NCBI GenBank assembly: GCA_003228735.1
Contig: QIFG01000077.1
Span: 1-38,866 of the forward strand
Direction of reading: 5' to 3'
DNA from: Zetaproteobacteria bacterium
GTDB taxonomy: Bacteria > Pseudomonadota > Zetaproteobacteria > Mariprofundales > Mariprofundaceae
Length of the DNA: 38,866 nt
Within the stretch, counting starts at the first letter, position 1. Each line of letters starts with the position of its first letter. Position numbers and translations under genes: made by a program. Shown piece by piece: positions 1 to 38,866 of this stretch. Below the pieces are notes generated by a model. The model saw nothing but the letters and a program-made list of their open reading frames with translations, had not been told where the DNA came from and ran no database searches.

Positions 1-72
1 TTCAAGTCGGCAACACCCAAAATATCTCCTAACTCACTATTCTAAAAAAGGTTCTCGTTACAATCAGTCAAG

Positions 73-972
73 TTAACCGGACAGTTGTGACAAATGATGA
101 ATATCCAAAGCCAGTTTCAGCAATCTTGGAAGTGTTTCCCCCTTCGTTGATATAATTTCTCGCCGTACCTCAATAGCAGCGACTCCAAAGCGATAATCAT
201 CATACTCAATATCAAGGAGGTCGTAAATTTCGGGGTCTTCTATTTGAGGTCTTTCATATTCGTCATCTGGAATAAACATTTCCTCTTGGTTATCCTCAAG
301 TGACCCATTTATTTCGTGAATATCTTTTAAATGCGCAAGCGCCAACAATAGTCGCACATCCGGAAAATCGGATTTGTAAGTATCAGGTGCCGTATCCACA
401 TAAAAAGAACGAAGCCGTATCTGATCGCTATTGTCCAGTTTTTCCCATCGACCATCAAGGCTCATGAGTTCAATTTCTTTCAACGTTAATTGCTTGGCTT
501 TTTCATAATCTTCATCGCCCAGTTGCATCATTTCATGCGCCTGTATATATAAGGCGCGGCCTCTGAATTCACTTGAAAGCATTGACGTTTTTTTTGTGAC
601 CGCGCAAGGAGAATCAGCTTTGATAGCTATGTCGTTGGCGATATCACTCTGCCATAGGTTATTTACAACCGACTTGGCCAGATCATCAGCAAAAACTATC
701 CCTTGGATACTGCCCATGCTAACAAAGCTTTTTACATCATCGGGCAAACTGGCAAAGCGCTTGGCAATCAATGCACTATAACTAAGGGGATCCTTTCTCA
801 AATGTTCAAGCCCTTTTTCAGTCAAAGCTTGCGTAACATCACGGGTGGCAAAAAGGGATGAATTACTTAGCGCATACTGAATCAATTCGGTAAGCAACCG
901 TGGGTTCCCATCGCACCTATCCAAGATAGTAACAAATTGTTCTTCAGTCAGCCCTGGCAATGCTTTTTTCAA
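73..972 (-). pseudogene. 3' part of a disrupted STAND/AAA-type ATPase gene
   Basis: This is the C-terminal remnant of a large ATPase whose N-terminal P-loop part lies just upstream at 1005-1430 on the same strand. The 299-residue frame opens with a TTG codon directly beside a 43-bp palindrome. It begins with residues typical of the end of a STAND NTPase module (ALPGLTEEQF, then DGNPRLLTELI). A helical, acidic region rich in Asp, Glu and Tyr follows, with no recognised domain. No ribosome binding site precedes the TTG, so independent translation is doubtful. The reading frame runs back into the palindrome and meets a stop there. I read it as broken because the two pieces look like opposite ends of one family and the middle segment is absent. 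The cellular role is unknown; such ATPases often act as signal-responsive switches. Confidence 0.6.
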
Positions 973-1013
973 CTTGTAATTCCCCGTGGTCTTGCCACGG
1001 GGAATTACAAGTT
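971..1013. repeat. perfect 43-bp palindrome at the break in the ATPase gene
   Basis: Two perfect 19-bp arms (971-989 and 995-1013) surround a 5-nt loop (990-994). It lies exactly between the two halves of the ATPase gene. It supplies the premature TAA of the upstream half and puts the downstream half in another frame. No T-tract follows, so a simple intrinsic terminator is unlikely. It may be a deletion scar, a small palindromic mobile element or a fold-back assembly artefact. I saw no second copy in the window. Confidence 0.9.
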
Positions 1014-1430
1014 AAAGCGTGTCTGATATAGCGGCTGCAAATGCAACGCAAAAAAATCCAAATAGGCACTTAAAGTACTCACTATCTGGCTGTTATGTCC
1101 AGCAGGGTCAGCACAACGTAATCCCCACCATAGATAAGGCATTGATTTTTCCTGTTCGGAAAATTCTTCAAGAAGGGGATTAATCTTTAAATTGTCACCG
1201 ATATTTCCAAGCCTGCGTGGCCAATATTGAACTTCATCTTCGTTTTCTGACAGCCATGAATAAAACTCCTGAATCAACCGTGTTTTTCCAAAACCACTTT
1301 CTCCTAAGATAATAGCAATTTGCGGCTCCGGGGTTATACTGTCCGCAACCAACTTCCATTTATCAATCAGAAATTGGAGTTCTTTTTCGCGTCCGCAAAA
1401 GACATTCTGCCATTGATTATCTTCGCACAT
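1005..1430 (-). pseudogene. 5' part of the disrupted STAND/AAA-type ATPase gene (P-loop end)
   Basis: The 141 residues start with a typical STAND/AAA opening (FCGREKELQFL near residue 11) and a clear Walker A motif, GESGFGKTR (about residues 43-51), so the intact protein would have bound ATP. A well-placed AGGAG-like site lies about 7 nt before the ATG at 1430, so this end is probably still translated. The protein stops after LQPLYQTRFNL, inside the palindrome. No Walker B motif is present here or in the downstream piece. In this family it would lie in the missing interval, so the product cannot be a working ATPase. The partner or signal of the intact protein cannot be told from what remains. 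Confidence 0.65.
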
Positions 1431-1540
1431 GTATCCCTCTCCTATCCGTGGAGCAGTGAAAATCTGCCATCATCGGCGGACAAAACCTGTACCGCCTTCC
1501 CTATCTACACAATTCCACAATCCGTTCGGCCGTCTTCAAT

Positions 1541-1804
1541 TCAAGAGAGGTTTGCAGGTTGAGCCTGAACGCCCTGCTCGATGGCATCTTCCATATCCTT
1601 GAGCGTCTTTGGCTTACCTGAATACCGGAGAAACCCCGCCACATCTTCAAGGCAGGTTTCATGAAAAGGCGACGCCGGTTTGAGCAGAACGCCATCACCA
1701 GCATCAATTACTTCGAGCTGTTGACCCTGTTCCCAATGATGTGCCATGCGTACGGCCTTTGGGATAATCACCTGCCCTTTACTGGATAACCTGGTAACCG
1801 TCAT
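1541..1804 (-). CDS. AbrB/MazE-type antitoxin, apparently orphan
   Basis: This 87-residue protein has the swapped-hairpin DNA-binding signature of the AbrB/MazE/SpoVT family at its N-terminus: SSKGQVIIPKAVR at residues 7-19. The C-terminal tail (LEDVAGFLRYSGKPKTLKDMEDAI) resembles the toxin-wrapping tails of VapB-like antitoxins. A GGAG site lies 8 nt before the ATG. In type II modules the PIN-domain toxin normally follows directly. Here only about 110 bp separate the stop from the next gene and no toxin frame is present. It is therefore either a solitary regulator or the survivor of a broken toxin-antitoxin pair. DNA binding is a family inference. Confidence 0.8.
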   Translation of the reverse strand: MTVTRLSSKGQVIIPKAVRMAHHWEQGQQLEVIDAGDGVLLKPASPFHETCLEDVAGFLRYSGKPKTLKDMEDAIEQGVQAQPANLS

Positions 1805-1871
1805 GCAATCACTCCAGTAGGAAATATGTAAAACGATGGCCAGATGACGGGGGCGATGTCAAATAATCCGT

Positions 1872-3008
1872 TTACTTCGAAGGATAGCCAAGCACGCCAG
1901 AGTTGGAGACATCACGATCCAGACGGAAGGCCGACATATCCATCTGAGGCTCCTGCCCCATCATCCAGTCACTCATGATACTGGCTGTGATCGGGGCCAG
2001 GGCGACGCCATTGCGGTAGTGGCCGCTGGCCACCCACAGGCCGGAAACCCCTGGCACCGGCCCCATAAACGGCAAGCCGTCCGGACTGCCGGGACGAAAG
2101 CCCATCCACTGCTGCTCCACCTCGGCATCTTCCAATCCGGGTACAATATTGTGCATGGCCTGCATCAATTCATTGATGACCTCGACCGTGTTGCCACGCC
2201 TGAAGCCGACATTCTCCATGCTGGCGCCGATGAGAATACGTCCATCCGCCCGTGGCACAAAATAAGCCCGGTCGTGTTTGACGATATGCCTGAGCAGACC
2301 CGGTTCCGACTTCAGCAATACAATCTGCCCCTTCACCGGCTGCACCGGCAGGGAAAATCCCATTTGATCAGCCAGTTCCCCGCTCCAACTGCCGGCAGCC
2401 AGCAGCACGGCATCGGCCTGGATTTCCGAACCATCGGCCAGCGTCACGCCATTCACCTTGCCACCCTGTCGGCTCAGGCTTGCGGCCTCCGCCTGCTCGC
2501 GCACCTCAATTGATTCGGCTTCCAGCACCTTGCGAAGAGCCTGCAACAGCCTCGGATTCCTGAGTTGGCTGACCCGCGGCCACAACAGTGCCCCCTGAAT
2601 ATTGGCCGACAAGGCCGGCTCATCTTTCGTGGCTGCGACAATATCGAGTTCCTCTACCTGCCAGCCAAAGCGTTTTGACCAGTCCAGTGCCGCCTGCCGG
2701 TGATCGATCCTGTCATCGGCAAACAACGGCACCAGCAGGCCATTCTCCAAGCGCTCGATGGACATGCCGGAAATGTCCTCCAACTCTTCCTGAAGCTGCG
2801 GATACATGGCCAGGCTTGCATCAACCAGATGCGTGAAGGCATCCGGGTACAGCCAGGGATTGATCGGGCACAGGATGCCTGCTCCGGCCCATGATGACTC
2901 GGAGCCGAGATTGCCCCGCTCCAGCACAATCGGCGTTGCCCCACGCTGCTTCAGCATCCAGGCGGTCAGACAGCCGATGACACCGCCGCCAATGATCGCC
3001 ACCCGCAT
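1872..3008 (-). CDS. thiO: glycine oxidase ThiO (FAD-dependent amine oxidase)
   Basis: A DAO-family flavoenzyme of 378 residues. The N-terminal Rossmann motif is IGGGVIG (residues 6-12), followed by the ThiO-like stretch ESSWAGAGILCP. A C-terminal FAD/substrate segment contains GFRPGSPDGLPFMGP and ASGHYRNGVALAP. ThiO oxidises glycine to iminoglycine for the thiazole ring of thiamine in the cytoplasm. I chose the ATG at 3008, not the one 12 codons upstream. The dinucleotide fold normally begins within a few residues of the start (MRVAIIGGG), and a GGAG lies about 7 nt before it. No other thi genes are adjacent. It is divergent from hpnC with under 100 bp between starts, so the promoters must overlap. 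Confidence 0.85.
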   Translation of the reverse strand: MRVAIIGGGVIGCLTAWMLKQRGATPIVLERGNLGSESSWAGAGILCPINPWLYPDAFTHLVDASLAMYPQLQEELEDISGMSIERLENGLLVPLFADDRIDHRQAALDWSKRFGWQVEELDIVAATKDEPALSANIQGALLWPRVSQLRNPRLLQALRKVLEAESIEVREQAEAASLSRQGGKVNGVTLADGSEIQADAVLLAAGSWSGELADQMGFSLPVQPVKGQIVLLKSEPGLLRHIVKHDRAYFVPRADGRILIGASMENVGFRRGNTVEVINELMQAMHNIVPGLEDAEVEQQWMGFRPGSPDGLPFMGPVPGVSGLWVASGHYRNGVALAPITASIMSDWMMGQEPQMDMSAFRLDRDVSNSGVLGYPSK

Positions 3009-3100
3009 GTCCTGCTCCACCGATATCGCCTCCCGCCAATGCACTTGCCAACAACCCCAAGCTGCCTACCATGCCCACATGTCTGGACACCATGCCCCAC

Positions 3101-4006
3101 ATGTCTGAGCAAAGCCGGGATTTGAAGCAAGCTTACCAGCACTGCCTGAAGCTGGCACGACGACATTACGAAAATTTTCCGACCGCCTCCATATTGATCC
3201 GCCGCGATCTCAGACCGGCCGTGGCTGCCATCTATGCCTTCGCCAGACAGGCGGACGACATCGCGGATGAAGGCGATAACCCGGAAGAAAAGCGGCTGAA
3301 ACAACTGGATGCCTGGGAAGCTCTGCTGGAACGCTGTCAACATGGGTACCTGGATCACCCTGTATTCCTGGCCCTCGGCGATGCCATTGAGCGTCATGAA
3401 CTGCCCGTATCTTCCCTGCACGATCTCATCACAGCCTTTCGCATGGATGTGAGCATTCACTCCTACGCCACACAGGGAGAACTGATGTTTTACTGCAGGC
3501 ATTCGGCCAACCCGGTAGGGCGATTAATGCTGGCCCTGCACAACATCAACAACTCCGAAGCAATGGCCGGCTCGGATGCCATATGCACGGCGTTGCAACT
3601 GGCCAACTTCTGGCAGGATTTAAGCCGAGATATCCCCAAGGGGCGTTGTTACCTGCCGAATGAGTGGCTGCAATCCGCGGGGTTGAGCAGCAGCGAATTG
3701 CAGCATGGCGAGGTAAGCAGTGAAATGTTTCGCCCGGCTCTTGATAAGGCCATTGCCTATACAGATAAGCTGTTTACAGACGGGTACAAAATATTAAAAC
3801 ACCTCCCCTTCCGGTTGCGGCTGCAAATCGCCGCCACCTTGCATGGCGGCAGGGCTATCCTGAACAAGGTGGCCGAATCCGGAGATCCGCTGCATACGCG
3901 GCCAGTATTGGACAAAGGACAGTGGCTATCCATGACGATGCCCATATTACGCGACGCCCTTTGTCCTGCCGGAGCGCAAAGCCGGAGAGCACGTGACGCC
4001 GGCTGA
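3101..4006 (+). CDS. hpnC: hydroxysqualene synthase HpnC
   Basis: A trans-isoprenyl diphosphate synthase-fold protein of about 301 residues. Both aspartate-rich metal-binding motifs are visible: QADDIADE near residue 50 and WQDLSRD near residue 171. The opening HYENFPTAS is typical of HpnC rather than HpnD. In the established three-enzyme route, HpnC turns presqualene diphosphate into hydroxysqualene. It is first in a tight operon with hpnD and hpnE. The frame is open to an ATG at 3071, but no convincing ribosome binding site precedes either start. I prefer 3101 because the family sequence begins shortly after it. The product would feed hopanoids or other squalene-derived lipids; no squalene-hopene cyclase is in this window. 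Confidence 0.88.
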   Translation: MSEQSRDLKQAYQHCLKLARRHYENFPTASILIRRDLRPAVAAIYAFARQADDIADEGDNPEEKRLKQLDAWEALLERCQHGYLDHPVFLALGDAIERHELPVSSLHDLITAFRMDVSIHSYATQGELMFYCRHSANPVGRLMLALHNINNSEAMAGSDAICTALQLANFWQDLSRDIPKGRCYLPNEWLQSAGLSSSELQHGEVSSEMFRPALDKAIAYTDKLFTDGYKILKHLPFRLRLQIAATLHGGRAILNKVAESGDPLHTRPVLDKGQWLSMTMPILRDALCPAGAQSRRARDAG

Positions 4007-4868
4007 ATACTGCGAGGACAAAACCCGGGGATCCGGCTCTTCCTTTTTCTACTCCTTCCTGTTTCTGCCGGAAGAAAAAAAGCGGGCCATGATGGCCCTC
4101 TATGCCTTCTGCCGCGAGGTCGATGATATCGCTGATGAGGTGAATGACCCGGAAACAGCCATGCGTAAACTGCAATTCTGGCGTGAAGAAATTGTCCGCG
4201 CCTTTGCCGGGAAGCCTGAACATCCGATCGGCAAGGAACTGCATGAAGCCAATCGGCACTGCCAGCTTTCCGAGGCTCTGTTTGCTGACATCATGGACGG
4301 CATGGTTACGGATATCGCAGGCCTGCCGATCCTTAAATCTGAAGACCTCAGCCAATACTGCTATCGCGTAGCCGGCGCCGTCGGCCTGCTTTCCATTGAA
4401 ATCTTCGGCTACACGGACAGAAAATCACGCGAATTCTCAACCGCATTGGGAGAGGCGCTTCAACTCACCAATATCCTGCGTGATGTCAGAGAGGACGCGA
4501 CACGCGGCCGCATCTATTTCCCGCAGGAGGCGCGTATCCGCTTTGGTGTTACCGATCAGGATTTCAAGGATGGCAGTAAAACACCCGGGATGCAGGCGTT
4601 ACTCGAGCATTACGGAAAGCTTGCCGATGATTCTTATGCAAAAGCGCTGGAGCTATTACCCAAAGTGGATCGGAAAAATCTGACTCCCTCACTCATTATG
4701 GGAGCGATCTACCATGCCCACCTGCTGAAGCTGAGGGCTGCCGGGTTTGATAGTTGGAGACATAACATCCGCTTGTCACCGATTCATAAGATGTGGATTG
4801 CCTGGCGAGCCTGGCGCTATGAAAAGCGCGCCCAGGTTACCGGCTCACCTGCCAAGTTCGGATACTGA
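3993..4868 (+). CDS. hpnD: presqualene diphosphate synthase HpnD
   Basis: This 291-residue enzyme of the squalene/phytoene synthase family has two aspartate-rich motifs: REVDDIADE (residues 41-49) and NILRDVREDATRGRIYFP (from 160). HpnD condenses two farnesyl diphosphates into presqualene diphosphate, the substrate of HpnC. Translation starts at a GTG 14 bases inside the end of hpnC, an overlap that suggests translational coupling. It differs from HpnC in SSFFYSFLFLPEEKRAM-type wording near its start, typical of HpnD. Length and order are normal for the hpnCDE set. Confidence 0.9.
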   Translation: MTPAEYCEDKTRGSGSSFFYSFLFLPEEKKRAMMALYAFCREVDDIADEVNDPETAMRKLQFWREEIVRAFAGKPEHPIGKELHEANRHCQLSEALFADIMDGMVTDIAGLPILKSEDLSQYCYRVAGAVGLLSIEIFGYTDRKSREFSTALGEALQLTNILRDVREDATRGRIYFPQEARIRFGVTDQDFKDGSKTPGMQALLEHYGKLADDSYAKALELLPKVDRKNLTPSLIMGAIYHAHLLKLRAAGFDSWRHNIRLSPIHKMWIAWRAWRYEKRAQVTGSPAKFGY

Positions 4869-6151
4869 TGCGCATTGCCGTCATTGGCGGAGGGGTGGCG
4901 GGCCTGACATGCGCCATCCGGCTGGCGCAGAAAAATCAGGATATCGTACTGTTCGAGGCGGCTCCAGGACTGGGTGGCAGAACGCGCTCTTTTTTTGACG
5001 CTAAGGTAAATGGATGGGTAGATAACGGCCCGCACCTGCTGGCCGGAGCATACCAGTCCACCCTGAGATTACTGGAAGAGTGTGGTGCAGCAGACAACAT
5101 TCATTGGCAGGCTTCGCTTCGCCTGCCGCTCTGGAGGCCGGGGAATGGCATTCAACACATGGCTCCGCCTGCCACTCTGCCAATCGCCTGCGGACTACCG
5201 TGGGCATGCTACAGGCTTCCAGGACATGGTATGGACAGCCTGACCGGCATATTCCGCCTGTCTCTGGCAAGCCGAAAAGACATTGATTCGGAGCTAACAA
5301 CCCAAAGATGGCTGAATGACAACAAAATACCCGAATGCCTGCAAAAGGACTTGCTGGAGCCTTTATGCCTGGGCGCCATGAATGAGCCGCTTGAAACGGC
5401 CAGCGCAAAGAGCTTTGCCCGCGTGCTGCGCGAGAGTTTCGCCAGCCATAAGACTGCACGGCTTGGGTGGTTTAGGGTTCCGTTGTCCCAGGCTCTTGTG
5501 AAGCCGCTGGAAGAGAAGGCCGCAGACATGGGCGTGAAAATCCGTAAAAGCTGCCGCGTACTGCATTTGCTTGCAGCAGACAACGGCATTGCCATCGAAA
5601 CTGCCACAGGACCGGACAGGTTCGACCGGGCAGTCATCGCCTTGCCTGCAAGGGCCAGGAACGCTTTGCTCGGCAGGAAAGCACCAGTCGAGACAATGCC
5701 TATTACCAATGTCCATCTATGGTTTCGTGGGCTGCCTCCCTTGCCTGAACCGCTTATCGGCGGACTTGGCACGCATGCGCACTGGTTTTTTGACATGTCG
5801 CAACAACATGAGATTGGCGATAACGGGCAAGCGGGCCTGAGACATATCTGCGCCGTCATCAGTGCGGACGTATGCAAACTTCCGGCCGAACAGCGAATAC
5901 AGATTGTTTGCCGGGAATTATCCGACATGCTAGGCCTGAAAACTGAAATCAGACCCCAGCATCACCGGATCGTCTGCGAGCGGCACGCAACGATGCTGAC
6001 GCGACCAGCCAGTAATAAGAACGCGTTGCCGCCTTTCGTGATCGATGCTTCAGAACAGCCTGAACCGGGCAGCCTGCCTGCCACCATCGAGTTGGCCGTA
6101 CAACGAGGCGATCTGGCTGCTAATCAAGCAATAGAACCAATCCCGGCATAG
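4868..6151 (+). CDS. hpnE: hydroxysqualene dehydroxylase HpnE
   Basis: A 427-residue FAD-dependent amine oxidase/desaturase-like protein. Its dinucleotide motif is VIGGGVAGLTCAIRL at residues 5-19, followed by the second glycine-rich motif GLGGRTRSF. HpnE reduces hydroxysqualene to squalene in the last step of the HpnCDE route. The start codon overlaps the hpnD stop (TGATG), so the operon is coupled. The C-terminal FAD motif, usually AGDWT..GLPATIEGA, here reads IDASEQPEPGSLPATIELA. The LPATIE part is kept and the AGDWT part is lost. This is unusual and may affect cofactor binding or reflect local divergence. Operon position still makes the assignment firm. Confidence 0.85.
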   Translation: MRIAVIGGGVAGLTCAIRLAQKNQDIVLFEAAPGLGGRTRSFFDAKVNGWVDNGPHLLAGAYQSTLRLLEECGAADNIHWQASLRLPLWRPGNGIQHMAPPATLPIACGLPWACYRLPGHGMDSLTGIFRLSLASRKDIDSELTTQRWLNDNKIPECLQKDLLEPLCLGAMNEPLETASAKSFARVLRESFASHKTARLGWFRVPLSQALVKPLEEKAADMGVKIRKSCRVLHLLAADNGIAIETATGPDRFDRAVIALPARARNALLGRKAPVETMPITNVHLWFRGLPPLPEPLIGGLGTHAHWFFDMSQQHEIGDNGQAGLRHICAVISADVCKLPAEQRIQIVCRELSDMLGLKTEIRPQHHRIVCERHATMLTRPASNKNALPPFVIDASEQPEPGSLPATIELAVQRGDLAANQAIEPIPA

Positions 6152-6408
6152 GCTTATCCACCACCCTGAACGGGTATTTCGCCATTCCGGTCATTTACCG
6201 CCTAATCCTGGAATATACATGATGTGCTCGTTTTATTTACTTGAATCATAAAGACTTTTTCAAGTGATTACATTTTATGCAACCATAGCCATGTCCCATC
6301 AGGGAGCAAGACGGCTGATTTCACTTGAATTTTATCCACCAAGTTATCCACAGGCGTTGTGGGAGGATGGGATAAGCCCTTTATTCCGAGAGAGTTAGGT
6401 CAATTTCG
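6152..6408. promoter_or_regulatory. non-coding gap with DnaA-box-like sites and AT-rich core
   Basis: About 340 bp without a convincing gene lie between hpnE and the preferred coq7 start. The stretch has one perfect DnaA-box consensus, TTATCCACA (6344-6352). Two 8-of-9 matches, TTATCCACC, lie at 6154-6162 and 6332-6340. An AT-rich core (about 6229-6280) and inverted copies of TCAAGTGA/TCACTTGA (6260-6267 and 6321-6328) are also present. The coq7 promoter should lie here. DnaA binding is possible, but origin function is unproven. Confidence 0.5.
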
Positions 6409-6492
6409 ATGGAAAACAGGCAGTTGATGCAACCATCAAAATGCGTAGATTCCAAGACCGTGAAGACATCAAACTTCCGTAACTATTCCCTT

Positions 6493-7113
6493 ATGGATCG
6501 ACTGCTATCCGAACTGGATCAGAGCCTTAACAATATTTTCTGTGAGCAGCAGTCCAGCCGCCCCTACCCTGCCGGAAAACCGGACAAGAAGGTGTCTTTG
6601 TCACCCGATGAGAAGCAGGCAAGCGCCGGTATGATGCGCGTGAACCATGCTGGCGAGATGGCGGCGCAAGCGTTGTACCAGGGGCAAAGCCTGACTGCCC
6701 GAGACCCTGCCCTGCGGGAAAAGCTTCGTCATGCATCAATTGAAGAGGCCGATCATTTGAACTGGTGCCGCCGCAGACTGGACGAACTGGACGCCCAACC
6801 ATCATATCTTGACCCGCTCTGGTATGTCGGCTCGCTTTGTATCGGCGTTGCAGCCGGAATTGCCGGTGACCGCTGGAATCTGGGCTTCCTGGCCGAAACC
6901 GAACATCAGGTCGTACGGCATCTGGACAGTCATCTGAAAAGGCTTCCTGCGAACGATCATGAGAGCCGCGGAATTGTCTCACAGATGAGAGAGGATGAAC
7001 TTGGCCACGCCACGCTGGCCGAAGACCTGGGCGCCGCCAAACTTCCCGCCCCGGTGAATTCCGTCATGCAGTTAACAGCCAAAGTCATGACGTCGGTGGC
7101 AGAACGTATCTAA
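6493..7113 (+). CDS. coq7: ubiquinone biosynthesis hydroxylase Coq7 (di-iron)
   Basis: A carboxylate-bridged di-iron monooxygenase that hydroxylates 2-polyprenyl-3-methyl-6-methoxy-1,4-benzoquinone near the end of ubiquinone synthesis. From the ATG at 6493 the protein has 206 residues, the usual bacterial length. All ligand motifs are present: NHAGE (E55), EEADH (E85, H88), ETEH (E137) and EDELGH (E169, H172). The frame is open upstream to an ATG at 6409. Those extra 28 residues look non-homologous and neither start has a strong ribosome binding site, so 6409 cannot be excluded. It is monocistronic as far as can be seen and implies aerobic or microaerobic quinone synthesis. Confidence 0.88.
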   Translation: MDRLLSELDQSLNNIFCEQQSSRPYPAGKPDKKVSLSPDEKQASAGMMRVNHAGEMAAQALYQGQSLTARDPALREKLRHASIEEADHLNWCRRRLDELDAQPSYLDPLWYVGSLCIGVAAGIAGDRWNLGFLAETEHQVVRHLDSHLKRLPANDHESRGIVSQMREDELGHATLAEDLGAAKLPAPVNSVMQLTAKVMTSVAERI

Positions 7114-7193
7114 CCAATCCATAGGATGCGTGTTATCGTTCAAGCCAACATGATTTAAGTAAGCAAATAACCAAACTTGGAGCAGCCCATTAC

Positions 7194-7949
7194 ATGTCAG
7201 GACATTCCAAATGGTCCACGATCAAACACAAAAAGGCTGCGGCCGATGCCAAACGCGGCCAGGTTTTCACCAAGTACATTCGAGAGATCACTCTTGCCGC
7301 CCGCCTTGGCGGCGCGGACGTTGACGCCAATCCGCGCTTGCGTTCCGCCGTTACTGCCGCCAGAGGCGTCAACATGCCCAAGGACAATATCGAACGCGCC
7401 ATTTCGCGCGGCGCGGGCGGTCTGGATGGCGCCAATATTGAGGAAATTCGCTACGAAGGCTACGGCCCTGGCGGCGTGGCCATTCTGGTCGACTGCATGA
7501 CCGACAACCGCAACAGAACTGTTTCCGATGTGCGCTCAACGCTTGCCAAGGCAGGCGGCAACCTGGGTGAATCCGGTTGCGTAGCCTGGATGTTTCAGCA
7601 GAAAGGCCTGTTCGTCTTCGATGATGCAGACACAGATGAAGAGCAGCTTATGGAGATTGTCCTGGAAGCCGGAGCGGACGACATCGAAGACAAGCCGGAA
7701 GAAAAAGCCATCGAAGTGGCATGTACGCCCGATGTCTTCCCATCTGTGCAGGCGGCGCTCGAAGAGGCAAACATGAAACCGCAAATGGCTGAAGTCTCAT
7801 GGATTCCCGACAACACTGTGCCTGTCGAGGGAGATGCGGCCGAAAAAATGCTGCGGTTGATGGAACGCCTGGAATATCTGGATGACGTACAACACGTTTA
7901 CGCCAATTTCGATATTTCCGAAGCCGAGATGGAACGTCTCAGTGCCTAG
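7194..7949 (+). CDS. yebC: YebC/TACO1-family regulator
   Basis: A 251-residue protein with the family signature at its N-terminus ([22 protein letters not shown]). Family landmarks follow: YEGYGPGG near residue 84 and [16 protein letters not shown] near residue 120. YebC proteins have been described as DNA-binding transcription factors. More recently they have been described as ribosome-associated factors that help translation of proline-rich stretches. A GGAG lies about 8 nt before the ATG. It sits directly upstream of ruvC (13 nt gap), the standard neighbourhood, and is probably cotranscribed with ruvCAB. Confidence 0.93.
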
Positions 7950-7962
7950 TGCTCCACCCTAA

Positions 7963-8457
7963 ATGCTTGTACTTGGCGTAGATCCCGGCTCCCGGCATAC
8001 CGGATATGGTGTCATTGAAGTCAACGGCAACAAACTGAAGCACGTAGCGCACGGCGTCATCTCCCCCCCGCCGAAAGCTGAATTCAGCAGTCGGCTGTTT
8101 GTACTTTTTGAGGGGTTGAGCGAGGTGATTCAACGTTACCGCCCGGACGAGGCAGCTATGGAGGATGTGTTCATGGCAAAAAATGCAGCCTCCGCCCTGA
8201 AACTTGGACAGGCGCGCGGCGCCCTCATCGTCTCCTGTGTGCAAGCCGGTCTCAACGTCTCCCCTTACAGCCCGACTGCTGTCAAACAGGCCCTGGTTGG
8301 CTTCGGGCGCGCCGAAAAGGCGCAGATTCAGCACATGGTAAGCCTGCTCATCAAGCCACCGGGCAAGCTGCAGGAAGATGCAGCCGATGCGCTGGCTGTG
8401 GCCATATGTCACGCCCACCATGCGCCGGCAAAAGCTCTGCGGGAAAACGCCGCATGA
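7963..8457 (+). CDS. ruvC: Holliday junction resolvase RuvC
   Basis: A 164-residue RNase H-fold endonuclease that cuts Holliday junctions symmetrically after RuvAB branch migration. The four acidic catalytic residues are all visible: D7 (GVDPGS), E67 (AAMEDVF), D139 and D142 (QEDAADALA). Length is typical. The stop overlaps the ruvA start by ATGA, indicating coupled translation in a ruvC-ruvA-ruvB unit. Confidence 0.95.
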   Translation: MLVLGVDPGSRHTGYGVIEVNGNKLKHVAHGVISPPPKAEFSSRLFVLFEGLSEVIQRYRPDEAAMEDVFMAKNAASALKLGQARGALIVSCVQAGLNVSPYSPTAVKQALVGFGRAEKAQIQHMVSLLIKPPGKLQEDAADALAVAICHAHHAPAKALRENAA

Positions 8458-9017
8458 TCAGCTGGCTTGGCGGCACCCTCAGGGAACTGGATCCGGCCGG
8501 CATCGTGGTTATCGATGTCGGCGGCGTGGGATATGAGGTGCATGTCAGCATGCAGACTCTGTGCAGCCTCAAGGCCGGTCAGAAAGCGGAGATGTATATT
8601 CATACGCATGTGCGTGAAGACCAGATCACCCTGTTCGGCTTTGGCTCAACCAGAGAAAAGGAAATTTTCCGCAAACTGACTTCGGTTTCAGGCATCGGCG
8701 TGCGCACAGGTCTGAGCATACTGTCCGGCATGTCCGTAACCGATCTGCTTACCGCCATTGACGCCTCGGATGACGCCGCCATTGCCAGAACCCCTGGCAT
8801 CGGCAAGAAAACCGCCCAGCGCCTGATTCTCGAACTCAGAGGCAAGCTGGTCGACGATGCAGAAGCCAGTGGCGTCACCGGACTGCTTGCCGATGTGCGT
8901 TCAGCTCTGATCAACCTCGGATATAAACCAACGCAGGTGGATACTGCTCTGAAAAAGACCAAAGCAAGCGGCGATTTTGAAACTGCCTTCAAAGCCGTGT
9001 TGAAAAACCTGTCATGA
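8454..9017 (+). CDS. ruvA: Holliday junction branch migration protein RuvA
   Basis: RuvA (187 residues) binds Holliday junctions as a tetramer and loads RuvB. The sequence opens with the N-terminal OB fold (MISWLGGTL). It has two helix-hairpin-helix motifs ([13 protein letters not shown] and [16 protein letters not shown]) and a C-terminal UBA-like domain that contacts RuvB ([23 protein letters not shown]). The frame continues 16 codons upstream inside ruvC. The ATG overlapping the ruvC stop is the right start because family homology begins there. It overlaps ruvB by ATGA. Confidence 0.95.
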
Positions 9018-10036
9018 ACGAAGAGCGCATGATGGGCGGCGAAATGCAACCGGATGAGGCATGGGATGCAGCACTCCGGCCAAAAACACTGGATGAATAC
9101 ATCGGCCAGGAAAAAAACAAGGCCAACCTCTCCGTTTTCGTGCGTGCAGCCAAAGCCAGAAGCGAAGCCCTGGATCACATGCTGCTTTACGGCCCGCCGG
9201 GTCTGGGCAAAACAACCCTAGCCTATGTTACCGCCAATGAGCTTGGTGTAAGCATTCGCACAACCTCTGGCCCGGTGATCGAACGCGCCGGCGATCTTGC
9301 CGCCATTCTCACCAGCCTGGAGGACGGCGATGTTCTGTTTATCGATGAAATCCACCGCCTGAGCCCGCAGATCGAAGAAATCCTGTATCCAGCCATGGAG
9401 GACTACCAGCTCGATATCATTATCGGCCAGGGCCCGGCGGCGCGCTCCATTAAAATGGATCTGCCCCGCTTCACGCTTATCGGCGCCACTACGCGCGCAG
9501 GACTGTTAACGAATCCCCTGCGCGACCGCTTTGGTGTTGTCATGCGGCTGGAGTTTTACAAACATGAGGAACTGGCCCGCGTCATCACACGCTCGGCCAG
9601 GCTTCTGGAGATCGATATCTCGGATGACGGCGCCCTGGAGATCGCCCGCCGTTCACGCGGTACACCACGTATTGCCAACCGTCTGCTCAAACGTGTGCGT
9701 GATTTCGCCCAGGTGGAACACGCTGGCGACATCAGCCACGATGTGGCCAATCATGCCCTGGCGAGACTCGAAGTGGACGAAATGGGCCTGGACTACATGG
9801 ATCGCAAACTGCTGGCCGCCCTCATCGACAAATATGCCGGCGGCCCGGCAGGCCTCGACACGCTGGCCGCCTCCATTGCCGAGGAACGCGATACCATTGA
9901 GGATGTTCTTGAACCATATCTTATGCAGGAGGGCTTCATCGCCCGTACGCCGAGAGGGCGGGTCGCCACCCCACTGGCCTACGCCCACCTGCAGCGGGAA
10001 TTGCCTGACTCCGGCAAACAGGGAGGGCTGCTGTGA
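9014..10036 (+). CDS. ruvB: Holliday junction branch migration ATPase RuvB
   Basis: A 340-residue AAA+ motor that drives branch migration with RuvA. The Walker A motif GPPGLGKTT is at residues 60-68 and Walker B FIDEIH is around 109-114. The family sequence [12 protein letters not shown] opens the ATPase. A C-terminal winged helix ends with [14 protein letters not shown]. Start and stop are shared with its neighbours: ATGA with ruvA, GTGA with ybgC. This suggests one transcript runs from DNA repair into the Tol-Pal genes. Confidence 0.96.
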
Positions 10037-10452
10037 CCGGTTTCTCCCATGCCCTCCCCGTTCGCGTGTACTACGAGGATACCGATCACGGCGGCGTGGT
10101 GTACTACGCCAATTACCTCCGTTTCATGGAGCGGGCCCGCACGGAGTTCCTGCGTGCCGAAGGTATTGAACTGGATACGCTCGACCGCGATGAAGGAGCA
10201 CTGTTCGGTGTAACTCAGGTGAATATCCGCTATATGGCGCCGGCCCGCTTTAACGATATGCTTGAAGTGGAAAGCCGGCTGTTAGAAGCTGGGGGTGCCA
10301 GGCTTGCCTTCACGCAGCGCATCCTTCGTGGTGGTGAGGTGCTTGCTGAGGCAGAGATCAGGCTGGCGTGCATGGACAGGCAGGGAAAGGCCCGACGGAT
10401 TCCGGCCTCGGCGCTGCAAACCATAAAAGCGAGAATTTCGAAGGAGATATGA
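10033..10452 (+). CDS. ybgC: Tol-Pal-associated acyl-CoA thioesterase YbgC
   Basis: A hotdog-fold thioesterase of 139 residues with the 4-hydroxybenzoyl-CoA thioesterase-like motif [16 protein letters not shown] (residues 12-27), whose first Asp region is catalytic in the family. YbgC hydrolyses acyl-CoA and is tied to phospholipid metabolism at the inner membrane. It nearly always opens the tol-pal operon, as here. It uses a GTG start overlapping the ruvB stop. tolQ follows after 3 bases. Confidence 0.9.
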
Positions 10453-10455
10453 ATA

Positions 10456-11145
10456 ATGACCGGTGATCTTTCCGTTTGGAGCCTGATCCTGAATGCAGGG
10501 CCCGTCGTCAAGGGGGTGTTGCTGTTATTGCTGCTGCTCTCCCTGATTTCCTGGGCCGTCATCCTCAACAAGTGGCGGCTGTACCGGAAAACCCAGCGTG
10601 AAGCCGATGAATTCTCTTCCGCCTTCTGGGGCGGCAAGGACATGGACACCGTGCTGGCCGGCATCCAGCAGCGTTATCCGAACAGCTCGCTGCCGAACAT
10701 CTTTCAGGCCGGATATCGCGAGTACGCGCGCCACAGTCGCGAGCTGACTAACGTCGGCGACAAGAAAATCGTTGCCGGTGGTGGCCTGGACGGCATCAGG
10801 CGCGCACTCGATGCCGCACTCTCCAGGGAACTGGAGCGTCTTTCCCGGCACCTGGCCTTTCTTGCCACGGTCGGCTCCACCTCCCCTTTCATCGGCCTGT
10901 TCGGCACGGTCTGGGGGATCATGAATGCCTTTCAGGGTATCGCCCTGAGCAAGAACACATCCCTGGCAACCGTGGCCCCCGGTATTGCCGAAGCCCTGGT
11001 CGCTACCGCCTTCGGCCTGGTCGCCGCCATTCCGGCCGTCGTCGCCTATAATAAATTCAGCGCGGATATGAAGCGTATTGTGGCGAACATGGAGGAATTC
11101 TCCTCCGAGTTCCTGAACATCATCTCCCGGCACATCAAGTCATAA
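10456..11145 (+). CDS. tolQ: Tol-Pal inner-membrane proton-channel subunit TolQ
   Basis: TolQ (229 residues, ExbB/MotA family) forms the inner-membrane proton channel with TolR and energises TolA. Three membrane segments are visible: near residues 15-35 (VLLLLLLLSLISWAVIL), near 135-155 (FLATVGSTSPFIGLFGTVWGI) and near 170-190 (APGIAEALVATAFGLVAAIPAVVAY). A clear GGAG lies about 10 nt before the ATG. tolR follows after 4 bases. Confidence 0.94.
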   Translation: MTGDLSVWSLILNAGPVVKGVLLLLLLLSLISWAVILNKWRLYRKTQREADEFSSAFWGGKDMDTVLAGIQQRYPNSSLPNIFQAGYREYARHSRELTNVGDKKIVAGGGLDGIRRALDAALSRELERLSRHLAFLATVGSTSPFIGLFGTVWGIMNAFQGIALSKNTSLATVAPGIAEALVATAFGLVAAIPAVVAYNKFSADMKRIVANMEEFSSEFLNIISRHIKS

Positions 11146-11149
11146 CGCC

Positions 11150-11566
11150 ATGTGGGCTGGTCAGAGCAAATGGGACAAGGACATCGAACCGATGGGAGAG
11201 ATCAACGTCACCCCCCTGGTGGATGTCATGCTCGTGCTGCTTATCATCTTCATGGTCACCGCACCTTTATTAACCCAGGGCGTCAATGTGGATCTGCCAG
11301 ATACTGAAGCGCCTTCCATGCAGCAGAATGTCGAACCCCTGGTGCTGAGCATTCGTGCCAACGGCCAAATCTACCTGCAGAACCACGCCATCAAACTCAA
11401 ACAACTGGCGCCACGCATTCAGGCTATCCGTAAAAACAAAAAAGACCTGCCCATATTTATCCGCGGCGATGCCAAAACACCGTATGAGCGTATTGCCCAG
11501 GTTATGAGCGCCCTGGCTCAGGCGAAAATCGAAAAGGTCGGCCTTGTCACTGAGCCTCGCCGCTAA
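11150..11566 (+). CDS. tolR: Tol-Pal inner-membrane subunit TolR
   Basis: A 138-residue ExbD/TolR protein with one N-terminal membrane helix. That helix holds the proton-relay aspartate in INVTPLVDVMLVLLIIFMV (D25). A periplasmic domain with YERIAQVMSALAQAKIEKVGLVTEP follows. With TolQ it forms the stator that uses the proton motive force during outer-membrane constriction. Its end overlaps the probable TTG start of tolA. Confidence 0.94.
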   Translation: MWAGQSKWDKDIEPMGEINVTPLVDVMLVLLIIFMVTAPLLTQGVNVDLPDTEAPSMQQNVEPLVLSIRANGQIYLQNHAIKLKQLAPRIQAIRKNKKDLPIFIRGDAKTPYERIAQVMSALAQAKIEKVGLVTEPRR

Positions 11567-12191
11567 GGGGGGACACGACCCCGTCAACCTTTCACGGCAG
11601 GATCTTCTGCTTGCTGCCGTACTGCACGTTATTGTCATCGTTGCCATTGTTGTGCTGACGCTGTGGCAACCGCACGCGCTTCCCCTGCCACCCAAAGCGC
11701 TTGAGGTGCGGCTTATTTCGCCCGACATGCTTAAAAAGATGAAACTCAAACCCGCAGTGGCAAGGGCAAAGCTGATGAAGGCAGCAAAGGCTAAAGCACT
11801 GCCAAAGGATTACGACCCCTTCGCTCCACTGGTTTCAACGACTAAGACTCCGGCCAAGCCGGCGACACAAATATCGCCAAGCCTAAGCGCGGATTTGCGC
11901 GGACAGCTTTCAGAAAAGGAAATGGATCGGTATATCGCCATGATCCAGACAGCCGTACAGGAAAACTGGAAGATATCAGCAGATATGAAGGCTAATGAAG
12001 ACCCGGTCGTCAGTATGGAGCTGAATCCCAACGGCGCCGTGCGCAGGCTTGAGGTTGTCGTTTCCTCTGGAAGCCCTGCTATGGATGAGTCTTTGATCCG
12101 CGCCATCCGCTCGGCAGCGCCCTTTACATTGCCACGCCAGCAGTTTGAGGTGTTTCGCACAAACCGCATGCGCTTTCATCCGCTGCGCTAG
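11544..12191 (+). CDS. tolA: TolA (short form), TonB-C-like energy transducer
   Basis: A 215-residue protein between tolR and tolB. It has one membrane helix (LLLAAVLHVIVIVAIVVLTLW, about residues 22-42), a Lys/Ala-rich linker (about 65-100) and a TolA/TonB C-terminal domain (about 125-215, with VQENWKI and SSGSPAMDESLIRAIRSAAPF). TolA spans the periplasm to contact TolB and Pal. The helical middle is much shorter than in enteric TolA, as in many other phyla. No ATG is available; I use the TTG at 11544, 23 bases inside tolR, preceded by an AAGG. The role rests on position plus the C-terminal domain. Confidence 0.85.
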   Translation: MSLSLAAKGGHDPVNLSRQDLLLAAVLHVIVIVAIVVLTLWQPHALPLPPKALEVRLISPDMLKKMKLKPAVARAKLMKAAKAKALPKDYDPFAPLVSTTKTPAKPATQISPSLSADLRGQLSEKEMDRYIAMIQTAVQENWKISADMKANEDPVVSMELNPNGAVRRLEVVVSSGSPAMDESLIRAIRSAAPFTLPRQQFEVFRTNRMRFHPLR

Positions 12192-12277
12192 CTTCAGGTC
12201 CAATAGTTCATTCAACGCCGGCATAAAACCGGTTACTGGTCTTGTTTTCACAGGTGCCAACAGGTAGAAACCCGGCC

Positions 12278-13540
12278 ATGTTCAAAACGTCTCTAGCATT
12301 GTTTCTCCTGTTTTTTTCATTGCCGGCGCAAGCTGTGGAATTCGACATCTACCAGTCCGACTACAAGCCGCTGCAACTGGCCCTGCTGATGGATGCCAAA
12401 ATCGAAGATGAAGCCGCCAGAAAACAGCTGTACCACATCGTTAAAAGCGATCTGGAATCCAGCCATTCGTTTGACACGCTAAACCCGTTAAGCTTTCTGG
12501 CCACGGCATCAGAGGCTCAAACCAAAGTTGAGTATGCCGACTGGCGCATAATCGGCGCAGAGATTCTGGCCTTGTGCCGTTTGAGCAAGGCAAGAGGAGT
12601 CTGGAGAGCCCAGATTCAGGTACATGACCCGTACAGGGACAAGCTGCTGTCCATTACGCAACTGGACTCTTCCTCAGCGTCACTGCGCCCCCTGGCTCAC
12701 ATGGTTGCCAACCATATCTACAAAACAGTCACCGGCATTACCGGACATTTCAGCAGTAAAATTCTGTATGTACGCAAACATGGTGACCTTGCAGACCTTA
12801 TCTACATGGATCAGGACGGCGCCAACCAGCAGGTGGTGGGACGCGATTTCACCCTGCTGCTCTCCCCGGACTGGTCCCCGGACGGACGGAATGTGGCCCT
12901 CAACACTTATGTCGGAAACCGCCCCCGTCTGGAACTTTTCGATTTAGCGACAGGAAAGCGCAAGGTGTTCGGAAAATTCAAAGGCCTGAACAGCACACCG
13001 GAATTCTCGCCGGACGGACGCTTTATCGCGGCTTCCTTATCACATACGGGCAATACGGAGTTGCATATCTATGACATCGCCAAGCGCCGCTGGCGGCAGG
13101 TCACGAAACATCCGGCCATCGACACCACGCCCACATGGTCGCCGGACGGTAAATGGCTGGCCTTCACCAGCAACCGTGATGGCTCCCCGCAAATCTACCG
13201 CCTCAGGCTTGCCGATGGCCGGATAAAAAAGGTAAGCTTGACTGGCCGTTACAATACTTCGCCAGTCTGGTCCCCACGGGGTGATCGCATTGCTTTTATT
13301 ACCCACAAGGACTGGGAGTATGCTCTGGCTACTGTGCGCGTGGATGGCAGCGACATACGCTATCTGGCTACAGGGGGACGGATTGAGTCGCCTTCATGGT
13401 CGCCGAATGCGCAAATGCTGTTATTCTCGCGGGAGACAAACGGCATAAGAAAGGTTTACAGGATTCCCAGTTGGGGAGGTAAGATGGAAGCCATCACAGC
13501 CGCCAACGAGGACGCTTCAGACCCAGCATGGTCACCTTGA
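12278..13540 (+). CDS. tolB: Tol-Pal periplasmic beta-propeller protein TolB
   Basis: A 420-residue periplasmic protein. The ATG at 12278 begins a clear signal peptide (FKTSLALFLLFFSLPAQA, cleavage about residue 19), so I reject the frame extension 12 codons upstream. An N-terminal domain is followed by a propeller with repeated blades marked by WSPDGR/K and relatives: DWSPDGRNVAL, EFSPDGRFIA, TWSPDGKWLAFTSNRDG, VWSPRGDRIAF, SWSPNAQMLLFS. TolB links Pal and the energised TolA. It ends almost directly after the last WSP motif, a normal length. Confidence 0.94.
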   Translation: MFKTSLALFLLFFSLPAQAVEFDIYQSDYKPLQLALLMDAKIEDEAARKQLYHIVKSDLESSHSFDTLNPLSFLATASEAQTKVEYADWRIIGAEILALCRLSKARGVWRAQIQVHDPYRDKLLSITQLDSSSASLRPLAHMVANHIYKTVTGITGHFSSKILYVRKHGDLADLIYMDQDGANQQVVGRDFTLLLSPDWSPDGRNVALNTYVGNRPRLELFDLATGKRKVFGKFKGLNSTPEFSPDGRFIAASLSHTGNTELHIYDIAKRRWRQVTKHPAIDTTPTWSPDGKWLAFTSNRDGSPQIYRLRLADGRIKKVSLTGRYNTSPVWSPRGDRIAFITHKDWEYALATVRVDGSDIRYLATGGRIESPSWSPNAQMLLFSRETNGIRKVYRIPSWGGKMEAITAANEDASDPAWSP

Positions 13541-13587
13541 TTGACATCTGGATTTGGCGCAGGCTTCAAAAATAAGAGGAGACATCT

Positions 13588-14097
13588 ATGAATTTCAAAC
13601 AATGTTCCACATTCGGTATGGTATTTATGGTTTCTGCCGGCCTGCTCTTTATCGGCTGCGCCAAAAAGGAGGTTCCCGTAGGAGCCGCCGCCAAGAGCCC
13701 CACCGTTAAGAGCACGCCTTCAAGGACTGCGCCTAAAGTAGTCGCGGTAAAACCCGCCGTGCAAAAACCAGCATCACACTCGATTTATTTTGCCTTCGAT
13801 GAATCAAGGCTGGATACTGCGGCCCGTGGAATTCTGAATGCCAATGCGGCCTGGCTTGAGGCCAACCCCGGACTTACGATTGTCGTCGAAGGCAACTGCG
13901 ACGAACGTGGCAGCCGTGAGTACAATCTGGCTTTGGGTCAGCGGCGCGCAGATAGCATTCGCGACTACCTTGCTGAACACGGCGTTGCCGACAGCCGAAT
14001 CGAAACCGTTTCCTTTGGCGAGGAAAGGCCGGCATGCGAAGGCAGTGGTGAAGCCTGCTGGGCCCAGAACCGCCGTGCGGATATTGTCACGCGCTAA
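13588..14097 (+). CDS. pal: peptidoglycan-associated lipoprotein Pal
   Basis: A 169-residue outer-membrane lipoprotein that binds peptidoglycan through an OmpA-like domain (about residues 66-168). The peptidoglycan-contact region GNCDERGSREYNLALGQRRA is clear. The N-terminus has a lipoprotein signal ending FIGC (C24), in which Phe at -3 departs from the usual Leu/Val. A basic, proline-rich linker follows. AGGAG precedes the ATG by about 6 nt. The Tol-Pal system holds the outer membrane to the wall during division. Confidence 0.95.
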   Translation: MNFKQCSTFGMVFMVSAGLLFIGCAKKEVPVGAAAKSPTVKSTPSRTAPKVVAVKPAVQKPASHSIYFAFDESRLDTAARGILNANAAWLEANPGLTIVVEGNCDERGSREYNLALGQRRADSIRDYLAEHGVADSRIETVSFGEERPACEGSGEACWAQNRRADIVTR

Positions 14098-14961
14098 GTG
14101 GCGACTATTCGCTTCAACTGTCTGAAAACAATACAGCGGTCACCGGTAATCCCGGTGGCCGCTTGCTTTGTTGCATTCAGCTTGCTCACAGCATGTGCAG
14201 TCAGGCAGGCCGAAAGCCCATGGCTAAAGGACAAGGCCCTGATAGTGAAGTCACTGGACGAGTCCTACAGCATGCAGGTGAAATCAGGTGAGCAGGTACA
14301 AGCCCTCGCGAAGCAGGTCATGAGACTGGAAGCCCAGAGCACCGAGCAAACCGCCAAGCTGGCCGCACTTGAGGCCAGCGTGAAGGGGCTTTCCAACAGC
14401 CGCAGCAACGTCCTGATCAAAAAAGAAATCAGCCGTCAGAAAAAGACGAGTCAGGATCTGGTCAAGAAAATTGACCGGATAACTTCTTCCATCGACATGG
14501 CATCCCGATCTGCGGGCAAAAAAAGCACGTTACTAAGAACGGACATGCCGGAAGATTCCGGTCGAAACGTGGATGACGAGAAAGACAGGTATACGTCTGC
14601 CTACCTCGCATTCAAGAGTGGACGCTATGATGAAGCATCCCTTGATCTGACGACCCTTGTCGCCGACTACCCGGATGGAGAGTACACGGATCAGGCCTAT
14701 TACTGGCTTGGAGAAAGCCATGAGGCCCAGCAGAAAACAGACATGGCCATTGCCGCCTACCGCATGATCGTAAACAAACACCCTGACAGCACCAAGGATG
14801 CAGCGGCCCTGCTGAATCTCGGTTTGATCTATCGCCAGGTACAACGCCCGAACAAAATGCATGAGGCGTTGAACCTTCTGCTTGAAAGGCATCCGGATTC
14901 GCCCGAGGCGGAGCATGCCAGGGCTCTATTGGATGCGTTGGGCTCCGGACAACGGAAATAG
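14098..14961 (+). CDS. cpoB: Tol-Pal accessory protein CpoB/YbgF
   Basis: A 287-residue protein that starts at a GTG directly after the pal stop. A hydrophobic leader ends with a classical lipobox (LLTAC), suggesting it is lipid-anchored, unlike the soluble enteric CpoB. A coiled-coil segment (about residues 60-140) and TPR repeats follow (YLAFKSGRYDEASLDLTTLV, YWLGESHEAQQKTDMAIAAY, LLNLGLIYRQVQRPNKMHEAL). CpoB coordinates Tol function with peptidoglycan synthesis in enteric bacteria. The assignment rests on the last-in-operon position plus the coiled-coil/TPR layout. Confidence 0.88.
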   Translation: MATIRFNCLKTIQRSPVIPVAACFVAFSLLTACAVRQAESPWLKDKALIVKSLDESYSMQVKSGEQVQALAKQVMRLEAQSTEQTAKLAALEASVKGLSNSRSNVLIKKEISRQKKTSQDLVKKIDRITSSIDMASRSAGKKSTLLRTDMPEDSGRNVDDEKDRYTSAYLAFKSGRYDEASLDLTTLVADYPDGEYTDQAYYWLGESHEAQQKTDMAIAAYRMIVNKHPDSTKDAAALLNLGLIYRQVQRPNKMHEALNLLLERHPDSPEAEHARALLDALGSGQRK

Positions 14962-14965
14962 GCCA

Positions 14966-15625
14966 TTGCCGGAAACGCAAATCCGCGTCTACGAAATCTA
15001 CGACAGTATCCAGGGGGAAAGCACGCTTGCGGGCACGCCCTGTACCATTGTGCGGCTGGCCGGTTGTCCGCTACGCTGCAGCTACTGCGATACACCCCAG
15101 GCCCTGTCCTTCAAGGGTGGTTCGCCACTGAGCATTGACGACATTACAGCCCGGGTTCGGGACAGTAACCATCCTCTGTGCCTTGTTACCGGAGGCGAAC
15201 CGCTGGCACAAAAACCATGCCCCGTCCTGCTATCCTCTCTGGCAGATATATGCCCAACCGTTCAACTTGAAACGTCCGGCGCCTTCGATATCAATACTGT
15301 CGATAGCCGCATTCACCGTATCCTCGACATCAAAACCCCGGGCAGTGGAGAACACATCCGCAACATGCCGGAAAACTACAAGCACCTGCGGCAAGGCGAT
15401 GAAATTAAGTTTGTCATCATGGACAGGGATGACTACAAATGGATGCTGGAGACGATCAGGCTGCATGACCTGACACAATCGGAGGCGCCCATCTTGGCTT
15501 CACCTGCATGGGGCGAAATTGCCCCTGCCGATCTTGCCGGCTGGATCATCGAGGACAACCCTCCCGTTCGTCTGCAACTGCAATACCACAAGCTTATCTG
15601 GGGCCATGAGGCCACCGGCGTATGA
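14966..15625 (+). CDS. queE: 7-carboxy-7-deazaguanine synthase QueE
   Basis: A 219-residue radical SAM enzyme that makes 7-carboxy-7-deazaguanine for queuosine. The cluster motif C-x3-C-x2-C is in AGCPLRCSYCDTPQA near residue 32, and the SAM-binding glycine-rich stretch is VTGGEP. The frame is open 28 codons upstream inside cpoB. I chose the TTG at 14966 because family sequence (TQIRVYEIYDSIQGES) starts a few residues later. The stop overlaps the queC start (ATGA), so the two queuosine genes are coupled to each other and follow cpoB by 4 bases. Confidence 0.92.
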   Translation: MPETQIRVYEIYDSIQGESTLAGTPCTIVRLAGCPLRCSYCDTPQALSFKGGSPLSIDDITARVRDSNHPLCLVTGGEPLAQKPCPVLLSSLADICPTVQLETSGAFDINTVDSRIHRILDIKTPGSGEHIRNMPENYKHLRQGDEIKFVIMDRDDYKWMLETIRLHDLTQSEAPILASPAWGEIAPADLAGWIIEDNPPVRLQLQYHKLIWGHEATGV

Positions 15626-16305
15626 CCAAGGCAGTCGTCCTGCTTTCCGGCGGCCTGGATTCAAGCACGGCACTGGCCTGGGCGGTACGTGAAAAAGGAT
15701 ACTGCTGTTATAGCGTGGCCTTTGACTACGGCCAACGCCACCGCATCGAACTGCAGGCTGCCGCACGTGTGGCCAAGGCCTTCGGCACAGCAGACCATAA
15801 AGTCATTCAGGTAGACCTCGCCGCCATCGGCGGCTCGGCCCTGACCGATGACATTGACGTCCCCAAAGATCAAAACGAGACGGGAGATATCCCGGTCACC
15901 TATGTTCCTGCCCGTAACCTGATTTTTTTATCCCTGGCCACGGGGCTGGCGGAAGTCGTGGGAGCCACTCGGCTTGTCATCGGCGCCAACATCGTTGATT
16001 ACTCCGGCTATCCCGACTGCCGCCCCGAGTTTCTGCATGCATTTTCCCAGGCCGCACGCCTTGGAACCAAAGCAGGAACCCAGAGCCATGACATGCAGGT
16101 TGAGGCTCCGCTCATCCACCTGAAAAAATCGGATATCATTGAACTGGGGCTTCGCCTTGGACTTGACTATGCCCTGACTCATTCCTGTTATGATCCGGAT
16201 ACCAGTGGCGTTCCCTGCGGGCACTGCGATGCCTGCCGCTTCAGATTGCAGGGCTTTGCCGAACTGGGAGAAACAGATCCACTTACCTACGGAAGCTCTG
16301 AATAA
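15622..16305 (+). CDS. queC: 7-cyano-7-deazaguanine (preQ0) synthase QueC
   Basis: A 227-residue ATP-dependent ligase that converts 7-carboxy-7-deazaguanine to preQ0. The PP-loop SGGLDSS is at residues 9-15, and the zinc-binding cysteines are C189, C199, C202 and C205. The last codons (GGA AGC TCT GAA TAA) lie inside the left terminal inverted repeat of a mobile element, so the element supplies the stop and the final few residues. The catalytic part is complete and the C-terminus differs only at its tip, so function is probably kept. Confidence 0.93.
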   Translation: MTKAVVLLSGGLDSSTALAWAVREKGYCCYSVAFDYGQRHRIELQAAARVAKAFGTADHKVIQVDLAAIGGSALTDDIDVPKDQNETGDIPVTYVPARNLIFLSLATGLAEVVGATRLVIGANIVDYSGYPDCRPEFLHAFSQAARLGTKAGTQSHDMQVEAPLIHLKKSDIIELGLRLGLDYALTHSCYDPDTSGVPCGHCDACRFRLQGFAELGETDPLTYGSSE

Positions 16306-16706
16306 GCCTTCCATGAGCAGCAAAGCTGTCCCAATCGGGATGATCGCAAGGAAGGCGACGAAGGTCGTAGCCATTACGATGCCAAGGAGCCTGACAAATA
16401 GGCCCGTTTGGACGCACGCAAGGGCGGGGCGCAAGCCCGAGTCACAAAAAGGCAATCTTGCCGTTTGGACGCACGCAAGGGGGCCCGAAGGGTGAGGGGC
16501 AGGATGCCCCGAATCACGCAGCGAGCGCCGGGTTATTTGCAACACGGGGGCGCAACCTTTGCAGGACAAGGCTTTGCGGGCGGTCTGCGGCGTTGCTCGG
16601 CTCATGAATGGAACCACCATGCATTTCGACTTGCGCCTTAGGATTTGTTCCCCATGGCATCCCGCAAAGCCGCTGTCGCGGCCATGTGGGACTTATTCAG
16701 AGCTTC
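16292..16706. mobile_element. 415-bp MITE-like element with 15-bp inverted ends (IS5-type)
   Basis: Perfect 15-bp terminal inverted repeats, GAAGCTCTGAATAAG at 16292-16306 and its complement at 16692-16706, bound a segment with no convincing gene. The ends resemble those of IS5-family elements, so a non-autonomous derivative is likely. Inside are two direct copies of a 21-bp unit (16404-16424 and 16461-16481), a GGGGCA-GGA-TGCCCC hairpin (16496-16510) and G/C-rich stretches unlike the flanking genes. No clean target duplication is visible, so it is probably old. The remaining bases to the peroxidase start hold only its ribosome binding site. Confidence 0.75.
16404..16481. repeat. pair of 21-bp direct repeats inside the element
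   Basis: The unit CCGTTTGGACGCACGCAAGG plus one more G occurs at 16404-16424 and again at 16461-16481, a period of 57 bp. I see no copy elsewhere in the window. The origin is unclear. It may be an internal duplication of the element. Confidence 0.85.
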
Positions 16707-16793
16707 TTCTTATAGGCTACCCCTTTGCTTTCCGTTCGAAGCGGGGTATATTGACTTTGGGGAGCAGGATAGACTATTGACTTGGAGGTCAGG

Positions 16794-17882
16794 TTGGCCC
16801 ACGCAAGTGTGATTGCGTTCCTGTTTGCTGTTATTATTCCTGTTGCCCAGGCTGCCCCGCTGGATACGGCAGCGTGGATAATGCCTGCTGTCACATATCC
16901 AATAGACAATCCATACAGCGAAGCAAAAACCCGCTTGGGCAAGCAGCTTTTCTTCGATCCGCGCCTTTCGAGCAGGCGCATGCGCTCCTGTGCAAGCTGC
17001 CATCATCCAGGCCTGGGTTGGGCCGATGCCCTGCCGCATGCCATGGCAAGCAGGAACGCCTTAAGCCGGCATACACCGAGTCTGATCAACGTTGCTTTTG
17101 ACAAGGTGTTTTTCTGGGACGGGCGGGCAACGAATCTGGAAGGCGCCATCAGACAACATCTGTTTTCGCCTGACCTGATGCGCGGCGGCAGAGCAAGGGA
17201 CATCGTAGCCCGCATTGAAGGCCTTACATCATACAACAAACAATTTGCGGCAGTTTTTGGCAGCCATAACGGCATCACCATCGAACATATTTCGGCAGCC
17301 ATCGCCACTTTCGTGCGAGGCATAATTTCCCGGCATAGCCCTTTCGACCGCTGGATAGCCGGCAAACCAAAGGCAATGCCGGCAAGCGCCATTCGTGGAT
17401 TTGCATTATTTGTCGGCAAGGCACGCTGCAGCACCTGCCATGCCCCCCCGGGCTTCAATGGCTCCGAATTCCATAATACCGGATTGAATAGCCTGGATCC
17501 TGGCCATTTCGAAATCGCCGATGAACCGAGATACCGGAATGCCTTCAAAACACCAGGCTTGCGTCATGTTGCCCTGACAGCGCCTTACATGCATAACGGC
17601 TCCAAGCGCACGCTTGAGCAAGTGATTGGTTTTTATGACCGGGGGGGCGACAGGCCGGCAGAAAACAATGAACTGATTCCCCTTCAACTGTCCGCTCAGG
17701 AAAAGCAGGATATGATTTCTTTTCTCAAAAACCTGACCGGCAGACCAATCAAGGTCACCATCCCAACCCTTCCGACAGAGCAACGCTCCCCGCCCAGGAA
17801 TGAAGAAACAGGCTCATTGTTTAATCCATGGCACAGAAACAATCTGCTGCGGCATACAACCCTGCAATCAGTAGACGATTAG
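16794..17882 (+). CDS. periplasmic di-haem cytochrome c peroxidase / MauG family
   Basis: A 362-residue protein with a signal peptide (AHASVIAFLFAVIIPVAQA) and two haem c motifs, CASCH (about residues 66-70) and CSTCH (about 212-216). The layout is that of the bacterial peroxidase/MauG family. TAPYMHNGSKRTLEQVIGFYDRGG matches the C-terminal region that carries the usual Met ligand. The family reduces hydrogen peroxide with electrons from periplasmic cytochromes, or oxidises protein-bound substrates. I prefer the TTG at 16794, with GGAGG 5 nt upstream, to the TTG at 16782. It stands alone and converges on aroG. Which subfamily it belongs to is not decided. Confidence 0.87.
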   Translation: MAHASVIAFLFAVIIPVAQAAPLDTAAWIMPAVTYPIDNPYSEAKTRLGKQLFFDPRLSSRRMRSCASCHHPGLGWADALPHAMASRNALSRHTPSLINVAFDKVFFWDGRATNLEGAIRQHLFSPDLMRGGRARDIVARIEGLTSYNKQFAAVFGSHNGITIEHISAAIATFVRGIISRHSPFDRWIAGKPKAMPASAIRGFALFVGKARCSTCHAPPGFNGSEFHNTGLNSLDPGHFEIADEPRYRNAFKTPGLRHVALTAPYMHNGSKRTLEQVIGFYDRGGDRPAENNELIPLQLSAQEKQDMISFLKNLTGRPIKVTIPTLPTEQRSPPRNEETGSLFNPWHRNNLLRHTTLQSVDD

Positions 17883-17900
17883 GGGGCTGTTTTCCCCCGT
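17882..17900. terminator. possible hairpin between convergent genes
   Basis: A GGGGG/CCCCC stem (17882-17886 with 17894-17898) and a 7-nt loop sit between the stop codons of the peroxidase gene and aroG. The following T-run is short, so termination is plausible but weak. Confidence 0.4.
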
Positions 17901-18959
17901 TTAGCGCGATTTACGGCGCTGACGAACGGCCTCAGCCAGTTCGCGCAACAAGGGAGATGTTTCATCCCAGCTGATGCATGCATCCGTGATGCTCTGACCA
18001 TAGGTCGGCTTCTCGCCATGCAGAATATTCTGTCTGCCAGCCAGCAGGTGACTTTCAATCATTGCACCAACGATACGCTCATCGCCCCGGCCTATCTGCT
18101 CGGCGACATCATGTCCGACCGCCAGTTGCCGATCATGCTGTTTCTGGCTATTTGCATGGCTGAAATCGATCATCAGACGGGCTGGAAGCCCCGCCTCTCT
18201 GAGTTGATCGGCAGCATGGTTGATACTCTCGGCATCATAATTCGGCTTTTTGCCGCCACGCAGAATGATATGGCAGTCATCATTACCGGCCGTAGCGAAA
18301 ATCGCTGAATGGCCAGCCTTGGTCAGAGACAGGAAGTGATGCGACATAGAAGCAGAAGCAATGGCATCTATAGCCACCTTAAGATCACCATCGGTGCCGT
18401 TCTTGAATCCGACAGGGCATGACAAACCCGAGGCCAGTTCTCTGTGAACCTGACTTTCTGTCGTGCGGGCGCCGATTGAGCCCCAGCTTACCAGGTCAGC
18501 CACATACTGCGGGCTGATCAGGTCAAGAAACTCCGTAGCGGCAGGCACACCCATATCGTTAAGGTCGACGAGGAGACGGCGAGCCAGACGAAGACCCTCA
18601 TTGATCTGAAAGGAGCCATCCAGATTTGGGTCGTTGATCAGGCCTTTCCAGCCGACAGTCGTGCGCGGTTTCTCGAAATATACCCGCATGACAACAAGCA
18701 AATCGGCCTTCAGCTTTTCACGCTCGACAAGCAGCCTGGAGGCATAATCACGGGCGGCATCCACATCATGAATGGAGCACGGACCGGTAATGACCAGCAA
18801 ACGATCGTCCTGTCCGCTCAGAATGTTGTGAATAGCCTGACGTGTTTCGCAAATGTTCTGTGCGGCCGCTTCGGTGCTCGGACAATCCGTACGCACCCGT
18901 TCCGGCGGCATCACTTCCTTGATCGCCTTGATGCGTAAGTTGTCAGTTTTATATGTCAT
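17901..18959 (-). CDS. aroG: 3-deoxy-7-phosphoheptulonate (DAHP) synthase, class I AroG type
   Basis: The first enzyme of the shikimate pathway condenses phosphoenolpyruvate and erythrose 4-phosphate. The 352-residue protein aligns by eye with AroG: MTYKTDNLRIKAIKEVMPP at the start, GPCSIHD in the active site, and KPRTTVGWKGLINDPNLDGSFQI, RTTESQ and VGFKNGTDG downstream. A GTG start four codons upstream is possible, but the ATG at 18959 matches the family start. Which aromatic amino acid inhibits it cannot be told. It lies alone between convergent and tRNA neighbours. Confidence 0.92.
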   Translation of the reverse strand: MTYKTDNLRIKAIKEVMPPERVRTDCPSTEAAAQNICETRQAIHNILSGQDDRLLVITGPCSIHDVDAARDYASRLLVEREKLKADLLVVMRVYFEKPRTTVGWKGLINDPNLDGSFQINEGLRLARRLLVDLNDMGVPAATEFLDLISPQYVADLVSWGSIGARTTESQVHRELASGLSCPVGFKNGTDGDLKVAIDAIASASMSHHFLSLTKAGHSAIFATAGNDDCHIILRGGKKPNYDAESINHAADQLREAGLPARLMIDFSHANSQKQHDRQLAVGHDVAEQIGRGDERIVGAMIESHLLAGRQNILHGEKPTYGQSITDACISWDETSPLLRELAEAVRQRRKSR

Positions 18960-19010
18960 TGCCTGATGCACCGCCTAAGAAGAGGTCATTACTGGCCTCT
19001 TGCACATATC

Positions 19011-19087
19011 TGGCGTCCCCAAGGGGATTCGAACCCCTGTTGCCGCCGTGAAAGGGCGGTGTCCTAGGCCGACTAGACGATGGGGAC
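19011..19087 (-). tRNA. tRNA-Glu (UUC)
   Basis: A complete cloverleaf reads on the minus strand from 19087 to 19011. It has acceptor GTCCCCA/TGGGGAC, anticodon loop CTTTCAC with TTC, T-loop TTCGAAT, discriminator G and encoded CCA. It lies downstream of the tRNA-Lys remnant on the same strand, so the two probably formed one transcript before prophage insertion. Confidence 0.97.
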
Positions 19088-19136
19088 GTAAAATGCGGCG
19101 CGCAGCTTAGCGTAAGCACCCACAGCATTCAAACAG

Positions 19137-19181
19137 TGGTGAGCCGGGCAGGTCTCGAACCTGCGACCCGCAGATTAAAAG
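19137..19181 (-). other. 3' fragment of tRNA-Lys (UUU), probable prophage attachment site
   Basis: On the minus strand this reads as the anticodon loop CTTTTAA, the 3' anticodon stem, a T-arm with TTCGAGA, the acceptor 3' strand CCGGCTC, discriminator A and CCA. The 5' half (acceptor GAGCCGG, D-arm, 5' anticodon stem) is absent, and unrelated sequence begins at 19182. This is the usual footprint of integration into a tRNA 3' end: a 45-bp core is left at one junction and the restored tRNA gene lies at the other, here outside the window. Confidence 0.85.
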
Positions 19182-19266
19182 AGCCAGCGACCAAGCCAAA
19201 AACATCCTATTTCCAACAAAGCGCGCGCATCATAGCGGCTTCGCTCGTATTTGGAAACGTAACAAT

Positions 19267-19324
19267 GCCAACAAGGCGTATTTTCACTACGTCAGAGTTA
19301 CGCCATAGCTGTGGTGCCTCATGA
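19267..19324 (+). CDS. possible 18-residue leader peptide before the methyltransferase
   Basis: A short frame (MPTRRIFTTSELRHSC...) starts at an ATG with GGA about 9 nt upstream. It ends with a TGA overlapping the ATG of the cytosine methyltransferase (ATGA), which has no good ribosome binding site of its own. Translational coupling is plausible. The frame is also open upstream through the antisense of the tRNA fragment, which is not evidence of coding. Very uncertain. Confidence 0.25.
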
Positions 19325-20991
19325 GAAGAAAGCCTCCCCAGCGAATTAAACCCCACCAGGCAGAGATCGACTTCCGCGACGAGTTGATCGTGGATAACTT
19401 CGCCGGTGGCGGCGGAGCCAGCCTTGGCATCGAGTGGGCCTTCGGTCGGCCGGTCGATGTCGCCATCAATCACGATGCCGTAGCGATTGCGATGCACAAA
19501 GCCAATCATCCGGATACGGAGCATTATTGCGAGAACGTATGGGATGTAGATCCGCGCGAAGTCGCGCAGGGACGTCCTGTCGGCTTGGCGTGGTTTTCTC
19601 CCGACTGCAAACACTTCTCAAAGGCTAAGGGCGGCAAGCCCGTCGAAAAGAATATCCGAGGCCTGGCGTGGGTGGTGATTCGATGGGCTGCTGCCGTTCG
19701 TCCGCGCGTGATCATGCTGGAGAATGTCGAGGAGTTTCAGGCCTGGGGGCCGCTGACGAAAGACAACATGCCCTGCCCGATGCGCAAGGGACACACCTTC
19801 CGCCGCTGGAAGCAGCGCCTGGAGGCGCTGGGCTACCAGATAGAACACCGTGAACTGAGAGCCTGCGACTATGGAGCCCCGACGATACGAAAGCGGTTGT
19901 TTGTAGTGGCCAGGTGCGACGGTAAGCCAATCGTGTGGCCTGAGCCGACACATGGCCCGAACCTGCTGCCATACAGGACTGCGGCAGAGTGTATCGACTT
20001 CTCCATCCCCTGCCCCTCTATCTTCGAGCGCAAGCGGCCACTGGCCGAGAATACGATGAAGCGTATATACCGAGGTATCCAGCGCTTTGTTATCGATGCC
20101 GAGGAGCCCTTCATCGTTACGTGTAACCATGGCGGCGATTGGTTCCGTGGCCAGAGCGTCAACGAGCCTATGAAGACCATCACGGCAGCCCGGGATGCTC
20201 ACGGCTTGGTGGTGCCTTATCTCACCGAGCATGCCAACGGATCGAAGCAGAGGATATTCGCTGTAGATGAGCCACTGCGCACGCAATGCGCGGAGGTAAA
20301 GGGTGGTCATTTCGCCGCGGTGGAGCCAATCCTAGAGCATGTTGAATTTTCATGTAACTGTGGCCACGTTACTGATAAGGCTGCTGCATCATTTATCATC
20401 AAGCGCTTTGGCGGCGCGGTTGGTGCGGATGCCCGTGTGACAGCCCATCTCACACGCCCATTCGGGCAAAGCGTGGGACAGAAGCCGGATGAACCGGCGC
20501 CGACAGTGATGCCTGGTGGCCTTGGCAAGACCCAGCTTTGTACGTCGCATCTGATCAAGCTCAAGGGCACATGCCGGCATGGCCGGCCAGTCCAGGCTCC
20601 GATGCCTACGGTTCAGGCCGGCGGGCTGCATATCGGCGAGGTGCGGGCCTTCCTGGTGAAGTATTACGGCACTGCCGTCGGGCAGAACCTGAAGGATCCG
20701 CTGCATACGGTCACGGCCAAACATCGCATGGGGCTTGTAACGGTTGCAGGCGAGGAGTACCAGATCGCAGATATCGGCATGCGCATGCTGTCGCCGCGTG
20801 AGTTGTTCCGGGCGCAAGGCTTTCCTGACGACTACATCATCGACCTGGAGCACAACGGCCGACCGCTGACGAAGACGGCGCAGGTTCGGCTGTGTGGTAA
20901 TTCAGTATGCCCGCACGTAGCTCGGGCTCTACTCGAAGCGAATCTGGAAGCATCCAATGCTGAAAACGGCACCAGGAGAGCGTCCGCATGA
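19321..20991 (+). CDS. phage DNA (cytosine-5) methyltransferase
   Basis: A 556-residue C5-methyltransferase. Motif I is NFAGGGGASLGIEWAF (from residue 26), the catalytic motif IV is WFSPDCKHFSKAKGG (C96), ENVEEF (from 138) is motif VI and IRKRLFVVAR is motif VIII. LSPRELFRAQGFPDDY and KTAQVRLCGNSVCPHVARAL near the end are motifs IX-X. The long target-recognition region contains several (D/E)P-x-x-T units, such as EPMKTITA, EPLRTQCA, EPAPTVMP, APMPTVQA and DPLHTVTA. No restriction enzyme is adjacent, so it is an orphan enzyme that probably shields phage DNA from host restriction. Its sequence specificity is unknown. Confidence 0.9.
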   Translation: MRRKPPQRIKPHQAEIDFRDELIVDNFAGGGGASLGIEWAFGRPVDVAINHDAVAIAMHKANHPDTEHYCENVWDVDPREVAQGRPVGLAWFSPDCKHFSKAKGGKPVEKNIRGLAWVVIRWAAAVRPRVIMLENVEEFQAWGPLTKDNMPCPMRKGHTFRRWKQRLEALGYQIEHRELRACDYGAPTIRKRLFVVARCDGKPIVWPEPTHGPNLLPYRTAAECIDFSIPCPSIFERKRPLAENTMKRIYRGIQRFVIDAEEPFIVTCNHGGDWFRGQSVNEPMKTITAARDAHGLVVPYLTEHANGSKQRIFAVDEPLRTQCAEVKGGHFAAVEPILEHVEFSCNCGHVTDKAAASFIIKRFGGAVGADARVTAHLTRPFGQSVGQKPDEPAPTVMPGGLGKTQLCTSHLIKLKGTCRHGRPVQAPMPTVQAGGLHIGEVRAFLVKYYGTAVGQNLKDPLHTVTAKHRMGLVTVAGEEYQIADIGMRMLSPRELFRAQGFPDDYIIDLEHNGRPLTKTAQVRLCGNSVCPHVARALLEANLEASNAENGTRRASA

Positions 20992-21575
20992 TCCACTCCA
21001 GGTATCGTCGATGGTTCACAGCAGCGGATGAGGATAAGTGGCTGAATAGTCTGTCTCATGGCCCACGCGCGCTTTTCAAGGCACTGGTGACATCATCCCG
21101 CGCAGAGACTTGCGGAACCGTAAGGGCCTCGATCGACATCGTTAGCCGCATGGTTGGATATGACAAGAATGTCTTTATACCGAAGGTCATCGCAAGGGCT
21201 CTGATCAAGAGCCAGATCAAGAAGCTATATCCAAAGGTGATGTGGTGGCCTGAAGATGAGGTTCTGTGGGTGTATAATTTTACCCGCTACCAAGGCAAGG
21301 GATCGAAGTTTATGGCCGGAGCAATTAACCGGGCAACCGATATGCCAGAACACATCAGGACAGTAATTCTCAAGAGATTGCGAGCCCTATCCGATACCGT
21401 ACCAGATACCCTATCAGATACCTCATCGGATACTCACGCGCGCGCGTCCAGGCTATCAGGCTATCAGGCTAACAAAGAGAGTGTGAGTGTATTAAAGGTA
21501 GGAGATAAAGACGCTGGGCAGGACACACACACACTTGATTCATCAGATCAAGAAGAAAGAGCAGCAACGGGATGA
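20988..21575 (+). CDS. phage replication initiator-like protein
   Basis: A 195-residue protein starting ATGA over the methyltransferase stop and ending ATGA over a DnaC-like gene. The first 120 residues look like a helix-turn-helix/winged-helix domain (SLSHGPRALFKALVTSSRAETCG; YDKNVFIPKVIARALIKSQIKKLY; VLWVYNFTRYQG). The C-terminal part is low-complexity, with SDT/PDT repeats encoded by 12-bp iterons. Position before a helicase loader, and repeats inside the gene, both recall lambda O. The function is inferred from context; there is no firm family match. Confidence 0.6.
   Translation: MIHSRYRRWFTAADEDKWLNSLSHGPRALFKALVTSSRAETCGTVRASIDIVSRMVGYDKNVFIPKVIARALIKSQIKKLYPKVMWWPEDEVLWVYNFTRYQGKGSKFMAGAINRATDMPEHIRTVILKRLRALSDTVPDTLSDTSSDTHARASRLSGYQANKESVSVLKVGDKDAGQDTHTLDSSDQEERAATG
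21387..21473 (+). repeat. iteron-like repeats inside the initiator gene, possible phage origin
   Basis: Four imperfect 12-bp units in exact register (CTATCCGATACC, GTACCAGATACC, CTATCAGATACC, TCATCGGATACT) occupy 21387-21434. A CG-alternating run follows, then three 8-bp units (AGGCTATC twice, AGGCTAAC once) at 21450-21473. A purine- and A/T-rich stretch comes next. This layout inside an initiator gene resembles the lambda origin within gene O. Origin activity is inferred. Confidence 0.6.
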
Positions 21576-22297
21576 GCACTGGAATGAGCAAGATGCCAGT
21601 TCATCAGTTCCAGTTACCTGAAGGACTGAAGCCAGTCTGGAACTTCCACTGCCAAGTACATGGCATTCAGTATGGGGTTGAGTCCTGCCAGTCATGCCTT
21701 TATGAAAAGGAACGGCAGCAACGCCGACTTGGGCACAGGCTGGAGGAGTTCGGCCTACCTGATAAATGCCAAGCCAAAACGCTGGATGGTTTTGTTATTG
21801 AATCACCTGCCCATCAGTCCGCGCTGGATCTGGCTGTGCAATTTGCCAATGGGGATATCCGAAACCTGCTTATGGTCGGCATTGAGGGAACAGGGAAGAC
21901 GCACCTGGCGGCCGGCATCCTCAATCATCTGAACAATTCGGGCCAATATGATTGCCTCTACACCACAGCAGAGAGAATGCTCAAAGCTATCCGAGCCTGC
22001 TATGGCGCTACCGGCGATGCCGAGCAGAGAACATTCGACTTCTTCATCCATCCGACGGTTTTGATCATTGATGAGTTCGACAAAATCAAGTCCGGACCTG
22101 ATGAGGTGCGGATTGTCAGCGAACTGATTCGAGATAGGGACAGCTACGGCCGGCGGCTCGCCCTCATTGCGAACGGCAACCTTGATAGAATACGAAAGCG
22201 AATGGACAAGAGCGCCGCTGATCGAATGTACGAGAACGGCAAAGTAAACAAAGCCATGTTCACTTGGCCCAGCTGGCGCAGGAGAAAAGCAACATGA
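21572..22297 (+). CDS. DnaC-like helicase loader ATPase
   Basis: A 241-residue P-loop protein of the DnaC/IstB group. It has Walker A GIEGTGKTH (residues 103-111), Walker B VLIIDEFD and a sensor-like RLALIANGN. The N-terminus has a possible zinc site (C27, H30, C39, C42). Such proteins load the replicative helicase at the phage origin. It is translationally coupled (ATGA) to the initiator-like gene, forming a two-gene replication module with the iterons. Confidence 0.85.
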   Translation: MSTGMSKMPVHQFQLPEGLKPVWNFHCQVHGIQYGVESCQSCLYEKERQQRRLGHRLEEFGLPDKCQAKTLDGFVIESPAHQSALDLAVQFANGDIRNLLMVGIEGTGKTHLAAGILNHLNNSGQYDCLYTTAERMLKAIRACYGATGDAEQRTFDFFIHPTVLIIDEFDKIKSGPDEVRIVSELIRDRDSYGRRLALIANGNLDRIRKRMDKSAADRMYENGKVNKAMFTWPSWRRRKAT

Positions 22298-22638
22298 ATC
22301 CGCCCAGTTTCTTTCTTCGGCCATTGCCTGAAACGGTAATGATGTTCTGTTGTTTTGGCATTAAAGCCCTGGTGATGGCAAGGGGTATAAAGGGTAAAGT
22401 GGCATCATGTCATGCTCTCTTCGAGCAAAGGGCAACCATCACCAGAAAAGGAACCGGAAATACGGAAATCAACACAGCCGCAAGCCCTTATCTCCCAACG
22501 CATTGCGCCGGACATACTCCAACCACCATGCCCCCCCCATCGAAATCTCAATCTTGGATGCCTGCCCGCCTACACTATGTACCTCTCAAAAATTGGGGAT
22601 TTCCCACCATCCCGAGCCTTTTGGAGCCTGCGTCATGA
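22294..22638 (+). CDS. uncertain small frame between the loader and the recombinase
   Basis: About 340 bases separate the loader stop from the preferred recombinase start. The best candidate begins at the ATG at 22294, overlapping the loader stop, with AGGAG 8-10 nt upstream. It gives about 114 residues (MNPPSFFLRPLPETVMM...). Codon use becomes less convincing after about residue 35, and two other frames are also open. It may be a true short phage gene that is degenerate at its 3' end, or non-coding. No function can be suggested. Confidence 0.3.
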   Translation: MNPPSFFLRPLPETVMMFCCFGIKALVMARGIKGKVASCHALFEQRATITRKGTGNTEINTAASPYLPTHCAGHTPTTMPPPSKSQSWMPARLHYVPLKNWGFPTIPSLLEPAS

Positions 22639-23588
22639 CCGCCGCCTTCAGGTGGTCGCCTGCCCTTGCGCAGGAGTTCCACAATCACCACGTCATAAGC
22701 ATTGGTGGCTCTGCTTCCGCTGCTGAGAAATACTGCTTGACTGCGAAGCACTTTTTTAACTGGGTAGCGGCCGAAGACGTGCCGCTGACGAGCGACACAG
22801 TCAACGCCTGGATGCGCCACCTCTACCTGAACCGCAACAACCGCTCAAACGCCACCCGGGCCAGCCGCCTTTCCGGCCTGCGCACAGTCTGCCGCTGGCT
22901 CGTTTCGCGTGGCCTGTTAGCAGAAGACCCGACCGCCGGCGTCCCGACGCCGAAATTCTCCGCAAGCTCGGCGCAGAAGTTCAGCACCATGGAACTCGCC
23001 GCACTATTCAAGGCCCCGGACGTGCAAAAGCTCATCGGCATCCGCGATCGAGCCATTCTCATGCTGTTTTATGCCACCGGCATGCGCCGTCAGGAGATGG
23101 GCAGGCTGACGATGGACAGGCTAAAGCTGGGCCCTGTCTCCGGCCGTGTGCATATCCTCGGCAAGGGCGCCAAGCATCGCGTCGTTTCCTTTGAGGGCCC
23201 GGTGATCGACGCTTTGCAGAAGTGGATCGTAGTCCGCTCCGGCATTGCCGCTCCGGACGAGCACGCAGTTTTCGTGGCGATTTACAGTCACCAGGCGGGC
23301 AGCTCCGGTCTTGCGCTGGGAAATAGCGGCCTCGGCTTTGTCATCAAGCGCGCCGCGCACGTCGCAGGCCTGCGCCGCATTGATGTGTTTCTGCACAAGC
23401 TCCGCAGCACCTTCGCCACAGATCTGTACGACGCAGGCAAGCCTGTCGGCGAGATACGCATTCTGATGGGCCACGGCTCGGAAATCACAACCTGGCGATA
23501 TATCGCCATCAGCGAGCGCCACCTACGCACAGCAAGGCTGCCGAATGAGCGCTGGCGCGAAATCGAAGAAGCAGGAGCCGATCTGTGA
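22635..23588 (+). CDS. tyrosine recombinase, probable phage integrase
   Basis: A 317-residue tyrosine recombinase. The N-terminal SAM-like core-binding domain spans about residues 10-100. The catalytic domain shows R151 (ATGMRRQEM), Lys in ILGKGAKHR (about 177-180), H254 and R257 (HKLRSTF), H280 (LMGHGS) and the nucleophile Y289 (TWRYI). The frame is open 76 codons upstream. The ATG at 22635, with GGAG about 9 nt before it, fits the family start. It is the only integrase-like gene seen and is probably responsible for insertion into tRNA-Lys. It sits 3.5 kb from the attachment site and is coupled (GTGA) to the next gene. Confidence 0.88.
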   Translation: MTAAFRWSPALAQEFHNHHVISIGGSASAAEKYCLTAKHFFNWVAAEDVPLTSDTVNAWMRHLYLNRNNRSNATRASRLSGLRTVCRWLVSRGLLAEDPTAGVPTPKFSASSAQKFSTMELAALFKAPDVQKLIGIRDRAILMLFYATGMRRQEMGRLTMDRLKLGPVSGRVHILGKGAKHRVVSFEGPVIDALQKWIVVRSGIAAPDEHAVFVAIYSHQAGSSGLALGNSGLGFVIKRAAHVAGLRRIDVFLHKLRSTFATDLYDAGKPVGEIRILMGHGSEITTWRYIAISERHLRTARLPNERWREIEEAGADL

Positions 23589-24418
23589 TCCGCATCCTGT
23601 CCCTCGGTGCTGGCGTGCAGTCCACCACAGCCCTCCTCATGTCGTGCAAGGGTGAGTTGCAAAAACTGGACTGTGCGATTTTCGCAGATGTGGGATGGGA
23701 GCCAAAGGCGGTCTATGACAATCTCGACTGGCTTAAAGGTGAATCCGAGCGGCACGGTATCCCAGTCCACATTGTCGGGAGTGGTCGCAACATAAGGGAC
23801 GATGCCGCCATCGGCATGGTGAGGGGCCGCGCCGAAGGCGGTGAGCGTTGGACAACAATGCCCTACTTCACGAAGGACGTGAAAGGCTCTGTCGGCATGC
23901 TCCGCCGCCAATGCACAAAAGAGTTCAAGATCGTCCCGATTGAGAAGTTTGTGCGCAGTGAGCTTATGGGCCTGAAGCCCCGCCAGCGCGCACCGAAAGA
24001 CCCGGTGATTGAGCAGTGGTTCGGAATCTCTTTTGATGAAGCTCAACGAATGCGCTCAAGCGACAAGGTATGGAAGACGCACAGATACCCGCTCATTTAT
24101 GACGTGCCGATGGACAGGGATGCGTGCCACGTATGGCTGAAGGCAAACTATCCAGAGCGCGATGTCCCGCGATCAAGCTGCATCGGCTGCCCTTTTCACT
24201 CTGACTATGAGTGGCGGCAACTGCGCGACACCTCGCCCGCAGAGTTTCAAGACGCCGTTGAACTCGACAATGCAATCCGGGAAAGCGGCGGTATCCGTGG
24301 AAAGGTGTACATCCACCGCAAGGCAATCCCACTTCAGGACGTTGACCTGGATACGATGGAAGACAAGGGCCAGATCAATATGTTCGGCAACGAATGCGAA
24401 GGATTGTGTGGGGTATGA
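23585..24418 (+). CDS. phage PAPS-reductase-like / DndC-related PP-loop protein
   Basis: A 277-residue adenine-nucleotide alpha-hydrolase-fold protein with the PP-loop SLGAGVQSTTALL (residues 6-18) and FADVGWEPKAVYDNL. Cysteines C110, C199, C202 (CIGCPFHSDYEWRQL), C271 and C275 could hold an iron-sulphur cluster or zinc. In the wider family, PAPS reductases reduce sulphate and DndC inserts sulphur into DNA. Phage copies mostly have unknown function. A GTG start overlaps the recombinase stop and the end overlaps a Mor-like gene, so it is embedded in the operon. Role in DNA or nucleotide modification is inference. Confidence 0.75.
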   Translation: MIRILSLGAGVQSTTALLMSCKGELQKLDCAIFADVGWEPKAVYDNLDWLKGESERHGIPVHIVGSGRNIRDDAAIGMVRGRAEGGERWTTMPYFTKDVKGSVGMLRRQCTKEFKIVPIEKFVRSELMGLKPRQRAPKDPVIEQWFGISFDEAQRMRSSDKVWKTHRYPLIYDVPMDRDACHVWLKANYPERDVPRSSCIGCPFHSDYEWRQLRDTSPAEFQDAVELDNAIRESGGIRGKVYIHRKAIPLQDVDLDTMEDKGQINMFGNECEGLCGV

Positions 24419-24714
24419 ACCAGCAATGGGTGTCAGACATGAACGAAATCCTTTCCAGGCTGGAATCCGACGACCCGCTGGTTTCACTGGGCCGCAAGAT
24501 AGGGGCAGAAAAGCTCTACACCGTGCTGGACGAGCTTGGCGGGCCAATCGGCATGACGCTCTACATGCCCTGTGCGGCCAACTACTTCAGCAAGCTCGTA
24601 ACCAAAGCCCGAGAGCAGGAAATCCGAAACAGGTACAACGGCGACAACAAATCGCAGCTGTGCATCGAGTACCAGATGAAGCCAAGTAGATTGCAGAAGG
24701 TGTTGATCGGATGA
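24415..24714 (+). CDS. Mor-like transcription activator
   Basis: A 99-residue protein. The C-terminal stretch REQEIRNRYNGDNKSQLCIEYQ has the spacing of Mor/C-type helix-turn-helix domains, which in phage Mu switch on middle and late genes. The N-terminal half (LGRKIGAEKLYTVLDELGG) resembles the Mor dimerisation region. I chose the ATG at 24415, which overlaps the previous stop, over an upstream ATG in the same frame. It precedes the terminase and head genes, fitting an activator of late transcription. Moderate certainty. Confidence 0.65.
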   Translation: MNQQWVSDMNEILSRLESDDPLVSLGRKIGAEKLYTVLDELGGPIGMTLYMPCAANYFSKLVTKAREQEIRNRYNGDNKSQLCIEYQMKPSRLQKVLIG

Positions 24715-25412
24715 GCAGGAAAAAGCCAAGGGGCCGGCCACCAGGCAAGAAGCTGTCTCCGGCTGAGCTGGCTCAGCGGAAGGCCGCGGCCGAGAAATCC
24801 ACTGGCCCAAAAACAGCGGAAGGTAAGGCGGCATCAAGCATGAACGCATGGAAATCAGGCCGGTATGCCGAAACGATTCTGCGCGGGCCGGCCATGCAAC
24901 CGTGCAAGTCCACCTGTCCGAAGTATCCGTGCCAGCACATTGACGAGGGCAACGCCAAGCCCGGCCAGCGCTGTCTGGACACCTCGGCTCTGATTCAGGC
25001 GTATGACGCAATTATCGGCGCTATGACCAGCGGCGAGATGACAGGCATGGTCGAAGTCGCCGCAGCTAATCTCGCGGCAAACCTCACCGTCATTCAGCGG
25101 CTTCGAGAGGAAATCCACGAATCCGGCCCGATGGTCACACGCATGCTTTATGGCAAGTCCGGCGAGCTAATTGGCGAGGAGAAAGTGCTGCATCCAGGCG
25201 TGCTGGCGCTTCCGAAGCTATGCCAGCAGCTCGGCATTGATCTGCCTCAGTTCCTGGCCACGCCCGCCGCGAGGGCAGGCCTGAAGCTGAAAGAGGAGGA
25301 GTTCGAGACAGCCGCAGAGATTGCCGCCCGCCTGATCGACCGTTTCGGCCCATCCGGTCCCGCCGCAAGCAAGAGGAACGCAATCGACGTCGAGGTGGTG
25401 AAAGATGACTGA
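24711..25412 (+). CDS. probable small terminase subunit-like phage protein
   Basis: A 233-residue protein with a basic N-terminus (RKKPRGRPPGKKLSPAE). A Gly/Lys-rich segment follows (STGPKTAEGKAASSMNAWKSGRYAE), then a cysteine cluster (CKSTCPKYPCQH...RCLD) and a helical C-terminal half (VLALPKLCQQLGIDLPQFL). Such architecture is common in DNA-binding small terminase-like phage proteins, but no diagnostic motif is seen. It lies 5 kb before the large terminase, with modification genes between, an unusual separation. The name is tentative. Confidence 0.5.
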   Translation: MSRKKPRGRPPGKKLSPAELAQRKAAAEKSTGPKTAEGKAASSMNAWKSGRYAETILRGPAMQPCKSTCPKYPCQHIDEGNAKPGQRCLDTSALIQAYDAIIGAMTSGEMTGMVEVAAANLAANLTVIQRLREEIHESGPMVTRMLYGKSGELIGEEKVLHPGVLALPKLCQQLGIDLPQFLATPAARAGLKLKEEEFETAAEIAARLIDRFGPSGPAASKRNAIDVEVVKDD

Positions 25413-26289
25413 CCGGCCCCAGCGGGCATTGCTGATGAAGGGCAACAAAATCACGCGGCCAGTCATGCGATATCATGGCGCGAAATATCGGCTTGCTCCG
25501 TGGATCATGTCCTTTTTCCCACCACACAAATGCTATGTGGAACCGTTCGGCGGTGGTGGCAGCGTTCTCATGCAAAAGACCCGTGCTTATGCGGAGGTTT
25601 ACAACGACCTGGACGGCGAGATTGTTAATGTGTTTCGCGTACTGCAGGACGGAAAAATGAGCGCCAGATTGCGCGAGGTTTTGCTCGCCACTCCATATGC
25701 CCGTGAAGAGTTTGAAACCGCATGGGATGTGTCCGAGTGTCCTGTTGAGATGGCCAGGCGAACATTGATCCGGGCTTTTATGGGCTTTGGGTCTGCCGGC
25801 GCCACAAAAGGATCGACCGGATTCAGGATTGACTCAATGCGGGCGTATAAATTGGCGGCTCACCTGTGGGCTGAGCACCCCATACACATCCAAACGTTCA
25901 CCTGCCGCCTTGCTGGAGTGATAATTGAGCACCGTCCAGCCATCAGTGTGATCATGCAGCATGATGCAGCTGACACGCTGATTTATGCAGACCCCCCATA
26001 CGTTCACGAATCTCGATATAACACAGGAGGAAAGGCCAGAAAATGCTACCGGCATGAGATGTCAGATGATCAGCACCGTGAATTGATCGAAGTATTAAGA
26101 AACTGCCAGGGAAGTGTTGTCTTGTCCGGTTATCCCTCAGACCTTTATTCCGAGATGCTGTCAGATTGGACATGCCACCAAACAAAAGCACGAATATCTG
26201 CAAACACTGGGACGAGTGTCCGTATCGAGTGTGTTTGGCTGAATCCGCGATGTAAAGACATGCAGGGCCAGCAAAGGATGTTTGCGTGA
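25405..26289 (+). CDS. D12-class DNA N6-adenine methyltransferase
   Basis: A 294-residue Dam-like enzyme with the SAM-binding motif VEPFGGGGSVL (residues 45-55) and the catalytic DPPY (196-199, in IYADPPYVHESRY). The N-terminal RYHGAKYRLAPWIMSFFP is typical of the class. It methylates adenine N6 in double-stranded DNA; the target is unknown. It overlaps the preceding gene by 8 bases and has no nuclease partner, so an anti-restriction or packaging-signal role is likely. It is the second DNA methyltransferase of this prophage. Confidence 0.9.
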   Translation: MTDRPQRALLMKGNKITRPVMRYHGAKYRLAPWIMSFFPPHKCYVEPFGGGGSVLMQKTRAYAEVYNDLDGEIVNVFRVLQDGKMSARLREVLLATPYAREEFETAWDVSECPVEMARRTLIRAFMGFGSAGATKGSTGFRIDSMRAYKLAAHLWAEHPIHIQTFTCRLAGVIIEHRPAISVIMQHDAADTLIYADPPYVHESRYNTGGKARKCYRHEMSDDQHRELIEVLRNCQGSVVLSGYPSDLYSEMLSDWTCHQTKARISANTGTSVRIECVWLNPRCKDMQGQQRMFA

Positions 26290-26774
26290 GCATGTTCGGG
26301 GATCAGTACGAAGGGGCGACGTTTTCGCCATGCCGGCGGTATCGCTATCTGCTGTGGCGGATATGGCAGCCGGAGAAGTCGGTCTGCCTGTTCATCATGC
26401 TGAACCCGTCCACGGCGGACGAGTCTGCCAACGATCCGACTGTGGCCAAGTGCATCCGCTATGCCCAGCGATGGGGCTGTGGCGGCATTCAGGTCTGCAA
26501 TCTGTTCGCCTTCCGCGCCACTTTAGAGCCCGCCGTCATGAAAGCCTCGGCCAACCCTGTCGGCCCGGACAATGATCGCTTTATCCTGGATGCAGCGCAG
26601 AAGGCCGGAATTATCGTCTGCGCCTGGGGCAATCACGGCGACCACATGAAGCTGCAATTCCACGGGTTTGATCCACTTTGCCTGCGCGTTACCAAGCCCG
26701 GAGAGCCTGAGCATCCGCTCTACCTCAAGGGCGATCTTCAAACGATTCCGTATGTCAGGGAGCCCACAGCATGA
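26286..26774 (+). CDS. DUF1643-family protein
   Basis: A 162-residue protein with family hallmarks: YRYLLWRIW near the start, LFIMLNPSTADESANDPTVAKCIRYAQRWG, VCNLFAFRAT, and the C-terminal VCAWGNHG. The family has no established biochemical function and is frequent in phages and mobile elements. A GTG start overlaps the methyltransferase stop (GTGA), placing it in the same coupled series. A role connected to DNA modification is only suggested by neighbours. Confidence 0.8.
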   Translation: MSMFGDQYEGATFSPCRRYRYLLWRIWQPEKSVCLFIMLNPSTADESANDPTVAKCIRYAQRWGCGGIQVCNLFAFRATLEPAVMKASANPVGPDNDRFILDAAQKAGIIVCAWGNHGDHMKLQFHGFDPLCLRVTKPGEPEHPLYLKGDLQTIPYVREPTA

Positions 26775-27031
26775 CTGCCGCTGTTTTAAGCCTCGTCAAT
26801 AATTTGAACTGCGCCCACAACAAGTTGCAAGTTGACCAGAAACTCGGATATGTGAAATGCGGCCTCTGCGGAGAGCAATTAAATCCCATTTGGGCACTTG
26901 CCCAGTTCTGCAAAAAAGAGGCGAGGGCAAATAGAGAGGTTGAACGATTGCTCGCCCTGGCAGAAAAAGCAGAAAAGAAAAACAGATGCAAGTGTCAGCA
27001 TTGCGGAAAAATGACAAGGATTCAGAGGTGA
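26771..27031 (+). CDS. small zinc-ribbon-like phage protein
   Basis: An 86-residue protein coupled (ATGA) to the DUF1643 gene. Two cysteine pairs, VKCGLCGEQ (residues 29-34) and KCQHCGK (near 75), flank a helical Lys/Glu-rich middle. This layout could form one zinc ribbon. No named family is recognised. Zinc binding is inferred from the cysteines. Confidence 0.65.
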   Translation: MTAAVLSLVNNLNCAHNKLQVDQKLGYVKCGLCGEQLNPIWALAQFCKKEARANREVERLLALAEKAEKKNRCKCQHCGKMTRIQR

Positions 27032-27060
27032 AAATGACACACCGAACCCAAATCACAAAA

Positions 27061-27127
27061 GCGTCCGAAGTGGGCGATGGCCGCTCCCAGCGGCACAGCG
27101 GCGGTTCGACACCGCCCGGACGCTCCA
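27061..27127 (+). tRNA. tRNA-Gly (CCC)-like sequence lacking a normal D-arm
   Basis: A 7-bp acceptor pairs perfectly (GCGTCCG 27061-27067 with CGGACGC 27117-27123). It is followed by T and CCA, where U73 is typical for glycine. The T-arm is perfect (GGCGG-TTCGACA-CCGCC). A 7-nt loop CTCCCAG gives anticodon CCC on a 4-bp stem. Only 11 nt lie between acceptor and anticodon stem, too few for a normal D-arm. An alternative 4-bp D-stem can form only by dissolving the anticodon stem. It may be a minimal tRNA, a tRNA mimic or a remnant. Confidence 0.5.
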
Positions 27128-27143
27128 ACAACAAAAATACTCT

Positions 27144-27164
27144 GTGCCTCCGTGCCTCTGTGGT
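27144..27164 (+). repeat. 21-bp interspersed repeat, copy 1
   Basis: The unit, GTGCCTCCGTGCCTCTGTGG plus one T, is identical to 30358-30378. It ends 9 bases before the next gene start. Similar GTGCCTC/CTGTGG strings are a known kind of widespread intergenic repeat in environmental bacteria. It replaces what would be the usual tight gene overlap in this prophage. Confidence 0.8.
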
Positions 27165-27172
27165 GAAAAACA

Positions 27173-27601
27173 ATGAATGATGATCGCTGGAACGAACTGC
27201 TGGCCGAACTGAAGAAAGCCGCCATGATTCAGGACGTTCTGCCGATCGTCTCGGATCCAGCCGCTCAGAAGCTGCTGCTGGCCTGGCCCCGTACCTGCCT
27301 GCGATACGAAGAACCGCCAGGCGCTCCGCCGGAAGATGAAAACGGACAGTGGCGCTGGCTGTGGCTTGGCGTGGCCTGGGACGAAAACGAACTGGCCGCC
27401 ATCTCCGCCCTGCAGCCCTTCGTCCTGCGCATCAAGCTGGATCAGATGAAAGGAAACCGGCTGATATTCCCCGATGGCTCAGTCTCGCAATATGCCGAAC
27501 GGTATCTGAAGGCCACCGCCGCCACTGCCATCAATGAAGCGATTGCCGCGCAGACCGCCTCACTGAAGCGCCCCGGTGGTGACTCAAAGGACACGGTCTA
27601 G
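27173..27601 (+). CDS. phage protein of unknown function
   Basis: A 142-residue acidic protein (MNDDRWNELLAELKKAAMIQDVL...) with RWLWLGVAWDENELAAISAL and ISP-like RLIFPDGSVSQYAERYL. It has no recognised domain, signal peptide or membrane segment. The start lies just after a 21-bp repeat and a short GGTG, so its ribosome binding site is weak. It is 3 bases upstream of the Mom-like gene and may act with it. Confidence 0.7.
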   Translation: MNDDRWNELLAELKKAAMIQDVLPIVSDPAAQKLLLAWPRTCLRYEEPPGAPPEDENGQWRWLWLGVAWDENELAAISALQPFVLRIKLDQMKGNRLIFPDGSVSQYAERYLKATAATAINEAIAAQTASLKRPGGDSKDTV

Positions 27602-27604
27602 CCC

Positions 27605-28912
27605 ATGTTCATCGGCTCAATCCCCGCCAAGCTCAGGCAGGTATTCTGGCAGGCTGCCACGCTGCTGGAAGGCCGCGATGTGTATATCGGCTGCTCGGGC
27701 AACTTCACCTTCGAGCAGATAATCTCCCGCCGCTGCCAGAATGCCAGGCTGCACAGCAACGATATCGCGCTCTACACGTCTATGATCGGCTACGCCCTCA
27801 CCGACCGAAAGGCGGATATCGTCATTCAGGACCCGGAGTACACCTGGCTGGGCGAATATCTGAACCGCGACGGCGCCTGCCAGATCGCCTCGTTCCTGCT
27901 ATTTCAGGAAATGCTGAAGTTCGAGAAGCAGAACACCGACTACAAGGTGCGCATGTGGAATCACTACGTGACCAACTGGGAGCGCCTGCTATCCTTGTCG
28001 ATGTACCGCGTCAACAAGGGCCTGGCCGCAACCAGAATCGAGGATTACACGACTGTCGATGTGTTCGATTATTTCCCTCGCCCTGGCGGTGTCTGCATCG
28101 GCTTCCTGCCAACCTATGTCGGCGGCTACGAGCGCCTGTATAAGCGCATTGCCGAGGTGCTGCTGTGGGTGAATGAGCCGCCTTATGCCATGCTCACAGA
28201 CGAACGCCGCGAGGAAACGATCGAGCGCATGAAGCAGTCGGACTTCATCCTGTACGACGACAACCCGCGTGATGACGTGCCATGCATCGCCCGCCTGAAT
28301 CAGCCCGGCAAGCATGATGTCTACATCTACAGCAACATGGCATTCCCGCACGTGCTGCTGCGCAAGAATATGGAGGAGACCGCGCCGAAGTATCACATCC
28401 TCGGCCTGGACGCCGAGATTCCGGACGATGCCCCGATCCGCATCGTGGAGACGGACAACAAGGTGCTGAATCACTACCGATCCATGTACCTGAAAAAAGG
28501 CATCACGCCGGCCAGCGCGGGCCTGGTCTACATGGTCTTCGCCGGAGAGCAGTTGCTCGGCTTTGCAGCATTCCAGCCATACTCCCCGATGGGCAAAGCC
28601 GGCTGCATTTACATGATGTCCGATTTTGTGGTGCGCAGCCGCAGGCACAAGCGCCTGGCCAAACTCATGCTGATGATCACGATATCCGCCGAAATGCAGC
28701 TCGCCCTGCAGGAAAAGCAGATCACCCGCTATACGCACATTTACACAACAGCCTTCACAAAAAATCCGGTCAGCATGAAATACCGAGGGATATTCAAGCT
28801 GGCCAAACGCGGCGATGGCTTTCTGAACTACTCCGGCGAGTTCGCCGGAGATTCCACAAAGGACGTGGTGAAACGATGGAAGATGAGATTCGAGAAACAA
28901 TCGAAAAGCTGA
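27605..28912 (+). CDS. Mom-like GNAT protein fused to a methyltransferase-like N-terminal domain
   Basis: A 435-residue phage protein in two parts. The N-terminal half (DVYIGCSGNFTFEQII near residues 25-40, then LHSNDIALYTSMIGYALTD) recalls the SAM-binding start of D12 adenine methyltransferases but lacks DPPY. The C-terminal part (about 285-415) has GNAT-like segments: YMVFAGEQLLGFAAFQPYSP, YMMSDFVVRSRRHKRLAKLMLMI and THIYTTAFTKNPVSMKYR. This resembles phage Mu Mom, a GNAT-fold enzyme that modifies adenine against restriction. A ParB-like gene overlaps its end. DNA modification is a reasonable inference; the reaction is not established. Confidence 0.6.
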   Translation: MFIGSIPAKLRQVFWQAATLLEGRDVYIGCSGNFTFEQIISRRCQNARLHSNDIALYTSMIGYALTDRKADIVIQDPEYTWLGEYLNRDGACQIASFLLFQEMLKFEKQNTDYKVRMWNHYVTNWERLLSLSMYRVNKGLAATRIEDYTTVDVFDYFPRPGGVCIGFLPTYVGGYERLYKRIAEVLLWVNEPPYAMLTDERREETIERMKQSDFILYDDNPRDDVPCIARLNQPGKHDVYIYSNMAFPHVLLRKNMEETAPKYHILGLDAEIPDDAPIRIVETDNKVLNHYRSMYLKKGITPASAGLVYMVFAGEQLLGFAAFQPYSPMGKAGCIYMMSDFVVRSRRHKRLAKLMLMITISAEMQLALQEKQITRYTHIYTTAFTKNPVSMKYRGIFKLAKRGDGFLNYSGEFAGDSTKDVVKRWKMRFEKQSKS

Positions 28913-29631
28913 ACCAGTCACTGGGAGATGCATTCCCGTGGACGCTGGACGTGGTGGATCCGCGCGAGCTGAAGCTGCTGGAAAAGAATGCGCGCTATAT
29001 GCTGAGCGAGACATTCAACACCCTGGTCGGAAACGTCAAAGGCGATGGCAATCTGCATTCCGTGCCGTTGTGCCACCGCCAGGCGGACGGCTCGCTGCTG
29101 GTCCTGTCCGGCAATCATCGGGTGCAGGCGGCAGCGCAGGCCGGCATCGAGCATATACTAATCCTGGTCATTGATCGGGAATTGTCCCGAGATGAGGCGA
29201 TTGCCATCCAGCTGTCGCACAACGCCATCGATGGCAAGGACGATCAGGTGTTGCTGGCCGAATTGTGGGCCGAGATCGGAAGCGTGGACATGAAGCTCTA
29301 CGCCGGACTGGACGATGAAACGATCAAGAAGCTGGAAACCATGGAGTTCGACACCATCGCCGAGGCCAGCGTGGACTACAAAATGATGACCTTCCTGTTC
29401 CTGCCCGAGGAGGTGGACAGGCTGAAGGCAGCTGCGGAGGAAATCGACCGCGTGACGGCGCAATCAGATGGCACCTATCTGCTCAGCCGGGAGCACTACG
29501 CCAAGGTGTTCGATGCCATCGTCAACACAAAGGAACAGTACAGCATCGTCAACACGCCGACCGCGCTGATGAAAATGGTCGAGATCGTGGAAGAACGCCT
29601 GGCGGCAGATGCCGCCGCCGCAAGTGATTGA
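28876..29631 (+). CDS. ParB/Srx-fold phage protein
   Basis: A 251-residue protein with a ParB N-terminal-type domain: PRELKLLEKNARYM, GNLHSVPLCHRQADGSLLVLSGNHRVQAAAQAG (GNHR at residues 79-82) and IAIQLSHNAIDGKDDQ. ParB-fold proteins bind CTP or nucleotides, and some act as nucleases or modification partners. The gene begins inside the end of the Mom-like gene (37-base overlap), a strong sign that the two proteins work together. The C-terminal half is helical and unassigned. Chromosome-partition function is unlikely, since no ParA is near. Confidence 0.75.
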   Translation: MEDEIRETIEKLNQSLGDAFPWTLDVVDPRELKLLEKNARYMLSETFNTLVGNVKGDGNLHSVPLCHRQADGSLLVLSGNHRVQAAAQAGIEHILILVIDRELSRDEAIAIQLSHNAIDGKDDQVLLAELWAEIGSVDMKLYAGLDDETIKKLETMEFDTIAEASVDYKMMTFLFLPEEVDRLKAAAEEIDRVTAQSDGTYLLSREHYAKVFDAIVNTKEQYSIVNTPTALMKMVEIVEERLAADAAAASD

Positions 29632-29653
29632 TATTGTTGGCGAATACCTTGCC

Positions 29654-29672
29654 ACACTTACGCAATAAGTGT
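29654..29672. promoter_or_regulatory. short hairpin before a small phage gene
   Basis: ACACTTA and TAAGTGT form a perfect 7-bp stem with loop CGCAA, about 30 bases before the ATG at 29703. No T-run follows it. An operator or RNA element is possible. Confidence 0.4.
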
Positions 29673-29702
29673 AAGCTCAAATTAAGGAAAGGGAGTAATC
29701 GC

Positions 29703-29954
29703 ATGACACAAATGGAACATAACTTGTCGAAGCTGCCGGATATCTGCTACAGCCGACTGCCAAGCACGGGCCAGTCGATACTTCTGAAAAAGGGCGAAGC
29801 CGGCTATTGGCCAACAGAGTTTCCGGTCAATGTGGAAGAAAGAAACGCCCTGATTGGCGTCAGCAAGGAGCAGGCAGAAGCCATGTTTGCCGGGTCAATG
29901 TTCTGCTGGGGCAGCAAAGGCGCAGACCCGGACACCTACATAGGGAGAGTGTAA
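29703..29954 (+). CDS. small phage protein of unknown function
   Basis: An 83-residue protein starting at the ATG at 29703, which has a strong AAGGGAG site 6-10 nt upstream. The same frame is open from 29628 but lacks this signal. It reads MTQMEHNLSKLPDICYSRLPSTGQSILLKKGEAGYWPTEFP with later NALIGVSKEQAEAMFAGSMFCWG. No family is recognised. It directly precedes the DUF488 gene and is probably cotranscribed. Confidence 0.6.
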   Translation: MTQMEHNLSKLPDICYSRLPSTGQSILLKKGEAGYWPTEFPVNVEERNALIGVSKEQAEAMFAGSMFCWGSKGADPDTYIGRV

Positions 29955-30338
29955 ATGATCTATTCCATCGGATACCAGCGCCTGAGCCTGGACGCCCTCA
30001 AGGGCATAATGCGTAAGCACCGCATCGACAGGCTGGTGGACATCCGCAGCAAGCCGTATTCACGCCGCGCCGAGTTCAACAAGCGCAATCTGATGCGCTT
30101 GTTTGGCAACTATGTGTGGCGTGGCGATGTCCTGGGGGGCCTGCATGGCCCGGTCTCCCTGCTGGGCATCGACTGGATTCTCAAGCGCCAGGCCGAAGGC
30201 TTGAATCTTCTGATCATGTGCATGGAGCACAACCCGGACGACTGCCATCGCAAGTACGACATTGCCAAGCGCCTGGAGCCGCATGGCATCAAGGTGCAGC
30301 ATATCATCCTGGGCAACAACCATCCGAAGTTGTTCTGA
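29955..30338 (+). CDS. DUF488-family protein
   Basis: A 127-residue protein with the family pattern IYSIGYQRLSLDALKGIM at the start, LVDIRSKPYSRRAEFNK in the middle and LLIMCMEHNPDDCHRKYDIAKRL near the end, where the Cys-containing CMEH and CHR are characteristic. The family is linked by many genomes to DNA-processing or modification loci, but no reaction is proven. The ATG is separated from the previous stop by no more than a base. It ends before a repeat copy and the large terminase. Confidence 0.8.
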   Translation: MIYSIGYQRLSLDALKGIMRKHRIDRLVDIRSKPYSRRAEFNKRNLMRLFGNYVWRGDVLGGLHGPVSLLGIDWILKRQAEGLNLLIMCMEHNPDDCHRKYDIAKRLEPHGIKVQHIILGNNHPKLF

Positions 30339-30357
30339 CGTGAAACCTTTTTCCTCC

Positions 30358-30378
30358 GTGCCTCCGTGCCTCTGTGGT
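30358..30378 (+). repeat. 21-bp interspersed repeat, copy 2
   Basis: Identical to 27144-27164 (GTGCCTCCGTGCCTCTGTGG plus T). It overlaps the GTG start assigned to the large terminase. This casts doubt on that start and favours the GTG six codons later. Confidence 0.8.
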
Positions 30379-32239
30379 AAGCCTCTTTCCAGTGTCTGAC
30401 ATCCGCATCCCGGAGCCGATACTGCTTGCCGAGCTGGCGAAGCGCAGTTGGAGCTTCGAGCAGATGCTGAACGGCGGCTGCTCGGATAATTACGGCCAGC
30501 CGGTCACGCTGGATGATTTTCAGCTTTACCTGATCACGCAATACCCGAGCCTGTTTGCCACTGCATTCATGCATGAGCCGGACACCGGCGGCCCGTGGAA
30601 GATGTCGGAGGAATGGCAGTATCAGGCGGAATCTGCCGACTACCTCCTCGGCGACGTGGTGCACGAGGACGCGGCCGAGGTCGGCAAGACCCGTGAGATC
30701 ACCGTACTGTTGCTGTGGAGTTCATTTACGAATCACGGCGGGCGCTTGCGCAAGCCTGTCAGCCTGGTAGGCGCGCCGCTCTCCTCGCACCTCGGCGAAA
30801 TATCCCGCGCTATCGAGGAGCAGGTCGAACTTAATCCAGATCTGAAGGCCATCACCCGGCTGAAGAAAGGCAAGCGCTGGAAGCGCTACGAAGAAAACCA
30901 CCTGCTGATGGAGTTCAATACCGGCGCCTGGATATTCTTTCGCCCGTCCGGATCGGACGGCAACGCCTTCCGTGGCATTCACGCCAACGCCTTCGTCAAG
31001 ATGGATGAAGCCACCAAGCTCAAGAATCCCATGATATGGTCGGAGTTCTGGCGCGCCATGAAGCCGACCGCCACTTCCCGCATCTATTCGGTGCCGGATG
31101 GCGACCGCAGCTGCGACTTCTACAGCCAGTGCCAGCAGGCCATGCCGTTCGAGGAATTCAAGCGGCGGCATCCGGACGGATACACAGGCAAGGGAAAACC
31201 GCCAACGATCAAGTTCAACTGGCCGAAATCGCTGATGCCCGATCCGTTCTGGAATGAAGCCCGCCGCCGGTATTTCATCGGCAAATATCATGGCGAGGAT
31301 TCAAGCGGATATGTGCGGAATTGTCTCGGCGGTTGGGGCGATCCGGAAAGCACGGCCTTCCCGTGGTCAACCTTCGGGCCGTGCCTGACCGATATCCCTG
31401 AATATCGCAGGCTCAAAGTGATGGTGGACGCAAAGAGCGGCGAGGTGTCTCTGGAGTTGACCCGCTTCGAGGCTATCCGGGTCGGCAACAAGCTGACCGG
31501 AAATGAAGTCCTGCTGTGGGATCGACGCGAGCCTCTGAGTGAATGGGCGGATGAAGCTGACCGGCGGACGGCCATCGAGAACATCGTCTTTTCCGCTTTT
31601 GCCGATATGCCGAAGGGTGACAACTGGTGCGGCGCAGACCTTGGCCAGACCCGCGACCCGACCGAAATCATGGTCAAGCTGGAGCGCGGCAACCTGTGGC
31701 GGCTGCATACCCGCATCAACCTGCGCGGCGTCGAATATCAGCACCAGGCCGAGTTCATCCGTGCCGTGGATATGCTGGCCGATCCTGATGCCGAACGCCC
31801 CGCATGGGGCATTGATCCAGGCAGTGCAGGCACCACGGTCATCGGCATCCTGTCCGAGGACAGATTCGCGGATCGTGACCTTGCCCAGCGCGCCACCGGC
31901 TATGCTTTCGGCGGCGGCTATGACGCCGTGGATCTGGCCGGCGAGGTGATCATGACCAAGAATGAAAAGAAGGATGAAGTGCCGCTGCGCCAGAACGGCA
32001 AGGAGCTTTCCACAGACCTGCTAACCATGGCCATGCAGGCCAGGCGTGCCCAGTATTCGCTGGATCCGGAGCTTTCCCTCTACTACCCCAGCCATACCTA
32101 CAAACAGGGCTCACGTTGGCGTATATTCGCCACGGTGGACGATCATACAATCGATGCCGACCGCCAGCTGATGCTGAATCGCGTCCTTGCCGGAGATGGT
32201 GGCGGTGATTCATTCGCCTGCGGCGCACATGAGCGCTAG
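30374..32239 (+). CDS. phage terminase large subunit
   Basis: A 621-residue packaging motor. A variant Walker A is seen as EDAAEVGKT (about residues 98-106), a Walker B-like VKMDEA follows in the ATPase half, and the nuclease half has WCGADLGQTRDPTE and AWGIDPGSAGTTVIGIL with late Asp in GGGDSF. The usual start could be this GTG at 30374 or the GTG at 30392. The first six residues come from a repeat and are dubious. It cuts and translocates concatemeric DNA into proheads. The next gene is the portal, a standard order. Confidence 0.85.
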   Translation: MVSLFPVSDIRIPEPILLAELAKRSWSFEQMLNGGCSDNYGQPVTLDDFQLYLITQYPSLFATAFMHEPDTGGPWKMSEEWQYQAESADYLLGDVVHEDAAEVGKTREITVLLLWSSFTNHGGRLRKPVSLVGAPLSSHLGEISRAIEEQVELNPDLKAITRLKKGKRWKRYEENHLLMEFNTGAWIFFRPSGSDGNAFRGIHANAFVKMDEATKLKNPMIWSEFWRAMKPTATSRIYSVPDGDRSCDFYSQCQQAMPFEEFKRRHPDGYTGKGKPPTIKFNWPKSLMPDPFWNEARRRYFIGKYHGEDSSGYVRNCLGGWGDPESTAFPWSTFGPCLTDIPEYRRLKVMVDAKSGEVSLELTRFEAIRVGNKLTGNEVLLWDRREPLSEWADEADRRTAIENIVFSAFADMPKGDNWCGADLGQTRDPTEIMVKLERGNLWRLHTRINLRGVEYQHQAEFIRAVDMLADPDAERPAWGIDPGSAGTTVIGILSEDRFADRDLAQRATGYAFGGGYDAVDLAGEVIMTKNEKKDEVPLRQNGKELSTDLLTMAMQARRAQYSLDPELSLYYPSHTYKQGSRWRIFATVDDHTIDADRQLMLNRVLAGDGGGDSFACGAHER

Positions 32240-32368
32240 AAAATCTGCGTTAATCAGCGTCAGATACTGATCACTTTCTGATCCCCCTCGCGGCTCGTTT
32301 CTTAGAAACTGTCCGCCAAAGTCTGCTAGACGTGCGCCCATGTACGGGCATTTTTCAGGCAAATCCAC

Positions 32369-34687
32369 GTGAACCAGGTACTGGCGCATCAGCCGGTAGA
32401 CCGCTCACAAGCGCCGAGAGTGATCTCTGTGAACGATCAGCTTGGCATGCGCAATGCCGCCACGGACGCCACTGCGCCCGTCGGCCAACTGGTGCCGAGA
32501 CAGGGCTTCGCGCAAGGCATCTGGTCGCCCTATTACTCAAACCTGATTGGCCGCGCCATCAATCCCGGGCTGTACGAGGTCATGCGCGAATCCATCCCGA
32601 TGCTGGATGCCGCTATCGACCGCACGGTCATGCTGGACGGCGTGCCGATTATCGTCGGCGAAGACAAAGCCCTGGTGCAGGAGGCCTCCGAGTGGGCCGA
32701 GAGCGTTCAGGTGGGCGATGTCCAGCGCGGCCTGGCCAGTTTCGCGCAGAACTGGCGTAATGAAGCGCACGAGCAGGGCTTCGGCGTTCCCGAATTCATC
32801 CTGAACGAGACAGGCACGGATGTCGTCCGCCTGAATGTGGCGGACTCCAAGCAAATCTATTTCGCCCGCGGCGAGGACGGCAGGCTGATCTGGTACTTCG
32901 ATCCGCGCGCGCCAATGCGCAACATCCTCGGCGATGGCGGCCTGGCCCGCGTCCGCAACATCCTGGAGAACAGGTATTCATCCGGCGTCATCTCGTCCGT
33001 TTATTCCAGCCTCGGCTTTATCGAACTGGACACCTCGAACCTGCTCTACATGTCCTACCACAACGAGAATGCCGATCCGTATGGCGTGTCGATGCTCCGC
33101 TCGATGCCGCTTGTCGCCAAATCGCTGCTCACGATCGAGAACGGTCTGTTGAATGTGTGGGAACGCTTCGGCGACCCGTCTTTCCATCTCAGCTACAAGT
33201 CGGGCTCGCGGGCGGGATCTGCCGTGGATGCGAATGGCGACACGCCGCTCGAAGCGCGCCGCAAGAAGCTGGCGACCGGCCTGGCCTCGGCGATCACGGC
33301 CAAGCGCGCCGGCAAGTCCGCTGATTTTGTTACGGCGGTAGACAAAGATTCCGAGGTCGTGCTGACCGTCATCGGCGGTGATGGCCATGTGCTCGAATGC
33401 GAGATGCCGGCCCGCCATCTGCAGGGCCAGATACTTGCCAAGGCCGGCCTGCCCGACTGGATGCTCGGCGTTCCGGGCGCCTCAACCCAGCGGATGTCCG
33501 GACCGCAATCCGAGATTATCAAGCAGGAGAGCGATACGCGCACCAGCATCGAAGCCCCGCACCTGGAATGCGCCGTCAAGGCCATGTTCCGCGCGCGCGG
33601 GCGGACATGGAGTGAAGAGCGCATTCAGCTTGAGAGCGGCCGCTGGGTGCGCAAGGCCTGGCGCATGGATTATCTGAAACCGAACCTGGCCGATGTCGAG
33701 AAGCTGGCCAAGGCCAACTTCATGAACGCCCAGGCCGAGCTGGTTCGCAGCGGCGGCAGCGTTGCCCAGGAAGTCAGGATTCCCGCATCAGAGGAAGATG
33801 ACGACGGCACGACGATGCTGTTCAAGCCAGCCCAGCGCCCGGCGATATCTCCTCATGCCAGGCACAAGGCGCATCTCCGCAATGCGCTGGAAACGCGCCC
33901 GTTCGACAACCCGGCACTGGATATCGTCGAGGAGGATGCCGTCCGTGGCGTGACAGTTCTGTGGAACGCTACCCGCGAACGCGCCCTCACCCTTCTCGGC
34001 CTGCCGGCCAGGCCAGATGGCCTGCCCGGTGGCGAATCAGCCAGCGCATCGACACGGAACGGCCTCAGCCCGGAAGGCTTCACCTTCACCGAAACTGACA
34101 AGGCCAAGATCACCGAAGCCATGGCCGGCTTCGCCGAAGACGCCCTGCGCCGGGACATCGACGATATCGGCCCCGTCGCCAATGCGCAGATACGCTCCTG
34201 GGCGCAAGGGGTCATGGATGCCTATGCACAATCCGGACTGGACGCCCCGCTGGCCAACCCGAACAATCTGGCCGCCGTGGGCGGTCTGCGCGGCACAGCC
34301 AGCACGACGTTCACCACAAATATTGAAAAGCGCTTCTCGCCGAAATTGTGGAAACTTCTTGAGGCCGGAGTCAAGTCCGGCGAGAACCCGGTCAATATCG
34401 CCCGTTCCTTGCGCGAGGAGTTTGATGGCTTCCGTTGGAAGTTCGAGCAGATCGCCCGCTCCGAAGTGGCCATGGCCCACGATGCCGCCAAGCGAGATGA
34501 GTTCGGAGCCGAAGTTGCGGACGGCGCAATCGAAGACAAATTCGACTGGATTGCCGCACCAGATGCCTGCCCGCAATGCATATCCATGGCGTCCGTAAAC
34601 CCGTACACGCTGGCCGCGCTGCCGCGCCCGGTGATCGACACCCATCCATCAGATCGGTGCACAACCGCGCCGTCAGTGCAGGAGTAG
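32369..34687 (+). CDS. phage portal protein fused to a MuF-like head protein
   Basis: A 772-residue protein with a GTG start. About residues 40-500 look like a portal: MRESIPMLDAAIDRTVMLDG, LVAKSLLTIENGLLNVWERFG, AKAGLPDWMLGVPGASTQRMSGPQSEIIKQESDTRTSIEAPHLE. About 600-772 match the SPP1 gp7/Mu gpF head-morphogenesis type: RSLREEFDGFRWKFEQIARSEVAMAHDAAKRDEF and FDWIAAPDACPQCISMA...HPSDRC. In most phages these are two proteins; here they are continuous in one frame. The 129-bp gap before it holds no gene. Confidence 0.88.
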   Translation: MNQVLAHQPVDRSQAPRVISVNDQLGMRNAATDATAPVGQLVPRQGFAQGIWSPYYSNLIGRAINPGLYEVMRESIPMLDAAIDRTVMLDGVPIIVGEDKALVQEASEWAESVQVGDVQRGLASFAQNWRNEAHEQGFGVPEFILNETGTDVVRLNVADSKQIYFARGEDGRLIWYFDPRAPMRNILGDGGLARVRNILENRYSSGVISSVYSSLGFIELDTSNLLYMSYHNENADPYGVSMLRSMPLVAKSLLTIENGLLNVWERFGDPSFHLSYKSGSRAGSAVDANGDTPLEARRKKLATGLASAITAKRAGKSADFVTAVDKDSEVVLTVIGGDGHVLECEMPARHLQGQILAKAGLPDWMLGVPGASTQRMSGPQSEIIKQESDTRTSIEAPHLECAVKAMFRARGRTWSEERIQLESGRWVRKAWRMDYLKPNLADVEKLAKANFMNAQAELVRSGGSVAQEVRIPASEEDDDGTTMLFKPAQRPAISPHARHKAHLRNALETRPFDNPALDIVEEDAVRGVTVLWNATRERALTLLGLPARPDGLPGGESASASTRNGLSPEGFTFTETDKAKITEAMAGFAEDALRRDIDDIGPVANAQIRSWAQGVMDAYAQSGLDAPLANPNNLAAVGGLRGTASTTFTTNIEKRFSPKLWKLLEAGVKSGENPVNIARSLREEFDGFRWKFEQIARSEVAMAHDAAKRDEFGAEVADGAIEDKFDWIAAPDACPQCISMASVNPYTLAALPRPVIDTHPSDRCTTAPSVQE

Positions 34688-34689
34688 CC

Positions 34690-35973
34690 ATGTCGAAGCA
34701 CAAGAAATTGCAACCGGCAGCCTTCGGCAACAGGCAGAGCTTCTGCTCCCTCCGCAACGCATCCGCCGATGAGGCGGTGATCTACATTTACGATGAGATC
34801 GGCGGCTGGGGGATCTGGGCATCCGAATTCATCGCCCTGTTGAGCCGTATTTCCGCTTCGGTGATCCGTGTCCGAATCCATTCGCCGGGTGGCTTCGTTG
34901 ACGAAGCGATTGCCATTCACAATGCGTTGCGCAAGCACAAGGCGCACATCATCACAGAGGTTGATTCGATTGCAGCCTCCGCCGCCAGTTTCATCGTCCA
35001 GGCCGGAGATGAACGGGTGATTGCCGAAAATGCGCGCATGATGATTCATGATCTCGGCGGCATCGTCTGGGGTTCCGAAGATGACATCCGCGCTTATGCC
35101 GACCACATGATCGTGGCCCGCGAATCCGTGATCGCTACCTATGACTATCGCACCAATATCAATGCAGACGAGATCAGGGACATCCTGCTTGCGGGGACTG
35201 ACTTCTATATGGATGCCGAAAAAGCGGTGGATCTCGGCTTTGCCGACCGCATCGAGAATCTGGCCGACATGGGCGAGCCGCCCGCCGATCTCGGCGCATC
35301 CACGCCAACCGAGCCTGACCAGGCCAGCAACAGCAGCCGCATGGATTTCGATGCCGAGCTGCGCGAACTCAATCAATTATACGGACTGACAGCTAAGCAG
35401 TCCGTACAAAATTCCGGTGGCTCCGGCCATCGAGACCAAGGGCAAGAGGAGACCAACATGGATATCACAGCCCAACTCAAGCAGGCCGGATACGAAAACA
35501 TCACCGACCTGATCACTGACCGGGACAAAGCCCGGACAGAACGGGATACCGCCCAGGCAAGCCTGGAGGAATCCGCAACAAAACTGACTGCCGCAAACGG
35601 GCAGATCGACGACATCAAGGCTGTGCACGGAGAGCACACGCTGGAAACGGTCGGAGAACTGATCGAGTCAGGCGAGACGTTCCGTAGCGCCATGGTGAAT
35701 GAGGTCGTGGCCATGCGCCGCCATCTCAAGATGCTGGAAGGCGATGACGAGGCAGCGGTCACAGAGGCCACAGCCGCCGTCACCGGCATGCCGTTTGTGG
35801 ACATGAAGGCCGAGCACGTTCGGCTGTCCAAGGCCACCGCCGGCATGAAGCAGTCGCAATTCCACAAGAAGCCCGGCGCTCCTGAGGACACCAATCAGGA
35901 CTCGCCGGTGCAACAGATTCTCAATTCCGGACATAAGGCCGGATTGAAGGTTATCCAAGGAGGACAATCATGA
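34690..35973 (+). CDS. ClpP/S14-type prohead protease with C-terminal scaffold
   Basis: A 427-residue protein. The protease half (about 30-220) has a ClpP-like fold: RIHSPGGFVDEAIAI, catalytic Ser97 in VDSIAASAASF and His120 in MMIHDLGG. The C-terminal half (from about residue 257) is acidic and coiled-coil-like (RDKARTERDTAQASLEESATKLTAANGQI), as in scaffolding proteins. AGGAG lies 6 nt before the ATG at 34690; the upstream open frame lies within the portal. A second strong ribosome binding site occurs inside (see 35458). It matures the phage head. Confidence 0.9.
   Translation: MSKHKKLQPAAFGNRQSFCSLRNASADEAVIYIYDEIGGWGIWASEFIALLSRISASVIRVRIHSPGGFVDEAIAIHNALRKHKAHIITEVDSIAASAASFIVQAGDERVIAENARMMIHDLGGIVWGSEDDIRAYADHMIVARESVIATYDYRTNINADEIRDILLAGTDFYMDAEKAVDLGFADRIENLADMGEPPADLGASTPTEPDQASNSSRMDFDAELRELNQLYGLTAKQSVQNSGGSGHRDQGQEETNMDITAQLKQAGYENITDLITDRDKARTERDTAQASLEESATKLTAANGQIDDIKAVHGEHTLETVGELIESGETFRSAMVNEVVAMRRHLKMLEGDDEAAVTEATAAVTGMPFVDMKAEHVRLSKATAGMKQSQFHKKPGAPEDTNQDSPVQQILNSGHKAGLKVIQGGQS
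35458..35973 (+). CDS. nested scaffold protein from an internal in-frame start
   Basis: Within the protease gene, AGAGGAG (35445-35451) stands 6 nt before an in-frame ATG at codon 257. It would give a separate 171-residue protein identical to the coiled-coil scaffold half (MDITAQLKQAGYENITDLI...). This is the lambda C/Nu3 arrangement, in which extra scaffold is made from the same frame. I predict it from the position and quality of the signal. Confidence 0.65.
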   Translation: MDITAQLKQAGYENITDLITDRDKARTERDTAQASLEESATKLTAANGQIDDIKAVHGEHTLETVGELIESGETFRSAMVNEVVAMRRHLKMLEGDDEAAVTEATAAVTGMPFVDMKAEHVRLSKATAGMKQSQFHKKPGAPEDTNQDSPVQQILNSGHKAGLKVIQGGQS

Positions 35974-36344
35974 GCCCGACACCTGGCTTTTCAACTGAAA
36001 ACTATAACCCCGACGGCCTGATCGCAGGGGACGCCGACATCGTCTCCCGCGATGTGACCCTTATCAGCTCGGCAGCGCTCCTGCGCGGCGCCGTGCTGGG
36101 CAAGATCACTGCCGGCGGGAAATACCTGCTGAGCGCATCTGCCGCTGTTGATGGCAGTAATGTGGCCCGCGCCATCCTGGCCAAGGATGCCGATGCCAGC
36201 GGCGGCGATGTCACAGCCAGCATTTACGATGCCGGCGAATTCGACGAGGCCAAGCTGAACTTCGGCACGGGCCACACAGCCGACTCGGTACGCGAAGACT
36301 TGCGTGCGGTCGGCGTCCATCTCAAGAAAGTAGCATCGGCGTAG
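35970..36344 (+). CDS. head decoration protein (lambda gpD-like)
   Basis: A 124-residue protein coupled (ATGA) to the scaffold gene and followed by the capsid gene. The sequence (STENYNPDGLIAGDADIVSRDVTLISSAALLRGAVLGKIT...) matches the trimeric decoration family that stabilises expanded capsids. The position is standard for lambda-like head modules. No signal peptide or enzyme motif is present. Confidence 0.85.
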   Translation: MSPTPGFSTENYNPDGLIAGDADIVSRDVTLISSAALLRGAVLGKITAGGKYLLSASAAVDGSNVARAILAKDADASGGDVTASIYDAGEFDEAKLNFGTGHTADSVREDLRAVGVHLKKVASA

Positions 36345-36357
36345 GAGGCCTAAGCAA

Positions 36358-37419
36358 ATGGATATTTTCGCAACAGCAACCCTGAACGGAGTTGTGGACA
36401 GCCTGTTACGGGCACAAGCCGCGATTCTGAATCTGTTCTTCCCGATGGTCTCGCAGTCGCAGACCAAGGAGATCAAGTTCGATATTGAGAATGGCAAGCG
36501 TCGTATCGCCCCGTTCGTTTCCCCCCTGGTTGAAGGCAAGGTCGTTGAAGCCCTCGGGTATAAAACCGCCACCTTCGAGACCGCCTACGTCAAGGACAAG
36601 CGGATCTTTAATCCTGCCGACACCCTGAAGCGTATCGCTGGCGAACAGATCGGCGGCAGCATGACTCCGGCCGACCGGCGATCTGCCAAGCTGATCCAGG
36701 AGATGGCAGACCAGCAGAATATGCTGACCCGCCGCATGGAGGTCATGGCTTCCGAGACCGTGCGCACAGGCAAGGTGACGGTCAAGGGCGAAGGCTTTGA
36801 TACCGTCGTCGTGGACTTTGGCCGAAATGCCAACCACACCGTCACGCTGGCCGGCGCGGCCCGATGGGGCCAGGCCGGCATCTCTCCGAAGGAGAATATC
36901 GAGGACTGGGCGCTGACTATTCTGAAGAACAGCGGTGCCGTCATTGATAACGTGGTCATGGATACCCTGGCCTATCGTTTCTTCATCGCAGACCAGAAGG
37001 TCAAGGACGTTCTGGATATTCGCCGTGGTTCGCCGGACACCGTGGTACTGGGCTCTATGGCCGCGCTCGGGCTGTCTTACAAAGGCTCGATCGACAACGT
37101 GAAATACTGGGTCTATTCAGACTGGTATGTGGATCCCGATACGGGAACCGAAACCGCGATGATCCCGGATAACACAGTGATCCTCGGCTCATCCCGCATC
37201 GACGGTGTCCGCCACTTCGGCGCCATCGAAGATGAGGATGCGCTGTCATCCGGTCTTTCCGGCATCTCTGGAGCTACGGCAGACGGCCTGCTGGCCCGCG
37301 AGATGTTCGTCAAGTCGTGGGTGACGAAGGACCCATCCGTTCGCTTCCTGATGTCGCAGAGCGCTCCGCTGACGGTGCCTTACCGCCCCGATGCGTCTTT
37401 CTGCGCAACCGTGAACTAG
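36358..37419 (+). CDS. major capsid protein (lambda gpE-like)
   Basis: A 353-residue HK97-fold capsid protein of the lambda gpE family, following the decoration gene by 13 bases. Recognisable parts are IKFDIENGKRRIAPFVSPLVEGKV, FETAYVKDKRIFNPADTLKRIAGEQIGG and WVTKDPSVRFLMSQSAPLTVPYRPDASF near the C-terminus. It forms the icosahedral shell. This gene, the protease and the decoration protein fix the module as head morphogenesis. Confidence 0.92.
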   Translation: MDIFATATLNGVVDSLLRAQAAILNLFFPMVSQSQTKEIKFDIENGKRRIAPFVSPLVEGKVVEALGYKTATFETAYVKDKRIFNPADTLKRIAGEQIGGSMTPADRRSAKLIQEMADQQNMLTRRMEVMASETVRTGKVTVKGEGFDTVVVDFGRNANHTVTLAGAARWGQAGISPKENIEDWALTILKNSGAVIDNVVMDTLAYRFFIADQKVKDVLDIRRGSPDTVVLGSMAALGLSYKGSIDNVKYWVYSDWYVDPDTGTETAMIPDNTVILGSSRIDGVRHFGAIEDEDALSSGLSGISGATADGLLAREMFVKSWVTKDPSVRFLMSQSAPLTVPYRPDASFCATVN

Positions 37420-37429
37420 GGGGTGACGT

Positions 37430-37798
37430 ATGCCTAAAAACATTCTCACCTCCAACTTCGTCCAGTTCGGCCCGAAAAAGGAAAATTGTTATCCCGCGGG
37501 CTCTGAACTGGAAGTCGGCACGGACATCGATGCCGATCTGGCCAATGAACTGCTTGAAAAAGGCGCCGCAACCGATGTGTCGCCGAAGAAAGCAGCCGCA
37601 GCCGACAAAGCCGCCGCTAACAAGGCACCTCCGACCCTGGACGAGTTCAAGGCTGCCGTCGCCAAGCTCACGCCTGGCGAGGAGAAGCACTGGACGAAGG
37701 ACGGCAGACCAGACTGCTTTGCTCTGGAATCTGTCGGCGGAATCACTGTCACGGCAGCCCTACGGGATGCCTTGTGGCAGGAGGCAAACCCTGCCTAA
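37430..37798 (+). CDS. probable head-completion or accessory protein
   Basis: A 122-residue protein right after the capsid gene (GGGGGTGA-type site before the ATG). The N-terminal FVQFGPKKENCYPAGSELE... is followed by an Ala/Lys-rich linker (KKAAAADKAAANKAPP). A C-terminal helical part (LDEFKAAVAKLTPGEEKHWTKDGRPDCFALES) follows. Such small proteins after a capsid gene often act in head-tail joining, but no named family is recognised. Confidence 0.6.
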   Translation: MPKNILTSNFVQFGPKKENCYPAGSELEVGTDIDADLANELLEKGAATDVSPKKAAAADKAAANKAPPTLDEFKAAVAKLTPGEEKHWTKDGRPDCFALESVGGITVTAALRDALWQEANPA

Positions 37799-37811
37799 TG
37801 GTATCTGAAAC

Positions 37812-37853
37812 CCGGGGCTGTAACGCAGCCCCGGTTAATCAGGGCGAAAGCCC
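37812..37853 (+). promoter_or_regulatory. two hairpins before the CxxCH gene
   Basis: CCGGGGCTG/CAGCCCCGG (37812-37834, 9-bp stem, 5-nt loop) is followed by GGGC-GAAA-GCCC (37842-37853), a GNRA-tetraloop hairpin. The second hairpin lies just before the AAGGAG ribosome binding site of the next gene. The T-run after the first is weak, so partial termination or mRNA protection is possible. Confidence 0.55.
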
Positions 37854-37867
37854 GAAGGAGTAAAAGT

Positions 37868-38260
37868 ATGAAGAAGTTTTTCCTTTCCATGGTTGTCTTC
37901 GTTGTTCTTGCTGTCGCCGCACTCGCGGTTGCACCAAGCATGGCCTGGGCGGCTCCTGCGTTCGCAGGTGGTGTTCCTGGCGATAACGTCGCCAAGACAA
38001 CCGTCGATGCGCCGCAGATGGCATGCCTGTCATGCCATACCGTGTCCGATCAGGACAACGGTTTTCACGCGCCTGTGCCGAAGATCGGTGCCGGTCTGTC
38101 ACCAATCAATGATGGCCTACGTCCGATTGGCGGCGATATGCAGATGGCCATGTCAACCAGCCCCTACTTAGGTCAGTGGCATCGTCGGGCATCAGCTTAC
38201 GCAGACTCAGTGAAACCAATGACTGTGCACCGTCGAATATCCCGGGTTTTGTCCGGTTAA
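37868..38260 (+). CDS. secreted phage-borne protein with a CxxCH haem c motif
   Basis: A 130-residue protein with a strong AAGGAG site before the ATG and a clear signal peptide (MKKFFLSMVVFVVLAVAALA...AWAAPAFAG). One haem c motif, CLSCH (C53, C56, H57), lies early in the mature part, followed by a Met-containing stretch MQMAMSTSPYL that could supply a sixth ligand. From about residue 103 the sequence becomes basic and less cytochrome-like, so a frameshift or decayed end is possible. A c-type cytochrome among phage head genes is unusual. It may be a host-acquired cargo gene expressed by the lysogen. No close family is recognised. Confidence 0.55.
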   Translation: MKKFFLSMVVFVVLAVAALAVAPSMAWAAPAFAGGVPGDNVAKTTVDAPQMACLSCHTVSDQDNGFHAPVPKIGAGLSPINDGLRPIGGDMQMAMSTSPYLGQWHRRASAYADSVKPMTVHRRISRVLSG

Positions 38261-38281
38261 CGATTCCGCAGCAGGAAGAGT

Positions 38282-38308
38282 CCGTCCCGGCGAACCGGGA
38301 CGGTTTTT
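38282..38308 (+). terminator. strong Rho-independent terminator
   Basis: CCGTCCCGG and CCGGGACGG pair perfectly (9 bp) with loop CGAA and are followed by TTTTT (38304-38308). It ends the transcript that includes the head genes and the CxxCH gene. Confidence 0.9.
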
Positions 38309-38361
38309 CCAAGCAGGGCTCCCCTGCCCAGTTTAGAAAAGCCGAAGGAGAGAACTGAGAC

Positions 38362-38781
38362 GTGACCCTGTCCCTGACGATCAAACGCATCGCTGGCAAT
38401 AAAGAAGGAACTTTCGGTGTCCTTCTTTCCGGCGATATCCCGTTTGCCCTGACTGCCGAACTGCCATGGAAGTTCAATGCCGTCAATGTTTCATGCATTC
38501 CGGCCGACGAGTATCCGTGCAGGCTCTACCTGTCGCCGCACTTTGGCCTCTGCTTAAAAATCATGAACGTGCCAGGCCGCACCAACATCCTGTTTCACAA
38601 GGGAAACGTTCCTTTGAAAGACAGCAGGGGCTGCGTCGTTGTCGGCGAGCAGTTCGAGCCGCTTAGCGGCCAGCAGGCCGTGACGCACTCCGGCAAGGGC
38701 TTCGGCGAACTCCTGACCATGTGCAAGGACAAGTCCGACATCCACCTGACCATCATCGACGCCACGGGAGGCGCGGCCTGA
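38362..38781 (+). CDS. DUF5675-family phage protein
   Basis: A 139-residue protein with a GTG start and AAGGAG about 11 nt upstream. Family features include TFGVLLSGDIPFALTAELPW, CIPADEYPCRLYLSPHFG, the central RTNILFHKGNVPLKDSRGCVVVG and a C-terminal LLTMCKDKSDIHLTI. The family is common in phages near lysis and head genes; activity is unknown. The next gene overlaps its stop (TGATG). Confidence 0.75.
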   Translation: MTLSLTIKRIAGNKEGTFGVLLSGDIPFALTAELPWKFNAVNVSCIPADEYPCRLYLSPHFGLCLKIMNVPGRTNILFHKGNVPLKDSRGCVVVGEQFEPLSGQQAVTHSGKGFGELLTMCKDKSDIHLTIIDATGGAA

Positions 38782-38866
38782 TGGCCAAGATTCAGTTTGT
38801 GTTCTTCATCACCTGGCCTCTCTGGCTCGGCCTTTGCGTTGGTGGCCTGGCATGGATGGTCGGCGG
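38781..38866 (+). CDS. start of a membrane protein, cut by the window end
   Basis: An ATG overlaps the preceding stop. The visible 28 residues (MAKIQFVFFITWPLWLGLCVGGLAW...) form a hydrophobic helix. A holin-like or small membrane phage protein is possible; the rest lies outside the window. Confidence 0.6.
   Translation, partial: MAKIQFVFFITWPLWLGLCVGGLAWMVG

Follow-up and report, generated by a model that had tools for sequence, protein, structure and literature searches.

A degenerate tRNA-Gly-like gene accompanies a DAM-like/GNAT fusion and a ParB-fold protein in a candidate phage DNA-modification cassette

We conclude that positions 27061 to 30338 of the window (the whole 38,866-nucleotide stretch of prophage-bearing DNA analyzed here) probably form a phage cassette in which a dedicated glycine tRNA serves DNA modification. 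As to chemistry, we lean slightly toward a reaction in which glycine carried on a non-decoding tRNA-Gly is moved to DNA adenine by a GNAT enzyme, either Mom or a fusion of DAM-like and GNAT domains. The conserved unit is smaller than the seven-gene set that an earlier note proposed for this region, and it includes an RNA that the note missed. The genes of the region are as follows.

19321-20991, C5-cytosine methylase gene (family search)
22407-23588, integrase
23585-24418, PAPS-reductase-like gene (family searches, phrog_424 match)
24711-25412, gene whose only match is phrog_26872, a family of unknown function
25405-26289, D12 methylase (PF02086 match, DPPY intact)
26286-26774, DUF1643 gene (family search)
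26771-27031, zinc-ribbon gene (phrog_4865 match)
27061-27127, plus strand, tRNA-Gly-like gene (covariance models R1 and R2)
27173-27601, plus strand, small protein gene flanked by the tRNA-like and fusion genes
27605-28912, plus strand, DAM-like/GNAT fusion gene (PF22555 and PF22559)
28876-29631, plus strand, ParB-fold gene (phrog_7405)
29955-30338, plus strand, DUF488 gene (PF04343, E = 1e-9)
30374-32239, weak match to a large terminase

All open reading frames of the earlier note are present at the coordinates it gave, and its orphan cytosine methyltransferase at 19.3 kb is the C5-cytosine methylase. Its statement that the set splits the terminase genes was not confirmed, the candidates being the phrog_26872 gene and the weak large-terminase match. 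The note also treated the region as one hypermodification pathway, in which the PAPS reductase, D12 enzyme, DUF1643 protein, zinc-ribbon protein, and Dcm would act with the GNAT/ParB pair. These genes do cluster within 7 kb in the prophage, but they are rarely found with the pair elsewhere. Among 83 diverse representatives of the fusion, from phages of several bacterial phyla, we found ParB near the fusion in 83, DUF488 in 70, Dcm in 6, DUF1643 in 4, D12 in 2, and PAPS reductase and zinc ribbon in 1 each (counts for the last five genes come from single-sequence searches and are lower bounds). The scattering in relatives that the note had named as evidence against its idea thus applies to the wide set and not to the GNAT/ParB pair. 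PAPS reductase, D12, DUF1643, and zinc ribbon are no conserved partners of the pair, and we dropped the wide cassette as very improbable, since its remaining genes accompany the pair in only 1 to 6 of 83 relatives. DUF488, mentioned by the note only in passing, is a true and frequent third protein partner: it is absent from the neighborhoods of 80 random viral loci and 80 Mom loci, and the protein carries the motif C..E..H/D...CHR. The 27173-27601 protein had no match in Pfam, PHROG, or NCBIfam, and its homologues occur in 9 of the 83 representatives, making it a peripheral member in some relatives.

The fusion protein consists of a DAM-like domain (residues 2 to 262; PF22555, E = 9e-56) and a phage GNAT domain (residues 277 to 428; PF22559, E = 5e-39), both above the curated cut-off (189.5 and 134.1 bits versus 27). 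Its match to phrog_7858 (PF22555 DAM-like-phage1 plus PF22559 GNAT-phage-like) is full-length across both domains. A sequence search of the PDB gave no match; Foldseek with the AlphaFold model (pLDDT 93.6) returned methyltransferases and Mu Mom (8bv8). Methylase motif IV, [DN]PP[YFW] (DPPY), is kept in none of the 83 family members, unlike in the neighboring D12 enzyme. Judged by this loss, the DAM-like domain appears to be a dead adenine-methylase-like domain. A motif-I-like CSGNF and the acidic residue D53 are invariant in the family, so the domain may still bind SAM. The Pfam entries describe the domains only and give no function, ParB partner, or tRNA; we propose that the fusion is a putative glycyl transferase acting on DNA.

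The ParB-fold gene lies directly downstream of the fusion in 81 of the 83 representatives, and the 37-nucleotide overlap of the two genes is conserved. Its protein has a ParB/Srx fold with nucleotide-binding box II and a conserved LSGNHR motif, and its best structural matches are CTP/CDP-bound ParB (E = 8e-6). The PF02195 match fell below the cut-off, and no partition operon was found nearby. This near-universal adjacency across many phyla, together with a parallel Mom/ParB arrangement, strongly supports the suggestion of the earlier note that the GNAT fusion and ParB act jointly, probably in DNA modification.

The tRNA-Gly-like gene escapes ARAGORN and Rfam searches. It was matched by model R1, from whose training it was left out (47.6 bits, E = 1.8e-9), and by model R2, whose training set was confined to elements next to Mom genes of other phages (64.1 bits, E about 1e-12), for which it is the only match in the host genome. 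It has a closed acceptor stem (27061-27067 with 27117-27123; pairs G1:C72, C2:G71, and G3:C70), an anticodon arm at 27080-27094 with loop CTCCCAG and an NCC anticodon (CCC, 27086-27088), a T arm at 27100-27116, U73 at 27124, and an encoded CCA end at 27125-27127. Bacterial glycyl-tRNA synthetase identity consists of G1:C72, C2:G71, U73, C35, and C36; all of these are present in the element and in all three host tRNA-Gly genes, which are normal and read CCC, UCC, and GCC. The element keeps U33, and its D region is reduced to 12 nucleotides (27068-27079), so it lacks the normal D arm of a translational tRNA-Gly. We rejected the idea that the element is a phage attachment site derived by copying a host tRNA. 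Apart from acceptor-end and T-loop letters that tRNA-Gly genes share, it does not match the three host genes; it lies far from the integrase and instead matches Mom-linked elements, with 81% identity to one of them. Its blastn matches to cultured phages were at chance level only, as expected for a diverged RNA of 70 nucleotides.

Similar elements occur near 45 of the 83 fusion loci. At the other 38, none was detected nearby, and there the RNA would have to be replaceable by host tRNA-Gly or located elsewhere. The 44 model hits close to the cassette without exception read NCC (Gly), versus 3 of 16 distant hits (Fisher p = 1e-10), and 80 random viral loci contained no tRNA-Gly. The 44 cassette-linked elements all start with GCG, and 43 have U73; U33 is missing from 18, A34 is found in 14, and in some the D arm is reduced to a mini arm. 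The elements thus keep glycyl-tRNA synthetase identity features and often lose decoding features. Both the association of the RNA with the cassette and its degeneration are shown by these counts. The position of the element varies (upstream, downstream, and even on the opposite strand). Cassettes are also present in cultured phages of laboratory hosts, namely Megabear and Jeon of Mycobacterium smegmatis, Clawz and Sting of Gordonia, Martha of Arthrobacter, and Appa of Microbacterium, and in four complete cultured-phage genomes the element is the only R1 match and is located by the modification gene.

Phage Mu Mom produces N6-carbamoylmethyl (glycinamide) adenine, which carries a glycine-derived group. 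The "Mom-like" label that the earlier note gave the fusion holds at the level of fold (Foldseek to 8bv8_B, E = 8.4e-4, target TM-score 0.47) and not at the level of Pfam family: the Mom profile PF25680 missed the fusion, which hits PF22555 and PF22559 only, and recovered the positive control, Martha Mom, with 207 bits. Profile-profile comparison ties the GNAT domain to Mom only weakly (probability 54%), so the argument rests on fold and shared context instead. This context includes true Mom genes (PF25680) that occur with ParB and have the same RNA type alongside. In this ParB-linked Mom subfamily, a tRNA-Gly-like element lies beside almost all of 80 loci examined; among the Mom loci first examined, Mu and 6 of 8 others had none. 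Stem covariation in the Mom-linked elements reached 52 compensated cells versus 11.6 in shuffles, with no selection for the T stem in the element. In most ParB-linked Mom loci, it shares sequence with the mom reading frame, and part of its conservation could therefore be coding. Of 39 viral contigs retrieved with a 19-mer of the Mom-linked element, 38 were Mom loci, which is not an independent test because the 19-mer also codes for the Mom C terminus. The fusion differs from Mu Mom in its DAM-like domain, downstream ParB, and, usually, DUF488, and no tRNA element accompanies Mu mom within the stretch examined.

We infer tRNA charging, glycine transfer, DNA as the target, adenine as the base, and protection as parts of one mechanism. 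Host glycyl-tRNA synthetase would charge the phage RNA through its retained acceptor-stem and anticodon features. Because features needed by the ribosome are lost in many relatives, the charged RNA would be reserved for the phage enzyme. The dead methylase-like domain would bind DNA and present a base, most likely adenine, to which the Mom-fold GNAT domain would move the glycyl group. The resulting N6-glycyl-adenine could rearrange internally to N6-carbamoylmethyl-adenine, as in Mu. The ParB-fold protein may be an obligatory NTP-binding partner for DNA loading or an activation step, with DUF488 as an accessory, and the product would shield phage DNA from restriction. Dedicated degenerate tRNA-Gly isoacceptors are a feature of the FemABX system of S. 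aureus. For the non-ribosomal use of glycyl-tRNA as a glycine donor, the FemABX peptidyl transferases are a precedent (PMC2045680), although there the acceptor is peptidoglycan rather than DNA and the tRNA is host encoded.

The fusion and ParB might instead modify DNA with acyl-CoA or a SAM derivative as donor, the tRNA-Gly being an ordinary phage tRNA that serves to boost translation or makes up for host tRNA cut by defense nucleases. Phages often carry tRNAs, replacement of defense-damaged tRNAs is a published idea (PMC13313380), and the 38 loci without a detected element fit this reading. We consider it unlikely, given that the cassette-adjacent elements are Gly only, that the same RNA type stands beside two different GNAT families, that the host has CCC, UCC, and GCC tRNA-Gly of its own, and that many elements are unfit for decoding, with U33 or a normal D arm missing or an ACC anticodon.

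The Gly-only association would also be expected if the GNAT targeted glycyl-tRNA itself, blocking translation or superinfection, with the phage tRNA as decoy or antidote. GNAT toxins of the TacT/AtaT type do act on aminoacyl-tRNA, including glycyl-tRNA. However, these toxins use acetyl-CoA to acetylate the amino group of the aminoacyl-tRNA and belong to toxin-antitoxin modules with no DNA-methylase-like domain or ParB, whereas the GNAT here is fused to such a domain and paired with ParB. The equivalent enzyme of the parallel system is a true member of the DNA-modifying Mom family (PF25680), and translation-unfit elements could not rescue translation. We met no TacT-type RHH/HTH antitoxin next to the cassette, where the conserved neighbors are ParB, DUF488, and packaging genes, and we regard this explanation as quite improbable. 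An equally small chance attaches to a DAM-like domain that still works with a modified SAM, as the invariant CSGNF and D53 would allow, beside a regulatory RNA, such as a processing signal tuning mom/GNAT mRNA. In its favor, the RNA reaches into the mom 3' end at most ParB-linked Mom loci, where RNase P/E processing would cleave the message, but DPPY is missing in 83 of 83 members, the position of the element varies, and a regulatory element would have no need of G1:C72, C2:G71, U73, and C35/C36.

Within the open-access literature searched, we found nothing connecting glycyl-tRNA with DNA modification, and we know of no other system in which an aminoacyl-tRNA is the donor for modifying DNA. 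If the preferred glycyl-transfer reading is true, aminoacyl-tRNA would be such a donor. It would name a definite, testable candidate for the long-unknown source of the glycine-derived group of Mu Mom and would account for a set of odd phage tRNA-Gly genes that standard tRNA finders do not see. Even if the donor idea is wrong, the constant linkage of a degenerate tRNA-Gly to two different GNAT families and a ParB partner calls for an explanation.

All of the genes grouped into a wide DNA-modification set by an earlier note are present in the prophage region. From the PAPS-reductase-like gene (phrog_424) onward, the order is a Mor-like activator, phrog_26872, a D12 methylase, DUF1643, a zinc ribbon, an unknown 142-aa protein, a protein fusing a DAM-like domain (PF22555) to a GNAT domain (PF22559), a ParB-fold protein (phrog_7405), phrog_10280, DUF488, a large terminase (weak match), and a portal protein. 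The small-terminase label for 24711-25412 is unsupported, as the family match there is phrog_26872.

23585-24418, PAPS-reductase-like protein
26771-27031, zinc-ribbon protein
27061-27127 (+), tRNA-Gly-like element
27605-28912 (+), DAM-like/GNAT fusion
28876-29631 (+), ParB-fold protein
29955-30338, DUF488 protein

PADLOC assigned no defence system to the fusion or to the ParB-fold protein. In PADLOC, the PAPS-reductase-like protein additionally matches SspD (E 3e-10), a phosphorothioation-system protein. At 19011-19167, a host tRNA-Glu lies just beyond the phage genes, adjoined on the minus strand by a T-arm-like fragment (19148-19167) that is possibly an attachment-site remnant.

We identified full-length fusion homologues (27-28% identity) in 13 cultured actinophage records, as well as homologues on 173 viral contigs, from which 79 loci were retained, and on 31 bacterial contigs from Desulfobacterota-type MAGs, Firmicutes, Actinomycetota, Bacteroidota, Chloroflexota, Planctomycetota, and Paceibacterota. 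The family is scarce near home, the window's own genome being the sole carrier among 61 related genomes. The fusion and ParB proteins encoded on one viral contig (L003 5308-7334, IMG metagenome 3300003885) share 100% identity with their window counterparts. Dereplication at 85% identity left 83 full-length representatives, every one with a ParB partner, directly downstream in 81. The reverse search from ParB yielded 80 loci with the fusion upstream in 76, and three of the other four start at a contig edge. DUF488 homologues occur near the fusion in 70/83 representatives, often within less than 300 bp, and in none of 80 random viral or 80 Mom loci; the small and large terminase genes for packaging often come immediately after the cassette. 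PAPS reductase, zinc ribbon, D12, DUF1643, and Dcm were each found near the fusion in just 1 to 6 of the 83, counts that are lower bounds from single-sequence searches, and the wide interpretation is therefore largely wrong. The zinc-ribbon gene of the window sits upstream of the tRNA-like gene, much as zinc-finger Com lies upstream of mom in Mu, and since it is kept with the cassette in only 1/83, this likeness is probably due to chance.

Running ARAGORN on the fusion loci revealed that a tRNA-Gly gene immediately precedes the fusion in many unrelated phages. The window element fills the gap between the zinc-ribbon and 142-aa genes and reads GCGTCCG AAGTGGGCGATG GCCG CTCCCAG CGGC ACAGC GGCGG TTCGACA CCGCC CGGACGC T CCA; neither ARAGORN nor Rfam detected it. 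A covariance model trained on 21 elements from other loci, with the window excluded (R1), gave it 47.6 bits, more than the 42.3 given to the genuine host tRNA-Glu. Across the 83 representatives, R1 gave 44 matches near the cassette, about twenty of which are training members that match by construction while the rest, including the window, were uninvolved in the model. All 44 carry a glycine anticodon (NCC), versus 3/16 distant matches (Fisher p 1e-10), the remainder of which read Met, Asn, Glu, and others. Counting L112 and L024, found by the Mom-derived model described below and by pattern, 45/83 fusion loci have a nearby element. As a control, 80 random viral loci totalling 757 kb gave five R1 matches at E <= 0.05; ARAGORN called eight tRNAs in these loci, none of them tRNA-Gly. 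The control is rough, because its loci were drawn with one 15-mer and average shorter than those with the cassette. Across the complete Clawz, Megabear, Appa, and Martha genomes, R1 matches nothing but the element. Locus L117 has tandem tRNA-Gly genes (6331-6404 and 6409-6482) reading CCC and ACC. At L016, ARAGORN called tRNA-Ser(act) at 5672-5768, whereas R1 finds a Gly-like element at 5700-5768; degenerate elements can thus be misnamed by tRNA finders.

A parallel arrangement surrounds true Mom genes. Searches with Mu Mom brought up Microbacterium phage Appa, in which ParB and Mom are followed by a tRNA-Gly on the opposite strand, and Arthrobacter phage Martha, with the order ParB, a small ORF, Mom. 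The Martha protein is a true Pfam Mom member (207 bits), and R1 detected an unannotated element there at the mom end (59 bits). In this subfamily ParB lies just upstream in 73/80 loci, and a tRNA-Gly-like element overlaps or adjoins mom in nearly all 80, or 75/80 by a simple pattern that also scores 108 elements elsewhere in these loci (822 kb of strands searched). R1 and a model trained on 16 Mom-linked elements only (R2) together found >70 element places in Mom loci. At L180 (3469-4728), L183 (693-2114), and L188-L267, hidden elements overlap or abut the stop codon of true Mom genes, and ARAGORN misses most of them. Two identical-scoring copies occur at L216 (19-92, 2175-2248) and at L247 (1312-1381, 2023-2092). 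Scoring 64.1 bits, the window element was the top R2 match across 1.33 Mb of fusion loci, and its 1.88-Mb genome holds no other match. It is at best 81% identical to the Mom-linked elements. A single RNA type is thus found with two different types of GNAT DNA-modification enzyme, each with its own ParB. The examined stretch of Mu itself has no such element.

Foldseek matches the N-terminal part of the fusion's AlphaFold model (pLDDT 93.6) to methyltransferases and the C-terminal part to GNATs, Mu Mom (8bv8) among them; the partner has a ParB fold nearest to CTP/CDP-bound ParB. The DAM-like domain lacks the catalytic motif [DN]PP[YFW] in 83/83 members, with C30, D53, D152, and P169 invariant, which makes methylation unlikely; it may have kept an ability to bind DNA or a ligand. 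Invariant GNAT residues are D340, K353, L354, T381, S390, K392, Y393, R394, and W425. Sequence-level similarity to Mom is weak and the Pfam Mom model does not match the fusion, so we do not class it in that family; it may work like Mom.

Bacterial glycyl-tRNA synthetase reads the initial GCG positions, U73, C35, and C36. All 44 near-cassette elements start with GCG and 43 have U73, and the three host tRNA-Gly genes share the synthetase-read positions with them. Features of an ordinary tRNA are often lost: 18/44 lack U33, 14/44 have A34 (anticodon ACC, unusual in bacteria), several have atypical T loops, and the D arm in some is a mini version with a 3-nt loop while others, including the window element, have almost no D arm. 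The host already encodes CCC, UCC, and GCC tRNA-Gly. Compensatory changes back the stems, of which the D stem of the fusion-linked alignment (A5) and the T stem of the Mom-linked one (A11) are free of pattern selection, the search pattern having partly selected the acceptor and anticodon stems, plus the T stem for A5. The phage RNA retains what the synthetase requires and sheds what the ribosome requires, the same pattern as staphylococcal cell-wall tRNA-Gly.

The simplest reading of the cassette is that glycyl-tRNA serves as donor. Mu Mom puts a glycine-derived group on adenine, and GNAT-fold enzymes using aminoacyl-tRNA exist. FemABX enzymes use glycyl-tRNA (PMC2045680). Glycine might be transferred to N6; if the two nitrogens at C6 then traded places within the molecule, the product would be precisely the carbamoylmethyl adenine found in Mu. 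We found no link between glycyl-tRNA and DNA modification in open-access papers. The observation in the earlier note is partly right. Its narrower GNAT/ParB idea holds up, and it leads to something more interesting than the wide set: the genes are associated with a tRNA-Gly-like RNA, and we consider it somewhat probable that together they function as a tRNA-linked DNA-modification cassette.
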